Assembly (NCBI GenBank): GCA_944392755.1
Contig: CALXXT010000002.1
Coordinates: 1 to 64,000, forward strand
Length of the DNA: 64,000 nucleotides
Source of the DNA: an uncultured Sutterella sp.
Lineage (GTDB): Bacteria; Pseudomonadota; Gammaproteobacteria; Burkholderiales; Burkholderiaceae_F
Direction: 5' to 3'
Shown here: positions 1-64,000 of the stretch, one piece after another
Layout: the number at the start of each line of letters is the position of its first letter
Numbering within the stretch: position 1 is the first letter of the stretch
Notes under the pieces: model-generated
What the model saw: only the letters and a program-made list of their open reading frames with translations
Databases searched by the model: none
What the model was told of the DNA's origin: nothing
Program-made: the position numbers and the translations under genes

Positions 1-323
1 GTAATTTATTTGCTCGTCTCTCTGAGATCCAAAAGCTTGACTTCGAACTTCACGGAAAAAGCAACCCGTACTATCAACCTGCCATTCGTATTTCAATCGT
101 GACGTCTCGTGGAACACCGAGCGAAGAGCGATTGATTACTACGCTGAAAAGTCTCGGTATGAGTGCCGCAGAGCTGTTCTTACTGGATGGACTGGATAAG
201 GCTCCCATCTTAGAAGCTCTACAGCCACACATTTTCTTCGACGATCAAATCAAGCATTTGACGTCTACCCAGATACACATTCCAAGCGTTCTGGTGCCAT
301 TCGGGATCCACAATCAAGATTGA
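1..323 (+). CDS. 5'-nucleotidase (PF06189-type), C-terminal part
   Basis: The reading frame is open from the left edge (first whole codon at base 3) to the TGA at 321-323, about 106 codons, so this is the 3' end of a gene that starts outside the window. The visible part carries the end of the bacterial cytosolic 5'-nucleotidase family. It contains SRGTPSEERLITTL, then LFLLDGLDK, then IFFDDQIKH and a closing VPFGI. These match the C-terminal HAD-like portion of PF06189 proteins, which dephosphorylate nucleoside monophosphates. The GTG at 99 is internal and not the true start. No terminator is obvious directly after the stop; the next 343 bases are AT-rich and hold DnaA-box-like sites. Function is by family resemblance; the catalytic N-terminus is not visible. 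Confidence 0.8.
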   Translation, partial: NLFARLSEIQKLDFELHGKSNPYYQPAIRISIVTSRGTPSEERLITTLKSLGMSAAELFLLDGLDKAPILEALQPHIFFDDQIKHLTSTQIHIPSVLVPFGIHNQD

Positions 324-499
324 CAGTTAACTTGTTGATACCCATAGGAATAAAAATCCAATAAAGAGATCTCATCTAGCTTGATGTGTACTTTCTTTAC
401 TTATTTTTTATAGTAGTTAGTCGTTAGTAGAGAACAAGATTTTTGTTGAGAAGCCCCCGAACCTGTTCAGATTTCTGGAATTTACTCTGTGGATTGATT

Positions 500-508
500 T
501 GTGGATAA
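500..508 (-). promoter_or_regulatory. DnaA box (exact consensus)
   Basis: TGTGGATAA is the exact reverse complement of the strong DnaA box TTATCCACA. A weaker half-matching site lies 12 bases to its left at 488-496, in the same orientation. Confidence 0.6.
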
Positions 509-581
509 GGTGAGGGGGAGTTGTTGGGATTGTGAATATAGAATGTGAACTACAAGGATGCACACAAAAACTCCATCAAAC

Positions 582-590
582 TTATCCACA
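582..590 (+). promoter_or_regulatory. DnaA box (exact consensus)
   Basis: TTATCCACA is an exact DnaA box, facing the box at 500-508. One-mismatch sites at 531-539 and 651-659 flank it. Confidence 0.6.
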
Positions 591-666
591 AAACAGAAAT
601 GATGAGTGCGAGTTGTTGTGGTCTACTTATCAATAAAATTGAATCAAAATTTATTCACTTACACTT

Positions 667-1311
667 ATGCGATTTAGTCTTTTGCTTCGTACTGGCTGTT
701 TAGGGGTGATAGCTTGCACCATGACTGGGTGTATCGCCCCGCTAGTGGTGGGAGGGGCCGCCATCACTACCGCAACGGTAGTGACGGATCGACGCTCTCC
801 CGGTTCGATCGTTTCTGATGAGGTGCTGGAGAAGCGAGTTTCTTATGAAATAGCGAAATCCTTGGGAGAAGTGGATTCGCACATAACGGTGACTTCTTAT
901 TCTGGCCGTGTGCTTTTAACCGGTGAGGTACCGAATGCGCAAATTCAGGCTCGAGTGCGCCAGGTGGCTGCTGGTAGCCTGGATGTCGTCGCTGTTGTGG
1001 ATGAGCTAGCTGTGATGCCTGTTTCATCCATGTCGTCGCGGCTTTCTGATTCTCTTTTGGCAACGAAAGTCCGCACGGCTTTGATTGGAAATGGGAAGGT
1101 TTCCCTGAATCAGATGAAGGTTGTGTCCGAACGAGGCATCGTGTACCTCATGGGCATCGTTACAAAAGATGAGTCACAGGAGGCAGTTCGGACTGTTGTT
1201 GGTGTTCCTGGCGTCCAGAAAGTTGTGTCGTGCTTCGAAGTGGAGTCTGCAGCAGAAATTGCCGAGAGAATGAAAGATATCCGGCCTGTTGGACAATCTG
1301 AGGTCAGGTGA
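667..1311 (+). CDS. dolP: BON-domain lipoprotein, DolP/YraP-like
   Basis: A 214-residue secreted protein with two BON domains. An N-terminal hydrophobic stretch leads to a lipobox-like TGC with Cys22, so it is probably lipidated and sent to the outer membrane. After the Cys a Gly/Ala/Val-rich segment and VVTDRRSPGSIVSDE precede BON 1 (about residues 55-120, with VTSYSGRVLLTGEVP). BON 2 follows (about 125-200, with VVSERGIVYLMGIVT). This order and both signature strands match E. coli DolP, which binds anionic phospholipid at division sites and supports outer-membrane integrity and amidase activation. In many proteobacteria dolP sits with lpoA, yraN and diaA. Here it stands alone, and an lpoA-like gene is about 57 kb away. 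A hairpin with 8-bp arms follows the stop. Confidence 0.85.
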   Translation: MRFSLLLRTGCLGVIACTMTGCIAPLVVGGAAITTATVVTDRRSPGSIVSDEVLEKRVSYEIAKSLGEVDSHITVTSYSGRVLLTGEVPNAQIQARVRQVAAGSLDVVAVVDELAVMPVSSMSSRLSDSLLATKVRTALIGNGKVSLNQMKVVSERGIVYLMGIVTKDESQEAVRTVVGVPGVQKVVSCFEVESAAEIAERMKDIRPVGQSEVR

Positions 1312-1353
1312 TGAATTGCCTCCAATGTGCATGCCCAAGGACTGATTGAGTTT

Positions 1354-1388
1354 GGAGTCGGTATGACAATAATTCATCATCCGACTCC
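1354..1388. terminator. Hairpin between convergent dolP-like gene and menA
   Basis: GGAGTCGG at 1354-1361 pairs with CCGACTCC at 1381-1388; the plus-strand continuation is CATTTTCC. It sits between two converging genes, so it may stop transcription from both sides. The U-tract is short. Confidence 0.45.
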
Positions 1389-1399
1389 CATTTTCCGTC

Positions 1400-2323
1400 T
1401 CATAAAATGCACGAAAGCAGGGATGCTGCACTGAAAATTAAGCAGTACTCAAGTTCTAGCACAACACATTGGAACATCACGGGACTCAGCATCTTGGGTG
1501 GTGTGCTCTGTAGGGCTCTCGCAATTTTCAATGCTTTTGGGGCAGTTGCGCCCAGCAATAAAAACCACCAACCGTCAAGTGCAATGGCAAGCGCTATAGC
1601 TCCAATAAAAGGAAATGTTAGGAGCGTTCGGATCAAAATATAGAAAGTACAGGGCGAAAGTAGGACAGCAAGCGTTTGTCGGTTGACGCTGGCGTCGTGT
1701 TCTCGATCCCTGAAATTATTGACTGCCAGTACCGATGCGGCTAGGCAACCTAGGGACGTTCCCAAAATCCAAGCCGATGTGGAGAAGCTATGCGTCTGGA
1801 GATAATAGGTGCCGAGCGTGGCGATGAGGCCGAAGAAAATCAGCACGGCAAATTCTCCAAATGGAGTGTAGGCAATAGGTTTGGGACCGCCCATGTAACA
1901 ATAGGCTGCCACGATGGAAGAAATGCCGATGGCTGCGTATGCGTAACCGCCGTAGATAATGAGCGGAACTGTATTGAAGAGAGCTAGAGCCACGGCAACT
2001 AGTAGTCCCAACCTAGCTTCCCGCATGCTCAGCCACCCGTTGGCGGTTGCTCTTGGAAGTCCGCTTCTGTTGCCAATTTCGGCCTTACGATCCGTATATC
2101 CGATGTCATTCTGCATGTTGGTGATTGTTTGCATGAGAATGGCAAGCGTCAATGTCAGGAGAAAGACCGTCGCGTCAAATTGATGACTTTCCGCATAAGC
2201 TAAGCTGGTAGCGGCAACGACTGGAGCACAGGCTACGCCCAAGGTTTTTGGGCGAATCAAAGCCATCCATGCGGCAAATGCTCCAGGTTTGATTGACTGA
2301 GTTGCGGTACTTCGTTCTTTCAT
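1400..2323 (-). CDS. menA: 1,4-dihydroxy-2-naphthoate polyprenyltransferase
   Basis: A 307-residue polytopic membrane protein of the UbiA prenyltransferase superfamily. The first Asp-rich motif is at about residues 69-80 (NMQNDIGYTDRK). The MenA-typical YCYMGGPKPIAYTPFGE stretch is at about 141-157. The second Asp-rich motif is at about 202-210 (NNFRDREHD). These are the residues that bind Mg2+ and prenyl diphosphate. MenA joins the isoprenoid tail to DHNA, giving demethylmenaquinone in the cytoplasmic membrane. Its presence means the cell makes menaquinone, fitting the anaerobic respiratory genes further right. The gene overlaps ybeD by 4 bases (ybeD stop at 2320) and appears to be last of a dacA-like/ybeD/menA minus-strand run. 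In most betaproteobacteria ybeD is followed by lipB-lipA instead. Confidence 0.92.
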   Translation of the reverse strand: MKERSTATQSIKPGAFAAWMALIRPKTLGVACAPVVAATSLAYAESHQFDATVFLLTLTLAILMQTITNMQNDIGYTDRKAEIGNRSGLPRATANGWLSMREARLGLLVAVALALFNTVPLIIYGGYAYAAIGISSIVAAYCYMGGPKPIAYTPFGEFAVLIFFGLIATLGTYYLQTHSFSTSAWILGTSLGCLAASVLAVNNFRDREHDASVNRQTLAVLLSPCTFYILIRTLLTFPFIGAIALAIALDGWWFLLLGATAPKALKIARALQSTPPKMLSPVMFQCVVLELEYCLIFSAASLLSCIL

Positions 2324-2565
2324 AGCACGAATTGAACATCAGGAATGGATGTGTACGCTCGGTATAGATCGTCCAATTCTTCTTGATTTTTAAATAAAAT
2401 TGTTACGGTAACCGAGATATACCTTCCATTCTTGGACAGTCGAACCGTATTCGTGTCGAGGACAAAGTCTGGAAATCGATCTACAGTTGCTTTGTTGATA
2501 ATCTCAATAAAAGTTGGAATGTTATTTCCGATAATTTTAATTGGGTGCTTGACTGGGAAATCCAT
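2320..2565 (-). CDS. ybeD: DUF493 family protein YbeD
   Basis: An 81-residue DUF493 (YbeD) protein. It begins MDFPVKHPIKIIGNN, has a central SKNGRYISVTVTI strand, and ends with the family-typical LYRAYTSIPDVQFVL. It is a small ferredoxin-like-fold cytosolic protein of unclear role, usually encoded between dacA and lipB. The dacA link is kept here: its start overlaps the 3' end of the PBP5-like gene by 29 bases, which suggests translational coupling. The lipB link is not kept, since menA follows. Confidence 0.88.
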   Translation of the reverse strand: MDFPVKHPIKIIGNNIPTFIEIINKATVDRFPDFVLDTNTVRLSKNGRYISVTVTILFKNQEELDDLYRAYTSIPDVQFVL

Positions 2566-3499
2566 ATTTCAGTTCCTCGATTTGATTTTTATTTTGAGAG
2601 GCCAGGTACAAGGAGCCGATTGCTCTTTGGATGAAGTTCCCTCTTCTGACATCTTCGCCAGCAAACAAGTCGAAAGTTTTCACTGGCGTCCGGTTTATTA
2701 AAACGCTGGCCGTTCCTAGAAGAGTCCCTTTTTTGATTGGGGCTATGATCGGAGACTTCATTCTCATGGAAATGCTAGCTTGCAATCGGCGTGGCTGATC
2801 AGTATTCCGGATGCTGACGTAGACGTCCTGATCGGGAACTAAGGGTAAAGATGAGTATTCGCCCTTATAGATTCGAGTGGAGTGTATTACTTCTCCTCGC
2901 TTGAAAAGCTTAATTGTCTTGTAGTCACGATAACCAACAGTGAAAAGCATCCTGATCTGTTCGTTGAGGTCTATTTCATTCGTCGCATGATTCACAATAG
3001 CTAGGAGCATGCGTCGATCTTTTTGCGTTCGGTATTCGCTTACGGCTACTCCACTCAGCCCCATCCCGTCCGAGTAAATGGCCATTCGCTGCGTTTCTGC
3101 CAGAGGGGGTCCTTGTTCTGACGGATTAGGGATGATTGCTTCAACCGGTTGATTCTGAAAGATATGTGCAATATCTTCCGCGCTTGATTGAATTTCGAAC
3201 GTGCCGTTCTTCGCTAATAGTTTGGTATCGTTCAATCCTCGTTCTGCAAGCATGGCATTGAATTCATCCTGGTGCTTCGAGCAGTTTTGAAGAATGGTTT
3301 GGTGCGTTAAATCCTCCGATGCCTTGTTGTTCAGTAGTGCCCATAGGCGAGGAGCGGCAAAATTGATTTCCATCAGCGTTTTCTCTCCAGGCGCTACCAG
3401 CGCCATGCCGCTGATCAAATCGATCAACATCGATTCGGCTTTGGTGAAACTCGGAGCAAGAAGGGCGCAAAAAACAACGGCGGTCAGAATGCGATGCAT
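2537..3499 (-). CDS. PBP5/DacA-like protein lacking catalytic motifs
   Basis: Counted from the ATG at 3499 this encodes 320 residues with a clear signal peptide ending FTKA-ES. An in-frame ATG at 3520 adds seven residues and is less convincing. The C-terminal third (roughly 215-300) is a recognisable PBP5 C-terminal domain: LPLVPDQDVYVSIRN, then SPIIAPIKKGTLLGTA and FDLFAGEDVRRGNF. The N-terminal part aligns with the peptidase domain (ESMLIDLISGMALV corresponds to ESYILIDYNSGKVL in E. coli PBP5) but is about 80 residues short. The SxxK motif is replaced by NFAAPRL, the SxN region is deleted, and the KTG position reads GLSG. It therefore cannot be an acyl-serine DD-carboxypeptidase. It keeps the dacA-ybeD gene order, so it is probably a decayed or repurposed dacA with a structural or peptidoglycan-binding role. 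The frame is intact with no stop codons, which argues against a recent pseudogene. Confidence 0.8.
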   Translation of the reverse strand: MHRILTAVVFCALLAPSFTKAESMLIDLISGMALVAPGEKTLMEINFAAPRLWALLNNKASEDLTHQTILQNCSKHQDEFNAMLAERGLNDTKLLAKNGTFEIQSSAEDIAHIFQNQPVEAIIPNPSEQGPPLAETQRMAIYSDGMGLSGVAVSEYRTQKDRRMLLAIVNHATNEIDLNEQIRMLFTVGYRDYKTIKLFKRGEVIHSTRIYKGEYSSLPLVPDQDVYVSIRNTDQPRRLQASISMRMKSPIIAPIKKGTLLGTASVLINRTPVKTFDLFAGEDVRRGNFIQRAIGSLYLASQNKNQIEELKYGFPSQAPN

Positions 3500-3530
3500 G
3501 CAACGACAAGGGACTGGCATGAGAACTTAG

Positions 3531-4388
3531 ATGTTGGATGCAATATCGATGTCAGAAGGACATATTGTAGAAAATCCTGTTTGGGCTCTAAAAACAGCAG
3601 CATTTTTACAGGCACAATTCGGCGCTCGTGCAGATGTCTTCACAGAGGTTGGTTCTACGAGCGACTATCTTCGCGACTTGATCAGGACCGGCGATTCGTC
3701 CTTCGAGTCTCTTCTTTTTTGTGCGGCAGGTGTACAAACCTCCGGTCGTGGAACGCATGGTCGAACCTGGCGTTCTGCGGATAATTCCTGTCTTTTTTCG
3801 TTCGCACAGAGGGTTTCTCCATCACTGGTGCAGCATCATCCAGGATTAATTCCTCTTGGAGTAGGCTGTTGTGCCGCTGAAGCTTTGCGGCGTTGTTCGG
3901 TTCCTGTGGGAATTAAATGGCCTAACGATTTATGGCTTTATGGAGGCAAAGTTGGAGGAATTCTTTGCGAGGTTGTTAGGGACTCTACCGGAGCGATCTG
4001 GGTGAGTATAGGAGTCGGACTTAATGTAGCGGGAGTACGCGTGGGGCAAACCGACAGAGGGTGGCCTGTTCGTTCAATAGCCGAAGGCAAAATAATTGCT
4101 CATTGCGAGACTCCGGACTTCAAGTCTGCATGCGCGAATGAAATAATATCGGCAACCTTTCAGTGGCTTTCCAATGCACCTCTAGAAATTGAGCGTTTAC
4201 CATCTCAATGGATGGAGCTTGATGAATTTTTTGGGAAAAAAGTGATTTGGAAGACCAAAGGGGAGCTTTGTTTCGGCATTGACTGCGGCATCAATACGAT
4301 GGGAGCTTTATTGGTGCGCAAGCTCAATGGCATGTGGGTGACGCTATCGACAGATTCCGCATCCCTTCTTCCGCTTTCGACGCCATGA
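3531..4388 (+). CDS. birA: Biotin-[acetyl-CoA-carboxylase] ligase
   Basis: A 285-residue class I (no DNA-binding domain) biotin protein ligase. Visible motifs are GSTSDYL near residue 43, the biotinyl-AMP loop GRGTHGRTW (about 73-81), KWPNDLW (about 127-133), KVGGILCE, and SIGVGLNV. It activates biotin with ATP and attaches it to the biotin carrier subunit of acetyl-CoA carboxylase. No N-terminal helix-turn-helix is present, so it should not act as a biotin-operon repressor. The ATG at 3531 lies 32 bases from the divergent PBP5-like start at 3499; an ATG at 3549 (MSEG) is an alternative. It is translationally coupled to coaX by an ATGA overlap at 4385-4388. Confidence 0.92.
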   Translation: MLDAISMSEGHIVENPVWALKTAAFLQAQFGARADVFTEVGSTSDYLRDLIRTGDSSFESLLFCAAGVQTSGRGTHGRTWRSADNSCLFSFAQRVSPSLVQHHPGLIPLGVGCCAAEALRRCSVPVGIKWPNDLWLYGGKVGGILCEVVRDSTGAIWVSIGVGLNVAGVRVGQTDRGWPVRSIAEGKIIAHCETPDFKSACANEIISATFQWLSNAPLEIERLPSQWMELDEFFGKKVIWKTKGELCFGIDCGINTMGALLVRKLNGMWVTLSTDSASLLPLSTP

Positions 4389-5170
4389 ATGTTCTGTTGA
4401 TCGATCTCGGCAATACTGCTCTTAAGTGGTGTCTTCCTGGAGATGAAGATACTCCACATACCGTTGTCCATCGCGATCGAAAAGGTTTTTTGTCTACTCT
4501 CTACAAAGACTGGCTGACGGTGAAACCCGATTTTGCCCTTGGGTGCTATGTGACTGCACCGGATTTAGCCCTAAGCGCAACCAATTTCTTTAATGACCAT
4601 GGGGTGCGTTGGCGTTGGGTCCGCTCGCAGGAGCGATTTGAAGCTGCAGACTATGCTTTGTTGAACTGTTATGAGCAATCGAGTCAGTTAGGTTCGGATC
4701 GCTGGCATGCAATGATCGGTGCAGTTGATGCTTATCGAGGACAATCGTTGCTTGTCGTGCAAATGGGGACAGCTACAACCGTGGACTCTGTACTTTACGA
4801 GGACCATAACGTCTATCGTTTTATTGGCGGAAGAATCGCTCCGGGGCCAACCTTGATGGGACAGTCTTTAGTACATGGTATCCAAAGCCTCCATGGAGCT
4901 TTGGGGGCGTACGCGAGTCAGCCGACCAAAACGATGGACGCAATCTCCACTGGCATTGTGGATGCACAAGTTGGATTGGTGGTGCAAGCGTATTTGCAGT
5001 TGCGGCAGATCTCGAAAAAACAAGTCTTGGTTGTTTTGGCCGGCGGTGCGGCTCGGGTGATTTACCCGTATTTGCAGACCGCCGTGCCTAAGCTCGTTGT
5101 GCGGCACAACTTGGTTCTTCGAGGATTGTCGGCTTTGGTAGCAACCGAAGAATTCAAGGGGTGGAGTTAA
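4385..5170 (+). CDS. coaX: Type III pantothenate kinase
   Basis: Starting at the ATG inside the birA stop (4385), this gives 261 residues that open with MNVLLIDLGNTALKW, the ASKHA phosphate-binding motif of CoaX. Other family motifs are GSDRWHAMIGA (about 101), VVQMGTATTVDSV (about 124) and GGRIAPGPTLMGQSL (about 147). It phosphorylates pantothenate in the first step of coenzyme A synthesis, using a monovalent cation and not being feedback-inhibited by CoA. The birA-coaX pair is widespread in betaproteobacteria; in Bordetella the same protein was first named Baf. An upstream in-frame start at 4334 is rejected because it lies inside birA and precedes the conserved N-terminus. The 3' end overlaps the convergent HIT gene by 4 bases. 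Confidence 0.93.
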   Translation: MNVLLIDLGNTALKWCLPGDEDTPHTVVHRDRKGFLSTLYKDWLTVKPDFALGCYVTAPDLALSATNFFNDHGVRWRWVRSQERFEAADYALLNCYEQSSQLGSDRWHAMIGAVDAYRGQSLLVVQMGTATTVDSVLYEDHNVYRFIGGRIAPGPTLMGQSLVHGIQSLHGALGAYASQPTKTMDAISTGIVDAQVGLVVQAYLQLRQISKKQVLVVLAGGAARVIYPYLQTAVPKLVVRHNLVLRGLSALVATEEFKGWS

Positions 5171-5604
5171 TCATGTTGTTTGGATGCCAGAGTTAAAGCC
5201 GTCTTCAAGTGTGGCAAAAGATTTACCGTTTTCGTTCTTCTCATTTGAGTTTCTATTGGCAGCTCATCTTTTTGAGGCTGTCCCCAAGGGCATTCTGGAA
5301 AATATCGGTCGTTATGCCAACGGGCAATGACATGCCAATGTAGGTGAGGCGTCATATTGCCAAATTGTGCATAGTTGACTTTGTCTGGATTTAGCTCGCT
5401 TATGAGGGTACGCTCGATTGCATCGAGTAGAGCATGGAGTTCCCTACGCTCCATCTGTGAAAGTTCGCTCATTTCCTTCACATGTCTGCAGGAGATGAGT
5501 CGGATGAAGCAAGGAAAGTCCGCTGATCCTGAATCGATCGCAAAAAAGTGGTCTCCGCGCCAAAACTCTTTTGGGTGGTGTATGGTGCAAAATTCACACT
5601 TCAT
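5167..5604 (-). CDS. HIT family nucleotide-binding hydrolase
   Basis: A 145-residue histidine triad protein. The defining motif HLHWHVIAR lies at about residues 87-95 and provides the nucleophilic His. The N-terminus has CEFC (residues 3-6) and the middle has the family-typical RHVKEMSELSQMERREL. HIT proteins of this size usually hydrolyse dinucleotide polyphosphates or AMP derivatives; the exact substrate cannot be read from sequence. The start overlaps the end of the upstream M20 peptidase gene by 11 bases, so the two are probably co-translated as the last genes of the rlpA end of the cell-wall cluster. Confidence 0.85.
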   Translation of the reverse strand: MKCEFCTIHHPKEFWRGDHFFAIDSGSADFPCFIRLISCRHVKEMSELSQMERRELHALLDAIERTLISELNPDKVNYAQFGNMTPHLHWHVIARWHNDRYFPECPWGQPQKDELPIETQMRRTKTVNLLPHLKTALTLASKQHD

Positions 5605-7012
5605 ATCGGTCTCCGGGAAAAGCTTTGAAAATTCTGGCCAGAAATTGAGTCAATTGAACGGTATATGCCAAGTCAAGTGACTCATCTGGACCATGTGCAT
5701 TTTCCTGATCGCCAAGAACACCGGTGGCAACGAATGGAGTCCCAGGATATTGTTGCTTCAATAGAGGAAGGATCCCGATGCTTCCCCCTTCATAGCAGTG
5801 TCCAACAGGTTGGCCGAAAATTTCGCGGCACGCGGTTTCACATTCATGCTTAAGTGAAGCTGGTAGTTCTGGCGTGACAAATCCTTCTTCGAAGAAGAGA
5901 TCTGAAATACTGACTTCTGCTCCAAAGGGCGGACGATCCAATAGAGCGCTTTTTAATTTTCTTACCGCGGAATGAATGTCTGCTGTAGGGGGAACGCGGA
6001 TGGAAATCGTAATGGTCGTAGAGGGACGAACAACCGCACTCGCCTGTTGAGGTGAGGGAAGGCCAGCGGAGCCAATAATAGACAGTGACGGAGACCAAGC
6101 AGCTTCAAAGTATCGGTCTTTAGGCTCTGAGAAGCGAGGGGTAAGCGTTGGAGATGTTGGAAGCGAGTTCGTGTTGGAATGATAAGAGGCTAGATCCTCA
6201 CGGATGCGCTGCTTTTGCTCTTCTGAAATGCGGGGATAGAATTCCTTGATCTTCAATTCCCCAGTCATCGGGTCTTGGATGCGGTCGAGCAGAATCCGAA
6301 TGACATCGAAGGAATCAGGGACAATTTTGCTGGCGGTTCCAGAGTGAACGGGGGTCGATAAAACTTTTGCGCAAAGATTGAACTTTACGATTCCTCGAAG
6401 CGACTTGGTAAGCCAAATCCGCTCCTTATCGATTGCAGATAAGTCAAGAATCGTCAACAGCGATAGGGACGGCAGAGTGGAATGGAGCTTCTTCAAATAG
6501 CTTGGGAGATCGCGTGAGCCGGATTCTTCATCCGTTTCAATTACGCCGATAATTCTCGGATGCGCAACGCCACATCTTTCAAGAGCCGCTACTGCGGTTA
6601 AAGCAGCAAAGAAACTGTAGCCATCGTCCGCAGCACCTCTTCCATAAAGTCTGCCGTTTTTTTCTTTTGGGACCCACGGCGATAATCCGGCACTCCAAGA
6701 AACTGTGATCGGTTGCTTGTCGAAGTGACCGTAAAACATGATGGGATCAATGGATGAGGAGGTCGTTGCTGGGATATCGGCCAGTAAGATTGGTGTTTTC
6801 TCCTGATCCTCCAGAATCCTGAATGTTCCATGAGGAAATAAGGATTCTGCCCAACACTTTCCGGTGTTTAGGGCTTCTAGAAGTTTTCCGGTCCTCTTCC
6901 ATTCCGGGTCGAAGTTGCGACTGATGGCAGGTACGGAAATAAATTTCTTCAATCCAGAAAGCGTCTCACCTATCCAGAGTTCGCGGATCAGTTCATCCAA
7001 ATTCGTATTCAC
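5594..7012 (-). CDS. M20 family metallopeptidase (dipeptidase-like)
   Basis: An M20/ArgE/CNDP-type zinc peptidase of 472 residues when read from GTG at 7012. The GTG is preferred because GAGGAAAA lies just ahead of it and it falls after the rlpA stop; an ATG at 7060 would add 16 residues and run into rlpA. Metal ligands are visible: MFYGHFDKQP, RGAADDGYS, the Glu pair in ETDEESGS, and a late His in ENAHGPDE. A lid/dimerisation insert lies between. Relatives cleave dipeptides or N-acyl amino acids in the cytosol. Position after rlpA and before a HIT gene suggests co-transcription with wall genes, but a role in muropeptide processing is only inference. Confidence 0.85.
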   Translation of the reverse strand: MNTNLDELIRELWIGETLSGLKKFISVPAISRNFDPEWKRTGKLLEALNTGKCWAESLFPHGTFRILEDQEKTPILLADIPATTSSSIDPIMFYGHFDKQPITVSWSAGLSPWVPKEKNGRLYGRGAADDGYSFFAALTAVAALERCGVAHPRIIGVIETDEESGSRDLPSYLKKLHSTLPSLSLLTILDLSAIDKERIWLTKSLRGIVKFNLCAKVLSTPVHSGTASKIVPDSFDVIRILLDRIQDPMTGELKIKEFYPRISEEQKQRIREDLASYHSNTNSLPTSPTLTPRFSEPKDRYFEAAWSPSLSIIGSAGLPSPQQASAVVRPSTTITISIRVPPTADIHSAVRKLKSALLDRPPFGAEVSISDLFFEEGFVTPELPASLKHECETACREIFGQPVGHCYEGGSIGILPLLKQQYPGTPFVATGVLGDQENAHGPDESLDLAYTVQLTQFLARIFKAFPGDRYEV

Positions 7013-7032
7013 GATTTTTCCTCGTATTTCAT

Positions 7033-7890
7033 TTATCTCTGAACAGCGAATGCGTTGCACCCTAGTACATTTTTGACGTTTTGCGCTGAGAGTCGAGCGC
7101 TTTCAAGTGAAAGCCCTTGCTGAACCACAACACGGTATCGCGAACCTTCACGGATGATTCGGATATAAGACGGCTGTCCCGCGGATGACAAAACAGCTTC
7201 TGCATGAGAGGCGAATTGTTGAGCATTGCTGAGAGATGAGAAGGCGCCGATCTGCACCCCCCACCCCTGTGCAGGTTCAGCTAAATAGGCTGTGCTAGAG
7301 GGGGTGTCGTTATTTTTATCGAGTGAGATTTGCAGGGACGTACTTTGAGTGGTTCCCGTGCGAATGTCGTTGTGCGTGAGTCGAACTACTTCAACTTTTG
7401 CAGTTCCTTTGGTGTCGTATCCCAAATACTTAGCCGCGGCATACGATAGATCAATGATGCGGTTTTGCAGGAAGGGACCCCGGTCGTTAACTCGAACAAT
7501 AATCGAGCGTCCATTTTCTAAATTTGTTACTTTGGCATACGAAGGCAAAGGCATCGTTGGATGTGCTGCCGTCGCCTTGAACATGTCGTACACCTCTCCC
7601 GTTGATGTTTTGTTTCCGTGGAATTGTTTTCCGTACCACGAGGCGATGCCGATTTGCCGCAAAGGAAGATCGGAGTTCATCGGGACATACTGTTGCCCTA
7701 GCACCGTATACGGCCGATTGGCAGCTTTGGCGAAGGGCTCAACTTTAGGAACTGCCCCTGCAACATCTCCGTTTAAACTGCTCTGAAAAAATCCTGGAGG
7801 GCCGTCATTTTCATAGAAAGAATTGCTGGAGCAAGCTGATAAAAGCGCGGTTATGAGTGCCGCACCCAAAACAGCAAATTTCATTGTCAT
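7033..7890 (-). CDS. rlpA: Septal-ring lytic transglycosylase family lipoprotein RlpA
   Basis: A 285-residue outer-membrane lipoprotein precursor with lipobox LLSAC (Cys20). A double-psi beta-barrel domain follows (about residues 80-170, with GIASWYGKQFHGNKTSTGE, RVNDRGPF and DLSYAAAKYLG). A C-terminal SPOR domain (about 208-285, beginning GWGVQIGAFSSL) should bind denuded septal glycan. RlpA proteins localise to the division site, and in several species cleave naked glycan strands. The gene lies 11 bases after rodA, the usual mrdA-rodA-rlpA order, so it should be expressed with the elongation machinery. Confidence 0.93.
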   Translation of the reverse strand: MTMKFAVLGAALITALLSACSSNSFYENDGPPGFFQSSLNGDVAGAVPKVEPFAKAANRPYTVLGQQYVPMNSDLPLRQIGIASWYGKQFHGNKTSTGEVYDMFKATAAHPTMPLPSYAKVTNLENGRSIIVRVNDRGPFLQNRIIDLSYAAAKYLGYDTKGTAKVEVVRLTHNDIRTGTTQSTSLQISLDKNNDTPSSTAYLAEPAQGWGVQIGAFSSLSNAQQFASHAEAVLSSAGQPSYIRIIREGSRYRVVVQQGLSLESARLSAQNVKNVLGCNAFAVQR

Positions 7891-7901
7891 AAATACTCCG
7901 A

Positions 7902-9011
7902 CTAATCGTGTGATTCTGCGGCCACGGCTAGCAAAATCCCTGTAGCAATTCCTAAAATGAGCAACGCCGTTCCGCCGTAGCTCATGAATGGCAGTGGAAC
8001 GCCTACAACAGGCAAAATGCCGCTGACCATGCCGATATTGACAAAAGCATAAGTAAAGAAAATAACGCCAATTGCTGATGCAAGAAGCTTTCCGAACAGA
8101 TTACTGCTTTGCAGAGCAATGAAAAAGCAACGGTAGACAAGTGCCGCATAGAGGATCAGCAAAATCAGACTTCCAATGAAGCCGAACTCTTCACCGAAAA
8201 CCGCAAAGATGAAGTCGCTAGTTCGTTCGGGAATAAAGTCCAAATGTGCTTGCGTGCCCTCCATCCAACCTTTTCCAGAAATTCCTCCAGATCCGATTGC
8301 AATTTGCGCTTGTAGCGTGTGGAATCCTTTTCCAAGCGGGTCTCGAGTTGGGTCGATCAGCGTCAGTATGCGCTCTCTCTGATAGTCATGCAGAAAATTC
8401 CATAGAACAGGAAGAGACAGCATCCCTGCGATTCCTGTTACTGCAAGAATTTTGAGGCTGATTCCTGAAAAAAAGATGACTGAAAACCCAGCAATGCCAA
8501 CCAGAATGGCTGTTCCAAGATCAGGTTGTTTCAATATAAAGGCAACAGGAATCAACAACACCGCAACCGCTAAGAGATGATCCCATTGACAAAGCTCTGC
8601 GCCACGCCGATGGTAGTACCAAGCCAGCATCATGGGGGCAGCCAGTTTCATGATTTCAGACGGCTGAATGCGGATACCAAGATTTAACCAGCGGGTAGCA
8701 CCCTTAACAGTAACTCCGAAAAGTTCAGTGGCAAGGAGAAGCAGACAGCCGCACAAAAAAGTAGGCATGGCAGCTTTTTCGATCCACTTCAAGGGAAGAG
8801 AAGCTACGACCATCATGGTGAATGCGGCAACAATCAAATTTCGTATTTGCCCCTCAATTCTCCAAGGGAAGCTGTAACCAGCTGAGAAAAGCGTGAGAAA
8901 ACCGATCGTTGTAATAACTAAGACGATTGCAAGCAGTAAAAAGTCAAGACGAAGCAACCTCGAAAGCAGATATCTGCCGAGGATATTGGTAAAGCTTGAG
9001 TTGAGGTTCAT
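7902..9011 (-). CDS. rodA: Rod-shape peptidoglycan glycosyltransferase RodA
   Basis: A 369-residue SEDS-family polytopic membrane protein of normal length (about ten membrane segments). Family signatures are GATRWLNLGIRIQPSEIMKL (about 104-123), the DYQRERILTLIDP stretch, and the C-terminal VVGVPLPFMSYGGTALL. It polymerises lipid II into glycan and works with the transpeptidase encoded just upstream (mrdA, 4-base gap) as the elongasome synthase. Expressed from the mreB-led minus-strand operon. Confidence 0.95.
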   Translation of the reverse strand: MNLNSSFTNILGRYLLSRLLRLDFLLLAIVLVITTIGFLTLFSAGYSFPWRIEGQIRNLIVAAFTMMVVASLPLKWIEKAAMPTFLCGCLLLLATELFGVTVKGATRWLNLGIRIQPSEIMKLAAPMMLAWYYHRRGAELCQWDHLLAVAVLLIPVAFILKQPDLGTAILVGIAGFSVIFFSGISLKILAVTGIAGMLSLPVLWNFLHDYQRERILTLIDPTRDPLGKGFHTLQAQIAIGSGGISGKGWMEGTQAHLDFIPERTSDFIFAVFGEEFGFIGSLILLILYAALVYRCFFIALQSSNLFGKLLASAIGVIFFTYAFVNIGMVSGILPVVGVPLPFMSYGGTALLILGIATGILLAVAAESHD

Positions 9012-9015
9012 GTTT

Positions 9016-10896
9016 TTAGCGCGGTGTGCGCGTCAATTTTGGAGGCGGCAGGCCAAGGTCATTCTTTCCTGTCAGCCAATAATCCATGATTGCTCGAGCG
9101 ATAGGGGCTGCTGCCTTGGCGCCAAATCCCCCGTTTTCAACTAAAACGGCCAATGCAACTTTAGGCTTGCGAGCGGGGGCAAATGCGATAAAGAGTGAGT
9201 GATCGTGATGCTTGCGTGAAATTTTTTTCGAGTCGTATTTTGCATCTTGAGCAATCGAGATCACTTGTGCCGTGCCTGTTTTTCCAGCCACTTCATAAGG
9301 AGCATTTTTGAAGATCGCTCTAGCAGTTCCGCTTCGTGTGGCGTCCATCATGCCTTGAATGACCAAATTCCAGTCCGACTCCGGAAGCTGGATTTTCCGA
9401 GTTGGATTCATAGCAATTTTGGTCGTTTGAGCCGTTGCTGGGTTCACCGTTGCTCGCACCAAATGCGGCGGAATCACAGTTCCGTGATTCGCAAGCGTAG
9501 CCGTCGCATGTGCAAGTTGAAGGAGTGTGAACGCGTTGTAGCCCTGTCCAATGCCGAGAGACGGTGTGTCGCCAACATACCAAGACTGCTTAAACCGCTT
9601 CTCTTTCCATTCCCGGTTGGGAAGTATGCCAGTTTGCTCACCGATCAGGTCAATGCCGGTCTTTTGGCCAAATCCCCAAGGTTTCATGAAATCGTAAATA
9701 CGATCTACGCCCAGCTGTGTAGCAAGCCAGTAGTAGAAAATATCTGACGAAACTTCAAGAGACCTTCTAACGTTGATGATCCCTTTAGGCGTGCCTGTCA
9801 CATCGCGAAAGCGGTGGTTCCCAACCATGAAGACCCCTGTATCGTTCAGCTTGAAGTCTTTGCTAATTTCGCCGTAGTAGAGTCCCGCTAACGCCATGAA
9901 TGGCTTGTAGGTCGATCCAATAGGGTAAATGCCACGCATTGCTCGGTTGAGCAATGGCTTTTCAGGCGCCGTATTGAGGTAATTCCAGGAATCCGGATCT
10001 ATGCCACCAGGGAACAGATTCGGGTCGTAAGTCGGGAGGGATGCAAATGCAAGGATCTCTCCAGTTGAAGGCTCGATGGCTATCACGGCTCCCGTTTTGC
10101 CCTGCATCGCATGCTCTGCAATGCGCTGCAAGTTGAAGTCCACCGTCAAAAAGAGATTGGTGCCTGGTTGAGGCGGAACAAGGTTGAGCGTTCTCACAGA
10201 GCGGCCACTGGCGGTGATTTCCAAATCCTCTTCTCCGGGTTGACCGTGCAGAAGGTCTTCGTAGCTACGTTCAATGCCGACTTTTCCGATATCTCGAGCT
10301 CCTGTGTAGAGGGAGATTTTCCCCTCGTCTTCCAAACGCTTTTTATCACTCTGAGAGATTGAACCAATGTATCCCAGTATGTGGGATCCCGTTTGCCCCA
10401 ATGGATACACACGACTTTCCGCCTGTTGAACTTCGACACCTTCAAATCTCCATTTTTGAGAGATGAAGGTGGCAATTTCGCTGTCTGTCAAATGGGTTCG
10501 GATAGGAATGGAATCGTAGCGGTTGAAGTTGTCTTTCAACCGAAGAAATCGGCGACGATCGGCAGCCGAAATTTCGATGACATTCGACAGATCGTCAATC
10601 AACTTTGAAATCGGCAGCGTGACTTTATCTGGAGTAATTTCCAGAGTGTAATTGCGAACATTGCCGGCAACGAGAGTCCCGTTGCGGTCGAAAATTAGTC
10701 CACGCGGTCCTTGCGTTGTGACTTGGACGGTACGATTGCGCTCGGCTTTTTCTTGATAGGCATCCGTATTAATCACCTGCAGCCAGGCCAAGCGCATGGT
10801 GAGAATCAGAAATGCAAAAAGTACGCCGATGCCTGCAATCAGCAGACGGCGTGCAAGCGGTCGATTGATTTCCTCCCCTTTGAATTCAAGAGACAT
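9016..10896 (-). CDS. mrdA: Penicillin-binding protein 2 (elongasome transpeptidase)
   Basis: A 626-residue class B PBP. One N-terminal membrane anchor (about residues 17-40) is followed by the dimerisation/pedestal domain, which opens GPRGLIFDRNGT. The transpeptidase domain shows SxxK as GSTYK (Ser328, Lys331), SSD in SLEVSSDIFYYW, and KTGTAQ. It cross-links peptidoglycan during lateral growth with RodA and is activated by MreC. The 3' tail is Pro/Lys/Arg-rich. It sits 5 bases after mreD and 4 bases before rodA, which indicates co-transcription. Confidence 0.96.
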   Translation of the reverse strand: MSLEFKGEEINRPLARRLLIAGIGVLFAFLILTMRLAWLQVINTDAYQEKAERNRTVQVTTQGPRGLIFDRNGTLVAGNVRNYTLEITPDKVTLPISKLIDDLSNVIEISAADRRRFLRLKDNFNRYDSIPIRTHLTDSEIATFISQKWRFEGVEVQQAESRVYPLGQTGSHILGYIGSISQSDKKRLEDEGKISLYTGARDIGKVGIERSYEDLLHGQPGEEDLEITASGRSVRTLNLVPPQPGTNLFLTVDFNLQRIAEHAMQGKTGAVIAIEPSTGEILAFASLPTYDPNLFPGGIDPDSWNYLNTAPEKPLLNRAMRGIYPIGSTYKPFMALAGLYYGEISKDFKLNDTGVFMVGNHRFRDVTGTPKGIINVRRSLEVSSDIFYYWLATQLGVDRIYDFMKPWGFGQKTGIDLIGEQTGILPNREWKEKRFKQSWYVGDTPSLGIGQGYNAFTLLQLAHATATLANHGTVIPPHLVRATVNPATAQTTKIAMNPTRKIQLPESDWNLVIQGMMDATRSGTARAIFKNAPYEVAGKTGTAQVISIAQDAKYDSKKISRKHHDHSLFIAFAPARKPKVALAVLVENGGFGAKAAAPIARAIMDYWLTGKNDLGLPPPKLTRTPR

Positions 10897-10901
10897 TCAA
10901 G

Positions 10902-11435
10902 CTACAACTCCGAGGATGTGCGGCTCTTAAATTTAATTTGCATTAGCCAAATCCAAACCGGCCATAAAAGGGCTCCCGTAAAACTTTGCAGAAACCAGCC
11001 CCAGCTTGGCCATAGTCCATCAAACCAAAATCGCACAAGCATGACGACGATTTGAGCCGTCAGTAACAATGGGAACAGGTGCATAGCCTGGCCAATGGGA
11101 TTGAACCAAGGTAGGCGGCGATGAAGTTGAAACGCCAGGTACGTTAGAACGACGTAGGCGAGAGCTTGCTGGCCGAGCACACTGCCTTGATTGATGTCCA
11201 TTAGAACGCCCATGAAGAAAGGGACAATCATTCCAATGCTTTGCGGTTGCCGGATTGACCAAAACAGGATTGTCAAGGCTACAAAGTCGGGGCACCAGAT
11301 GGCATCAAGCGAGGTTGTCGCTAGATTCATCAAATATGAAGCAAAGAAGCAGGCAAGAATCCTAAATGGCGATGCCGCTTTTCCTAGCGCTTTTGATGCA
11401 CTGTCGGACGCTTCCAAGGGATAGAGGTGCGGCAT
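10902..11435 (-). CDS. mreD: Rod-shape determining protein MreD
   Basis: A 177-residue multi-pass inner-membrane protein between mreC and mrdA. Diagnostic pieces are PDFVALTILFWSIRQP, the GMIVPFFMGVLMDINQGSVLGQQALAY stretch, and aromatic-rich C-terminal helices. MreD is the membrane component of the MreBCD complex and binds MreC and the PBP2-RodA pair. Identification rests on the motif and invariant gene order. Confidence 0.93.
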   Translation of the reverse strand: MPHLYPLEASDSASKALGKAASPFRILACFFASYLMNLATTSLDAIWCPDFVALTILFWSIRQPQSIGMIVPFFMGVLMDINQGSVLGQQALAYVVLTYLAFQLHRRLPWFNPIGQAMHLFPLLLTAQIVVMLVRFWFDGLWPSWGWFLQSFTGALLWPVWIWLMQIKFKSRTSSEL

Positions 11436-11439
11436 ATGC

Positions 11440-12336
11440 TTATTCGGCGGTGTGGCGCTTCAGGTTCCGAACGCTTTTCGTTTTATACGTGGAATTCTGC
11501 TCTTCAAGCGCATCGGATTGTGGTTCATTAAGAACGACGGTTGCAAATTGCATTTCGGCAGGGTTTGCCTCCGGCATGGCTAGAACTTGGCGATAGATCT
11601 CTCCAGGGCTGTATGAGGTGTGAGTAACTATAGCCACAGGAATATTTTTGGGAAATATTGGGTCGAGTCCGGTTGTTGTCAGCCGATCTCCTTCTTTGAT
11701 GTCAGCAGAAGGATCGGCAAACAAAATACGAAGCCATGTATCCCCCGATCCGGCCAGGATGAACTGTTCTCGGGTGCGGCTATTGACAACGGCAAGCTGC
11801 TGTCGATGATCCGTGAGAAGAACCACTTCGGACTGGTGGGCCATCGTGCGTGAAATTTGGCCAAACACACCTGAAGCGCAGAGGACGGGCATTCCAACCT
11901 TGATGCCGTTTTCTTCTCCTGCGTTGATCTTGATGCGCTGAGTGAAGGGATCGGCCACACGGTCAAGAATCTCAGCCGTCACGATGTTGTCAGCATGACG
12001 GGGAACTGCGTTCAGAGTCTTGCGAAGGTTTTCGTTTTCCGCCCTAAGCTCTTCGATCCGCACAGCCTGTAGTTGAAGGTGTTCGTTTTCCAGTCTCAGC
12101 TGTCGGTTTTCAATTTGAAGCTTAGCTTTGCTCGCAAAGTACTGTCCGCCCGATGTAACAAGTTGTGCTGGTAGGGATACCGCCTCCAAAATCGGAGAGG
12201 TTAACCGAAGCATGGTCCCCCTGAAGCCGTCGAGTACGCGAAACCGGCTGTCGACCAACATGGTTACCAGGGCAAGCAGCACGAAGAAAATGAATTTTGC
12301 TTTAGCCGAAAGACCCTGACGAAATAAAGGGTTCAT
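11440..12336 (-). CDS. mreC: Rod-shape determining protein MreC
   Basis: A 298-residue bitopic protein. It has a short cytoplasmic tail, one membrane helix (about residues 12-30), and a periplasmic coiled coil (about 65-108, repeated LQIENRQLRLENEHL heptads). Two beta-barrel subdomains follow (ILDRVADPFTQRIKINAGEENGIKVGMPV and the VVLLTDHRQQLAVVNSRT region). MreC switches PBP2 to its active state. It lies 7 bases downstream of mreB. The C-terminal tail beyond about 275 is polar and variable. Confidence 0.94.
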   Translation of the reverse strand: MNPLFRQGLSAKAKFIFFVLLALVTMLVDSRFRVLDGFRGTMLRLTSPILEAVSLPAQLVTSGGQYFASKAKLQIENRQLRLENEHLQLQAVRIEELRAENENLRKTLNAVPRHADNIVTAEILDRVADPFTQRIKINAGEENGIKVGMPVLCASGVFGQISRTMAHQSEVVLLTDHRQQLAVVNSRTREQFILAGSGDTWLRILFADPSADIKEGDRLTTTGLDPIFPKNIPVAIVTHTSYSPGEIYRQVLAMPEANPAEMQFATVVLNEPQSDALEEQNSTYKTKSVRNLKRHTAE

Positions 12337-12343
12337 TCAAAAG

Positions 12344-13459
<1,116 letters not shown>

Positions 13460-13558
13460 CTAGAATCCGTCAATGATAAACTAAGTCCCCATTGATCGCG
13501 TACGACTCAATCCATCCAATTGCATGAACTTTATGATTTTTCTCGCGGTTTAGGGGTG

Positions 13559-13585
13559 TTGAGTTTTGTAACCCGATTTTAAATA
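13559..13585 (+). promoter_or_regulatory. Candidate promoter for gatCAB
   Basis: TTGAGT at 13559-13564 and TAAATA at 13580-13585 with a 15-base spacer, or AAATAC with 17, lie 25 bases before the gatC start in the gap shared with divergent mreB. It is the only sigma70-like pair I can see close to gatC; the spacer is not ideal. Confidence 0.35.
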
Positions 13586-13609
13586 CTCTTTGCGCACTCA
13601 AGGATTTTC

Positions 13610-13897
13610 ATGCCGTTAAGTGAAAGTGATGTTCGCCGCATTGCCGACCTGGGGCGGATACATGTCTCGGAAGATCAGATTCCTCATTTTCAGGCCGAAC
13701 TCAATGATATTTTCCGAATGATAGAGACGGTCCGATCCGTGAATACGGATGATATCGAGCCTATGCCCAATCCCCACGATGGAGTTCAGCGGCTTCGGGC
13801 CGATGAGCCCGGAGATTGTGGTAATCGTAGCGAGAACATGAAGAATGCCCCAGAAAAGACTGAAGGCTACTTTTTGGTGCCGCAGGTAATTGAGTAA
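13610..13897 (+). CDS. gatC: Asp-tRNA(Asn)/Glu-tRNA(Gln) amidotransferase subunit C
   Basis: A 95-residue GatC of normal size: [21 protein letters not shown] at the start, [23 protein letters not shown] in the middle, and FLVPQVIE at the end. It stabilises the GatAB amidotransferase. AGGA lies 6 bases before the ATG. First gene of gatC-gatA-gatB, separated from gatA by 14 bases. Presence of the full set implies indirect charging of Asn and/or Gln tRNAs. Confidence 0.94.
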
Positions 13898-13911
13898 GGG
13901 GGAGATTCGAG

Positions 13912-15369
13912 ATGTTTGATGATGCGTTTGCTTCTGTGGCTTCGTTATCTCGAAAGCTGCAGGCTCGTGAGGTTTCTGCAGAGGAGTTGGCGAGGTTTTA
14001 TCTTCAGCGCATTGATGAGCACAAGAACGTCAATGCATTTCTGGACGTGCGTCCGGAGGAGACGTTGGCTCAAGCTCGTGCTGCTGATGCAAAAATCGCT
14101 GCGGGAGAGGCCACCCCTCTCACAGGTATTCCTATTGCGCACAAGGATATTTTCGTTACCCGTAAATGGGCGTCTACTGCGGCGAGCAGGATGCTTAAGG
14201 GCTACATGAGTCCTTTTGATGCGACGGTGGTTCGCAAGTTGGAGGCCGCAGGCATGGTGTGTCTCGGCAAGCTCAATTGCGACGAATTTGCCATGGGGTC
14301 CGGGAATGAAAATTCTGCTTACGGACGGGTATTGAATCCTTGGGATCACTCTGCCGTTCCGGGCGGGTCGTCGGGGGGGTCGTCTGCTGCCGTTGCAGCT
14401 GGCCTTGCCCCCATTGCTACAGGAACGGATACCGGTGGGTCCATTCGGGAGCCGGCAGCCTTTACTGGAGTGACGGGAATTAAGCCAACGTACGGACGCC
14501 CCTCTCGCCTTGGCATGATTGCGTTCGCCTCTTCTTTGGATACAGCTGGACTGCTGGCCCATTCAGCCGAAGATTGCGCCATGACGCTGGGGGCCATGGT
14601 TGGATTTGATCCCATGGACTCGACAAGCGTCAATCGTGAGACGGAAGACTTTACGCGGCTTTTGGATGATGGCGTCAAGGGACTGCGAATCGGTGTCCCC
14701 CGCTTGTGGATGAAGGAAGGCTTGGATGCTGAAGTGGCTGAAGCCATTGAGTCAGTAGTCGAATTCTATGCGCACCATGGTGCACAGATCGTCGACATTG
14801 ACTTGCCGATGGCCAAGCTTGGCGTTCCTGTGTACTACGTCGTGGCTTGTGCGGAAGCAAGTTCCAATTTATCCCGTTTCGACGGTGTTCGCTATGGGTA
14901 CCGCGCTTCGGAGTATCAGGACATTGAAGACATGATGCGCCGCTCCCGCGATGAGGGATTTGGCGCCGAACCCAAGCGCCGCATCATGATCGGCACTTAT
15001 GTGCTTTCGCATGGCTACTATGACGCCTACTATTTAAAGGCGCAGAAGGTCCGGCGCCTCATTGCAGACGAGTTCCACCGCACATTTAAGAGCGTGGATT
15101 TAATTGCCTGTCCTGTAACGGCATCCACGGCTTTCCAGTTTGGCGAAAAGGCCGATCCGGTTTCCGCGTACCTCAGCGATCTTTATACGATTCCGGCATC
15201 GCTTGCCGGCCTACCCGGATTATCCATGCCCTGCGGCATTCATTCGAATGGACGGCCGATGGGCATTCAGCTGATCGGTGAGCATTTTACGGAAGCTCGC
15301 CTTTTGGGGGCCGCCGCTACTTGGCAGCGTGAAACTGACTGGCATTGCAAGCAGCCAAACGGCTACTGA
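13912..15369 (+). CDS. gatA: Asp-tRNA(Asn)/Glu-tRNA(Gln) amidotransferase subunit A
   Basis: A 485-residue amidase-signature enzyme. The Ser-cisSer-Lys triad is visible: Lys in PIAHKDIF (about 79), cis-Ser in the Ser/Gly run [15 protein letters not shown] (about 149-163), and nucleophile Ser in [13 protein letters not shown] (about 177). It releases ammonia from glutamine and passes it to GatB. Standard length, no disruptions. It follows gatC by 14 bases and precedes gatB by 22 bases. Confidence 0.96.
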
Positions 15370-15391
15370 AATCCATAAGAGGAAAGACAAA

Positions 15392-16843
15392 ATGCAGTGG
15401 GAAGTCGTCATTGGCTTGGAAACGCACGTCCAGCTTTCAACGAAATCCAAGATTTTTTCCAGCTCGCCCTGCCATTTTGGTGATGAGCCTAATGTCCATG
15501 CAAACTATGTGGATTTAGCGCTTCCTGGTGCGTTGCCCGTGTTGAATCACGAGGCTGTAACCAAGGCGATACAGTTTGGTCTTGCGATCAATGCGAACGT
15601 GGCTAAGCGTTCGGTATTTGATCGAAAAAACTACTTTTATCCTGACCTCCCCAAGGGTTACCAGATCAGTCAGTTCGAGCTTCCGGTCGTTGCAGGTGGT
15701 GAGCTGACTTTCGCCGTGACTCCGAAAAATCAGGAGCCTTACTTCAAAACCATTCACTTGACTCGTGCTCATCTTGAGGAAGATGCTGGCAAGTCGGTTC
15801 ATGGAATCGTAGCGGGGCACTCGGGCATCGATTTGAATCGTGCTGGTACTCCGCTGCTGGAAATCGTGACAGAACCTGAGTTGCGCTCTTCGGATGAAGC
15901 TGTGGGTTACGCACGTGCGCTTCATGCACTGGTGGTGTGGCTCGGCATCTCAGAAGGCAACATGCAGGAAGGTAACTTCCGGTGCGATGCCAATGTTTCC
16001 GTCCGGCCTCTCGGTCAAAAGGAGTTTGGAACTCGTTGCGAAATTAAGAATCTCAATTCCTTCCGTTTCCTGCAAGAGGCAATTGATTTTGAGGTTCAAC
16101 GTCAAATTGCTTTGATCGAGGACGGTGGAGAAGTGATTCAGGCTACTCGCCTCTTTGATCCAGATTCGGGTGAAACTCGACTGATGCGGACGAAGGAAGA
16201 TTCGATGGATTATCGGTACTTCCCTGATCCGGATTTGTTGCCGCTTGAGATCAGCGACGAGTGGATCGATAGGGTAAGGGGGCAGATGCCGGAGCTTCCC
16301 GAACAGATGCGCAGGCGGTTGGTTGAAGGTTATGGACTCTCTGAGTACGATGCTTCCATTTTGACAGCCAGCAGAGATATTGCCCGCTACTACGACGCCC
16401 TGGCTCAGATGACCTCCGACAAGAAGCTCGCTGCAAATTGGGTAATGGGCGAGGTTTCTGCTGCCGTAAAGCAAACTGAAGGCATTACGTTTGAAAACGC
16501 AAAAGTTTCTCCTAGCGCGCTGTGCGGACTGCTGCAACGCATTAAGGACGGCACTCTTAGCGGAAAGGGCGCCAAGACGGTTTTTGCTGCGCTTTGGAGC
16601 GGTGAGGGCGATGACGTTGATGCTCTAATTGAGGCGAAAGGGCTTAAGCAGATTTCGGATGCCAGTGCCTTGGCGGTCGTGATCGAAGAGGTTTTAGCTA
16701 AAAATCAGAAATCAGTCGGCGAATTCTTGAGCGGTAAGGAAAAAGCTCTTAATGCGCTGGTGGGCCAATGCATGAAGGCCACCAAGGGCAAAGCCAATCC
16801 TAGCCAGCTCAAGGAAATGCTGATTCAGAAGATCAAGGGCTGA
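15392..16843 (+). CDS. gatB: Asp-tRNA(Asn)/Glu-tRNA(Gln) amidotransferase subunit B
   Basis: Read from ATG 15392, where AGAGGAAAG precedes it, this gives 483 residues starting [15 protein letters not shown], the invariant GatB start. Upstream in-frame codons inside gatA are rejected. Motifs: [12 protein letters not shown] (about 80), [40 protein letters not shown] and a C-terminal YqeY-like tail domain ending [13 protein letters not shown]. It phosphorylates and then amidates the mischarged tRNA using ammonia from GatA. Confidence 0.96.
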
Positions 16844-16854
16844 CGATCACTTTG

Positions 16855-16882
16855 GGAAGGGATGTCTTCGGCCATCCCTTCC
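16855..16882. terminator. Bidirectional hairpin between gatB and pyrE
   Basis: A perfect 10-bp stem, GGAAGGGATG (16855-16864) with CATCCCTTCC (16873-16882), encloses a loop containing a UUCG tetraloop. It lies between converging genes. There is no strong U-tract. Confidence 0.55.
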
Positions 16883-16904
16883 TAGATCTGACTCTACAGG
16901 TCGA

Positions 16905-17582
16905 TTAGATGCCGTAGCGTTCGCGGTAGGCCTTGACTGCAGGATAGTAAGAGCGCACGTTCTCGGCTGCAGCGCTGCCGCTGTCCATGAACGACAGGAG
17001 GTCGTTCAGATTGATGATCGACGCCACTTGGAATCCAAAGCTCTGCTCAACATCTCTAACAGCGGAAACATCGGTTGTTTCGACTGCGTTCCCGCCTTTT
17101 TCCATGCGGTCAAGCGCGATCAAAACGCCTGCAGGAACGGCCTGCTGAGCCTGAATGATCGAGACGGATTCTCGAATAGAGGTGCCTGCGGAAATTACGT
17201 CGTCAATGATGACCACTCTGCCGCGAAGCGGAGCTCCAACGATTGTGCCGCCCTCGCCGTGATCCTTGGCTTCTTTGCGGTTGAAGGCCCATGGAGTGTC
17301 GCAGCCCAGGCGAGAGAGATTGATGGCAACAGTTGAGACAAGCGGAATGCCTTTGTAGGCCGGTCCGAAAATCATGTCAAATTCGATCTTTCCTTCCTTC
17401 CGGGCATTGAGTAGCGTCTGAGCATAAAAGAAGCCTAGCCGATCGAGCATGCGACCGGTATTGAAAAGGCCGGCATTAAAAAAATATGGGGAAAGTCGAC
17501 CTGCCTTAGTTTTGTATTCCCCAAAACGTAACACTTTGGATTCAAGAGAAAATTCGATAAATTCTTGTTGTAGGGTATTCAT
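16905..17582 (-). CDS. pyrE: Orotate phosphoribosyltransferase
   Basis: A 225-residue type I PRTase. Visible are LRFGEYKTKAGRLSPYFFNAGLF at the N-terminus, GPAYKGIPL, the FNRKEAKDHGEGG loop, and the PRPP-binding motif VVIIDDVISAGTSIRES (about 126-142). It converts orotate and PRPP to orotidine 5'-monophosphate in pyrimidine synthesis. Divergently transcribed from xthA across a 90-base gap that must hold both promoters. The pyrE-exodeoxyribonuclease III neighbourhood is common in betaproteobacteria. Confidence 0.95.
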   Translation of the reverse strand: MNTLQQEFIEFSLESKVLRFGEYKTKAGRLSPYFFNAGLFNTGRMLDRLGFFYAQTLLNARKEGKIEFDMIFGPAYKGIPLVSTVAINLSRLGCDTPWAFNRKEAKDHGEGGTIVGAPLRGRVVIIDDVISAGTSIRESVSIIQAQQAVPAGVLIALDRMEKGGNAVETTDVSAVRDVEQSFGFQVASIINLNDLLSFMDSGSAAAENVRSYYPAVKAYRERYGI

Positions 17583-17672
17583 TTCGGTGAGACCGCTTAA
17601 CTCAAAACTGCGAAGAGAAAACTCCGCGCCTGGCCAAAATTATAAGATCCTTCGACCGAAGCGAGAGATGAT

Positions 17673-18461
17673 ATGTTACGAGTGATGACTTTCAATGCCA
17701 ACGGAGTGCGTTCAGCCTGGCAGAAGGGGTTTTTCGACTGGTTTCGAGACATGGATGCAGACTTGCTCTGCATGCAAGAGCTGAAAGCTCAATCGAGTGA
17801 CATTCCTGTTGAATTGACGAATCTTCCTGGCTACGAGAGCTACTTCCATTGCGCAAAAAAGCGCGGCTACTCTGGTTGCGGCATCTGGACGCGCATTCCA
17901 CCACTGGATGTGCGGTTCGGTTTCGGAAACGCAGAATTCGACGCGGAAGGCCGATGGGTGGAAGTTGAATTTGATGAATTGATCGTTGTTTCAGGTTATT
18001 TCCCTTCAGGAAGCTCTTCTGAAGAACGGCAATTGGCTAAATATCGTTTTTTGAATTCAATTTGGAAATATCTTTCAGACTTGAAGGGGTTGGGTAAGGA
18101 AATTATTGTTTGCGGAGATGTCAATATAGCTCACAAGAACATAGATATTAAGAATTGGAAAGGAAATCTCAAACATTCCGGCTTTCTTCCCGAAGAGCGC
18201 GCTTGGCTGACCAGACTCTTTGACGAATCCGGTTGGGTCGACGTTTTTCGTCGGCTGGATCCGCGCCCTGATCGGTTTACATGGTGGAGTCAGAGAGGCC
18301 AGGCGAGAGCAAAGAATGTCGGTTGGAGAATCGACTACGAGATTTCTACGCCAGGCATTGCGGCAGCGGCATTGGCTACCGATATTTATACGGCGGAAAA
18401 GTTTTCCGATCACGCCCCTCTTTGGGTGGACTATGCATGTGAAGTCAAGGGGGAGAAATGA
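17673..18461 (+). CDS. xthA: Exodeoxyribonuclease III
   Basis: A 262-residue AP endonuclease/3'-5' exonuclease of the EEP fold. Catalytic stretches are FNANGVRSA (Asn), CMQELKAQ (metal-binding Glu), VCGDVNIAHKNIDIKNW (Asp/Asn), WRIDYEIST (Asp) and the terminal SDHAPLWVDY (His). It incises abasic sites and trims blocked 3' ends in base-excision repair. The stop overlaps the rsuA start by 4 bases (ATGA). Confidence 0.93.
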   Translation: MLRVMTFNANGVRSAWQKGFFDWFRDMDADLLCMQELKAQSSDIPVELTNLPGYESYFHCAKKRGYSGCGIWTRIPPLDVRFGFGNAEFDAEGRWVEVEFDELIVVSGYFPSGSSSEERQLAKYRFLNSIWKYLSDLKGLGKEIIVCGDVNIAHKNIDIKNWKGNLKHSGFLPEERAWLTRLFDESGWVDVFRRLDPRPDRFTWWSQRGQARAKNVGWRIDYEISTPGIAAAALATDIYTAEKFSDHAPLWVDYACEVKGEK

Positions 18462-19153
18462 AACTCTCGGATTTGCTTTTTACGCAAGGATTTGGGACTC
18501 GGTACGACTGCCGAGCTTTAGCTGCATCCGGAGAGATTCTTGTCAATGGGAAGCCGCTCGAAGGAGATCCGGACCGCGAGGTGACGGTGGAAGGGTTTGT
18601 ATTTGAGTGGCAGGGGCGCCTTTGGCCGTATTTTGAAAAAGCGGTGATTGCGCTCAATAAACCCGTTGGGTATGAGTGCTCTCTCAAACCGAGCTCTCAT
18701 CCATCGGTGATGAGCTTGTTGCCTGGACCACTTCGTCGCCGGGGAGTGCAGCCTGTTGGCCGCCTCGATGTCGAGACCAGTGGGTTGCTCATCTTGACTG
18801 ACGACGGGAAGTTTTTGCACAAAGTTACTCATCCGAAGCACCATGTCAAGAAAGTCTATCGAGCAGAGCTAAAACATCCGTTCGATGAGGGCCTTTGTCA
18901 GCGCCTTCTTGACGGTGTACTGCTTGCTGGTGAATCCAAGCCTGTCAAAGCTTTGGCTGTGCGTCAGCTGGCTCCGCAAGAGCTTGAGCTTGTAATCGAT
19001 CAAGGAAAGTATCATCAGGTTCGCCGCATGGTGGCAGCTTGCGGAAATCGAGTGGTGGGTCTGCAGAGAACCGCATTTGGCAAAATGGTTATGCCGCCGG
19101 ACCTTCCAGAAGGTTCTTGGATTTGGATCAGCAAAGAACACATTTTGAACTGA
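18458..19153 (+). CDS. rsuA: 16S rRNA pseudouridine(516) synthase
   Basis: A 231-residue RsuA-family enzyme. An S4 RNA-binding domain (about residues 1-60, KLSDLLFTQGFGTRYDCRALAASGEI) leads to the catalytic motif VGRLDVETSGLLILTDDG (about 105-122) with the essential Asp. Further motifs are HVKKVYRAEL and IDQGKYHQVRRM. It isomerises U516 of 16S rRNA. The RsuA subfamily fits better than RluB/E by length and by the N-terminal S4 domain. Coupled to xthA; a transporter gene follows 12 bases later. Confidence 0.88.
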   Translation: MKLSDLLFTQGFGTRYDCRALAASGEILVNGKPLEGDPDREVTVEGFVFEWQGRLWPYFEKAVIALNKPVGYECSLKPSSHPSVMSLLPGPLRRRGVQPVGRLDVETSGLLILTDDGKFLHKVTHPKHHVKKVYRAELKHPFDEGLCQRLLDGVLLAGESKPVKALAVRQLAPQELELVIDQGKYHQVRRMVAACGNRVVGLQRTAFGKMVMPPDLPEGSWIWISKEHILN

Positions 19154-19165
19154 AGGCGAACGAGT

Positions 19166-20464
19166 ATGGGCACTAAAACCTGGCGTCAGGCGCTTTGTTC
19201 GTACTGGGACGTGCGTTTTGCTCGAATGTTCCTGCTCGGGTTCAGTGCTGGAGTTCCGCTACTTTTGGTTTTGGGCACTTACTCCTATCGGCTTCGGGAA
19301 GCTGGGATATCGCTTTCGACGATTGGGTTTCTCTCCTGGATTGGACTGATTTATGGGTTTAAGTGGGCTTGGGCTCCATTGATCGACAAGTGTTCCGTCC
19401 CGATCTTCACGAAGTTGCTCGGTCAGCGCAGGAGCTGGTTGTTGATTTCGCAGGCGGCATTGATTGCCTTCATTACGATGATGGCTTTCATTGATCCACG
19501 CGAACATTTGGCGCTGTCTGGTCTGGTTGCGCTCTGCGTCGCTTTTGCGTCTGCAACCCAGGACATTGCGCTCGACGCCTTTCGCATTGAATCTGCTGAG
19601 ATTGAGCTGCAGGCTGCATTTTCCGCCGTTTACCAATCGGGGTATCGGCTTGCCATGATCTGGGCGGGTGCTGGGACGCTTGCGGTTACCGCATGGGCCT
19701 CGGGAAGTCCTCATGGGTATGACCCGTCTGCTTGGTGCTTTGGTTACCTTGTTACGGGTTTAGGCGTCATTGCTGGCATGGTGGCAACGATATGTTCGGC
19801 CGAACCTCCATCTGTATTGAAGGATTCCAATTCTCAAAGGGAGATGCTCACGCTTCATTCCTTGACGGAACCGTTCAGCGCTTTCTTTCGTCAATTCGGA
19901 CGTAATGCGGTATGGGTCTTGCTTTTAATCGTGACGTACCGTATTTCAGATGTGGTCATGGGTGTCATGGCCAATCCGTTTTATCAAGATCTTGGTTTTT
20001 CCAAGGGAGAAATCGCCGCTGTTTCCAAAACTTTCGGTGTCGCAATGACGCTCGTCGGCGCATTTGTTGGTGGGGCGGCAGTTTTGCGTTGGGGAGTAAT
20101 GCGCGTTCTGATGGCTGGAGCTGTGTTGGCTTGCTGCACGAATCTTTTCTTTTCCGCCTTAGGGATCTTGGGACCGAAGCTCTGGTTCCTGACGGTTACC
20201 GTTTCGGCTGACAACCTGGCTGCCGGAGTGGCCAGCGCTGCTTTTGTCGCTTACCTTTCCGGCTTGACGACAAGTGGCAATACGGCAACGCAGTACGCTT
20301 TTTTCAGTTCCTGCATGTTGCTTTTGCCAAAATTTTTGGCCGGATTTTCAGGTGTGGCGGTAGATGCGTTTGGCTATCCGGTCTTTTTTATCCTTACGGC
20401 TCTGATGGGACTGCCCGTAGTCTGGGTGATTTGGAAGAACGAGCGGGTATTGCCGTGCAGATAA
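19166..20464 (+). CDS. ampG: AmpG-like major facilitator transporter
   Basis: A 432-residue, roughly 12-helix MFS protein. It shows the AmpG family run FLLGFSAGVPLLLVLGTYSYRLREAGIS, followed by FKWAWAPLIDK, GQRRSWLLISQ and SATQDIALDAFRIE. AmpG permeases import GlcNAc-anhydroMurNAc peptides from periplasm to cytosol for wall recycling and can influence beta-lactamase induction. It is shorter than the E. coli protein and ends at the last helix. Its stop abuts the stop of the convergent UPF0149 gene with no gap. Confidence 0.82.
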   Translation: MGTKTWRQALCSYWDVRFARMFLLGFSAGVPLLLVLGTYSYRLREAGISLSTIGFLSWIGLIYGFKWAWAPLIDKCSVPIFTKLLGQRRSWLLISQAALIAFITMMAFIDPREHLALSGLVALCVAFASATQDIALDAFRIESAEIELQAAFSAVYQSGYRLAMIWAGAGTLAVTAWASGSPHGYDPSAWCFGYLVTGLGVIAGMVATICSAEPPSVLKDSNSQREMLTLHSLTEPFSAFFRQFGRNAVWVLLLIVTYRISDVVMGVMANPFYQDLGFSKGEIAAVSKTFGVAMTLVGAFVGGAAVLRWGVMRVLMAGAVLACCTNLFFSALGILGPKLWFLTVTVSADNLAAGVASAAFVAYLSGLTTSGNTATQYAFFSSCMLLLPKFLAGFSGVAVDAFGYPVFFILTALMGLPVVWVIWKNERVLPCR

Positions 20465-21070
20465 TCAGCGTATGTCGCTCTTTCGGGAAGCTCTCTTCGC
20501 GCGAGTGACGGACGCAATTTCTTTAACACTTTCTTCAAGGTCGGCGATAGCCGATTCAAGATCCTCGAGAGGAGTTTCTGCGTCAAGTTCTTCACGGACT
20601 TGCGCCATGTCTCCGATCTGTTCGGGCGGCAAATGCCGAAAAATGCCGATGAGTGCGCTTTGCACCAGCGGACTCTTCGATCGGTTCAAGTCTGGCCAAC
20701 GTTTGGTCGCTTCCAGAAATCCGGAAGCAAAAGGCTCCAAAGCTTGCGGGTTGTCTGCTTCATCTTCATAGATGATCGGATCCACCGGGAGACCGCGCAG
20801 GATGGCGCGTTCGATTTGTCGATAGCGTCGATACACCAGATCTTCGAGGTGCAGTTGCATCGCTTGATTCCGAATCTGCGCATCGTCCCGACCTTCGCGG
20901 TCGAAAACCCACGGCATCCACGTACTTGGCGCTGGCGTTGTTGGAAGACAGACGAGCGCAGTAAGGAACCCATCCAAATAGTCAGCCTCCATAGGCTCAA
21001 ACTCTTCCGGAATGGAAGCAAGCAGCTCGCCAAGGTCGATGAAGTCGTGCTCAGTCAGGGAGATGGACAT
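20465..21070 (-). CDS. UPF0149 (YecA/YgfB-like) family protein
   Basis: A 201-residue protein with the UPF0149 signature: MEADYLDGFLTALVCLP (about 27-43), STWMPWVFD, then a helical region ending in an acidic coiled segment (EELDAETPLEDLESAIADLEESVKEI is the trace, about 150-180) and a basic tail. No SEC-C zinc motif is seen at the C-terminus. Function in this family is not settled. The start overlaps the ptsI stop by one base (TAATG), so it is translated as the last cistron of the PTS operon. Confidence 0.8.
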   Translation of the reverse strand: MSISLTEHDFIDLGELLASIPEEFEPMEADYLDGFLTALVCLPTTPAPSTWMPWVFDREGRDDAQIRNQAMQLHLEDLVYRRYRQIERAILRGLPVDPIIYEDEADNPQALEPFASGFLEATKRWPDLNRSKSPLVQSALIGIFRHLPPEQIGDMAQVREELDAETPLEDLESAIADLEESVKEIASVTRAKRASRKSDIR

Positions 21071-22911
21071 TATGAAGTTTCCGTTGTATCCGAAGTTTCC
21101 TCCAGTGCGCGACGCACACTGTCACGGCTTTGACGCCGGATAAGGCTTCGGGAGAGTGCGGTACAGTCGGTCACGTTTAAATGAAGAACTTTTTCCTTTA
21201 CTGCCGGAATGTGCGATGGATCCATGGAAAGTCGGCGGCATCCGATCCCCACGAAGAATGCCGTCATTTCTGGGCGGCCTGCCATTTCGCCGCACACGGA
21301 AACAGGACGTTCCGCGTCGCGCAGGGTTTTGATGGCGCGGTAAAGGACTCGAAGCACCGCTGGATGATATTCGTCGTCCGGTTGATATACCGCCGAATTG
21401 GTGCGGTCGGCAGCAAGCATGTACTGCACTAGATCGTTTGTTCCGATCGAAAAGAAGTCGAGTTCCTTGGAAAGTTCTGGAAGCATTTCCAGTGCGGCGG
21501 GAACTTCGATCATGCCTCCCAATGGAATGTCGGCAGTGTGCCGTACGTCTTCCTCAGTGAGTAGACGATCCGTTTCGTCCATAAAGCACTTAAGGCGGCG
21601 AACGTCCTCGGGATCGCAAATCATGGGCAAAAGCAGCGAAACTCGGTACTCGGCGGCGACCCGCATGATGGCGCGAAGTTGGATACGCAGCAACTCAGGA
21701 TACGCGAATGAGAATCTCAACCCCCGAAGTCCCAATGCGGGATTCAATTCGGTCTCAACCGGAGAGTCGGAGTCGCTCAAAAGTGCAAAAGACTCGTCAG
21801 AGAGCATCTTATCTCCGCCTAAGTCTGCCAAGCGGATGGTGACGGATTGGCCACTCAACGTGCGCGATACGCGCTTGAAGCTCTTGTAAAGTTCATCCTC
21901 TGTCGGCAGATCTGTGCGGTTGAGAAAAAGAAACTCTGTGCGGAAAAGGCCGACACCATCGGCACCAGAGCGGCGAACATCAGCCAAATCATCTGGAAGT
22001 GCAATGTTGGCGAGCAAGGCAACGACGGCTCCATCTTCGGTGGAAGCTTTTTTTTGACGAATTTGCCGCAGAGACTGCCGACGCTTTCTCAATTGCCGCC
22101 AGGATGCCAATGCTGCGGCCTTCTCCCTCTCGCCAGGCCAAGTTTGGACGATGCCGTTGTCCGCATCGATCAGCAGTTCTGTCCCTGTTGAAAGTACGGC
22201 ATCTTCCTGAAGTCCTATCAGCGTAGGGATTTCGAAGCTTTGCGCCAAGATGGCCGTGTGGCTGGTAGGGCTTCCTTCGGCGATGATTAAGCCCACCAAG
22301 TCCAGATCATCACGCTCGCGTAGCTGCAGCATGTCTGCGGGATCCAGAGAATCTGCAACAATGATGACAGGGGTATCAAGCGCATCCTCTTCATTGGCAC
22401 TTGTCGGTGTGCTGCGCTGACCAGTTAGAGTGCGTTGAATGCGCGTCACGACATAGGCCACGTCTTCAATGCGTTCCCTCAGATAGTCGTTGTCGATGGC
22501 TTCAAACTCTCGTCGGGACTGTTCCAACCTTAAGGAAAGCGCCCATTCTGCATTCACCAACTGTGTTCGGATGATGCCTTGCGTTTCTTCCTTGATCACT
22601 GGATCTTGCAGGATGGTGCGGTATACATCCAAAAAAGTTGACGCTTCAAGCGGAGCGGTTTCGTCGGAAGCCAGATCCTGCTCCATGGCGGTCAGATGCT
22701 TTTCAACCGTTTGGATAGCCTGCAGCAGCCTGCGGCATTCATAGTCAGCATCGCATTCTTCAATCTGAAACTGCGGAATCTCCAGATCTGAGGAGGACAT
22801 GCAGATTGCAGTGCCGCAGGCTTTCCCCTTGTAGACCGTCAATCCGGAAAAGGTTTGAGATTCATGCTCGACCGACGACGCAACGGTTTCATTGGCGCCA
22901 GAGAGATTCAT
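21070..22911 (-). CDS. ptsI: Phosphoenolpyruvate-protein phosphotransferase (enzyme I)
   Basis: A 613-residue EI. The HPr-binding/phospho-His domain carries GSPTSHTAILAQS with His218 (family consensus GGxTSHTAI). The C-terminal PEP barrel shows LFRTEFLFLNR, RLADLGGDKM, GLRGLRFSF, FFSIGTNDLVQYM and the catalytic Cys in SVCGEMAGRPE. EI takes phosphate from PEP and hands it to HPr. The start overlaps ptsH by 4 bases (ATGA). An extension of about 20 residues before FSGLTVYKGKA is unusual but not disruptive. Confidence 0.94.
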   Translation of the reverse strand: MNLSGANETVASSVEHESQTFSGLTVYKGKACGTAICMSSSDLEIPQFQIEECDADYECRRLLQAIQTVEKHLTAMEQDLASDETAPLEASTFLDVYRTILQDPVIKEETQGIIRTQLVNAEWALSLRLEQSRREFEAIDNDYLRERIEDVAYVVTRIQRTLTGQRSTPTSANEEDALDTPVIIVADSLDPADMLQLRERDDLDLVGLIIAEGSPTSHTAILAQSFEIPTLIGLQEDAVLSTGTELLIDADNGIVQTWPGEREKAAALASWRQLRKRRQSLRQIRQKKASTEDGAVVALLANIALPDDLADVRRSGADGVGLFRTEFLFLNRTDLPTEDELYKSFKRVSRTLSGQSVTIRLADLGGDKMLSDESFALLSDSDSPVETELNPALGLRGLRFSFAYPELLRIQLRAIMRVAAEYRVSLLLPMICDPEDVRRLKCFMDETDRLLTEEDVRHTADIPLGGMIEVPAALEMLPELSKELDFFSIGTNDLVQYMLAADRTNSAVYQPDDEYHPAVLRVLYRAIKTLRDAERPVSVCGEMAGRPEMTAFFVGIGCRRLSMDPSHIPAVKEKVLHLNVTDCTALSRSLIRRQSRDSVRRALEETSDTTETS

Positions 22912-23177
22912 TCCGATTCTCCAAACCGATTTGCAAAAAGATCCTTAATTGCTTCGAATGCGGCTTGTTCATCTCCGCCGTCGACGCGAAGCGTAAACAC
23001 CGAATCGAGCGGCAACGCCAGCGTCATAAGATTCAGAATGGATTTGGCGTCGACGGTTCTGCCAGCGTGAGAAATGGTGATTGCCGAAGTAAACTGCTGA
23101 GCGGTTTTTGCCAATAAGGCCGAAGGCCGCGCATGGAGTCCCAATTTGTTGGTGACTCTTAATTCCTTTTCAAGCAT
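22908..23177 (-). CDS. ptsH: Phosphocarrier protein HPr
   Basis: An 89-residue HPr. The active site is NKLGLHARPSA with His15, and the regulatory site is DAKSILNLMTLA with Ser46. Both are intact, so it can be phosphorylated by EI and is suited to HPr kinase/phosphorylase (not in this window). It overlaps the EIIA gene by 8 bases and ptsI by 4, so the three are one translation-coupled unit. Confidence 0.95.
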   Translation of the reverse strand: MLEKELRVTNKLGLHARPSALLAKTAQQFTSAITISHAGRTVDAKSILNLMTLALPLDSVFTLRVDGGDEQAAFEAIKDLFANRFGESE

Positions 23178-23589
23178 GGCGTGAAGTGGGGGTGACGAAT
23201 TGAATACCGGCGTGTGCTGCTGATTCTGCTAATTGCGCCGCCTGATCAACGCAGAGCGTAGCTCCGGCGCTTAATACGGCAACTAGAGCAGGCAGATTGA
23301 CGCCGGCGACAACTCGGACATTAGGGTGATCGCTCAATTTGGCAGCAATGTTTGAGGGAGTTGCTCCTATTAGATCTGTGAGCACAAGAACGCCTTGTTT
23401 GCCGTCAAAAAGTTTGAGCAGGGTCTTGGCTTCGCGGACGCCTTCGGTCAGATCGGTGTCTGGGAAGACGTCATAGCAGATCATCTCTTCGGCGTGAGCG
23501 TCCCCCGCTGCACTGAATATGTGCAGGCAGCAATTTTTCCACGCCGAAGCAAGCGGCGCGTGTGCAATGATCAGAATGCCGATCGCCAA
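23170..23589 (-). CDS. PTS EIIA component, mannose/fructose (Man) family
   Basis: A 139-residue EIIA-Man domain: IGILIIAHAPLA with the phosphoryl-accepting His10, VLTDLIGATPSNIA, and VVAGVNLPALVAVL. No EIIB or membrane EIIC is encoded nearby. In betaproteobacteria such a lone EIIA with HPr and EI forms a regulatory phosphorelay and not a sugar importer, which is the likely role here (inference). First gene of EIIA-ptsH-ptsI-UPF0149, divergent from the DUF1840 gene. Confidence 0.9.
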   Translation of the reverse strand: MAIGILIIAHAPLASAWKNCCLHIFSAAGDAHAEEMICYDVFPDTDLTEGVREAKTLLKLFDGKQGVLVLTDLIGATPSNIAAKLSDHPNVRVVAGVNLPALVAVLSAGATLCVDQAAQLAESAAHAGIQFVTPTSRHA

Positions 23590-23690
23590 GGTGATTCACC
23601 TTAAAATCAAGTATTGGCCGAGAATTTTAGCAAAAACAAGCAGAAATGCTGACTCGGGTCAGTGACTACTCATGCAGTGGAGGAATCGGC

Positions 23691-24095
23691 ATGGCTCTCG
23701 TTCAATTCAGTTCGCTCGCTACGGGACCGTTCATCATGTTTCGTGAAACGGCGGAGCGAATATTTCATGAAATCAATGAGCCCTTCCATGAGATGGGGGG
23801 AATTGCAGCGGACGAGTTGCCGCTTGTGCTTGAAAAGCTGAAGGAGCTGGCAAAACGGGATCGGGAATCGGAGCTTAAAGAGGCCGCAGAGCTTGAGAAG
23901 CGTCTGCGCAATGCAACCTACGATGAAGAGCTTCGTCAAAAGGAGGATGCGGCGCTTGAATCCGAGAAGACCGAGACTAGGGGGGCGGCTAAGGAAAAGC
24001 AACCCGTGCGTCTCTACCAGCGCATTGCCCCGCTCGTCGTTATGATCGAGAGGGCAATTGCGCGTGGCGTCCCCATTACCTGGGGGCGTCCGTAG
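23691..24095 (+). CDS. DUF1840 domain protein
   Basis: A 134-residue protein read from ATG 23691, chosen because GGAGGA precedes it; a start at 23646 would add 15 unconserved residues. The N-terminus ALVQFSSLATGPFIMFRETAERI and C-terminus RIAPLVVMIERAIARGVPITWG are the two conserved ends of DUF1840. A Lys/Glu-rich, probably helical linker (about 55-105) joins them. Function unknown; common as a single small gene in betaproteobacteria. It converges on trkH with a 7-base gap. Confidence 0.8.
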   Translation: MALVQFSSLATGPFIMFRETAERIFHEINEPFHEMGGIAADELPLVLEKLKELAKRDRESELKEAAELEKRLRNATYDEELRQKEDAALESEKTETRGAAKEKQPVRLYQRIAPLVVMIERAIARGVPITWGRP

Positions 24096-24102
24096 GTGAA
24101 TG

Positions 24103-25575
24103 CTACAGGCGCCAGAAGGAGCGAGAGAACAGGATGTAAACGGTGAAAAGCTCCAAACGCCCAATCAACATCAAAAAAGAAAGAATGAGTAGCTGCGGAT
24201 CGGTGAGATGTGCGTAGGTGCTGACTGGGCCGACGGAGCCTAGCCCTGGGCCGAGATTGGACAAACAGGCGAGCGCCGCTGAAATGGCTTCGGTAGCCGG
24301 CATTCCGCTCAGAAGCAGAATGAAGCTTGCCAAGGCTGCAGAAAAAACCCACAAAATCGCATATGTCAAGATCGCAAAGGAGATTGGTTGTGAGATGTTC
24401 ATCGTTCCTACAGAAATCGGCAAGACGGCTCGCGGATAAAGTAGATGCTTGAATTCACGGGCGATTTGCTTAGTCAAAACGATGAGGCGAATCATTTTCA
24501 TGCCGCCGCCTGCCGATCCCGCACATGTAGCGAATGTTGACGAGAGTAGCAGGACCATGGGTATCCCATAGGGCCACAAAGAGTAGTCGCAAGATGCATA
24601 CCCGGTGGAGGATGCAACAGATACGACGGAAAAGGCTACGGCGCGAAGCGCCTCCAGCCAATCGGAGTACGTGCTCGTCTGAATAAGAGCGACGGTAATG
24701 CCTATTGTTAGCACCAACAGAGTGGAGATCCAACCGATTGCTTCGGGGTCTTTAAAGTAAACACTCACACTCCTTCTTCGCCAGGCTACAAAGTGCAACG
24801 AGAAGTTGAAGCCGGAGATGATCATGAAGATGATGGCGACGACCTCGACCATGGGGTTGTTGAAATAGGCGAAGCTGGCGTCGTGAGATGACACGCCTGC
24901 AAGGCTTACAGTGGTCATCATATGCATGATGGCGTCTTCCCATGGCATGCCAGCCAGGTGATAGCCAATGGCGCACACAACAGAAAAAGCAAAGTACGTG
25001 GTGTACAGTGCTCTCGCGGTTTCGGCGATTCGGGGGGTAAGTTTGGTTTCTTTCAGAGGGCCGCTTGTTTCTGCCTTCAGCACCTGAGCGCCGCCGACGC
25101 CGAGCAAGGGGAGAATGGCTACGGCCAGCACGATCAGACCCATGCCGCCAAGCCAAGAAAGTAGGCAGCGCCAGCCGTTGACGGACAAGGGAAGCGCGTC
25201 CAAGTTTGAGAGAACGGTTGATCCAGTAGTCGTCAAACTTGAGACGGTTTCGAAATAAATTTCGGCAAAGCTTTGGTCGGGAAGGTATTCAAGAAGAGGG
25301 ATGGCCGAAAAAGCCGGGATGCTTGCCCAAGTCATCGACACAAGTAAGAAGCCGTGCCGAGCCGTCAGTTCGCAACGAAACGGACGAAAAACGAGCGTCA
25401 GCAGCAGGCCGCAACATGCTGTCCAAAGCACGCCGCTTACGAAGGCGCGCTCGGCGCCATCGTGAAAGATGAAACTCACGGCCAGTGGCACCAGCATCGC
25501 GGCGGAAAACCAGGTGAGCACAGGACCTAGCGCATGAAGCGCAGGAAACAGAATGAGCCGAAGAGTACTCCGCAT
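24103..25575 (-). CDS. trkH: Trk potassium uptake membrane protein TrkH
   Basis: A 490-residue polytopic protein with the four-fold K+ channel-like repeat. Filter-like stretches include SLTTTGSTVLSNLDALP, the TTVSLAGVSSHDASF region, SVVSVASSTGYASCDY and CLSNLGPGLGSVGP; GSAGGGMKMIR follows the third. It forms the ion-conducting subunit of Trk and is gated by TrkA, encoded 5 bases upstream. Last gene of the fmt-to-trkH block. Confidence 0.93.
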   Translation of the reverse strand: MRSTLRLILFPALHALGPVLTWFSAAMLVPLAVSFIFHDGAERAFVSGVLWTACCGLLLTLVFRPFRCELTARHGFLLVSMTWASIPAFSAIPLLEYLPDQSFAEIYFETVSSLTTTGSTVLSNLDALPLSVNGWRCLLSWLGGMGLIVLAVAILPLLGVGGAQVLKAETSGPLKETKLTPRIAETARALYTTYFAFSVVCAIGYHLAGMPWEDAIMHMMTTVSLAGVSSHDASFAYFNNPMVEVVAIIFMIISGFNFSLHFVAWRRRSVSVYFKDPEAIGWISTLLVLTIGITVALIQTSTYSDWLEALRAVAFSVVSVASSTGYASCDYSLWPYGIPMVLLLSSTFATCAGSAGGGMKMIRLIVLTKQIAREFKHLLYPRAVLPISVGTMNISQPISFAILTYAILWVFSAALASFILLLSGMPATEAISAALACLSNLGPGLGSVGPVSTYAHLTDPQLLILSFLMLIGRLELFTVYILFSRSFWRL

Positions 25576-25580
25576 AGGAC

Positions 25581-26993
25581 TTAAAAGAAGCCAATGTTGA
25601 CGGTAAAGATCCGCTCGACTTTGGGAATCAACCGACGGGACGGCACGAACACAATGACGTGATCCTCTGATTGAATCTCGAGCGTAGCATCAGCTGTCAA
25701 GATTTCAGCCTCTTCACCGCATCCTCGGAGTACTGCGGCAACGGAGCAACCAGGCGGCAGCGGAATGTGGGCAACTGTCCGCCCGACGACTTTTGAGCTG
25801 TGCTTGTCGCCGTGCGCTACGATTTCCATGGCTTCGGCAATGCCGTGGCGCAATGTGTAAGCGGCAGTAATGTCGCCTTTTCTGACAAATTGAATGAGTT
25901 CGTCGAGCGCGGCTTGAGTTTGCGAAACCGTTACATCGATTTTAGAGCCCTCAATTAACTCTCCATACACTTTCCGATTCACGAGGGCGATCGTGCGTTT
26001 GGCGCCGAGCTTTTTGGCGAGAAGACCGGAGAGGATGTTGTTTTCATCATCGTCGGAGAGCGAGATAAAAAGATCACACATCTCAACACCGGCCGATATC
26101 AACATATCTTCGTCGTCAAAGTCTCCTTCCAGCACGATGGCGTGGGATTTCAGCTCTCGGGAAAGGCGTTCGGCCTGAATGGGATCGGGCTCAAGCACGC
26201 AGATTGTGTCGGGGATAGGGTTGCGCAATACGCCCTTTTTGCAGATGCTTTCGACAAGCTCTTTGGTCGTAACGGCGCCGCCAGCCAGAATGAGTCTCCG
26301 AGCGGGTTCTTGACGCCGCCGAAGCTGCGTGGTGACGAGGCGGGCATGCTCAGGCGTGCAGATGAAAACCACCTCGTCGTTGGGAGCAATGAGCGTTCGG
26401 TCGGTGAGCTCCAACGGCCGGCCGTTTCGAAAAATGGCGACGATTTTGGCGCGCGCTTTCGGGATATGAGCCTGCAATTCGTTGGCGGTTCCGCCGATCA
26501 TGGGACTGCCTGCTTCGGCTTTGACGGCAATCAGATTGGCAGCTCCTTCTCCGAATTCCTGCACCTGTAACGCTTCCGGAATGTCGATGAGTTTGATGAG
26601 ATAGTCGGTAAGCGCCTGCTCAGGCCAGATGACGGCTGTAGTTTCAAATCCCTCTTCCTTCAGAATGCGCGGAAAGTTGCGCAGTTCGCTATTTCGAACT
26701 CGGGCAATGCGCGTGGGAATGTTGAAGAGTCTTGCCGCCAGAAGGCACACGACCAAATTGCTCTCATCTCTGGACGATACGGCAAGAAGCATGTCCGTGT
26801 CCTCGGCTCCTGCCTCCTTTAGGACGGCTGGACTGGTGGCATCGCCAACAATGCCACGCAGGTCGAAGCGGGACTGAAGGTAGGCGATCTTGTCCGCATC
26901 GAGGTCAATGACCGTAATGTCATTGGCTTCGGAAACTAGGCTTTCAGCAACAGAAGCACCGATTCGGCCGGCGCCCATAATTAAAATCTTCAT
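25581..26993 (-). CDS. trkA: Trk system potassium uptake protein TrkA
   Basis: A 470-residue peripheral protein with two RCK units. Each has a Rossmann NAD-binding start: MKILIMGAGRIGASVAE at residue 1, and RLILAGGAVTTKELVE at about 233. The second is degenerate at the GxGxxG. Each is followed by a TrkA-C domain (EVVFICTPEHARLV; ATLEIQSEDHVIVF). It binds nucleotides and controls TrkH. 24 bases separate it from the upstream response-regulator gene. Confidence 0.94.
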   Translation of the reverse strand: MKILIMGAGRIGASVAESLVSEANDITVIDLDADKIAYLQSRFDLRGIVGDATSPAVLKEAGAEDTDMLLAVSSRDESNLVVCLLAARLFNIPTRIARVRNSELRNFPRILKEEGFETTAVIWPEQALTDYLIKLIDIPEALQVQEFGEGAANLIAVKAEAGSPMIGGTANELQAHIPKARAKIVAIFRNGRPLELTDRTLIAPNDEVVFICTPEHARLVTTQLRRRQEPARRLILAGGAVTTKELVESICKKGVLRNPIPDTICVLEPDPIQAERLSRELKSHAIVLEGDFDDEDMLISAGVEMCDLFISLSDDDENNILSGLLAKKLGAKRTIALVNRKVYGELIEGSKIDVTVSQTQAALDELIQFVRKGDITAAYTLRHGIAEAMEIVAHGDKHSSKVVGRTVAHIPLPPGCSVAAVLRGCGEEAEILTADATLEIQSEDHVIVFVPSRRLIPKVERIFTVNIGFF

Positions 26994-27017
26994 GTGGTGG
27001 AGCTTATTGGCAAAGGG

Positions 27018-27767
27018 TCACTTCTTTGCAGTGCCGGATGTGTCCGCTCCGACTTCGCTTTGAGCCCGAGCAGCAGCGGCCCGCGCTTCGTCAACGTCGA
27101 TGCCGAGTTGTTTAACCTTGCGGTAGAGGTGCGTACGTTCAAGGCACGTGTGTCGGGAAAGGTCGGCAAAAGAGTGGCGAACGTGGGCAAGCGTCGTCAG
27201 AAAATAGGCACGCTCAAACGCCAGCAGCTGTTCACGATACGGCTGATTGAAATCGAGTGTGAGATTGTATTCAGGGATTGTAAAAACAGGCAATTTCCCC
27301 TGAGGTGCCGCTGGTTTGCGTTTAGATGTTTTGCTCCGACTTTGCCGAGTCTCTTCAAACGCTTGCCGAGCGGACTCCTGCCGCTCAGCCCACGTACGTT
27401 CGCGCCATTTCTTGGAGGCGCCGTCAACGGCCATCATCAGCTTTTTGAGCGCGATCGGCTTCTCGAGAAAATCAACGGCCCCAATCTGCACGGCCTGCAT
27501 AGCAGATTCGATCGTTGCATGACCGGACATCATGATGACAGGGAAGGTCAATTGCTGCTCGGCCTTGAGCTTTTGCAGCAGTTTGAGGCCATCCATGCCG
27601 GGCATCCATATATCAAGCAATGCAAGGTCAAAAGTCTTTTCTGAAATCTGAGCGAGAGCCGCAACGGCGTCTTCCGCCGCGGAAACCTGATGCCCAGCCT
27701 CCATCAGGATTTCTGAAAGAACGTTCCGAATGCCCAGTTCATCATCAACGATAAGAATGTTGGCCAT
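27018..27767 (-). CDS. NtrX-like response regulator without AAA+ domain
   Basis: A 249-residue two-component regulator. The receiver (about residues 1-120) has the acidic pair D8/D9, phospho-acceptor D52 in LLDIWMPGMDG, MMSGHAT and the conserved Lys in LEKPI. A basic, Ser/Arg/Lys-rich linker (about 120-160) leads to a Fis-type helix-turn-helix near 190-230 (FADLSRHTCLERTHLYRKVKQLGI). The central sigma54-interacting AAA+ ATPase of classical NtrX, with its GAFTGA loop, is absent, so it cannot remodel sigma54 holoenzyme. It should instead act as a direct DNA-binding regulator. It abuts its partner kinase gene with no spacer. Confidence 0.85.
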   Translation of the reverse strand: MANILIVDDELGIRNVLSEILMEAGHQVSAAEDAVAALAQISEKTFDLALLDIWMPGMDGLKLLQKLKAEQQLTFPVIMMSGHATIESAMQAVQIGAVDFLEKPIALKKLMMAVDGASKKWRERTWAERQESARQAFEETRQSRSKTSKRKPAAPQGKLPVFTIPEYNLTLDFNQPYREQLLAFERAYFLTTLAHVRHSFADLSRHTCLERTHLYRKVKQLGIDVDEARAAAARAQSEVGADTSGTAKK

Positions 27768-30035
27768 TTAGGATCTCTCGATTGGTTCGCCGCAGGAAGG
27801 TCGATCTGCGACGAGATGCTTGAAAATGATGTCGACGCGGGCACCCAGGACAATGTTTCCCGTGGGGGCCATGCGGTTGGAGATCTGAATTCGGGCTTGA
27901 TGCTCGTCCAGGATCTTTTTCACCATTGGCAGGCCGAGTCCAGTGCCGGTCGCTTTGGTGGTGATGTACGGTTCAAAGGCTTTCGCGAGGATGCTTTCGC
28001 TGAAGCCAACACCGTTGTCTTCAATTCGGAGCCGAATGGCGATTATTCGTCCGTCATTTGAGAGCGGTTCCGTGAAGATCGAAATGGAAGGCGTGTCGCC
28101 TTCGGCTGCGTCAATGCTGTTGGAGACTAGGTTGTGAAGTACCTGGCGCAACTGGGCCTTGTCGGCCTGAATATGCGGAATGCCTGAGGTAAGTTTGAGC
28201 TCAATGGGAGTTCCTGCCTGGTCGTAGAGTTCTGATGCCTCTTCCAAAAAGGCATTGAGGTCGACAGCTTCCATTCGAGCCGTTGGGATTTTGGCGTACT
28301 CTCGGAAATCGTTAACCATCTGCTTGAGTGCGTCGACCTGCGTAGTGATGGTTTCGATGGCTCGATGCAGAAGCGCCAGATCATCCGGCTCGGAGAGCTT
28401 ATCTTCCAGACGCATTTCCAACCGCTCGGCTGTGAGGCGAATGGGGGTGAGCGGGTTTTTGATTTCGTGAGCAAGACGGCGCGCAACTTCGCCCCAAGCA
28501 TTCGCCCGCTGAGCTTCCATCAACTGAGAGATGTCGTCAAAAACAACAACAAGGCCAGAGTGTCTTGGGGTAAAAGCCATGGGCGCAATTTTCAAAAACA
28601 GAGGAACGACGCGAGAGTCTCGTTCCAAACTGTACTCAACGGCTACGGTGCCTTCCGCGCCAATTTGAAGGTTTTCTTGTGCGGAGCGAATGGCGGAGAG
28701 GAATTGCGGGTCCGTGTTCTTCAAATTCGCCCCTTTTTTGCAGATCGACTCGCCGAGAATGGCTCTCGCCGCAGGGTTCGCCGAGGTGACGCAGGCTGAT
28801 TCATCGAGCACTAGCACGCCTGAAGAAATATTGGAAAGAATGCGTTCGAGATAAGCTTGATCCTGCTCGGCCTTTAGTCGCTGATCTTCGATAAGGCGCC
28901 GCGACTGAGCTACGTCGCGGATCATGGCGTTGAAGGACTGTGTGAGTGCATTGATTTCACTGTTGCCAGGAAACTCGCGAATAGGGCGGAAATCGCCTTC
29001 CGCTACGCGCCTCGTGCCGTGCTCGAGCTGTAAAACGGGTTCGGTAGTGCGCCGGGCGAAGTCCAAGGCAAGCGCAATCGCTCCGAAGACGGCTAGCAGC
29101 AGCACCAACGTCAATGTGCTGGAATAGATGGTTTGCAGTGAGGTCCTCGATAACACCAAGGTCTGGTAGTCACGCCATCCTGCCAAAAGATCCGCCGCAT
29201 TTTTCGAAGTATCGCTAGCCACAGACTGCGTCACCTGCAGGTAAAGCTGAGGCAGTCCGCCCCGATGGAGCAGAGTGTTGGCGCCGGGTTGCAAAGCTCC
29301 AGAAAGGTTTGCGGAGCGCTTCGCAATGGGAAGAATGACTCGGATAGCTAGCCGCCCGTCCTTCAGCACATCGGCATCTTCCAGTGCATCACCGTCGATG
29401 ACCGAATACATACCTGACGAGCGGACGGTTTGCATCTGTATGGCAGTAGGCAGTTCCGGCATCAAAACATTGATGCGGGAGCCCGCTGCGGCAATGGCGG
29501 TACCGTTGCTACTGAAAACTAGTGCTTCGAGTCCTGGCCGGTTTTCCAGAAGACGCATAAGGTCCGACATGATGAGTGATGTCGGCGTGTTCGAGAGCAT
29601 TTCCGCCAAATGTTGCGCGGTCTGTTCGGTCTGGTGCTGCTGCTCGGTCAGGATGCTTCGGGTGATCGAAACGCCGGATTCCAATGCTTTTTCCACCCGG
29701 ACGTCAAACCACGAGTCGATCGAACGGGAAATGAAAATGTTTGAAACCAGGTAGATGGCCAGGCAGGGCAGGACGGCAAGCGCCGTCATGGCTCCGGCAA
29801 GCCGAGACGTCATGTGCGCGCCGAAAGCTCTTCTGCGGAATCTCTGCCAAGTCTGGACGAGCATTCCGACAACAACGGCGAAGAGCAGGACGGCAAGTGC
29901 GCGATTGATGATGAGCAAAGCTGGGAAGCACTGCTCGAATAGACGAGAATCGGCACTCGTTGCGGCCAGGCCAAAAAGAGAGATCCCCGCGAAAGTTACC
30001 GCCGCAATGAAGGCATATCGCAGCCACGCTTGCAT
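27768..30035 (-). CDS. NtrY-like sensor histidine kinase
   Basis: From ATG 30035 (preceded by GGAGGAATAACAGGC) this is a 755-residue membrane kinase; an ATG at 30083 would add 16 residues and overlap the upstream gene. Two N-terminal membrane helices precede a third near residue 80. A periplasmic sensor region runs to a further helix at about 310. HAMP, PAS, HisKA and HATPase domains follow: H-box in RRLAHEIKNPLTPIRLTAERL (shown split as RRLAHEIKNP and LTPIRLTAERL), N-box HNLVSNSIDAAEG, G1 DNGVGF and G2 GTGLGLPMVKK. NtrY-type kinases respond to nitrogen, redox or envelope cues. Between DUF4390 and the NtrX-like gene, the usual betaproteobacterial order. Confidence 0.9.
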   Translation of the reverse strand: MQAWLRYAFIAAVTFAGISLFGLAATSADSRLFEQCFPALLIINRALAVLLFAVVVGMLVQTWQRFRRRAFGAHMTSRLAGAMTALAVLPCLAIYLVSNIFISRSIDSWFDVRVEKALESGVSITRSILTEQQHQTEQTAQHLAEMLSNTPTSLIMSDLMRLLENRPGLEALVFSSNGTAIAAAGSRINVLMPELPTAIQMQTVRSSGMYSVIDGDALEDADVLKDGRLAIRVILPIAKRSANLSGALQPGANTLLHRGGLPQLYLQVTQSVASDTSKNAADLLAGWRDYQTLVLSRTSLQTIYSSTLTLVLLLAVFGAIALALDFARRTTEPVLQLEHGTRRVAEGDFRPIREFPGNSEINALTQSFNAMIRDVAQSRRLIEDQRLKAEQDQAYLERILSNISSGVLVLDESACVTSANPAARAILGESICKKGANLKNTDPQFLSAIRSAQENLQIGAEGTVAVEYSLERDSRVVPLFLKIAPMAFTPRHSGLVVVFDDISQLMEAQRANAWGEVARRLAHEIKNPLTPIRLTAERLEMRLEDKLSEPDDLALLHRAIETITTQVDALKQMVNDFREYAKIPTARMEAVDLNAFLEEASELYDQAGTPIELKLTSGIPHIQADKAQLRQVLHNLVSNSIDAAEGDTPSISIFTEPLSNDGRIIAIRLRIEDNGVGFSESILAKAFEPYITTKATGTGLGLPMVKKILDEHQARIQISNRMAPTGNIVLGARVDIIFKHLVADRPSCGEPIERS

Positions 30036-30040
30036 GCCTG

Positions 30041-30625
30041 TTATTCCTCCGCAATGTCCGAAGGAATCGGGATTTGAGACCAAGCGCTTTCGATCGTCCA
30101 GTCGGCTGTGTCGCTGTTTGACACCTGCATGGGCTTAGGAAGCTGCGAGGTGTCAAGACTGAAGCGAATTTCCGCTGTGAAGCCGTCGTTGCCTGTCAGG
30201 ACACTGTTTGGAGCAACGCGCCATCTGCGGATGCTTTTGATGAAGGGGAGAGCTTGATCAAGTGAATCAAAATTCAGCGAAAGTCCGTTGTAGGAGACAG
30301 CATATCTGCGGGTGAGCGGATTGAAGGAAAGTCGAATGTTGAAACGTGTGTCGGCAACAACTTTGTCAAACCAATACCAACGGGATTCCGACAACGTGAA
30401 CTCATACTGAAAGTAGAGGGGAATGCCTCGATGCATGGCGTCGAGCAACGGTTGCGGCAGATCGAATTCGTAGTGCGCGGCCACGAACAGACCGGGGCGC
30501 TCTCCGGGTTCGTCCCGGCTAATTTCCGCAGTCATCAACGAGGCCTGAGCCGCCCAGACTTGGACAGTCAGCACGCTGAGGACGGAGAAAAGGAAGACGC
30601 GGCAGGACATTGTGCGGACGAACAA
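30041..30625 (-). CDS. DUF4390 domain protein (exported)
   Basis: A 194-residue protein with a signal peptide (cleavage about VWAAQA) and the DUF4390 body: YEFDLPQPLLDAMHRGIPLYFQYEF, SESRWYWFDKVV, FNPLTRRYAVSYNGLSLNF, and ALPFIKSIRRWRV. Start may instead be the ATG at 30610 (MSCRVFL). DUF4390 genes almost always lie between rsmB and an ntrY-like kinase in betaproteobacteria, which suggests a periplasmic partner for the kinase (inference from gene order; biochemical role unknown). Confidence 0.85.
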   Translation of the reverse strand: MFVRTMSCRVFLFSVLSVLTVQVWAAQASLMTAEISRDEPGERPGLFVAAHYEFDLPQPLLDAMHRGIPLYFQYEFTLSESRWYWFDKVVADTRFNIRLSFNPLTRRYAVSYNGLSLNFDSLDQALPFIKSIRRWRVAPNSVLTGNDGFTAEIRFSLDTSQLPKPMQVSNSDTADWTIESAWSQIPIPSDIAEE

Positions 30626-30628
30626 ATC

Positions 30629-31975
30629 TCAATCAGGTGTTTTTCGGAGCAAAGCGTAGAAGAACCCGTCATGAGGCCCGCAAAGACCAAAGGCGTCTTC
30701 ACTCGGAACAGGGTCGCAATCCCGAGGCAAAAGCGTGAGCATGCCGCCGGGAGCGCCCGGGAAGGGTACGAGTTCCGCATCTGGATGTCGGCGCACGAAT
30801 GCATCCATTTGTGCTGGCCCCTCTTCCGGGAAGATCGAGCACGTGCAGTAAAGCAGGTGTCCGTTAGGTTCCAGGTGTCCCCAAGATACTTCAAGGATGC
30901 GGCGTTGCTCAAGGCAAAGCGAGGAGATGTCTGACGGGCGTCGGGACCATGGGACATCTGGATTCCGACGGACGGTGCCGCTCGCCGTGCATGGGGCGTC
31001 TAGCAGTATGGCGCCGAACCTCGCAGCTTGAGGCCAATCCTTTGGATTCGAAGCGTTGACGGCGAGCACTTTTGCCGAAAGCTTGAGGCGATCCAAGTTT
31101 TCTCGGATCATCCGACAGCGGGTTGCGTCGATGTCGAATGCCGTCAAGTCTATGTTGGAGTGCATCTCAAGGAGATGACACGTCTTTCCTCCAGGCGCTG
31201 CGCACGCATCGAGAACCCGCATGCCGGAACGGATCGGCAGAAGATGGGCGGCGAGTTGAGCGCCGGCATCCTGAATGGAAACAATTCCTTCGCAAAATCC
31301 CGGAATCTCGACAACGGGGATGGGGTGGGACAGTACGACGGCGTTTGGGGCAATCTTTCGTGCTTGGATGTCGTGGCTGTCGAGCTGTTTGATGTAATCG
31401 TCCGTTGAGCAACGCCGTTGATTGACGCGAAGCGTCATCGGAGGGCGCTTTTGCTGAAGCAGCAGGATGTCAAGAGCACGTTCCGGCTGTGATTCGCGCA
31501 CTTTGCGGAACCACCACAGCGGAGTGTTGAATTTAACCGTCGGGTTCGTCTCGAGCTTGGCGGTCAGCGAATTCAGTTCGCGGCTTGCTCGGCGCAGAAC
31601 CGCGTTTGTTAGTCCGTCGTAGCGGCTGGTTTTGCCGCTGAATCTCACGGCCTTGACTGCCTCATTGACGATCGTGAAGGCTGGATATGCTCCTGAAACC
31701 AACAGAGAAATTGAAGCTTCGAGAATGTTGGCGCAAGCTTGCGGCGGTCGGTGCGCGACAAGTTCGTTCAGAACGCATTCGCAAAACACCCGACGCCTCG
31801 CCCAGTCGTAGAGGATGGCTTGGAGAGCAGCACGCTCATAAGCGGGACGGCCGGATGCGATCGAAGAGAGCGCCTTGGCAAGGGGCGCGTGCGCGTTCTT
31901 AACAGCTTCAATCGCCGTTGCGACTTTGGGTAGAAGGCACGCAAGCGGCTGTTGATGGGGGGATGTCGAAGTCAT
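30629..31975 (-). CDS. rsmB: 16S rRNA m5C967 methyltransferase
   Basis: A 448-residue NusB-domain plus RNA m5C methyltransferase fusion, the RsmB architecture. The NusB-like part (about 1-150) includes LEASISLLVSGAYPAFTIVNEAVK. The catalytic part has SAM motif VLDACAAPGGKTCHLLE (about 253-269), catalytic motif LDAPCTASGTVRRNPDVPW and LLYCTCSIFPEE with the second active Cys. It methylates C967 of 16S rRNA. The ATG overlaps the fmt stop (ATGA), the normal fmt-rsmB coupling. Confidence 0.94.
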   Translation of the reverse strand: MTSTSPHQQPLACLLPKVATAIEAVKNAHAPLAKALSSIASGRPAYERAALQAILYDWARRRVFCECVLNELVAHRPPQACANILEASISLLVSGAYPAFTIVNEAVKAVRFSGKTSRYDGLTNAVLRRASRELNSLTAKLETNPTVKFNTPLWWFRKVRESQPERALDILLLQQKRPPMTLRVNQRRCSTDDYIKQLDSHDIQARKIAPNAVVLSHPIPVVEIPGFCEGIVSIQDAGAQLAAHLLPIRSGMRVLDACAAPGGKTCHLLEMHSNIDLTAFDIDATRCRMIRENLDRLKLSAKVLAVNASNPKDWPQAARFGAILLDAPCTASGTVRRNPDVPWSRRPSDISSLCLEQRRILEVSWGHLEPNGHLLYCTCSIFPEEGPAQMDAFVRRHPDAELVPFPGAPGGMLTLLPRDCDPVPSEDAFGLCGPHDGFFYALLRKTPD

Positions 31976-32934
31976 CGCAAAATTTCACCGTTTGTAAATC
32001 GCACGCTTTGCAGAAAAGAGGCCGCCGGCATGCGGGGCTTCCCGGGTTTTTGCAGCTGCGTGCAGGCGACAGCGCCGCTCGCGCAGCGGATAACCAGAGC
32101 GCCAGTCGTCGAAACAACCTCTCCGGGTTCCCCAGCCGGAGCTGAAGGATCAACTCTTGCCTCCCAGACCTTGATGTGCATCCCGTCGCGTTCGAAGCAG
32201 AGGCCGGGAAATGGCGTGAATGCGCGAAGGCGCCGCTCGAACGCTTCTGCAGTCCAATTCCAATCGATCGCCGATTCGCTCTTCAGAAGCTTGTTGGCAT
32301 ACGTCACTCCCTCTTCAGGCTGAGGCGTGCAGGTCAGGACGTCGGCCCTGCGCAATGCCCGAGAAGTGAGCTCCGCCCCGATTTGCGCCAGACGAATGGT
32401 GAGAGATTCCGAGGTGTCCGTCTCAAAAATGGGCGTTGAGCACGTTTCGATCATGGGACCAGTATCCAGCCCTTTTTCCATTTTCATCAGCGTAACGCCG
32501 GTTTCGGCGTCGCCAGCTTCAATGGCGCGAGCGATCGGGGCGGCTCCACGCCAACGCGGCAATAGGCTTGCATGAATATTGAGGGCTCGGATCTCGCGGT
32601 TGACGCCAATGCCTTTGGTGCAGTCCAAGACGCATTGCGGCAACAGGAGGCCATAGGCGGCAACGATCAAGACGTCCGCTTCAAGCGCCTCCAGACGGCG
32701 CACCATAGCGATCGTGTCTTCCTGAGCTTTTTTGAGACTGAGCGTTTCCGGGGTCGCCACGGGGATGCCGTGCTTTTCGGCCAGCATCTTGACCGGCGAA
32801 GGCTTGAGCTTCATGCCCCGACCACTGGGGCGGTCCGGCTGAGTCAACGCCAGAACGATGTCATGACCATCCTCGATAAGCCGCTCAAGCGCTCGGGCGG
32901 CGAAATCCGGGGTACCGGCAAAAATAATTCTCAT
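31972..32934 (-). CDS. fmt: Methionyl-tRNA formyltransferase
   Basis: From ATG 32934 the protein has 320 residues and starts MRIIFAGTPDFAARAL, the invariant Fmt N-terminus; an upstream TTG at 32949 is rejected. The formyl-tetrahydrofolate pocket is ALNIHASLLPRWRGAAPI with catalytic Asn/His, followed by GVTLMKMEKGLDTG with the catalytic Asp. A C-terminal OB-like domain follows. It formylates initiator Met-tRNA. Its usual partner def lies 1 kb upstream on the same strand, but an opposite-strand hydrolase gene separates them. Confidence 0.95.
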   Translation of the reverse strand: MRIIFAGTPDFAARALERLIEDGHDIVLALTQPDRPSGRGMKLKPSPVKMLAEKHGIPVATPETLSLKKAQEDTIAMVRRLEALEADVLIVAAYGLLLPQCVLDCTKGIGVNREIRALNIHASLLPRWRGAAPIARAIEAGDAETGVTLMKMEKGLDTGPMIETCSTPIFETDTSESLTIRLAQIGAELTSRALRRADVLTCTPQPEEGVTYANKLLKSESAIDWNWTAEAFERRLRAFTPFPGLCFERDGMHIKVWEARVDPSAPAGEPGEVVSTTGALVIRCASGAVACTQLQKPGKPRMPAASFLQSVRFTNGEILR

Positions 32935-33036
32935 GGCTGCGCGAAACAAAAGGTAATGGGCGGAGTTTGTTCGTTCCCCAATTGTAGGGGAGGCATTTGG
33001 TAGGCTTGGAGAATCTGTCGATCGAGGAGTTCATCC

Positions 33037-33927
33037 ATGAGTGGCAACTTGGGGCGGAAGACTCAAAAGATGGGGGCCAGAATTGCTTTTTCGAGATTGG
33101 GCAGACTCGAGGCGCCCGCGTTGCTCCTGCTTATGGGGCTTGGGCTATCCCGAGAGGCTTGGCCTCAAAGCCTGATCGAAGCCTTGACTCGTTCCGGCCT
33201 TCAGTTGATTCTTCCGGACAATCGGGATTCGGGGGCATCCGAGCATTTTCACAATTGGCGGCCGACTTCCGGCCAAGTAATTCGCGGCATTGCCCGAACA
33301 TTGGCTCGACAACCCGTCGATGCGGGATATTCGCTTGAAGACATGGCCGCCGACATGGTCGGCCTGCTCGACGAGCTCAAGCTATCCCGGGTTCATGTCG
33401 CAGGGATTTCGCTCGGCGGCATGATTGCACAGGTACTTGCCTGCAGAGCGCCGAACCGAGTTCTTTCGCTCACCTCGATCTCATCGGCGGTTGGGAACCC
33501 CAAGACGGGCTTCGGGCGCTTGCGGGCTGTTGGCGGAATTTTGGCTCAAAACCGCTTAAGCGAGCGTCAGAAACTTCGCTTCTGGGCTTATTTGTCGGGC
33601 CCTAGATTTCCTCTGAGTGATGCAGACCGCGAACTAGTGCTACGGAATTCAAAGGAGAAATCCGATCCAGCGGCCGTCGGTCGGCAGCTTCTCGCCCTGC
33701 TGGCCTCAGGCGATAGAACTGAGCAAGTGCGTGCCATTCGCGTTCCGACTTTGGTGTTGCATGGAGAAGCAGACCCGCTTCTCCCGCTTGCAGCAGGGGT
33801 GGAGACGGCCAAGCTGATACCGCATGCGGAATTTCGATCGGTACCGGGGTTGGGGCATGCGCTGCCCGAAGCCGTGACGTCTCGCTACGCTGAGTGGCTG
33901 GTTAGGCATGTGGCTAGCTCAAGCTGA
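33037..33927 (+). CDS. Alpha/beta hydrolase
   Basis: A 296-residue alpha/beta-hydrolase fold protein. The oxyanion stretch is LLLLMGLGLSREAW, the nucleophile elbow AGISLGGMIA (Ser at about 129), the acid LHGEADPLLP, and the catalytic His in GLGHALPE. A cap of about 65 residues lies between strands 6 and 7. No N-terminal signal, so cytosolic. GAGGAG lies 7 bases before the ATG. Similar proteins include esterases and 3-oxoadipate enol-lactonase-like enzymes; substrate unknown. It is inserted, in opposite orientation, between def and fmt. Confidence 0.82.
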   Translation: MSGNLGRKTQKMGARIAFSRLGRLEAPALLLLMGLGLSREAWPQSLIEALTRSGLQLILPDNRDSGASEHFHNWRPTSGQVIRGIARTLARQPVDAGYSLEDMAADMVGLLDELKLSRVHVAGISLGGMIAQVLACRAPNRVLSLTSISSAVGNPKTGFGRLRAVGGILAQNRLSERQKLRFWAYLSGPRFPLSDADRELVLRNSKEKSDPAAVGRQLLALLASGDRTEQVRAIRVPTLVLHGEADPLLPLAAGVETAKLIPHAEFRSVPGLGHALPEAVTSRYAEWLVRHVASSS

Positions 33928-33957
33928 GGCGCGTAAGCCGTCTCGGCTCACTCTTCC

Positions 33958-34470
33958 TCAATCTTCGTGCTCCCGGCGGCGAAGTTTTTTCAGCTTCGTG
34001 CAGGCGCGATCTTTTTTCAGACGGCTGAGGTGGTCGATGAAAACAATTCCGTTCAGATGATCGATCTCATGCTGAAGGCAGACGGCGAGGAGCCCTTCGG
34101 CTTTGATTTCGATGGGCTCCCCTGTCACGGACTGCGCCTTTACGATTACCTCATCGGGGCGCTTGACGTGTTCGTAGAGGCCTTTGAGCGAAAGACAGCC
34201 TTCTTCGTGATCGGCGAGAGTTTCGCTTGTCCAGGCAATCTCGGGGTTGACGAGCTTCAACAGTCCGGTTTGATCGTCCGTCACGTCGACCACAATAATT
34301 CGCTTGAGAACGCCCACCTGATTGGCGGCAAGACCCACGCCCGGAGCGGCGTACATGGTCTCCGCCATGTCGTCGGCAAGCTGGCGCAGTTCTTCGTCAA
34401 AGACTTCAACGCGCTCGGCCGTAGCGGCCAAAACAGGATCGGGATATGAAACGATGGTGCGCAATGTCAC
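33958..34470 (-). CDS. def: Peptide deformylase
   Basis: A 170-residue metal hydrolase with all three family motifs: PGVGLAANQVG (about 44-54), EGCLSLKG (about 89-96, metal Cys) and QHEIDHLNG (about 132-140, two metal His and catalytic Glu). It removes the N-formyl group that Fmt added. Shares a 141-base divergent gap with topB. Its C-terminus is basic and converges on the hydrolase gene with a 30-base gap. Confidence 0.95.
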   Translation of the reverse strand: MTLRTIVSYPDPVLAATAERVEVFDEELRQLADDMAETMYAAPGVGLAANQVGVLKRIIVVDVTDDQTGLLKLVNPEIAWTSETLADHEEGCLSLKGLYEHVKRPDEVIVKAQSVTGEPIEIKAEGLLAVCLQHEIDHLNGIVFIDHLSRLKKDRACTKLKKLRRREHED

Positions 34471-34514
34471 GTTGAGCCTCGAGAACTGAAAACGTCGAAC
34501 TGTCGGAAAGACGA

Positions 34515-34545
34515 ATTATAAGAGGCCTGTCGCTGCATCTATAAT
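34515..34545. promoter_or_regulatory. Divergent -10 elements for def and topB
   Basis: Two exact TATAAT hexamers face away from each other. One is on the plus strand at 34540-34545, 66 bases before the topB start. One is on the minus strand at 34520-34515, 44 bases before the def start. No good -35 hexamer is seen for either. If both are real, the two promoters overlap and polymerases would compete. Confidence 0.4.
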
Positions 34546-34611
34546 GCGCCCGACAAAGCGCCTGAGGGTTGGATTCGGGCGCGGGGTGCTCGTTTGAGAG
34601 GGAATTACGCC

Positions 34612-37125
34612 ATGGGTCAGACGCTCGTTATCGCTGAAAAGCCGTCGGTTGCGGCAGATATTGCACGGGCCTTGGGAGGCTTTAAGAAGAACGGCGACTT
34701 CTGGGAAAGCGACGAGATGATCATCGGTGCTGCCGTCGGCCATCTGCTCGAGCTGAAGGCGCCCGAGGCGTACGATGTCAAGCGCGGCCGCTGGTCCTTC
34801 GCGAACCTTCCGGTCATTCCGCCCTATTTTGAACTCAGTCCCATCAAGAGTTCCGCCAAGCGCTACGAAGCGCTCGTGAAAAAGATTAAGAGCCGCAAGG
34901 TGACGGATTTGATCAATGCGTGTGATGCGGGGCGTGAGGGCGAACTCATCTTCCGTTACATCGTTCAGGCTTCAGGCAGCAAGAAGCCGATTCGGCGCCT
35001 TTGGCTGCAGTCCATGACGAGGTCAGCCATTCGCAGTGCTTTTCAGGCGTTGCGCTCCGATGAGGATATGAAGCCTCTTGAAATGGCTGCACGCAGCCGA
35101 TCGGAGGCCGATTGGCTTGTAGGCATTAATGGGACGCGCGCGCTCACAGCCTTCAACTCGAAGGACGGAGGCTTTTTCCTGACGACCGTCGGTCGTGTTC
35201 AGACGCCGACGCTTGCGATTGTTGTGGCTCGAGAGGAAGAGATCCGGCATTTTGTTCCCAAAAATTACTGGGAAATTCATGCGACCTTCGAAGCGCTAGC
35301 CGGAACTTATGAAGCTGTTTGGCAGCAGAAGGATTTCTCCAAACGCAAGGGCATGCCTGCAGAGATGCGGGCTGAGCGAATTTGGGATCAGAAGAAGGCC
35401 GAGGAGATTGCGCAAAAGTGCCGCGGAGCCAAAGGTGAGGTGCATGAGGTGTCCAAGCGCGCGACGTCACTCTCTCCTGCGCTTTTCGACCTGACCTCGC
35501 TTCAACGCGAAGCCAACAGTCGATATGGATTTCCGGCCAAGATGACGTTGGCCATTGCACAGCGGCTCTACGAGCGCCACAAGGTTCTCACTTATCCTCG
35601 AACCGATGCGCGGGCGTTGCCGGAAGACTATCAGCCGGTCGTGTGCGAGACGCTTTCTCATCTGAAAGGGCTACAAGCTTACCGCGCGTTTTCCGAGGAA
35701 ATTCTGACGAAGGGCTGGGTGCGTGCCGACAAACGCGTTTTCAACAATGAAAAGATTTCGGATCACTTCGCCATCGTGCCGACGGGCGAGTTGCCGAAAG
35801 TCCTCGATGAAACCGAGCAGAAGATCTACGATCTCGTCGTGCGCCGCTTCCTGTCGGTTTTCTATCCGCCGGCCGAATTCAACGTTACGACCCGCACGAC
35901 CATCGTGGAGGGCGAGCATTTCCATTCCGAAGGACGCGTGCTGCTTTCTCCGGGGTGGCTGGCTCCGGCCGGTCGCACCCGTAGCGGCGGTCAGGGAGAC
36001 CTGACGCCCGTGAAGCCGGGGGAACTTGTCGACACCGTCGGCATGGAAGTCGTGGCAGATCAGACTCGCCCGCCCGCCCGCTATACCGACGCCACGCTGC
36101 TTTCGGCCATGGAGTCCGCCGGCAAAAAGATCGACGACGGAGAGCTTCGGAGCGCGATGGAGGAAAAGGGGCTTGGAACGCCGGCGACTCGAGCTCAGAC
36201 GATCGAAGGTCTTATTGAGCAGAAGTACATTCGCCGTGATGGGCGCGAGCTGATTCCCAACGCAAAGGCCTTCCAGCTCATGCAGCTAGTTCATGGGCTT
36301 AACTTGGAAGAGTTGACCCAGCCGCGCCTTACGGCAGAGTGGGAGCATCAGCTTTCGCTGATTGAGCACGGTTCAGCCTCCCGCGAAGCCTTCATGAATG
36401 AAATTCGTCAGATGACGGAGAAGCTTGTTGCCGTTGCCAAGCAATACGAAGGTGACAGCGTTCCGATTCAGAATCCGTTGCACTTTCGGAATCGTTGCCC
36501 GGCCTGCGGCGGCGAGATCGTTGAAAACTACCGGCGCTTCGCGTGCACGAATCCGAAGTGCTACTTTTCGTTGCCGAAACATCCTTCGGGTCGTGCATTC
36601 GAACCGCAGGAAGTCGAAGAACTTTTAGCCAACCATAAGATTGGACCGCTCTCCGGATTTGTGAGCCGTCGAGGTTTTCCGTTCGAGGGCGAACTGATTT
36701 TGGCCCGCGATCCAGAAAATGGTCAGTGGGGGTTGCGTTTTGACTTTGAGGAGCGGGAAGTGATGCCGCCCGAGCAAATTGCAGCTGCTCCTGAGATCGG
36801 CAAATGCCCTGTGTGCGGGGGGCGGGTGCTTGACGTAGGCGACTATTACGCCTGCGAGAACACCATGGCTCGCGACGGTGCGAAGGCGAGCTGCACGTTC
36901 CGCGTCGGCAAGCAGATCCTTCAGCGGGACATTTCTCACGAAGAACTGAAGAAGCTTCTCAATGATGGGCAGACGGAGCTCCTAGAGGGTTTCATATCAA
37001 AGCGCACCAAGCGGCCATTCAAGGCTTATTTGGTTTTCGACCCCCGCAAGAAGGCCGTGGGTTTCAAGTTTGAGCCGCGAGAGTCGGGCAAGAAGGGCGC
37101 GACCGCCGCAGAAGCCAAATCCTGA
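34612..37125 (+). CDS. topB: DNA topoisomerase III (type IA)
   Basis: From ATG 34612 (after GAGAGGGAATTA) the enzyme has 837 residues. It starts MGQTLVIAEKPSVAADIA, the Toprim strand with catalytic Glu, then has NACDAGREGELIFRY (Toprim DxDxxG region). The active-site Tyr is in VLTYPRTDARALPEDY (about 325). The C-terminus has a four-Cys zinc-finger-like stretch (CPACGG...CTNPKC, about 630-650) and a second Cys cluster (CPVCGG...C, about 730-765). It relaxes and decatenates single-stranded regions. In many betaproteobacteria topB neighbours def/dprA; dprA is not present here. Confidence 0.92.
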   Translation: MGQTLVIAEKPSVAADIARALGGFKKNGDFWESDEMIIGAAVGHLLELKAPEAYDVKRGRWSFANLPVIPPYFELSPIKSSAKRYEALVKKIKSRKVTDLINACDAGREGELIFRYIVQASGSKKPIRRLWLQSMTRSAIRSAFQALRSDEDMKPLEMAARSRSEADWLVGINGTRALTAFNSKDGGFFLTTVGRVQTPTLAIVVAREEEIRHFVPKNYWEIHATFEALAGTYEAVWQQKDFSKRKGMPAEMRAERIWDQKKAEEIAQKCRGAKGEVHEVSKRATSLSPALFDLTSLQREANSRYGFPAKMTLAIAQRLYERHKVLTYPRTDARALPEDYQPVVCETLSHLKGLQAYRAFSEEILTKGWVRADKRVFNNEKISDHFAIVPTGELPKVLDETEQKIYDLVVRRFLSVFYPPAEFNVTTRTTIVEGEHFHSEGRVLLSPGWLAPAGRTRSGGQGDLTPVKPGELVDTVGMEVVADQTRPPARYTDATLLSAMESAGKKIDDGELRSAMEEKGLGTPATRAQTIEGLIEQKYIRRDGRELIPNAKAFQLMQLVHGLNLEELTQPRLTAEWEHQLSLIEHGSASREAFMNEIRQMTEKLVAVAKQYEGDSVPIQNPLHFRNRCPACGGEIVENYRRFACTNPKCYFSLPKHPSGRAFEPQEVEELLANHKIGPLSGFVSRRGFPFEGELILARDPENGQWGLRFDFEEREVMPPEQIAAAPEIGKCPVCGGRVLDVGDYYACENTMARDGAKASCTFRVGKQILQRDISHEELKKLLNDGQTELLEGFISKRTKRPFKAYLVFDPRKKAVGFKFEPRESGKKGATAAEAKS

Positions 37126-37136
37126 TCAGCACAACA

Positions 37137-37163
37137 GGGCGGCCGGAGGGCTATTGGCCGCCC
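37137..37163. terminator. Hairpin between convergent topB and corC-like gene
   Basis: GGGCGGCC (37137-37144) pairs perfectly with GGCCGCCC (37156-37163). It sits 12 bases after the topB stop and overlaps the last codons of the opposite gene. No U-tract. Confidence 0.5.
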
Positions 37164-38473
37164 GCTCCCTTGCCGGAAGCGTCCTTGCGGTGCCGCCGAG
37201 TAACGAGCACTTGGTCGATCTTGTTGTTGTCGACGTCAAGCACTTCGAAGGTGTAGTCCCCAAACGAGGTTTTGTCGGTACGCTTGGGGATCTTCCTCAA
37301 CATGTACATCATGAAGCCCGCGACGGTCTCATAGGCGGAGTCCTCGGGAAGATTTTCGATGCTGAGCGCATGTTCGAGGTCGTCGATCGGCGTAGCCCCG
37401 TCAACAAGCCAGGTGTCGTCGTCGCGTTGAATGATTTGCACATCCTCTGCAGTGGCTACGAGTTCGCCCATAACCGTCGACATAACATCGTTGATGGTGA
37501 TGATGCCGACGACGAGAGCATATTCGTTGAGAATGACGGCAAAGTCCGAGTGCGTGCGCTGAAAGACGTCAAGCACCTCGGAGAGCGTAAGCGAATCGGG
37601 GATGAACTGACAGGGTTGCAGCAGCCCTGGGTCCTGGAAGGCGATGGGTTTTTCGTCGAGGACGCACCGCAAAAGATGCTTGGAATCCACGAAACCAATG
37701 ACGTGATCGAGATCCTTGTCGCAAACAAGAAATCGGTTGTACGGAACGGTCGCGATTTTTGCTCTGATGCTCGCTTCCGTTTCGTCGAGCGTAAAGTAGA
37801 CGATGCTCTCACGCGCGGTCATCGCCGAAGGCACAAGTCGGCTTTCGAGCTCAAACACGTTCTGAATGACTGCCTTTTCCTGCGGCGCAATCACGCCAGC
37901 TGCAGCTCCGGCCCCAACGCTCGCCAGAATGTCTTCGGATGTGATGGTCTCTTCTCGATTGGTGGGCAACCCTAGAGAGCGAATGCATGAATCGGAGAGA
38001 CGCTCCAGAACGAAAACAATTGGATTCAAGACTTTGATCAGAATCTTCATGGGCCGCACGCTCCACATGGCCACGGCCTCGGGGCGCGCAATGGCCAGTC
38101 GCTTGGGGAGCAGGTCGGAGAAGATGACGAAGAGAAGCGTGGCGACGAGGAACGAGAGCACGAAGCCCAGATTGCCGAGGTCGTATCTGGGTAGAAGCTT
38201 TTCGATGCACCAGTCGAAAAGTGGAGAAAATGCAGCGTCGCCGACAATGCCGCCCAAAAGTGCGCAGGCATTCTGCATGATTTGCATGGCGGAGAAGAAT
38301 TTACCGGGATGCTCCTGCATCTCCAGCACCAAAGCGGCTCGGCGGTCGCCTTCGTCGCTGAACGTTTGGAGCCGGGTTCTGGAGGCTGCGGCCAGTGCAA
38401 TTTCGGCCGAAGAGAAAAAGGCGGCAACCACCACTAGCGCCAAAAGGCCGAAGATTTGAGTGTATGAAAGCAT
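37151..38473 (-). CDS. HlyC/CorC (CNNM) family transporter
   Basis: A 440-residue protein from ATG 38473; upstream in-frame codons to 38581 lack family similarity. N-terminal DUF21 membrane domain (about 1-190, FFSSAEIALAAASRTRLQ and ATLLFVIFSDLLPKRLAIARPE). A pair of CBS domains follows (about 205-330, MTARESIVYFTLDETEASI; AVILNEYALVVGIITINDVM). The C-terminal CorC_HlyC domain ends FGDYTFEVLDVDNNKIDQVLVTRR. Family members act in Mg2+/Co2+ export or resistance; the ion is not predictable. Confidence 0.88.
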   Translation of the reverse strand: MLSYTQIFGLLALVVVAAFFSSAEIALAAASRTRLQTFSDEGDRRAALVLEMQEHPGKFFSAMQIMQNACALLGGIVGDAAFSPLFDWCIEKLLPRYDLGNLGFVLSFLVATLLFVIFSDLLPKRLAIARPEAVAMWSVRPMKILIKVLNPIVFVLERLSDSCIRSLGLPTNREETITSEDILASVGAGAAAGVIAPQEKAVIQNVFELESRLVPSAMTARESIVYFTLDETEASIRAKIATVPYNRFLVCDKDLDHVIGFVDSKHLLRCVLDEKPIAFQDPGLLQPCQFIPDSLTLSEVLDVFQRTHSDFAVILNEYALVVGIITINDVMSTVMGELVATAEDVQIIQRDDDTWLVDGATPIDDLEHALSIENLPEDSAYETVAGFMMYMLRKIPKRTDKTSFGDYTFEVLDVDNNKIDQVLVTRRHRKDASGKGAGGQ

Positions 38474-38615
38474 AAAATTGCTCGCGCAAGGCGGCGGCGC
38501 CGCCGTGCCGCAGATTCCTGTTAAAGGAGTATGTGTTACGCGTTCCGGAGGCCCGAAATTGCGTCCATAAAATCCCTGCAATCTCCGAGAGATTGACTGT
38601 AAACTGAACTTTCCT

Positions 38616-38634
38616 GATGGGCGTTTAACGCATC
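38616..38634. promoter_or_regulatory. Operator-like dyad upstream of aapJ
   Basis: GATGGGCGTTTAACGCATC contains the perfect palindrome GCGTTTAACGC (38621-38631) with partly matching flanks. It lies 18 bases after a TTGACT (38593-38598) and about 43 bases before the aapJ start, a position suited to a repressor or activator of the transporter. Confidence 0.3.
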
Positions 38635-38676
38635 AGCGGGATTTATTCTAAAAAAAGAAAGAAAGGGTGACGCTAT

Positions 38677-39699
38677 ATGAGCAAGATTCAATCAGTGGCA
38701 GCGGTCTTGTCGGCCTGTTGTGCTATCGCTCCGGCAGCATATGCCGGGCAGACGCTTGATGCGATCAAGGCGCGCGGGCAGCTCGTCTGCGGCGTCAATA
38801 CCTCGGCGCCTGGGTTCTCGGGGGTGGACAGTCAGGGGAAATGGGTGGGGCTTGACGTCAACCTTTGCAGAAGCGTGGCCGCGGCGGTCTTGGGTGACGC
38901 AAATAAGGTGAAGTTTGTGCCGCTCAGTTCCACGCAGCACATGACGGCGCTCAGCTCGGGCGAAATCGATATGCTTGCCCGCAATACGACCTGGACCATG
39001 ACGCGTGACGCAAGCCAAGGGGCGGCGTTTGTAGCTGTTTCGTATTACGATGGCCAAGCCTTTATGGTTCCGAAGTCGCTTGGCGTCAAGTCGCTCAAGG
39101 AGCTCGATGGCGCGACCGTCTGCGTGCAGACGGGCACGACCACGGAAAAGACCACAGCAGATTACTTCAACTCTCACAACATGAAGTACAAGACCGTGGT
39201 GTTCGATACGACGGAAGCGACTCAGGGGGCATTCCTTGCCGGACGGTGCGACGCCTATACGTCCGACATGTCTGATCTTGCCGGCGTACGTACAGTGGCT
39301 CAGGATCCTTCAAAGTTTGAGATTCTTCCTGAGACCATCACCAAGGAACCATTGGGTCCTGCCGTTCGCCGTGGTGATTGGGAGTTTTTCCAGATCGTCC
39401 GCTGGAGCTTCTATGCATTTCTTAACGCCGAAGAGTTGGGCGTAACGCAGGCCAACGTCGATGAAATGCGAAAGGTGTCAAAGGATCCGAACGTCATGCG
39501 TCTGGTCGGCACGGGAGAGGACATGGGCCGCATGCTCGGCCTCGACAAGGACTGGTCGTACCGTATCATTAAGCAGGTTGGCAATTACGGTGAATCGTGG
39601 GAGAAGTACTTCGGCCCTAATTCCCCGTTGAATTTGCCGCGCGGCATGAACAAGCTTTGGACTCAGGGCGGGTTAATGTACGCCATGCCTATCCGCTGA
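38677..39699 (+). CDS. aapJ: General L-amino-acid ABC transporter, substrate-binding protein
   Basis: A 340-residue periplasmic protein with a signal peptide (cleavage near AAYA-GQ). It starts LDAIKARGQLVCGVNTSAPGFSG, then has GLDVNLCRSVAAAV, GEIDMLARNTTWTMTRD and CVQTGTTTEKTTADYF. The YTSDMSDLAG and EPLGPAVRRGDWEFFQIVRW stretches follow. These are the AapJ/BztA features of type-3 solute-binding proteins that bind a range of L-amino acids. A G-rich hairpin with six T's follows the stop before the permease genes. An RBS-like AGAAAGGGTGACG precedes the ATG. Confidence 0.9.
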   Translation: MSKIQSVAAVLSACCAIAPAAYAGQTLDAIKARGQLVCGVNTSAPGFSGVDSQGKWVGLDVNLCRSVAAAVLGDANKVKFVPLSSTQHMTALSSGEIDMLARNTTWTMTRDASQGAAFVAVSYYDGQAFMVPKSLGVKSLKELDGATVCVQTGTTTEKTTADYFNSHNMKYKTVVFDTTEATQGAFLAGRCDAYTSDMSDLAGVRTVAQDPSKFEILPETITKEPLGPAVRRGDWEFFQIVRWSFYAFLNAEELGVTQANVDEMRKVSKDPNVMRLVGTGEDMGRMLGLDKDWSYRIIKQVGNYGESWEKYFGPNSPLNLPRGMNKLWTQGGLMYAMPIR

Positions 39700-39751
39700 G
39701 GCGATTTCCCCTCCTAGAGCTGGCGTCGCAAGCGGCGTCTGCTCTGCGGCA

Positions 39752-39785
39752 AAGGCTCCGGATTGTGTTGTCTGGGGCCTTTTTT
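39752..39785 (+). terminator. Intra-operon terminator between aapJ and aapQ
   Basis: AAGGCTCCGG (39752-39761) pairs with CTGGGGCCTT (39772-39781), with one G-U and one mismatch, around a 10-base loop and is followed by TTTTTT to 39785. It lies 52 bases after the aapJ stop and 15 bases before the aapQ start, so it should lower permease mRNA relative to binding protein. Confidence 0.6.
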
Positions 39786-39799
39786 AAATTTTTGCAGCC

Positions 39800-40975
39800 A
39801 TGTTTTTTAGATCGAGTTTCGACTCCGTTCTTGGAGATGCCGCCTGGCGGGAAAGGGAGCGTTTTCGCCGTCGCAGAGAGTTGGCTCTGCAGGCCGTCAT
39901 CGCTTTTGTGATCGTAGTAACTGTCGTTGCGCTTGCCGTCAACGTCAGGGCGAATTTGGATGCTCGTCACATTCAAAGCGGCTTTGGATTCCTTTTTCAA
40001 CGCGCAGGATTTGAAGTGAGCGACAAGCTCATTGAATTTACAAGTGCTTCTGCGGTCTGGAAAGGTTTTTTAGTCGGGCTCCTTAATACGCTCAGGGTGG
40101 CCGCGCTCACCATCGTGACCGCAACGATGCTCGGCGTGGTCGTTGGTCTCATGAGGCTTTCCCGCAACGCCTTGCTGCGTTTTTTGGGTGCCGCTCACGT
40201 CGAGGTATATCGCAATATTCCACTCCTCGTACTGCTTCTCGCCATTTATCTGACGGTTTCAGAATTGCTGCCAGGTGTTCGAGAAGCGGTCGGAATATCG
40301 GGCTGGATCTACCTTTCGAAGTCCGGTTTGGTGTTCGCCGTACCTCAATGGGGAGAGATGGCGGTCGTGGGTTCGCTTGCCGTGGGCGCGCTCTTAGGCG
40401 CGTGGGTTTCCCATGCCGCTCAGCGGCGCACGACGAGACAATTGGCAGCCTTTTACGGCTTGACGGCATGTTTGGGAAGCGCAACGGTTTTGTGGTTTGT
40501 CTTCGGCATGCTCGGCGGATGGAATCAGCCTCAACCGACGCGATTCTCCATATCCGGAGGCGTGCAACTTACGCCAGAGTTCGTCACTCTGTGGCTTGGG
40601 CTCACCCTCTTTACCTCAGCGTCCATCGCGGAGATTGTTCGCGCCGGAGTTCTATCCGTGCGGACTGATCAGTGGCTTGCCGGCATGGCGCTCGGGCTGA
40701 CGTACGGCGAAACGACGAGCTACGTTGTTTTCCCGCAGGCGCTCAAACTCATCATGCCGCCGCTCTCGAGCCAGTACATGAGTCTTACCAAGAATTCATC
40801 GCTTGCCGTCCTGGTCGGCTATCCGGACCTGGTCAACATCGGTACGACGGTGATGAATGTTACAGGGCAGGCGATCGAGGTGATCTTCATCATCATGAGC
40901 GTTTATCTCGTTATCAATCTATTGATTTCCCTGGCAATGAATGGACTTAACCAGCGAATTATGCAAGGGCAGTAG
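39800..40975 (+). CDS. aapQ: General L-amino-acid ABC transporter, permease AapQ
   Basis: A 391-residue inner-membrane permease. The N-terminus has a basic amphipathic stretch then a first helix, followed by NVRANLDARHIQSGFGFLFQRAGFEVSD (about 51-78), typical of AapQ/BztB. The EAA-like loop that contacts the ATPase is GMALGLTYGETTSYVVFPQALKLIMPPL (about 296-323). GLLNTLRVAALTIVTATMLGVVVGL marks the HisM-type permease fold. Forms a heterodimer with AapM encoded 11 bases downstream. Confidence 0.9.
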   Translation: MFFRSSFDSVLGDAAWRERERFRRRRELALQAVIAFVIVVTVVALAVNVRANLDARHIQSGFGFLFQRAGFEVSDKLIEFTSASAVWKGFLVGLLNTLRVAALTIVTATMLGVVVGLMRLSRNALLRFLGAAHVEVYRNIPLLVLLLAIYLTVSELLPGVREAVGISGWIYLSKSGLVFAVPQWGEMAVVGSLAVGALLGAWVSHAAQRRTTRQLAAFYGLTACLGSATVLWFVFGMLGGWNQPQPTRFSISGGVQLTPEFVTLWLGLTLFTSASIAEIVRAGVLSVRTDQWLAGMALGLTYGETTSYVVFPQALKLIMPPLSSQYMSLTKNSSLAVLVGYPDLVNIGTTVMNVTGQAIEVIFIIMSVYLVINLLISLAMNGLNQRIMQGQ

Positions 40976-40986
40976 GAGCGGGGCGA

Positions 40987-42072
40987 ATGCAGATGAACGA
41001 ATCCATTTCCACGTGGATCAAGAAGAACTTTTTCGATACGCCGGCGTCTGCCTGCACGTCGTTGGTGCTTGGGTTGGCTGTCCTGTGGATCGGCTGGAAG
41101 ATCTGCGATTGGGCATTTTTGAGCGCCGTTTGGACGGCGGATGTGAATGCATGTCGTGCGGGCGAGGGAGCTTGCTGGGGATTTGTCGCAGAGAAGTGGA
41201 GGCTTATTCTTTTCGGACGATTCCCCTTTGAGGAGCAGTGGAGACCGGCTGCGGCAACGCTTCTCGTGATGTGCATGCTGGTTCTTTCGGGACTGCCCTT
41301 GATGTGGCGCTGCGGCAGACTGCGCTTGCTTGCGGCGGCTTGGGTAGCCGCACTGGCTGGATTTTTCCTTCTGATGTATGGCGGCGCATTCGGTCTTGCC
41401 CGAGTAGGAACAGATCTTTGGGGCGGTTTGCCGCTCACAGTCATCATCACCTTCGTCGGGATGACGCTCTCCTCTCCGATCGGGATTTTGCTTGCTATCG
41501 GCCGCAGAAGCCGCATGCCGATCATTTCTTCGCTTTCAACGACCTACATCGAGATTGTGCGTGGGGTGCCGCTTATCACAGTGCTTTTCGTGGCGGCATT
41601 CGTTTTCCCCCTGCTCTTGCCTTCATCGTTCAAGACGGACGCCTTTTGGCGTGTGGCGGTAGCAATTGCGCTTTTCCAGGCCGCGTATATGGCCGAAACG
41701 GTTCGTGGCGGGCTGCAGACCATACCGAATGGGCAATACTCCGCCGCGCGGTCGCTTGGCATGACTCCTCGTCAGGTTTACCAATACGTCGTGCTGCCTC
41801 AGGCTTTGGTGGCGATTATTCCAGCCTTCGTCAACAGCTTGATCTCCTGCTTCATGGATACCTCGCTTGTCACCGTGGTTTCGATGCAGGATCTTCTCGG
41901 GAGCTTGCGTCTTGCGCTCGGCGACGCACAGTGGCGCGGGTTTTTCATTGAAGGCTACGTTTTCATATCCCTCGTTTATTTTCTACTCAGTTATGCTGTC
42001 TCACGCTACAGCCTCTGGCTGGAACGGCGCCTGACAGGAAAGAAGCGGCGGGAGCTTCCCGACTTGCGCTGA
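40987..42072 (+). CDS. aapM: General L-amino-acid ABC transporter, permease AapM
   Basis: A 361-residue inner-membrane permease of the AapM/BztC type. It has several N-terminal helices, the conserved GGLPLTVIITFVGMTLSSPIGILLAIGRRS (about 147-176), YIEIVRGVPLITVLF, and the ATPase-contact loop ARSLGMTPRQVYQYVVLPQALVAIIPAFVNS (about 255-285). The expected fourth gene, the ATPase AapP, does not follow; a DUF1857 gene begins 20 bases later. A stand-alone ATPase elsewhere must energise it, or the system is inactive. Confidence 0.9.
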   Translation: MQMNESISTWIKKNFFDTPASACTSLVLGLAVLWIGWKICDWAFLSAVWTADVNACRAGEGACWGFVAEKWRLILFGRFPFEEQWRPAAATLLVMCMLVLSGLPLMWRCGRLRLLAAAWVAALAGFFLLMYGGAFGLARVGTDLWGGLPLTVIITFVGMTLSSPIGILLAIGRRSRMPIISSLSTTYIEIVRGVPLITVLFVAAFVFPLLLPSSFKTDAFWRVAVAIALFQAAYMAETVRGGLQTIPNGQYSAARSLGMTPRQVYQYVVLPQALVAIIPAFVNSLISCFMDTSLVTVVSMQDLLGSLRLALGDAQWRGFFIEGYVFISLVYFLLSYAVSRYSLWLERRLTGKKRRELPDLR

Positions 42073-42092
42073 GAGAATGTTTTTTGGGTTCC

Positions 42093-42551
42093 ATGAAGAT
42101 TTTTTTTGAACATGTCATGCGGGCTGAGCTCCATGACCTTAGCCCCGATCGTTTGCTCGAACGGGTACGCCATTTTGCCGAGAGTCCTGAAGACTTCTGG
42201 TCTGAACTTCAAGGCAGCGAGATTTTGGAGGAGGCAGAAGATATTGAGACTGGAGTGTGGCGCTTCAAGCGCGTGCTCCATTACGGCCGCGGTCTCCATT
42301 TCGTCGAGCGAGGCGAATTTTGCGCCACAAATAGGGAGCTCCGGACGTTCGTTGAGATGGAGGGCGCCTCATCGGCCTTTGCTTTGCGCATCGAAGAACA
42401 TTCGTCGAAGAGTCTTGCGGTTCGATTTTCCTATTGGGAAACCCCGCGAGCCGAGTCGCTCGATCCAAACCAGCCGTTTGTGGATGAGCTTCGCCGTCAG
42501 GCTTATGCCATGCGCGACGAAGCGATCATGAAAAAGCTAGTTGAAGCCTGA
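42093..42551 (+). CDS. DUF1857 / AtaL-like SRPBCC family protein
   Basis: A 152-residue protein (from ATG 42093; an ATG at 42084 adds three residues). The start FFEHVMRAELHDLSPDRLLERVRHFAESPEDF and the later GSEILEEAEDIETGVWRFKRVLHYG and VEMEGASSAFALRIEE match DUF1857, a START-like fold with a central hydrophobic pocket. No ligand or role is established for the bacterial members. It lies between aapM and tex on the same strand and may be co-transcribed with either. Confidence 0.7.
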   Translation: MKIFFEHVMRAELHDLSPDRLLERVRHFAESPEDFWSELQGSEILEEAEDIETGVWRFKRVLHYGRGLHFVERGEFCATNRELRTFVEMEGASSAFALRIEEHSSKSLAVRFSYWETPRAESLDPNQPFVDELRRQAYAMRDEAIMKKLVEA

Positions 42552-42603
42552 TTGACTGCGCTGCGTCTTCAAGCGCCGCGCCTTCGATGGAGATTCCTTT
42601 TCG

Positions 42604-44874
42604 ATGGAACTGACCGACGCCATTGCCGAGAAAATTGCCGCCGAGATCCAGGCCCGCCCTGAGCAGGTCGCGGCCGCAGTAGAACTTTTGGACGGGGGCG
42701 CTACCGTGCCCTTCATCGCCCGGTACCGCAAGGAGGCAACCCGCGGACTAGATGACACCCAGTTGCGGCAACTGGAAGTTCGTCTCAGCTACCTGCGCGA
42801 GCTCAATGCTCGCCGGCAGACGATTCTCGAGACGCTTCGGCAGACCGGCAAGCTTTCCTCTGAACTTGGAGCCCAAATTCTTGCGGTTCAGACCAAACAG
42901 GAGCTCGAGGATCTTTATGCGCCCTACAAGCAAAAGCGTAAAACCCGCGGCATGATGGCTCGGGAGGCTGGGCTTGAACCTCTCGCCGTGAGGCTGCTTG
43001 AGGAACGCGAAATCGTCCCGGAAATCGCGGCTCGGGCTTTTGTTTCCGAGGAGAAGGGGGTTCCCGATGTTGAATCTGCGCTTAACGGCGCACGAGACAT
43101 TCTCGCTGAAAATCTTGCCCTTGACCCAGCGGTGCGCAGAATGCTTCGAGACTTCCTTCTTCACCGTGGAGAGATCGTGTCCGTCGTGTGTGAAGGCATG
43201 GAGGAAGAGGGCGCCAATTTCAAGGATTATTTCGATTGGCGCGAGGCCTTGGAAACTATCCCTGCGCATCGAGCATTGGCACTCTTGAGAGGCAGAAGGG
43301 AAGGCTGTCTGCATCTGTCGGTGGAGCTCCCGGCCGAAGAGGAGGCAAAGCGTCCTCACCCGGCAGAGTGTGTGCTTGCTCGTCATATTCATCTCCATAT
43401 TCAAGATCGAAGCGCCCGAACCGTTTGGCTCCTCGCTGTTTGCCGCTGGGCTTGGCGCGTGAAGCTCCGTGCCTCAATCGAGGCCGATTTGCTCGAGCAG
43501 GTGCGGAGCTCGGCGGAGGAAGCTGCCATTACTGTTTTTGGCGCCAATCTTCGGGATCTTCTTCTGGCGCCTCCGGCTGGGCATCGTCGAGTGCTCGGCC
43601 TCGATCCAGGGTTTCGGACCGGGGTTAAGGCTGCGCTCATTGATGAGACGGGCCGAGTTCTGGCACACGACGTTTTGATGTTCCATCGATCGGAATGCGA
43701 GCGTCGCAACGCGCTCGAGCGGTTTTGGAAGCTTCTCGAGCGGGGGGTGGAACTGATCGCCGTCGGAAATGGGACGGCAAGTCGAGAAACAATGGGCGTG
43801 GTGGTCGAAGCGCTCAAGAGCCGTCCGGATGTTCAGGCTCGATGCGTTTTCGTAAGTGAGGCCGGCGCTTCGGTTTATTCCGCTTCGGCGCTTGCTTCCG
43901 AGGAGTTGCCCGAACTTGATGTGAGCTACCGAGGGGCGGTGTCGATCGCCCGAAGGCTTCAGGATCCGTTGGCCGAACTCGTCAAGATCGATCCGAAGGC
44001 GATCGGCGTTGGGCAATACCAGCATGATGTCGATCACGCTCATCTGGAAAGCCGCTTAGAGTCAGTGGTGGAGGATTGCGTCAATTTCGTCGGCGTCGAC
44101 GTCAATACGGCGAGCGCGGAGCTGCTTTCTCACGTGGCAGGCTTGACGCGTCGAGTAGCGAAGGAAATTGTGACGTATCGGAATGCAAACGGAGCGTTTG
44201 AGAGCCGCGAATCGCTCAAGAAGGTGCCTTATCTCGGTGCGGCGCGGTTTCAGCAGGCGGCCGGCTTTCTGCGCATCCCGAGGGGGGCTAATCCGCTCGA
44301 CGCCACGGGCGTTCATCCGGAAGCATACGGGGTGGTGGAGCGTATGCTTGCAAGCACAGGGATCCGAAACATGCGGGAGCTTCTCGGGCGGCAGGAGGTG
44401 CTCGGCAAGCTCCGCGCCGCAGACTTTGTAGACGAGAAGTTCGGGCTACCGACCATCACAGACATCTTGAGGGAACTCGAAAAGCCGGGGCGCGATCCGC
44501 GTAGGGAGTTCCGGGTGGTTGACTTTAATGAAAACGTGCGCAGCATTGAGGATTTGCGCGTCGGCATGAAGCTTCAGGGCGTAGTTACCAACGTCGCGGC
44601 CTTTGGCGCTTTTGTCGACGTTGGCGTGCATGAAAGTGGCCTAGTTCACGTGTCGGCACTCTCGGATCGATTCGTGAAGGATCCCCGAGACGTGGTTCAC
44701 GTCGGCGATGTCGTGCAGGTGACGGTGCTTGACGTAGACGCCAAGCGGCGCCGAATCGCTCTTTCCATGCGCAAGGATCCGAGTGCATCAAAGCCCCGCT
44801 TCAGAGGCAAAGAAAACCGCCGCTCGGCGCAAACGGCCATGGCGGCGGCTTTTCTCGGAAAGGTGAGGAATTGA
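42604..44874 (+). CDS. tex: Tex family RNA-binding transcription accessory protein
   Basis: A 756-residue Tex protein of normal length. The N-terminal Tex helix bundle includes VPFIARYRKEATRGLDDTQLRQLE (about 35-58) and DLYAPYKQKRKTRGMMAREAGLEPLA. A YqgF-like domain (VLGLDPGFRTGVKAALIDETG, about 331-351), helix-hairpin-helix repeats (NTASAELLSHVAGLTRRVAKEIV), and a C-terminal S1 domain (LQGVVTNVAAFGAFVDVGVHESGLVHVS, about 658-685) follow. Binds nucleic acid; in other species needed for toxin or stress gene expression. Confidence 0.93.
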   Translation: MELTDAIAEKIAAEIQARPEQVAAAVELLDGGATVPFIARYRKEATRGLDDTQLRQLEVRLSYLRELNARRQTILETLRQTGKLSSELGAQILAVQTKQELEDLYAPYKQKRKTRGMMAREAGLEPLAVRLLEEREIVPEIAARAFVSEEKGVPDVESALNGARDILAENLALDPAVRRMLRDFLLHRGEIVSVVCEGMEEEGANFKDYFDWREALETIPAHRALALLRGRREGCLHLSVELPAEEEAKRPHPAECVLARHIHLHIQDRSARTVWLLAVCRWAWRVKLRASIEADLLEQVRSSAEEAAITVFGANLRDLLLAPPAGHRRVLGLDPGFRTGVKAALIDETGRVLAHDVLMFHRSECERRNALERFWKLLERGVELIAVGNGTASRETMGVVVEALKSRPDVQARCVFVSEAGASVYSASALASEELPELDVSYRGAVSIARRLQDPLAELVKIDPKAIGVGQYQHDVDHAHLESRLESVVEDCVNFVGVDVNTASAELLSHVAGLTRRVAKEIVTYRNANGAFESRESLKKVPYLGAARFQQAAGFLRIPRGANPLDATGVHPEAYGVVERMLASTGIRNMRELLGRQEVLGKLRAADFVDEKFGLPTITDILRELEKPGRDPRREFRVVDFNENVRSIEDLRVGMKLQGVVTNVAAFGAFVDVGVHESGLVHVSALSDRFVKDPRDVVHVGDVVQVTVLDVDAKRRRIALSMRKDPSASKPRFRGKENRRSAQTAMAAAFLGKVRN

Positions 44875-44878
44875 AGTT

Positions 44879-46216
44879 TTAGCGGTTGAAATCCACTTCG
44901 TGAGGCCCGCCGGCGCTTTCCGCATCCTGCGGATTGCGTCGACGCTCGCCGAACTCCATGAGCGCATTGAGTATGATCGCTCCAAAAGTGGCTGTGCCGA
45001 TGCCGCCTAGGGTGAAGCTGCCGATGTGCAGGGTAAAGTCGCCGGCTCCGAGGATGAGCGTGACGGCGGCGACGATAAGGTTTCGGTTGTCGCCAAAGTC
45101 CACCTGATTCACTACCCAGACGCGGGCGCCGGCCACGGCGATAAGGCCGAAGACGACGATCGAGGTTCCTCCCAGGATGGGTTGTGGGATAGTCTGAATG
45201 ACGGCGCCGAACTTGGGGGAAAAGCCAAGCACGATGGCAAAGCAGGCTGCCACGGGGAAGATCAGCGTCGAGTACACGCGGGTTGCGGCCATCACGCCGA
45301 TGTTTTCTCCGTACGTGGTCACGCCGGTGCCGCCGAAGCAGGCCGAGAACATGGTCGCCAAGCCGTCGCCGAGGAAGGCTCGGCCCATGTATGGGTCCAG
45401 ATTGCGGCCTGTCATTGCGGTCACCGCCTTGATATGACCGAGATTTTCACCTACCAGAATGATGACGACGGGAACGATGAGAGAAATGGCGGGGAGCGAG
45501 AACTCGGGCATTGCGAAGTGCGGAATGCCGAACCAAGAGGCGTCGGCGATTCTCCCGAAATCGATCGGCTTGCCGAGCCCCAGGCCGTTGGTCAGAACGG
45601 CGTAGATTGCATAGGCCATGCTCAAGCCGACCAAAATGAGAAGCTTTTGCAGCAGGCCGCGCGTATAAACAGCTACGCCGCCCACGCAAAGCACGGTGAG
45701 AAGCGCAATCCAGGCATCAAAGTCCGTACTGCCGACGCTCTTGACAGCCGTAGGCGCCAAGTTGAGACCGATGACAGCAACCACGGCGCCGGTAACGACC
45801 GGCGGCATCAGCCGTTCGATCCATTGCACGCCCGTCGACATGACGATTAGGCCGACGGCGGCGTAGACGAGGCCGCAGACGAGAATGCCGCCCAGCGCTA
45901 CGGGGATGTTCGGGTTAAGGCCGGAACCAGCCACATAGCCCGTAGCGGAAATAACGACGCCGATGAAGGCAAACGAACTGCCGAGGTAGCTCGGTACGTG
46001 ACCGCCGACCATGGCGAAAAAAATAAGCGTGCCGACGCCGCTCATCAGCACCGCCATATTCGGGTCGAAACCCATCAGCAGCGGAGCCAGAACGGTGGAT
46101 CCGAACATGGCGACCACGTGCTGCACACCGAGGGCCAGAGTTTGGCTGAGCGGAAGGCGTTCATCGGGAGCGATGATGCCGTCGCGCTTCAGTTTCCACT
46201 GAGGAAAGTAGCTCAT
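44879..46216 (-). CDS. Uracil/xanthine:cation symporter (NCS2)
   Basis: A 445-residue NCS2 transporter with about 14 membrane segments. It opens with LPLSQTLALGVQHVVAMFGSTVLAPLLMGFDPN, typical of UraA/RutG. It then has YLGSSFAFIGVVISATGY, PPVVTGAVVAVIGLNLAP, and the family motif region FLGDGLATMFSACFGGTGVTTYGENIGV (about 284-311) with the substrate-contacting Glu. Uracil is the most likely substrate by similarity to UraA, but xanthine-type relatives share much of this. Convergent with tex (4-base gap), divergent from prfC. Confidence 0.87.
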   Translation of the reverse strand: MSYFPQWKLKRDGIIAPDERLPLSQTLALGVQHVVAMFGSTVLAPLLMGFDPNMAVLMSGVGTLIFFAMVGGHVPSYLGSSFAFIGVVISATGYVAGSGLNPNIPVALGGILVCGLVYAAVGLIVMSTGVQWIERLMPPVVTGAVVAVIGLNLAPTAVKSVGSTDFDAWIALLTVLCVGGVAVYTRGLLQKLLILVGLSMAYAIYAVLTNGLGLGKPIDFGRIADASWFGIPHFAMPEFSLPAISLIVPVVIILVGENLGHIKAVTAMTGRNLDPYMGRAFLGDGLATMFSACFGGTGVTTYGENIGVMAATRVYSTLIFPVAACFAIVLGFSPKFGAVIQTIPQPILGGTSIVVFGLIAVAGARVWVVNQVDFGDNRNLIVAAVTLILGAGDFTLHIGSFTLGGIGTATFGAIILNALMEFGERRRNPQDAESAGGPHEVDFNR

Positions 46217-46391
46217 GAGACAAAAAACTCCGTGAAATTGGACGAGAACTGCGAGGAAGTCAGCTCATTCTAAGGCAGTTGTTGCAAATTGTTGCCGCGC
46301 TTGACGCGGCCCCATTCCGGTGCCTGCTAAAATCAGCAGCTTCTCTTTCGCTTCCGTAACTGACGGAAATCTTTTAAGAACTCGTTTTCCC

Positions 46392-47996
46392 ATGACAGAC
46401 CCGAATCCCGCATTGGTTCGCGACGTCAAGAAGCGTCGGACCTTTGCCATCATTTCGCACCCTGACGCCGGCAAGACTACGCTGACGGAAAAGCTTCTGC
46501 TTTTCGGTGGCGCCATTCAGATGGCAGGAGCCGTCAAGGGACGCAAGGCCTCTCGGCATGCCACCTCCGACTGGATGGAGGTTGAGAAGCAAAGAGGCAT
46601 TTCCGTGACGAGTTCGGTCATGCAGTTCCACTATGCTGATCATGTGGTGAATCTGCTCGACACTCCGGGACACGAAGACTTTTCTGAAGATACCTACCGC
46701 GTGCTTACGGCGGTCGATGCTGCTGTGATGGTGATTGATGCAGCGAAAGGCGTCGAGGCCCAAACGATCAAGCTTCTCGAGGTTTGCCGGCTTCGCAATA
46801 CGCCGATCATCACCTTCATCAACAAGTTCGACCGAGAGGTTCGTGACCCTCTGGATTTGATCGGTCAGATTGAATCGGTGTTGAAGCTCCAGTGCGTTCC
46901 CATCACATGGCCGATCGGCATGGGGAAGACCTTCCGAGGCGTCTTTTCGTTGCTGACCAACCGGTTGGTGCGCTTCACGCCTGGTGAAGAGCGCCTCACC
47001 AACGAGCATGAAGTGATCGAAGGTCTGGACAATCCCGAGCTAGACGGGCTTTTCCCCATGGAAATGCCGAGCGTCAGGGAATCGATCGAACTCATTCAAG
47101 GCACGACCGAGCCCTTTTCGCTCGAAGAGTTCCTCGCCGGCCGGCAGAGCCCCGTTTTCTTCGGCTCCGGCGTCAACAATTTCGGCGTTCAGGACGTTCT
47201 CGACGCGCTCATCAACTGGGCGCCCGAACCTCAGCCGCGTCACGCCGGCCGTCGCGACGTTTCGCCCTATGAAAATGCCTTCTCTGGGTTTGTGTTCAAG
47301 ATTCAGGCCAATATGGATCCGCGTCACCGCGACCGCATTGCGTTTTTGCGCGTGTGTTCCGGCCGCTATCGCCCGGGCATGAAGGTGCATCACGTCCGCG
47401 AAGATCGTGAGCTTAAGATTCCAAACGCGCTTACCTTCATGGCTCAGGACCGCGTGGTGATGGATGACGCCGTTGCTGGCGATATCATCGGCATCTATAA
47501 CCACGGTCAGCTTCACATCGGCGATACGTTGACTTCCGGCGAGCGCCTGGCCTTTACAGGGATTCCGAATTTTGCCCCAGAGCTCTTCCGAGCCGTGCGC
47601 AGCAAGGACCCCTTTAAGGCGAAGCAGTTACAAAAAGGTCTTCAGGAACTCGGAGAAGAGGGCGCCATTCAGGTTTTCACCGGAGAGTTCGGCAACGTCA
47701 TGTTGGGCGCCGTTGGACAGCTGCAGTTTGAGATCGTGGCTCAGCGTCTGGCAACGGAATATCGCGTCGATGCGATTTATGAATCGACCGATGTTTCAAC
47801 GGCCCGCTGGCTCTCATTCCCAGATGAGCGATGCAGGAAGGACTTTGAAGCCGAGCAGGGCTCGCGTCTGGCGACTGATGTGAACGGCAACATTGTTTAT
47901 TTGGCCACATCGATCTATAACTTGGAGACGACGATGAAGCATTGGCCGCAGGTGATATTCCACACGACGCGCGAAATGAATCAGATTTTCGAATAG
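46392..47996 (+). CDS. prfC: Peptide chain release factor 3
   Basis: From ATG 46392 the protein has 534 residues and starts with an RF3 N-terminus; upstream codons to 46320 are not conserved. GTPase motifs: [18 protein letters not shown] (G1, about 24-41), [14 protein letters not shown] (G3) and [15 protein letters not shown] (G4). C-terminal part: [21 protein letters not shown]. It recycles RF1/RF2 from the ribosome after termination. A strong hairpin follows the stop. Confidence 0.95.
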
Positions 47997-48006
47997 GCGT
48001 TGACGC

Positions 48007-48038
48007 TCGGCCCGGTTTCCTCATAGGAACCGGGCCGA
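48007..48038. terminator. Hairpin between convergent prfC and hydE
   Basis: TCGGCCCGGTT (48007-48017) pairs with AACCGGGCCGA (48028-48038), and three inner pairs shorten the loop. Located between converging genes, 10 bases after the prfC stop and just after the hydE stop. There is no marked U-tract on either strand. Confidence 0.55.
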
Positions 48039-48041
48039 AGT

Positions 48042-49151
48042 TCATCGCCTGCTTTGCCAGTGGATCGACGAACCGAGCTGATTGAGTCCGAGCCTGCGGC
48101 CTGCAATTCTGACGATGTCCGACTCGATTTTGGTATTTGATTCCGCGCCGACTTCGGTGCCGGATTTGTTGTCGTAGAGTTGATAGGACGAACGCGTAGC
48201 CTGTGGGGTAATGTTTGGCATGACGACATTGCACCCGCTCATGATGCCGAGAATGCGTCCGTTGGGTTCGAGCGTCTCAAGCGCCGTGGCCGCCGCAATG
48301 TTGACGTCCCGAAGCACAAGGCGTGTAGCGGCGATCATATTGAGCGAAAGTCTCAGGAGTGGGTCGTGGGCCATCATTCCGCAGTCGACCATGTCGGCGC
48401 CCTTGCTGAGGAGATAGGGACCCATTCCGATCATGTCCGCATCTATAGTCTGGAATGTTCGGATGTCTTGGACGAGATCCTCAACGGTTTGCCCAGGCAG
48501 GCCGATCATCACCCCAGTGCCAACCTGGTAGCCAGCTCGCCGCAGGTTACGGAGTGCCGTCATGCGGTGTTCGAGATTCTTTTCATGCCGTCCCGGCGTG
48601 CAGTGTAATTTGTGGAAGAGTTCCGGATTGCTTGTTTCGATGCGGAGCAGATAGCGGAGACCGTCAGGATTTCCACTCGCTTCCGCCCATTCCGCATAAA
48701 CCTCGTACGGCTGCTCGCCGAGTGAAAGTGTGATCCCGAGTCCGAGAGGAAGTGTGTCGGAAACCGTTCTTTCGTGAATTTCCCGCAGAAGGCCGCTGAT
48801 CCATTCCACCCAGTGCCGGTCCGTACGTTCACCCGCTTGAATGGCAATGGAGCCGTAGCCTGCGCGCGCAGCCGCAAGCGCGCAGCCGATCACGACATGC
48901 CGTGGAAGCGTGTATCGGCTTACTGCATGGTTGCTCTTGCGGATGCCGCAGTAGCGGCAGTTGGCCGTACAGATGTTGCTGATCTCGATGAGACCACGTA
49001 GGTACACTTCATCGCCGAGGAGATCCGTCGTAAGTTCATAGGCTCGCTCCTGAAGCCGCTTGACGTCTTCAGGGGCTTTAAGTCTGAGCATCCGAGCGAT
49101 GTCGTCGTCGGAAAAGGTCGTTTGGCGAAGGAAGTCGAAATTGGTCGCCAT
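48042..49151 (-). CDS. hydE: [FeFe]-hydrogenase maturation radical SAM protein HydE
   Basis: A 369-residue radical SAM enzyme. LRGLIEISNICTANCRYCGIR carries the Cx3Cx2C cluster (Cys61, Cys65, Cys68). Later conserved parts are AGYGSIAIQAGERTD, LRIETSNPELFHKLHC, VGTGVMIGLPGQTVEDL and a BATS-type end with MSGCNVVMPNITPQATRSSYQLYD. HydE works with HydG and HydF to build the 2Fe subcluster of the H-cluster. It lies 4 bases downstream of hydF, and hydA is in the same block, which removes doubt versus BioB or PylB. No hydG is found in the window. Confidence 0.92.
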   Translation of the reverse strand: MATNFDFLRQTTFSDDDIARMLRLKAPEDVKRLQERAYELTTDLLGDEVYLRGLIEISNICTANCRYCGIRKSNHAVSRYTLPRHVVIGCALAAARAGYGSIAIQAGERTDRHWVEWISGLLREIHERTVSDTLPLGLGITLSLGEQPYEVYAEWAEASGNPDGLRYLLRIETSNPELFHKLHCTPGRHEKNLEHRMTALRNLRRAGYQVGTGVMIGLPGQTVEDLVQDIRTFQTIDADMIGMGPYLLSKGADMVDCGMMAHDPLLRLSLNMIAATRLVLRDVNIAAATALETLEPNGRILGIMSGCNVVMPNITPQATRSSYQLYDNKSGTEVGAESNTKIESDIVRIAGRRLGLNQLGSSIHWQSRR

Positions 49152-49155
49152 GGGG

Positions 49156-50403
49156 TCACTTCCTGGAGGCTTTCAGATATGCTTCGAGTGCGTCGGGGTG
49201 GCAGGCCAGCACGCGCTCAAGGATGCCCTGAAGGTAGCAGATTGCCAAGCCGTAGTTCGTCATGGGGACTCCCTGCATGGATGCACGTCTGAGGCGCATC
49301 AGCAGGTGGCGGCGAGTGACGACACAGCCGCCGCATTGGATCAAGACGGCGTAGGGCGACAGATCTTCCGGAAAGTCCTTTCCGACGGAGATCTCGAAGT
49401 TCAATTTGACGCCCGTGTGTTCGCGCAACCACTTCGGTATTTTGATTCGACCGATGTCCTCAGGTTGGGGTAGGTGACTGCAGGATTCGCAGATAAGCAC
49501 TCGATCGCCGTCGCGGAGTCGTCCCAAAGCGGCAGCTCCTTCTGCGAGTGCGATTAGATCGCTTTTGGCGTAGGCGAGCTGAATCGAAAACGTTGTGAGC
49601 GGGATACGGCTCGGAGTTTGGCGGGCCACCTCCAGGACGGCTTGAGAATCCGTCATGATGAACTTGGGATCCTGCCGCAGTTCGCTCAACGCTTCCGCAA
49701 CTCGGTCTTGCTGTACGACGAAACATTTGGCATGCGTGTCGAGTAGCTCTCGAATTGCCTGAACTTGCGGAAGGATGAGGCGCCCCTTGGGAGCCCCGGT
49801 ATCAATCGGCGTGACGAGCAGGACGGTATCGCCCGCTTCGGCCAGATGTCCGGCTAGAGGGCGATCCGGATCTATTTGAGTTTGAACGATTCGGATGACG
49901 GCTTGGCGCAACTCGTCAATACCTCGGCCGGTATGCGCGTCGCAGAGAACGACAGGTAGACCGAGTGATTTCGCTTCAGCTACTGCTGCCTGGTTTGGTC
50001 GATGAAGGTCGGCTTTGTTGAGTGCGATGACGCAGGGGGTTTTCAGGGTCTGTGCGGCATGAATCAGTTCGATGTCGTCCTGTTCGAGTCCCGATGCTGC
50101 GCCGACGACAACCGCGATGTCCACCCATTCGAGGATTGCCTTCGAGCGTCGAACGCGCGCAGCGCCAAGGCTGCCTGCATCGTCGTCGACGCCGGCAGTG
50201 TCAATGAAGACCACAGGACCGATCGGCGCGAGTTCGCAGGCTTTTTCCACCGGATCGGTGGTGGTTCCTGGGACGTCGGAGACGATGGAGATTTCTTGAT
50301 TGGCCAGACGGTTAACTAGCGAACTCTTGCCGGCATTGCGGCGGCCGAAAAGGCCGATGTGGATGCGAAGCCCCTTGGGCGTTCCGAGTGCGACGGGGAT
50401 CAT
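49156..50403 (-). CDS. hydF: [FeFe]-hydrogenase maturation GTPase HydF
   Basis: A 415-residue scaffold protein. N-terminal GTPase: GLFGRRNAGKSSLVNRLA (G1, about 18-35), the TTTDPVEKACEL switch, FIDTAGVDD (G3) and ALNKADLHRP (G4). C-terminal cluster-binding part: CESCSHL (about 305), RIKIPKWLREHTG, and VLIQCGGCVVTRRHLLMR. The family pattern is CxH and then HCxxC; here the second part reads QCGGC, so one potential His ligand is Gln. Its ATG lies only 18 bases past the stem of the terminator that follows the cytochrome b gene, so it is expressed by read-through or from a promoter inside the upstream gene. No Shine-Dalgarno is evident. Confidence 0.93.
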   Translation of the reverse strand: MIPVALGTPKGLRIHIGLFGRRNAGKSSLVNRLANQEISIVSDVPGTTTDPVEKACELAPIGPVVFIDTAGVDDDAGSLGAARVRRSKAILEWVDIAVVVGAASGLEQDDIELIHAAQTLKTPCVIALNKADLHRPNQAAVAEAKSLGLPVVLCDAHTGRGIDELRQAVIRIVQTQIDPDRPLAGHLAEAGDTVLLVTPIDTGAPKGRLILPQVQAIRELLDTHAKCFVVQQDRVAEALSELRQDPKFIMTDSQAVLEVARQTPSRIPLTTFSIQLAYAKSDLIALAEGAAALGRLRDGDRVLICESCSHLPQPEDIGRIKIPKWLREHTGVKLNFEISVGKDFPEDLSPYAVLIQCGGCVVTRRHLLMRLRRASMQGVPMTNYGLAICYLQGILERVLACHPDALEAYLKASRK

Positions 50404-50421
50404 AGCGAGTCAAGCAAAAAT

Positions 50422-50453
50422 AAAAGGCCGGTTGAAAGTTCAGCCGGCCTTTT
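50422..50453 (-). terminator. Intrinsic terminator after hydAB-cytochrome b
   Basis: Read on the minus strand, a 14-bp stem (arms 50440-50453 and 50422-50435, one G-U pair) is followed by TTTTATTTTTG. It is the strongest terminator in the window. It separates the structural hydrogenase genes from hydF-hydE and could set their expression ratio. Confidence 0.8.
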
Positions 50454-50476
50454 GAGTGAGCAAAACGATCGAACAG

Positions 50477-51151
50477 TTACTTTTCGATGTTGGTGCGAAC
50501 TACGTCGCGCTCAAGCCAAAGCGGGGCGTGGTGCTCGGCGGCTTCCCAGGAGATCGTGCCCGGGCCGAGACGCCAGATCCCCTTGAAGTGCTCCATCGAG
50601 AGCAACGCGAGCGGGATGTGGGCGCAAACAACCAGCACCGAAATGATAATCGAGCCCCAAACGTGGAAGTAGAACATCCACTTGTAGACGAACTTGCCGG
50701 TGACCGGAGCGCCGAGCCAGAGCATCCAACCCGTCACCGCGAGGGCGGCAATCATGCCCATGAAGAGCAAGTAAGAGGCCTTCTGACCGCCGTTGTAGCG
50801 ACCCTGCGGAGGAACTTCCACCGGTCCGAACGGGATCTTGAAGAAGCGACGAGGATAGCCGCCGAAGTTGCGGAACCAGTAGATCGTGTTGCGGTCCCAT
50901 TCCAGGCAGGCGCGCATAATGAGCGCGAAGCGGTCGGGGGCAATCACGATGAAGCCGAGCAGGTTGAACGTGAAGATCGCGCCGAGAATCAAGTGGGCAA
51001 TCATTGTGTACTCTGCCGCCTCGTTCGAGGGATTGCAGAAGAAGACGTACATGCCGGTGAAAAGCAGGGCGAACCACGTCACGGCGTTGACCGAGTGGAA
51101 CACCTTGTCCGGAGCATGGAATCGAAGGATGCGGTCGTTAGCGTTAGACAT
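50477..51151 (-). CDS. FdnI-type cytochrome b subunit of the hydrogenase
   Basis: A 224-residue four-helix membrane cytochrome b resembling the gamma subunit of formate dehydrogenase-N. It has RILRFHAPDKVFHSVNAVTWF, YTMIAHLILGAIFTFNLLGF, FNGG-like YNGGQKASYLLFMGMIAALAVTG, and FYFHVWGSIIISVLVVCAHIPLAL. It ends LGPGTISWEAAEHHAPLW. Conserved His residues in helices 1, 2 and 4 are suitable heme ligands. No formate dehydrogenase alpha or beta gene is near; it directly follows hydA-hydB and overlaps hydB by 8 bases. The likely role is to anchor the periplasmic hydrogenase and pass electrons to menaquinone (inference from operon structure). Confidence 0.88.
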   Translation of the reverse strand: MSNANDRILRFHAPDKVFHSVNAVTWFALLFTGMYVFFCNPSNEAAEYTMIAHLILGAIFTFNLLGFIVIAPDRFALIMRACLEWDRNTIYWFRNFGGYPRRFFKIPFGPVEVPPQGRYNGGQKASYLLFMGMIAALAVTGWMLWLGAPVTGKFVYKWMFYFHVWGSIIISVLVVCAHIPLALLSMEHFKGIWRLGPGTISWEAAEHHAPLWLERDVVRTNIEK

Positions 51152-51497
51152 GAGAAGCCTCCGTCATGGCCAGCGTGGAGCGCTGGTAGTAGTGCGTATG
51201 AAGCAGTTCATGCATCGTGTGGTCCACGGGTTTCGTGCCCATGTCCTTATAGACAGACATCACCACTTCGTTCTGGTGCGAGCAGGCAAGCCCCTTCGAC
51301 TGGCAGAGCTTGTCGTCCTGGTAGAGGCCGGCCTGGCGGGCCAGAATGATTTGACCGCGGCGAGCAATCATATCGCCGATGGCCCAGCCGCAAACAACGG
51401 CGGCGCCGACGCAGAGGCCGCACACCTTCAGGAAGCCGCGACGACCCAGGATGAGAGCCGCAGGGCGTTCTGCATATGAATAGTTTTCAGACAACAT
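51144..51497 (-). CDS. hydB: [FeFe] hydrogenase small subunit with Tat signal
   Basis: A 117-residue protein. A twin-arginine motif GRRGFLKVCG (Arg19-Arg20) and a hydrophobic helix precede the Fe_hyd_SSU domain: ILARQAGLYQDDK, SHQNEVVMSVYKDMG, and DHTMHELLHTHYYQRS. This matches Desulfovibrio HydB (RRGFLK, ASQDN, HDLLHTH). It wraps around the large subunit and supplies the export signal, so the HydA-HydB complex should fold in the cytosol and cross by Tat. It lies 21 bases after hydA and overlaps the cytochrome b start by 8 bases. Confidence 0.9.
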   Translation of the reverse strand: MLSENYSYAERPAALILGRRGFLKVCGLCVGAAVVCGWAIGDMIARRGQIILARQAGLYQDDKLCQSKGLACSHQNEVVMSVYKDMGTKPVDHTMHELLHTHYYQRSTLAMTEASHV

Positions 51498-51518
51498 ATC
51501 GTTAACCTCGCGTCTCCA

Positions 51519-52874
51519 TTACACCCGAAGCGGCAGCGGCATCGTCGGATGCAGCCAAGCCGTGCCGGCAGATTGAACGGGCTGACCGCCGCCGTTGACG
51601 CAGCCGCCCGGGCAGTTCATCACTTCGATGAAGTGATAGCGGTTCTTGTCGACCTGAATGCGGCGGAGCACTTCCTTCAGACCTTGGTTGGCGCCGTTCA
51701 CCACACAGACGCGCACGTCGAACTTCTTGCCGCCGAGAGCCTTGATCGGCACCGGAATCGTGGCTTCAACGATTGCGTTGTCATGACCGCGGACGACTTC
51801 GATGTCGACATTCTTGAGTTCTTCGCCGGAAAGGGCGAAATAGGCCGTACGGAGTGCGGCCTCCATCACACCACCCGAGCAGCCGAAAATCGTGCCGGCG
51901 CCGGAGTAAACCTCAAGAGGCTGACGCTCGCGCGTCTTCGGCATGTGGAGCGGATTGATGCCCTTGCGCCGCATAAGTTCAGCAATGTCGCGAGCCGTGA
52001 GCGATGCATCGATGTCCTGGAAGGGCGGCGTATCCTGCGGAATGTCTTTGTTGGCGATGAGATAGCGCCAAGCCGAATTCATTTCGGGGCGCGACGCTTC
52101 AAAGATCTTGGCCGTGCAGGGCGTCACGGAAACGAAGTAAACCTTGCGAGGATCACACTTGAGCACGTGCTTGGCGGCCCAGGTCTTAGCGAGCGCGCCG
52201 CCCATCTGCAGGGGGGACTTCGCTGTGGAGATGTGCGGAAGGATGTCCGCGTGATAGGTTTCGGCGTTCTTGACCCAAGCCGGGCAGCAAGACGTGAAGT
52301 GCGGGAACGGGTGCTTGGCCTGTTCATTCACTTCCGGACTGCGTTCGCCGAGGATCCAGTAGCGGATCTTCTGCACGAATTCCGTGCCTTCTTCAATGAT
52401 GGTCTGGTCGGCCGTGCTGTTGCAGTCGTAGACCACGAAGCCAAGCTCTTCGAGCGCGTTGACCATCTGTTCGGTCGAAAGCGCGCCAGGTTCGCCGCCG
52501 AATTCTTCGCAGAGCGAAACGCGGACGGCCGGGGAAGGCTGAGCGACGACGATGCGATCCTTCGAGTCGAGCACGCGCTCGACTTCGTCGACGAAGCTCA
52601 TCTGTTCGATGGCGCCAAACGGACAGGCGATGAGGCACTGACCGCAGTAGAGGCAGGCGTCTTCATTAATTTCGTGCTTGGCGCCGATGCCGCCGGTGAT
52701 GGCATCAACGGGGCAGAACTTGCGGCAGGTGTCGCAGCCGACGCAGTTGTCCTTGTTGATGTGGATGATCCCGCGCAGTTCTCCTTTGCGCAGGTTGCCT
52801 GCATAAGCAGGGCCATTTTCCCCGTGGGCGTTGTCGCCCGGAAGGAAGGTATGGACCTTGATCGTGTGGGACAT
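51519..52874 (-). CDS. hydA: [FeFe] hydrogenase large (H-cluster) subunit
   Basis: A 451-residue enzyme. Two [4Fe-4S] ferredoxin sites: Cys44/47/50/54 and Cys74/77/80/84. H-cluster motifs are L1 TSCCPAW (194-200), L2 TPCTAKIFE (251-259, Cys253), and L3 EVMNCPGGC (417-425, Cys421 and Cys425) followed by VNGGGQP. Cys196 is the expected proton-relay residue. L2 normally starts Met-Pro-Cys; here Met is Thr251. There is no signal peptide, consistent with co-export by hydB. It resembles the periplasmic dimeric enzyme of Desulfovibrio and should oxidise or produce H2. Conserved GAGTIFGCSGGVMEAALR supports the fold. GGAG lies 8 bases before the ATG. First gene of hydA-hydB-cytochrome b. Confidence 0.95.
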   Translation of the reverse strand: MSHTIKVHTFLPGDNAHGENGPAYAGNLRKGELRGIIHINKDNCVGCDTCRKFCPVDAITGGIGAKHEINEDACLYCGQCLIACPFGAIEQMSFVDEVERVLDSKDRIVVAQPSPAVRVSLCEEFGGEPGALSTEQMVNALEELGFVVYDCNSTADQTIIEEGTEFVQKIRYWILGERSPEVNEQAKHPFPHFTSCCPAWVKNAETYHADILPHISTAKSPLQMGGALAKTWAAKHVLKCDPRKVYFVSVTPCTAKIFEASRPEMNSAWRYLIANKDIPQDTPPFQDIDASLTARDIAELMRRKGINPLHMPKTRERQPLEVYSGAGTIFGCSGGVMEAALRTAYFALSGEELKNVDIEVVRGHDNAIVEATIPVPIKALGGKKFDVRVCVVNGANQGLKEVLRRIQVDKNRYHFIEVMNCPGGCVNGGGQPVQSAGTAWLHPTMPLPLRV

Positions 52875-53270
52875 GGAAGTGATCTCCGGAGTTGGAAAGA
52901 CCGCCGCGGCATGCCGTTTCAGCCTTTCGACTTCGCGTTCGACGCGGATGACCTCCGGATAAGTATGGGGTCGAGGTTGTCCGCGCCGCTCTGATGTTGA
53001 GAGTGAGGGTTGATCTGCCGCGGCACTTACCGGCGGTCGACGAACGACCCGCAGAGCCCCTCAGCGAAACACCTCGCATTGTAAGGATTTGTAGCCGAGG
53101 AGACACTTCTCCTCTAGGCTGATAGAGGTAGATTTTGGGTGGTAGTTTTCCTCGCTATCTCGTACGGGTTTGATCCAGGTTAAAAGGCTTGAGTGTTCAG
53201 AGCGGAGAGGGGGAAATTCGAACGGAGCATTCGGATAAATCAAAGACTTCGAATGAATTTCCTTCTCCAA
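52875..53270. promoter_or_regulatory. 396-base leader/promoter region upstream of hydA
   Basis: No convincing gene. It separates the radical SAM gene from hydA on the minus strand and must hold the hydrogenase promoter. Visible elements: a minus-strand TACAAT (53083-53078) as possible -10 with no good -35; a hairpin GAGGAG/CTCCTC (53097-53114); and an FNR-like dyad at 53170-53183 (minus strand TTAACCTGGATCAA, 8 of 10 half-site positions match TTGATNNNNATCAA). None is decisive. The long leader could carry post-transcriptional control. Confidence 0.35.
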
Positions 53271-54584
53271 CTACATGTCTTCCTCACGAAGCGGCGCCCG
53301 GAGTTCGGCGCGCACGTTGTCCATGGCCGAATAAAAAGCCTTCATCATGACAAGGCCCAGGAATTTGCCAGCATCCGTAACGACGATGCGGTCCGGGTCG
53401 TTCGGGTCGTCTTGAATGGCTCCAGCAAGCCTCAGTCCCATCATTTCCTTGAAGAGGTAGCGGTCGACGTTGATGCCGTGTACATCGCGGAAGTATTTGC
53501 GCGAAAGCCGGTGCGAAAAAAGCCCGAGCATCAGGCGGTATTGGGCGATCGCATGATGATCAAACGTGCGCTTGCGTTCGACGCCCGTATGCCCCGCGGC
53601 AATACGCTCGCCGTAACGGCGAAGGCTGAAGGTGTTTACGTAAAGGCTGTCGTTGAGGAAGCTGAAGGCTCCTGAGCCGACGCCCAAATATTCGTCGTAG
53701 TCAACGACGTATTCATCGAACCCTTCGTCGTTGGTTCGTCCGAAAGTCCACGACGTCAATTGGCGGTAGTGTGAGCCGAGCGTATCGAGAATGACTCGGT
53801 ACTGATCGGCGAGTTCGTTGCCGGGAGCTGCAATGACGTTCTTCACGCTTTTTTTAGTTTGCGACGTCACCATGAGCGGATAGGTGGTTACCTGACGAGG
53901 ATTGAGCTTGAAGATCTTCTCCATGTCATCGTGGAGAATGTCGAGATTCTGACCTCGGAATCCGAACATCATGTCAATGTTGCATGTCGGGAAGAGCTCT
54001 TGCGCGTACTGGAGGCGTTCGAAGATTTCAGCACCCGAACCGAACTTTTCATACCGTTCCGATAGCTTGAGGATGTCGTCGTTAAAGCTCTGCACGCCGA
54101 TAGACATGCGGTCCACGAGTCCCTTCAGGTTGCGGAAAGCGGGCGTCGTGATGATCTGCGGATCCGTTTCGCAAGAAATTTCCTTAATTGTCGGGAAGAG
54201 CTTTTTCGCGTATTCGAGCGTTTTGATGAGTTCGTCCTCAAGGATGGTGGTTGTTCCGCCGCCGACATACATGGAGTGGAACGTGTAGCCGAGCGAATGC
54301 ACGTAATCCATTTCCCGGCGGAGATTGACGAAGTACTCTCGAGCCTTCCACTCCTTGAAAAGAAAGCGGTGAAATGTGCAGTAGGAGCAGAGCGTCTTGC
54401 AAAAAGGCACGTGCGCATAAAGCAGGTACTTGTGCCCCTCCTGAGGTTCGGGCGGCCGCTGGAGAATAACGGGATCGCAGTGCAGGTATCGCTTGGTGTA
54501 GTAGTCCATTACCCGGTCCGTGAAGCTGAGCATCCACTGCGGAAGCAGTTTGCGGGGGCGGGGTACGTAGTGCGAAGCTGTCAT
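53271..54584 (-). CDS. HemN/HemW-like radical SAM protein
   Basis: A 437-residue radical SAM protein. The cluster motif is HVPFCKTLCSYCTFHRF with Cys62, Cys66, Cys69. Then come MYVGGGTTTILEDELIK (the GGGTP-like SAM motif), EISCETDPQ, VDRMSIGVQSFNDDILKL, and NIDMMFGFRGQNLD. A HemN C-terminal domain (about 340-420) includes VTDAGKFLGLVMMKAFYSAMDN. It lacks the fourth Cys of true HemN (CxxxCxxCxC), so coproporphyrinogen oxidase activity is doubtful. HemW-like heme chaperones and HemN-like methylases/cyclopropanases are alternatives. It follows an acyl-CoA ligase gene by 54 bases on the same strand, and hydA comes next. Confidence 0.75.
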   Translation of the reverse strand: MTASHYVPRPRKLLPQWMLSFTDRVMDYYTKRYLHCDPVILQRPPEPQEGHKYLLYAHVPFCKTLCSYCTFHRFLFKEWKAREYFVNLRREMDYVHSLGYTFHSMYVGGGTTTILEDELIKTLEYAKKLFPTIKEISCETDPQIITTPAFRNLKGLVDRMSIGVQSFNDDILKLSERYEKFGSGAEIFERLQYAQELFPTCNIDMMFGFRGQNLDILHDDMEKIFKLNPRQVTTYPLMVTSQTKKSVKNVIAAPGNELADQYRVILDTLGSHYRQLTSWTFGRTNDEGFDEYVVDYDEYLGVGSGAFSFLNDSLYVNTFSLRRYGERIAAGHTGVERKRTFDHHAIAQYRLMLGLFSHRLSRKYFRDVHGINVDRYLFKEMMGLRLAGAIQDDPNDPDRIVVTDAGKFLGLVMMKAFYSAMDNVRAELRAPLREEDM

Positions 54585-54638
54585 GAGGGAGGTTCTCAGG
54601 TTCTGAATTCGATTGAAATGCCAGATGCGCGCCGGGCG

Positions 54639-56474
54639 TCAGCCGTGCGAAGCGTACATGCTGTCGATGCGTGTCTTCAGGAAGCGTGAAAGCGGTTCAC
54701 GCTTCAGTTTGAGCGTCGGTGTCAGGAGGCCGTTGTCGATTGTCCAGGCAGTTTTCGTCAGTACGACGGCTCGCGGCAACGCATAATTTGGGAAGTTGGC
54801 TGCAGCCGCCTTGGCGCGCTTGAGCGCGGAGGTCTTCGCTGCAGGCGCCTCAAGGGAGGCTTCCGCTTCAGGGTCGAGCCCCAGCGATTCGGCCAGTGCC
54901 TTCCAGTGCTCGGGAGAGACGACAGCCAGAAGTCCGAGAAAGGGCTTGTTTTCGCCAACTACATATGCCTGCGCAAATAGAGGATCCGTCTCAATGGCGG
55001 CCTCAAGGTCCGCCGGTGGAACCTTTTCTCCCGTCGAGGTGACGATGATTTCCTTGATTCTTCCCTTGATCTTCAGAAGACCTTGCGACGTGAATTCGCC
55101 GACGTCGCCCGTGCGAAGCCAATAATCTTTCGTGAAGGCTGCTTGCGAGTCTTCGGGGCGATTCCAATAACCCTTCATGATCGATGGACCGCGGATTTGA
55201 ATTTCGCCGTTTTCGCCGAGCCGAACCTCCACGTGCTGGAAGGGGCGACCAACCGTGTCGGGCTGATTGAACTCAACACAGTTGCCGGCGATGATGGGGC
55301 TCGCTTCGGTCATGCCGTAGCCTTGGATGATCGGCAGTCCGAGTCCGCAGAACGTTCTTGCAACTTTGGCATTGAGCGAGGCTCCGCCCGAAATGGCAAT
55401 TCTCAGTCGTCCCCCGAACTGACTCTGCAAAAGCGTTGAGACCTTTTCAAGAATGAGGGGGCGAAGGAGCGGATCAAGCCAAGCGCCGCGCGAATCCTCG
55501 ATCGGCATGCGGTTGCGTCGGCAGAAGTCTCTCCAACCAATCTGCACGGCGCGCTCAAAGATGGCGCGGGCAATGCCGCTAGATTTGCGAAGCCGATCCT
55601 GCACGCGAGCGTAAATTCGCTCGTAAACTCGCGGCACCGAGATGATGACTGTTGGGCGGACGGTTTTCAGGTCTTCGGCAAGAAGGAGAATCGAGCGGTT
55701 GTAGACGATCGTGCAACCGCAGGCAAGCGCAAGGTAGTAGCCGGCCGTTCGCTCGAAGGTGTGCGAAAGCGGAAGAAAGGAAAGAAAAACGTCGTCGGTC
55801 TGAGGGGAAACGCATTCGAGCGTGTCCTTGATGTTGCTCACGACGTTGCGGTGCGTGAGCATGACCCCTTTGGGCCTACCGGTTGTTCCAGAGGTGTAGA
55901 TGATGCCGGCAAGATCGTCTTCGAGCGGTCCGGTCGGGAGGTCGCCCACATAGGCATCAGCGTCCTCGAGCCATTTTTGGCGGCAGCAAATGCGCGGCAT
56001 CGGATTCGATTTCGAATTGATTGACGCTGCAGTTTCCTCGAGCGCCAAGACAAGCCGCAGGTTCGGCATTTGAACGCCGGAGGACTTCATTTTGTTCCAG
56101 CGCTCGAGCTTGTTCGTGACGAGCATCGACGCCTGACTGTCCATGGCGATGAAGGCGCTTGCGCCAGGCGTATCGATGGCGTGCAGCGGCACCGGAATCA
56201 AACCGTTTGCAAGTGCGCCTTCGTCGGCACAGACGGCGTCAACGCCGTTCGGCAGAAGAATGGCCACGCGCTCGCCGCGCTGCAGTCCGGCGGCAGCATA
56301 CGCGCGGCGCCAAAGTTCAACGCGGGCGCCGAGATCCTTGTAGCTGAGGCTCTCCCACCGGCCCGCAGTGCGGTTGAACTGCCGCAGCGCTTCCTTCTCC
56401 TTATGCCGTTCGATGCTGCGGACGAGAAGTTCGGGCAGCGTCGTCAGTCCGTCAAGCTCGTTGGATCTCCCCAT
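54639..56474 (-). CDS. Long-chain acyl-CoA ligase (AMP-forming)
   Basis: A 611-residue ANL-superfamily enzyme of the eukaryote-like long-chain (FadD15/COG1022) type. Core motifs: IIYTSGTTGRPKGVMLTHRNV (about 201-221), FLPLSHTFERTAGYYLAL, QGYGMTEASPII, YWLRTGDVGEF and GRIKEIIVTSTGEKVPP with the family Lys region. It activates fatty acids with ATP and CoA. The C-terminus is a little shorter than in many FadDs. It precedes the HemN-like gene by 54 bases; the pair may act together on a lipid substrate, which is inference. Confidence 0.88.
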   Translation of the reverse strand: MGRSNELDGLTTLPELLVRSIERHKEKEALRQFNRTAGRWESLSYKDLGARVELWRRAYAAAGLQRGERVAILLPNGVDAVCADEGALANGLIPVPLHAIDTPGASAFIAMDSQASMLVTNKLERWNKMKSSGVQMPNLRLVLALEETAASINSKSNPMPRICCRQKWLEDADAYVGDLPTGPLEDDLAGIIYTSGTTGRPKGVMLTHRNVVSNIKDTLECVSPQTDDVFLSFLPLSHTFERTAGYYLALACGCTIVYNRSILLLAEDLKTVRPTVIISVPRVYERIYARVQDRLRKSSGIARAIFERAVQIGWRDFCRRNRMPIEDSRGAWLDPLLRPLILEKVSTLLQSQFGGRLRIAISGGASLNAKVARTFCGLGLPIIQGYGMTEASPIIAGNCVEFNQPDTVGRPFQHVEVRLGENGEIQIRGPSIMKGYWNRPEDSQAAFTKDYWLRTGDVGEFTSQGLLKIKGRIKEIIVTSTGEKVPPADLEAAIETDPLFAQAYVVGENKPFLGLLAVVSPEHWKALAESLGLDPEAEASLEAPAAKTSALKRAKAAAANFPNYALPRAVVLTKTAWTIDNGLLTPTLKLKREPLSRFLKTRIDSMYASHG

Positions 56475-56563
56475 ATCGTCTGAGTTCCTCTATTTGGCGC
56501 AGTCGGTTTCGATTTTGTTGGAAAACCGGAAATTTTAAAGTACCGGGTAAACTGGCGCAGAAG

Positions 56564-58408
56564 CTAATCTACTCCTAGCGAGGCCTGGGTGGATTTTTTC
56601 TCGAGTTCGGACCAGCGGGCATATCCTGCCTCAATGGTCGATTGCAGTGCTTGACAGCGCTCAGCATCAGCTCGGAGTTGCGCGGGTTCGCGCGAATGAT
56701 AGTCGGGCGTGCTCATCAACCCGACAAGGCGGTTTAATTCCGCTTCCATCGATTCAATTTCGGCGGGAAGCGCCTCGAGCTCCTTCGCCTCCTTGTAGGT
56801 GAGCTTCACCCTCTTCTGCCTGACTCGGGCTTTGGGCGCCGGTTTGTCGGTCGCATTGGTTTTGGGAACGGTGGGCGCAGACTCTTTCAGCTTGGCCTGG
56901 TAGGCGTCCCATTCGGTGTAGCCTCCGGCAAACTCCAGCCAGTGGCCTTCGCCGTCCGGCACCAGCATGTCCGTCACGACATTGTCGAGGAATCGACGGT
57001 CATGGCTGACCAAAATGATGGTGCCAGGGTAGTTGGCCAGCGCCTGTTCGAGCATGTCGAGCGAATCAATATCCAGATCGTTGGTAGGTTCGTCGAGGAC
57101 GAGCAGATTGGCCGGGAGCGCGAAAAGGCGCGCGAGCAGGAGACGGTTTCGTTCCCCGCCGGAAAGCGACTGCACCGGGACCTTGGCTTTCCTCGGACTG
57201 AAAAGAAAATCCTCAAGATAAGCGGCAATGTGCTTTCGTACGCCCGCGATCTCAACCCAATCGGATCCCGGTGAAATGGTTTCTGCAACCGTTTTCGAGA
57301 GGTCAAGCTTCTTTCGGAGCTGATCGAAGTAGGCGATCTGGAGGTTCGTTCCAGTTCGAATTTTTCCTGAATCGGGTGGAATTTCTCCGAGAAGAAGCTT
57401 GATGAGCGTGCTCTTGCCGATGCCGTTCGGACCGATGATGCCGAGTCGGTCGCCGCGCATCATCGTGAAGTTCAAGTCCTTGACGATGACGCGCTCGCCG
57501 AAGCGTTTGCAAAGTCCCTCTGTTTCCGCAACGATTTTGCCGCTCTTTTGCCCAGCGTCGATGTTGATACGCATCGACCCGATACGTTCTCTGCGTGCGG
57601 CCCGCTCCTGGCGAAGAGCCTCGAGTCTGCGTACGCGCCCTTCGTTGCGGGTGCGTCGCGCCTCAATGCCTTTGCGGATCCAGACCTCTTCCTGGGCCCA
57701 GAATTTGTCGAACCGTCGGTTGAATAGATCCTCCGCGTGAAGCTCTTCTTCCTTGCGTGATTCGTAGGCGGAAAAGTTTCCGGGGTAAGCGCGCAGAATG
57801 CCTCGGTCGAGCTCGAGAATTTCCGTGACGGTGCTGTCGAGGAAGGCGCGGTCATGCGTAATCATCATGAGCGCGCGTTGTCCTCGGTATTCCGAGAGAA
57901 TGAGTTCTTCAAGACGCTTGATGCCGTTGATGTCGAGATGATTGGTGGGTTCATCAAGCAGGAGCAAGTCTGCCTCTTCAGCGAAAGCCAAGGCAAGCGC
58001 AGCGCGCTTCTTTTCACCGCCGGAAGCGTTTTCCGCCGGTCGGTCGCCGTGAACTTCGAACCGCGTAAGATAGGCGTCGAGCTTGGCGATGCGAGACCAC
58101 TTTTCTGCGTCATCGGGAAGCTCTGAAAGCTTGCCGCGGATGATGAGGCTTTCCTTCAGCGAGCCTGCTTTGGGAAAGACGGGTTCTTGCTCGACAAATG
58201 CAATGCGAAGGCCGTCCTGAACCTTCATCTCGCCTCCGTCAAGCGCATTGCGCTGCGCCATAACGGAGAGAAGCGAACTCTTCCCAATGCCGTTGCGGCC
58301 GATCAACCCGATGCGGTCGCCCGAGTTGATGGTGAAGCTGGCATTGTCGAGAAGCGGAAGATCGCCCCACGCCAGCACGGCGTTCATTAGCGAAATCATG
58401 GAGCTCAT
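56564..58408 (-). CDS. uup: ABC-F ATPase Uup
   Basis: A 614-residue soluble protein with two ABC domains. First: LIGRNGIGKSSLLSVM (Walker A), ASGGEKKRAALALAF (signature), LLLDEPTNHLD (Walker B). Second: GIIGPNGIGKSTLIKLL, LSGGERNRLLLARLF, LVLDEPTNDLD. A charged linker joins them, and a C-terminal coiled-coil DNA-binding tail (about 545-614, KLTYKEAKELEALPAEIESM) is the Uup hallmark that separates it from EttA. Implicated in replication/transposition precision and ribosome functions in E. coli. Overlaps the lpoA-like stop by 4 bases. Confidence 0.92.
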   Translation of the reverse strand: MSSMISLMNAVLAWGDLPLLDNASFTINSGDRIGLIGRNGIGKSSLLSVMAQRNALDGGEMKVQDGLRIAFVEQEPVFPKAGSLKESLIIRGKLSELPDDAEKWSRIAKLDAYLTRFEVHGDRPAENASGGEKKRAALALAFAEEADLLLLDEPTNHLDINGIKRLEELILSEYRGQRALMMITHDRAFLDSTVTEILELDRGILRAYPGNFSAYESRKEEELHAEDLFNRRFDKFWAQEEVWIRKGIEARRTRNEGRVRRLEALRQERAARRERIGSMRINIDAGQKSGKIVAETEGLCKRFGERVIVKDLNFTMMRGDRLGIIGPNGIGKSTLIKLLLGEIPPDSGKIRTGTNLQIAYFDQLRKKLDLSKTVAETISPGSDWVEIAGVRKHIAAYLEDFLFSPRKAKVPVQSLSGGERNRLLLARLFALPANLLVLDEPTNDLDIDSLDMLEQALANYPGTIILVSHDRRFLDNVVTDMLVPDGEGHWLEFAGGYTEWDAYQAKLKESAPTVPKTNATDKPAPKARVRQKRVKLTYKEAKELEALPAEIESMEAELNRLVGLMSTPDYHSREPAQLRADAERCQALQSTIEAGYARWSELEKKSTQASLGVD

Positions 58409-59856
58409 GGTTGGGCTTGTGTCGGCAGGGTAAGTTTTTTTGGCGTGTTGAGGATGGGACTGGGGTTGGGACCATCACCGAGATCTTCGGCCGTGACCGG
58501 TGCAACGTCGGTGCGGCGGACGTTGCCGAACACCTCTTCGACTGATGCGAGCGGCGCGGTTTCTTCAACAGTGGATTTTTCGGGGAACTTGCCCTTTTCG
58601 GCCTCATCCATCGTCAATTCGATCAGCCTTCCGCCCTCGACGCCGATCAGTTGCGGCTTGCGGTTGACAACAGGCGATGCGCTTCGATCAAGCGTAAGAC
58701 TGCCCGTTTGGCCGTCGATTGAAATTTCTTCTCGATGCGCGGACCAGTCGAGTGCAACAGAAAAGGCGTCGACCCCCAATGCAAAGAGGCGCTTGGCCGC
58801 CAGGGAATAGGGCATGGCCGTCCTGAAGCGCGCCTCAAATCCCTGCGCATCGTAGCGCACCACGATGGGGCACTCGGAAAATACGACCTTTTCCAAGTCG
58901 TAAGTCAAGGTGGCGGAGGTGGAGCTTGTACGCGGGTCGCCCGGATTTGACGCAGACGTCGCCCAAACGCGCATGAGCCTCGGGAGGCGGTTGCGGATGA
59001 GGCTTGCACCCTGAATATCGAGCGCGAGAAGTGCCGCGGCGTAGGGCGGATCCGACATAGCGATTCTCGCCTTTTCTTCCGATGTGACTGCTGCGAGCGC
59101 CCGTTTGCGCTGGTGGCCTTCTTCGACCGTTTTCTGAATCTCTTTGCGGCGTTCTTCAAATGCCTGCAGGTCTTCAAAAGAGAGTTTCGGCTCGAAGGTC
59201 TTCTGAAGTTCTGCCAGGTGTTCTTCGTCGACCTGGAATACGTCGAAGTCAACGCCCAGCTCGCCCAAGGCCTGCTGATAGGTCTCGGAGAGCTTCTGCT
59301 CCCAAGCCGAGGGGCCGGCGAGAATGGCCGCCTTGGCTGGTTGCGGCGCAGTGGTCAGACTTCTGGCTGCGGTTTGAGCAATGAACTGCGCTTCACGTTC
59401 CGTGGAAACGGACATCATGATCAGATTGTTGGGACACGCGGAGAGATTCGGCGTGTCCGAGGTGTTCAGCGCGACGACGGGAAGCGGCAGACTGGTGCGG
59501 TGCACAAGGATTTCGACGGCATTTTTCTGCAACGGGCCTACGACAACATCCGCGCCGGCCGACACCGCGGCATCGATCTGGGCATCAAGAGATGCAGCGC
59601 TTGACGCCTCGATCTGTAGCACCTCTACATTCCTTCCGCTCGTCTTGCTTGCTGCCGCCAAGCCATTCCCGACAATTTTTGCCGCGGAGAGAAACGGGGA
59701 GTCATCTTCCGGCATCAAAAGCCCGATCACCAGCTTTTTAACGGTAGGTTCTGAGGTCAATCCGCTCGGAAGATTCTCTGCCGGAAAAGCGAAAGCGGGT
59801 AAAGTAGCGAAAAAAATGCACGCAAGCGGTGCGGCAAGAACAAGACGTGAGGTCAC
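58405..59856 (-). CDS. LpoA-like PBP1 activator (periplasmic binding protein fold)
   Basis: From GTG 59856 (after GGGGAATTCATA) the protein has 483 residues. An upstream ATG at 59916 would run antisense through rsmI. A signal peptide ends near AFA-FPAEN. The mature part matches the C-terminal LpoA domain: VIGLLMPEDDSPFLSAAKIVGNGLAAA, DAAVSAGADVVVGPLQKNAVEIL, ALNTSDTPN, and DIQGASLIRNRL. The rsmI neighbour is the normal lpoA partner (E. coli yraL-yraM). A charged helical insert lies at about 210-260. Unlike LpoA it lacks a lipobox at the cleavage site, so it may be soluble in the periplasm. Role in PBP1a activation is inferred. Confidence 0.75.
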   Translation of the reverse strand: MTSRLVLAAPLACIFFATLPAFAFPAENLPSGLTSEPTVKKLVIGLLMPEDDSPFLSAAKIVGNGLAAASKTSGRNVEVLQIEASSAASLDAQIDAAVSAGADVVVGPLQKNAVEILVHRTSLPLPVVALNTSDTPNLSACPNNLIMMSVSTEREAQFIAQTAARSLTTAPQPAKAAILAGPSAWEQKLSETYQQALGELGVDFDVFQVDEEHLAELQKTFEPKLSFEDLQAFEERRKEIQKTVEEGHQRKRALAAVTSEEKARIAMSDPPYAAALLALDIQGASLIRNRLPRLMRVWATSASNPGDPRTSSTSATLTYDLEKVVFSECPIVVRYDAQGFEARFRTAMPYSLAAKRLFALGVDAFSVALDWSAHREEISIDGQTGSLTLDRSASPVVNRKPQLIGVEGGRLIELTMDEAEKGKFPEKSTVEETAPLASVEEVFGNVRRTDVAPVTAEDLGDGPNPSPILNTPKKLTLPTQAQP

Positions 59857-59857
59857 T

Positions 59858-60814
59858 ATGAATTCCCCGAGTATCCCCTGGCAAGATGATCTTCTAATCA
59901 AGATTGCCGGAGTCAAGGAACAACATTTTCCTCAAGGCGCCCTCTATGTGGTGGGGCTGCCGATCGGCAATCTAGGCGACATGACGCTGAGAGCGCTTTG
60001 GGTTCTGGCTCATGTCGATGCTGTCGCTGCAGAAGATACTCGCGAAACGCGAAAGCTGCTTGAGCATTACGGCATTTCTACGCATCTGCTGTCAGTTCGT
60101 GAGCATAACGAACGGCGGGGAGCTGAGCAAATTTGCGAGATGCTTTCGGACGGCAGGCGAGTCGCCGTTGTTACCGATGCGGGCACGCCGGCCATTTCCG
60201 ATCCGGGTGCAAGGGTTGTGGAGTCCGTTCGACGTGCGGGATTCCGCGTGGTGCCGATTCCTGGGGCATCCGCAGTCGTTACGGCTTTGTCTGCGGCCGG
60301 ATTGACCGCCCAGACCTTCCGCTTTGCTGGATTCCTCCCTTCACAGGGGAAAGCCAGGCGGTGCGTGCTCGACGAACTGACAGGAACCCGTGAGGCCTTT
60401 GTGCTTTATGAGGCTCCGCATCGCATTGATTCTCTCCTTAAAGATCTCCAGGCGGGTCTCTCCGGAGATCGTCGCGTCGTGATCGCCCGAGAGTTGACGA
60501 AGCGCTTCGAGGAAGTGGCCGAGTGTCCTGCAAAGGAGCTCGCTCAGTGGAGCGCCCAGCATGAGGCGCGCGGTGAATATGCTGTGGTCGTTGATGAGGA
60601 GCCGAAGCGGGCTTCCCGGGTTGATCTTTCGAGCGCCGATATCCGCTGGATTGCTGCGCTTCAACCCTGGTTGCCAGCGAGCCGCCTCGCAGCCGTGGCA
60701 GCCAAGGTAACGGGGGTGCCTCGTCAACAAATTTATGAGCGTTTGACTTCAGAAAAGACGGCTCATCAAGAAATGGAAGACCATAAAGATGAACGTCCGT
60801 CTTACGAGCACTAA
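59858..60814 (+). CDS. rsmI: 16S rRNA 2'-O-ribose C1402 methyltransferase
   Basis: From ATG 59858 (GAGG 7 bases ahead) this is 318 residues; longer in-frame readings to 59381 are antisense to the lpoA-like gene. The SpoU-unrelated tetrapyrrole-methylase fold shows GALYVVGLPIGNLGDMTLRAL, AEDTRETRKLLEHYGI, VTDAGTPAISDPGARVV and PGASAVVTALSAAGL. It methylates C1402 of 16S rRNA. Its start codon is one base from the divergent start at 59856, so each promoter must lie inside the other gene. C-terminal tail beyond about 290 is poorly conserved. Confidence 0.93.
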   Translation: MNSPSIPWQDDLLIKIAGVKEQHFPQGALYVVGLPIGNLGDMTLRALWVLAHVDAVAAEDTRETRKLLEHYGISTHLLSVREHNERRGAEQICEMLSDGRRVAVVTDAGTPAISDPGARVVESVRRAGFRVVPIPGASAVVTALSAAGLTAQTFRFAGFLPSQGKARRCVLDELTGTREAFVLYEAPHRIDSLLKDLQAGLSGDRRVVIARELTKRFEEVAECPAKELAQWSAQHEARGEYAVVVDEEPKRASRVDLSSADIRWIAALQPWLPASRLAAVAAKVTGVPRQQIYERLTSEKTAHQEMEDHKDERPSYEH

Positions 60815-60835
60815 AACAAACTTGAAGGAGGCGCC

Positions 60836-62035
60836 ATGACAAACCCCAACGACCAATCCCTTGAAAACGTCAAGACGCCTGAACGTGCCGAGCCAGGAGA
60901 TGAAGCGGAAGTTTCTCTTTACGAAAACGAAGCTGTCGATCGGCCTCCGCGTTTTCGCAATTCGCAGGATGTTCTTGCCTATGTGAAGAAGAGCATGACG
61001 GAGCGGGGGTACTCCCGCTCGGAAGAGGTGATCGCTGAAATTCTAAAAGGGCAGGCTGAGGAAGATCGCATCGCCATCCTGAGCGAACTTCTGCGTAAAG
61101 CGAGCGAAGCCGAGCAAACACGTCAGGAGCGGCTCGTTCGGGAATCGCAGCTCAATCCCGACTGGCCTTCGGGGAGCTATCCCTACATTAACCGGATGGG
61201 GCGCAAGTCCTATGAGGAGCAGAAGTACCACCTGCAGGTCGAGCTTCTGAAGTTGCAAGCCTGGGTGAAGGAAACTGGGCAACGCATCGTCATTTTGTTT
61301 GAAGGCCGTGATGCGGCCGGCAAGGGTGGGACCATCAAGCGCTTTATGGAGCATCTAAATCCCCGTGGAGCTCGCGTTGTCGCCCTCGAGAAGCCGACGG
61401 TTCAGGAAAGCGGCCAGTGGTATTTCCAGCGCTACGTTGCGCATTTGCCGACTCGGGGAGAAATGGTTTTCTTCGATCGGTCCTGGTACAACCGTGCTGG
61501 CGTAGAGCGCGTCATGGGCTTCTGCACGGATGACGAGTATCGAGAATTCATGCGGGAGACGCCCGAATTTGAGCGCAATCTAGTGCGAAGCGGCATTTAC
61601 CTCATCAAATTCTGGTTTTCCGTGAGCCGAGAAGAGCAGAAACGTCGTTTCCGCGAGCGCGAGGTTTCACCGCTGAAGCGCTGGAAGCTATCGCCCATCG
61701 ATAAGGCGGCTATTGACAAATGGGATGCTTATACGAGAGCGAAGGAGGCGATGTTCTACGCAACGGACACGCTTGAAGTGCCTTGGGTCGTTGTGAAGTC
61801 CGACGACAAGAAGCGAGCGCGCTTGAATGCCATGCGCTACGTGCTACGGGCGATTCCTTACGACAATCGTGACCTCGATGCTGTTGGACCAGTCGACCCC
61901 CTCATCGTCGGAAGGGCGGGTTCAATGTTTGAAACCGCCGAGAATTTGGGCAGCCTCGGTCGTGTGGATGCCTCTCAGGTTCGTGCGGCTGCGCTTCTCG
62001 ATGCCAAATTCGGCTTCAATCACAAGCGCAAATAG
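60836..62035 (+). CDS. ppk2: Polyphosphate kinase 2 family protein
   Basis: A 399-residue PPK2 protein. An N-terminal extension of about 100 acidic/charged residues precedes the kinase domain. Walker A is LFEGRDAAGKGGTIKRFMEHL (about 155-175); Walker B-like MVFFDRSWYNRAGVERVMGFC (about 213-233); lid FRERE...PLKRWKLSPID. It moves phosphate between polyphosphate and nucleoside diphosphates; sequence does not decide between ADP and GDP. GGAGGCGCC precedes the ATG. It is the last gene before the parS cluster. Confidence 0.9.
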   Translation: MTNPNDQSLENVKTPERAEPGDEAEVSLYENEAVDRPPRFRNSQDVLAYVKKSMTERGYSRSEEVIAEILKGQAEEDRIAILSELLRKASEAEQTRQERLVRESQLNPDWPSGSYPYINRMGRKSYEEQKYHLQVELLKLQAWVKETGQRIVILFEGRDAAGKGGTIKRFMEHLNPRGARVVALEKPTVQESGQWYFQRYVAHLPTRGEMVFFDRSWYNRAGVERVMGFCTDDEYREFMRETPEFERNLVRSGIYLIKFWFSVSREEQKRRFREREVSPLKRWKLSPIDKAAIDKWDAYTRAKEAMFYATDTLEVPWVVVKSDDKKRARLNAMRYVLRAIPYDNRDLDAVGPVDPLIVGRAGSMFETAENLGSLGRVDASQVRAAALLDAKFGFNHKRK

Positions 62036-62056
62036 CGTGTTTTGCGGCCGAGCCAA

Positions 62057-62072
62057 TGTTCCACGTGGAACA
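62057..62072. other. parS: parS site 1
   Basis: TGTTCCACGTGGAACA, a perfect 16-bp palindrome (20 bp with flanking AA/TT). This CC/GG form is the parS used by pseudomonads. GC-rich flanks pair imperfectly and could add a ppk2 terminator hairpin. Confidence 0.85.
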
Positions 62073-62148
62073 TTGCGCTTGGCCGAACTGCGGTCAGCAA
62101 CCTAATTCATCTTCGGAAGGAAGATCGCTTCAATTTTCAGTCGGCGGA

Positions 62149-62164
62149 TGTTTCACGTGAAACA
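62149..62164. other. parS: parS site 2 (exact consensus)
   Basis: TGTTTCACGTGAAACA is the universal bacterial parS consensus. The palindrome extends to 24 bp (62145-62168) with CGGA/TCCG flanks. The 10-bp arms at 62120 and 62176 bracket it. Confidence 0.92.
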
Positions 62165-62263
62165 TCCGGACATGGAGCGATCTTCGTCCGCCTTGCTTTC
62201 TGGGTGTAGCTGCGAGGTCAGCGACTGTTTTGCGCGGTGTTTTTCCCCGCAGGACATAAAAAC

Positions 62264-62297
62264 AATCCCGGCCTTCCAAAAGAGAGGGCCGGGACGT
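62264..62297 (-). terminator. Terminator of the CBS-domain gene
   Basis: TCCCGGCC (62266-62273) pairs with GGCCGGGA (62287-62294). Read on the minus strand the stem is followed by TTGTTTTTATG. It lies 50 bases beyond the CBS gene stop, with parS site 3 in between. Confidence 0.7.
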
Positions 62298-62312
62298 CTT
62301 TGACTTGGCGGA

Positions 62313-62328
62313 TGTTCCACGTGAAACA
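62313..62328. other. parS: parS site 3
   Basis: TGTTCCACGTGAAACA, a hybrid of the two other forms with one half-site of each type. It lies inside the 3' untranslated region of the CBS gene. Confidence 0.85.
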
Positions 62329-62344
62329 TCCTCTGCTATGAGAT

Positions 62345-62806
62345 TTAGTCTTCGGAACGAAGCGCCACTTCCCGAGTCTTGGAGGAGTGGATGTTGCGCA
62401 CGAGACTTCCGAGCAGCTCGGAGAGCTCTTCGATCAGGTTGGAATTGGAGATGACGCCGACGATGACGCCGCTGTCGTCCACGATAGGTAGGCGGCGGAT
62501 TCCGAATTCGCGCATTCGGGCTAGCGCCATCACCATGCCTTCATTGGTCCGGGCCGTCACGACGGGCTTGGCCATGATGTCGCCGACTTTCGTAGTGCTT
62601 GGATCGGCGCGGAGGGCAACGGCCTGAATCGTGATGTCGCGGTCGGTAATCATGCCGACGGGCTTGCGATCCTGATCAATGACGACGAGGCTGCCAACAT
62701 GTTCGCGCCGCATCTGAAGCGCGCAGGCTTCAATTGTTTGATCGGCCGTCGTGGTTGCGACTTCGTGAACGGCCATGTCGATGACTTTAAGAGATCGGGT
62801 CCGCAT
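62345..62806 (-). CDS. CBS-domain pair protein
   Basis: A 153-residue protein made almost only of two CBS domains: the first ends VVIDQDRKPVGMITDRDI (about 40-57), the second holds IRRLPIVDDSGVIVGVISNSNLIEELSEL (about 97-125). Such stand-alone pairs bind adenosine nucleotides and sense energy state. No partner domain is visible. It follows ttcA on the minus strand with a 65-base gap and ends at the parS region. Confidence 0.85.
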   Translation of the reverse strand: MRTRSLKVIDMAVHEVATTTADQTIEACALQMRREHVGSLVVIDQDRKPVGMITDRDITIQAVALRADPSTTKVGDIMAKPVVTARTNEGMVMALARMREFGIRRLPIVDDSGVIVGVISNSNLIEELSELLGSLVRNIHSSKTREVALRSED

Positions 62807-62871
62807 TCTAATTTCCGTCGTTGCTGTGTAGTGCGTGAGAACAGATTCTAGGCGAAATCCCAGAAAGATTT

Positions 62872-63771
62872 TTACGGAGCCGATGCCTTTTGCACTTCAT
62901 CGCTCGTTTGACGGGCGTCAACGCTTCGGCGAGTAAAAGTCTCGAAATCGTAAATGCCGGAATCCATCAGATGCGAGGGCGATACCCGCTTCATGCTCAT
63001 GAAGATGTTGTAGACCCTGCCGGGACACTCTCTATCCCATTGTCGAATGAGCGCCTTGAGCTCCGTACGTTTCTTGTTTTCTCCGGCGCCGCAAAGCCCT
63101 TTTCCGATCAATGGGTAGTTTCGGATTTTGGCCATTTTTTCAGTTTCGTATTCTCGGACGTAGGCAAGCGGTCGAATGACGACATGGCGGCCATCGTCGC
63201 TTCGCAGAATGGGCGGCATGCCTTTAAGACGCCCTCCGTAGAAGACATTGAGGAGAAAGGTGCTCACGATGTCGTCCATGTGGTGACCGAGTGCAATCTT
63301 CGTACAGCCAAGCTCGTCGGCAACGCGATAGAGAATGCCACGGCGCAGTCGAGAGCAAAGGGAACAGACATTTTGGCCGTCCGGAATCAGTCTCTGGATG
63401 ATCGAGTAGGTGTCCTGATCCTCAATGTGGTAAGGCACCCCGCAGTCTTCCAGGTACGTCCGCAACGTCTCAACGGGGAACTGCGGGATATGTTGATGGA
63501 TGTTGACGGCGACGAGCGAGAAGTCGATTGGAGCTCGTGCTTGGAGCGTTTTCAGCGCCTCAAGCAGTACGAAGCTGTCCTTGCCGCCGCTCATGGCGAC
63601 AAGGACTTTGTCTCCATCCTGGATCATGCCGAAGTCGGTGACAGCTTCAGCCGTGAGCTTGATGATCCGCTTGGTGAGACGGCGTTGTGATACGGAGAGC
63701 TGGTTGCGCTCATTCAGTTCCATTTCCGGTGGACGGCTTCCTTTGGGGGGACGAAAAATGACGGTTGCCAT
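62872..63771 (-). CDS. ttcA: tRNA 2-thiocytidine(32) biosynthesis protein TtcA
   Basis: A 299-residue PP-loop ATPase. [18 protein letters not shown] holds the SGGKDS loop (about 58-75), [13 protein letters not shown] carries the CxxC that binds the Fe-S cluster with a later Cys ([12 protein letters not shown]), and [15 protein letters not shown] is the TtcA-type HxxDD stretch. It thiolates C32 of some tRNAs. It lies 2 bases after the folB stop on the same strand. Confidence 0.95.
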
Positions 63772-63773
63772 GA

Positions 63774-64000
63774 TTACTGGATGGTGCGTTCGGAGGGCGA
63801 GGCAGGGGCTCGCCAGACTTCGATGCCGACGGCGCCGGCATCGCTGTAGGCGTCAGGCTTGGAAACCTCAGCGCGCACGAGCGCTACGCCGGGAAGCGCG
63901 GTGATGCGTTTTGCGATGCGGTCGATCAGCGTTTCCTGCAGTGCAATGTGCGGGCCGGAGGCTTCTTCTTTGAAGATGTCGACGATGAGATCGTAATTGA
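63774..64000 (-). CDS. folB: Dihydroneopterin aldolase, C-terminal part
   Basis: Minus-strand frame open to the right edge; the TAA is at 63776-63774. About 75 C-terminal residues are seen: [48 protein letters not shown] and the closing [10 protein letters not shown]. These match the tunnelling fold of FolB, which acts in folate synthesis. The N-terminus and active-site Glu lie outside the window. Coupled to ttcA by a 2-base gap. Confidence 0.85.

Follow-up and report, generated by a model that had tools for sequence, protein, structure and literature searches.

A HydABC-type [FeFe] hydrogenase locus with a probably diheme cytochrome b in a Sutterella-group genome

The window, a 64,000-nt stretch of DNA from a MAG of the Sutterella group (1.74 Mb in 96 contigs, 89.8% complete), carries a locus that we read, with a probability of roughly 80%, as encoding a HydABC-type membrane-bound [FeFe] hydrogenase that oxidises H2 in the periplasm and passes the electrons through the FeS clusters of HydA and a diheme HydC to menaquinone. 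The HydABC arrangement is confirmed, but it had been known before and is widespread among other anaerobes.

On the minus strand, the genes are arranged in the order acyl-CoA ligase-like gene, HemN-like radical SAM gene, hydA, hydB, hydC, hydF and hydE. The large subunit of a group A [FeFe] hydrogenase is encoded by hydA (51519..52874, 451 aa). The small subunit, encoded by hydB (51144..51497, 117 aa), comprises a Tat motif (R19-R20), a hydrophobic helix and a Y-x-Y-x-E box in the n-region, and hydC (50477..51151, 224 aa) encodes a cytochrome b. All three reading frames are open over these coordinates, and the hydB stop and the hydC start overlap by 8 nt. The order hydA-hydB-cytochrome b, with the Tat motif on HydB, is that of HydABC-type units. 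The ORFs, the Pfam matches and the overlap bear out the preliminary description of a hydA gene, a Tat-bearing hydB and an overlapping cytochrome b gene, and its placing of menA in the same window is also correct. The latter gene, for the prenyltransferase of menaquinone biosynthesis (1400..2323, minus strand), scores 160.9 bits against TIGR00751 (cut-off 102.15) and is unlinked to the hyd locus. The HemN-like gene upstream of hydA (53271..54584, minus strand; PRK08629 family, 609.6 bits, cut-off 355) was observed in 17 of 20 stretches from the window's family; a role of its product in heme supply is a guess. A scan for promoters and terminators found 0 and 5, respectively, compared with shuffle means of 1.6 and 5.4, and thus no excess.

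A scan of named genomes yielded 159 HydA relatives, of which the best 80 were kept. A cytochrome gene follows hydAB in 78 of these best 80 of the 159 loci; none was detected in L069, at a contig edge, or in L088, a Nitrospiraceae locus from which it is absent. HydB was detected in 79 of the best 80 loci by tblastn and in the last (L140) by profile. The best 80 loci span Sutterellaceae, Campylobacterota, Negativicutes, Syntrophales, Shewanella, Ferrimonas, Marinobacter and one Archaeoglobaceae MAG. This survey of the gene triplet, which had been suggested in the preliminary description, overturns the claim made there of an unusual build, as the unit is spread across several phyla and has already been published. 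The conservation alignment lacks the HydB of L068 and L140 and the cytochromes of L069 and L088, whose ORFs were not recovered.

HydA matches the Pfam family Fe_hyd_lg_C (PF02906) above the cut-off (E=3.8e-68) and contains additional 4Fe-4S domains; its score against TIGR02512 is 368.9 bits, below the cut-off of 405.95. The best PDB match is 8rtg_A, 'Periplasmic [Fe] hydrogenase large subunit' (E=1.5e-92), which we take to be a Desulfovibrio protein. Cysteine roles were presumed from solved [FeFe] hydrogenases. The H-cluster cysteines C197, C253, C421 and C425 are invariant in 81/81 HydA, and the 4Fe-4S cysteines are C44, C47, C50, C54, C74, C77, C80 and C84. The F-domain cysteines are kept in 79/81 HydA, with C84 in 80/81. 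Judged by these predicted H-cluster ligands, which lie in the signature motifs, HydA is a group A [FeFe] hydrogenase. No signal is visible by eye at its N-terminus.

HydC matches PF01292 (E=2.7e-16). FdnI (1kqf_C, E=1e-23) was the sole PDB match of the HydC profile up to E=1, and the AF2 model of HydC (pLDDT 93.4) has a TM of 0.73 to the same chain. The next match of the model, the hydrogenase-1 cytochrome b (4gd3_A, E 0.058), is weak. The candidate heme ligands H19, H53 and H163 are present in 79/79 cytochromes and H178 in 78/79. The model and these four histidines point to an FdnI-type fold that is probably diheme. HydC was also considered as a [NiFe] HyaC-type cytochrome b and rejected, since it scores 26.1 bits against TIGR02125 (cut-off 121.5) and its neighbours are [FeFe] HydAB, with no adjoining [NiFe] subunits.

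In the proposed mechanism, HydA and HydB would fold together in the cytoplasm, where the H-cluster would be inserted by HydE and HydF, encoded here, and HydG, encoded elsewhere in congeners. In Desulfovibrio hydrogenase, the Tat signal of the small subunit exports both subunits as a pair, and by analogy the HydB signal would export the HydA-HydB pair. Sequence comparison suggests that HydB may then stay in the membrane beside HydC by means of its unprocessed signal helix. H2 would be oxidised in the periplasm. Electrons would leave the H-cluster by way of HydA's 4Fe-4S clusters, enter HydC at its periplasmic-side heme and continue via the second heme to menaquinone; this path to the quinone is inferred from the conserved histidines and the FdnI fold of HydC. 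Protons would be liberated on the outer side and consumed in quinone reduction, which would constitute a redox loop. A possible acceptor branch is offered by a molybdopterin oxidoreductase, the single one detected in the MAG, which is nearest to TorA/BisC S/N-oxide reductases and scores under the curated cut-offs. The locus likely encodes an H2:quinone oxidoreductase with direct FeS-to-heme transfer and no separate FeS beta subunit, as had been anticipated in the preliminary description. The cytochrome b of E. coli hydrogenase-1 is fed directly from the small subunit, without a beta subunit, and with this precedent the absence of such a subunit is no difficulty. The gene order, the ligands, the cytochrome fold and menA likewise fit the earlier idea of an H2:menaquinone oxidoreductase built on an [FeFe] module, but the novelty attached to it is lost.

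The same complex could run in the opposite direction, with menaquinol driving H2 evolution for electron disposal at low H2, a reading that we consider unlikely. H2 is kept low by other gut microbes, which would favour such a direction; however, electron transfer from menaquinol to H2 is uphill and requires reverse electron transport. In Syntrophomonas wolfei, hyd2 transcripts are ~20-fold higher during syntrophic growth on butyrate than during growth on crotonate, and the proteins occur in a membrane hydrogenase band, according to the available part of PMC5101538. The Syntrophomonadaceae locus L123, however, falls in another HydA branch, and its HydB signal looks cleavable.

HydB (Fe_hyd_SSU match, E=1e-16) has a hydrophobic stretch directly after its RRGFLK motif, and the RR pair is present in 79/79 HydB. 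The rows compared are distinct proteins of <230 aa with an RR motif, 78 of them cytochrome-linked and 18 without an adjacent cytochrome; cleavage was judged from sequence, and 'Desulfovibrio-type' and 'Nitrospirota-type' are, for some rows, labels by similarity. The HydB of L069 and L196 were left undecided because of contig ends. From the RR pair to a conserved Arg in the folded part, the distance is 35 residues in 76/78 linked HydB; the linked exceptions, L123 and L140, have a distance of 38 with a VFA or AFA site. Among the 18 unlinked HydB, the distance is 38 in 13, 46-48 in 4 and 35 in 1. Spacing of 35 and a TYA site are found together in L188, although no adjacent cytochrome occurs there within 7 kb. 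Within the 12 residues scanned upstream of the Arg, 11/78 linked HydB contain an AxA-like site ([AVT]x[AS]) versus 14/18 unlinked HydB; in the other 4 unlinked proteins, VYS or TFA sites lie further upstream. The n-region box [YFHL]x[YFL]xE is found in 73/78 linked versus 0/18 unlinked HydB, and the Glu of the box shows no variation across a 47-row alignment. Mean peak hydropathy over 19 residues is 1.69 in linked and 1.14 in unlinked HydB. The AF2 model of HydB, at a modest confidence of 68.7, contains a single helix from residue 19 to 67. A looser signal-peptidase motif, which matched 50/75 linked versus 19/21 'unlinked' HydB (L062, L076 and L101 among the 21 being misassigned), was discarded as useless because its matches fell inside the transmembrane helix.

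Three HydA positions divide the relatives in a similar manner when the linked rows L123 and L140 are excluded from the linked set. W440 is present in 79/79 cytochrome-linked rows versus 0/17 unlinked rows, in an alignment of the HydA tail that is uncertain (the Trp of L088 sits one column from 440). The corresponding counts are 74/79 versus 0/17 for G327 and 77/79 versus 0/17 for T343. In L123 and L140, T343 is present, and G327 and W440 are absent. Among the aligned HydA relatives compared, W440 thus tracks the adjacent cytochrome.

The fixed spacing, the n-region box and the scarcity of AxA-like sites suggest that the Tat signal of HydB may remain uncut as a membrane anchor in cytochrome-linked operons. 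Conservation of the box would have no obvious reason in a signal that is cut off. For the main linked clade, we lean slightly towards a stronger form of this idea, in which the signal would never be cut and would form a permanent transmembrane helix on HydC, with the Y-x-Y-x-E box on the cytoplasmic side and W440 fixing the three-subunit interface. Such an anchor would not be required in every lineage, since the HydB signals of L123 and L140 look cleavable. Because the HydB spacing and box, like the HydA positions, were picked after the sequences had been viewed, the contrasts are descriptive rather than preplanned tests. A single deep split accounts for most of the contrast, the four Nitrospirota-type rows being the sole second case, and the counts therefore overstate independence; the cytochrome label changes 2 times on the HydA tree, and an independent-pair test with 2 pairs gave p=1. 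Targeted literature searches found no earlier description of the spacing, the n-region box or the retained anchor. The retained-anchor idea predicts full-length HydB in the membrane. If it is true, the HydB helix would replace the transmembrane helix of the FDH-N beta subunit or of the hydrogenase-1 small subunit at the opposite end of the chain, the same docking problem having been solved independently. The spacing of 35, the n-region box and Trp440 of HydA may also serve to separate quinone-linked from soluble periplasmic [FeFe] hydrogenases.

These features bear on the view that HydAB is a soluble periplasmic pair served by a cytochrome c as in Desulfovibrio, with HydC dispensable. Among solved proteins, HydA is indeed closest to a periplasmic large subunit, but HydB has no AxA-like site and shows the linked-type spacing and n-region box, HydA carries the linked-type W440, and a CxxCH heme c motif is absent from all seven proteins encoded by the stretch that begins with hydE and ends with the acyl-CoA ligase-like gene. 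The window pair, in which neither a cleavable-looking HydB signal nor the lack of a cytochrome b partner is seen, would not belong to the soluble Desulfovibrio type, and we regard the soluble reading as very improbable.

Two maturation genes adjoin the structural genes on the same strand: hydF, for the GTPase (49156..50403; TIGR03918, 502.3 bits, cut-off 325.55), and hydE, for the radical SAM maturase (48042..49151; TIGR03956, 271.9 bits, cut-off 254.6). No HydG scoring above the cut-off was detected in this MAG, whose completeness is 89.8%, and HydG is likewise absent from some other genera in the family, which would be consistent with a loss of hydG and a hydrogenase that is not matured in this strain. 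Such a loss is highly doubtful, however, since hydG is present in 11/11 congeners searched, where it is located away from the hyd locus, the MAG is smaller (1.74 Mb) than the 11 congener genomes (2.2-3.2 Mb), and hydE, hydF and the HydA ligands are intact. By eye, no HydG substitute near hydE, hydF or the second hydrogenase was seen in 16 stretches of HydG-less relatives.

The assignment of HydC to a formate dehydrogenase, beside hydAB by chance, is scarcely credible: FDH gamma is its nearest NCBIfam model and an FDH-N alpha over the cut-off occurs in 10/10 congeners searched, but HydC scores only 49.2 bits against TIGR01583 (cut-off 115.85), another PF01292-family cytochrome b lies within about 1 kb of the alpha gene in 4/4 related FDH-N loci read, and hydC follows hydAB in the 78 of the best 80 of 159 loci given above. 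FDH-N alpha was found over the cut-off in 12/14 genomes searched, the exceptions being this incomplete MAG and G019. The counter-reading in the preliminary description, a cytochrome b serving a separate formate dehydrogenase, therefore fails, and the retention of hydC beside hydAB across phyla settles the question in practice. The only other PF01292 match in the MAG is on contig 25; the ORF preceding it overlaps by four bases and by eye resembles an FeS protein.

The HydABC unit is unevenly distributed. All eight of the nearest named HydA loci bear the label Sutterella (76-89% identical). This type of HydA (E below 1e-200) was found in 34/67 searched genomes of the window's family and in 0/83 genomes of the same order outside it, and in an even sample of 398 genomes across the window's phylum, the small-subunit family occurs in 4, the window's own included. 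The unit is thus common in the window's family but rare across the phylum as a whole, so the earlier remark that it is unusual in a betaproteobacterium applies to the phylum and to the order outside the family but not within the family. In a HydA tree built by a quick method with SH-aLRT support only, 22 Sutterellaceae-group rows (three NCBI-labelled Burkholderiaceae) form one group (support 99) that is sister to three Campylobacterota (joint branch 100), and Shewanella, of the same phylum, is far off. L061, L187, L190, L201 and L210 (no HydA ORF in the size range) and the duplicate records L211-L217 were dropped from the tree. The window cytochrome b is 49-51% identical to those of the three Campylobacterota (L083-L085) compared with 25-28% to the Shewanella rows, and the corresponding Campylobacterota HydA are 63-65% identical to that of the window. 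These relationships suggest that a transfer of the whole unit between the Sutterellaceae and Campylobacterota lineages is likely. By this distribution, a respiratory-type [FeFe] hydrogenase is present in about half of the genomes searched from one betaproteobacterial family, which record titles indicate to be largely from animal guts; targeted literature searches found no publication on the H2 physiology of this family or on the activity, localisation or complex of a Sutterella hydrogenase.

Among known systems, the clusters of Sulfurospirillum cavolei, Campylobacter and Shewanella comprise a large subunit, a small subunit and then a 'membrane component', in the available part of PMC4794192. 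The order in S. cavolei and Campylobacter is that of the window, and the Campylobacterota HydA are sister to the window group. Campylobacter, Sutterella, Thermodesulfobium and Parasutterella are listed as having the HydA closest to the S. cavolei protein, and hydG lies inside the cluster in S. cavolei and Campylobacter (PMC4794192, same part). In Sutterella, hydG is away from the cluster. Sporomusa ovata HydA2B2C2, like the window unit, comprises a HydA, a Tat-bearing HydB and a diheme cytochrome b, and is a proposed electron donor to a quinone, according to the available part of PMC9430772, which ascribes ubiquinone, not menaquinone, to S. ovata. HydA2 and HydB2 were present in a membrane band with hydrogenase activity, which also contained a [NiFe] hydrogenase subunit, so that the activity of the band is not assigned to HydA2/B2 (PMC9430772, same part). 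Two Sporomusa acidovorans loci (L104 and L112) share the window's side of the deep split in the HydA tree; the Sporomusa HydA branch differs from the window's, and the cytochromes b of the two loci are 28-29% identical to HydC.

The HydC2 of S. wolfei is presumably a cytochrome b. HydA2, HydB2 and HydC2, the last by one peptide, were present in one membrane band with hydrogenase activity, and Hyd2 is tied to H2 formation (PMC5101538, available part). Unlike the window unit, the Syntrophomonadaceae locus L123 groups with soluble-type HydA. Desulfovibrio periplasmic HydAB (1hfe, 8rtg) shares the two-subunit catalytic unit and the Tat motif on the small subunit, and its partner is cytochrome c3, not a cytochrome b. 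Compared with the window, HydB without an adjacent cytochrome b lack the 35-residue spacing in 17/18 cases and the n-region box in 18/18. E. coli FdnI (1kqf_C) shares its fold and heme-ligand histidines with HydC. The partner of FdnI is an FeS beta subunit with a C-terminal transmembrane helix; in the window unit, the clusters of HydA itself and the N-terminal helix of HydB would take the roles that this beta subunit has in FDH-N.

HydG, one of the three H-cluster maturases, was not found in ten genomes of the window's family that are 94–100% complete. The best matches in these genomes reach at most 45 bits; genuine HydG proteins score at least 800 bits. A profile search likewise recovered no HydG in nine of the ten. 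The HydG-less genomes belong to three genera, the first represented by G012, G029, G040, G048 and G052, the second by G016, G031 and G042, and the third by G023 and G035. All ten carry [FeFe] hydrogenase genes and HydE, which scores above the cut-off in nine genomes and just under it in G031. The HydE and HydF motifs appear intact in those HydG-less genomes where the sequences were inspected. These genomes raise the question of how CO and cyanide are supplied for the H-cluster, and a literature search found no publication on natural HydG-less maturation.

A HemN-like radical SAM gene (window 53271-54584; family model PRK08629) lies upstream of hydA, an arrangement observed in 17 of 20 stretches from the window's family. 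We would guess that its product supplies heme for the cytochrome. A second hydA-hydB-hydC copy was observed in another Sutterella genome (L047 in G002), and its 15-kb stretch contains no hydF, hydE or HemN-like gene. The three-gene unit, with hydE adjoining, is also present in an Archaeoglobaceae MAG (contig locus L086); either an archaeon has acquired the unit or the contig was binned wrongly.

The window's own MAG encodes a second [FeFe] hydrogenase of 605 aa on contig 71 (L001, 817-2634). This protein has no separate small subunit, the small-subunit domain being fused. By eye, the preceding reading frame resembles a GltD-type oxidoreductase, and similar pairs occur in relatives; the 605-aa hydrogenase is probably NAD(P)H-linked. 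On contig 41 of the same MAG, a CxxCH-containing reading frame precedes the gene of a molybdopterin oxidoreductase whose nearest relatives are TorA/BisC (L036); electrons from H2 may be passed to this branch as an acceptor.

In two Bacillota loci, L123 and L140, the same cytochrome b family accompanies a HydA from the soluble-type branch and a HydB whose Tat signal looks cleavable. These loci suggest that HydAB has gained or lost its cytochrome more than once.
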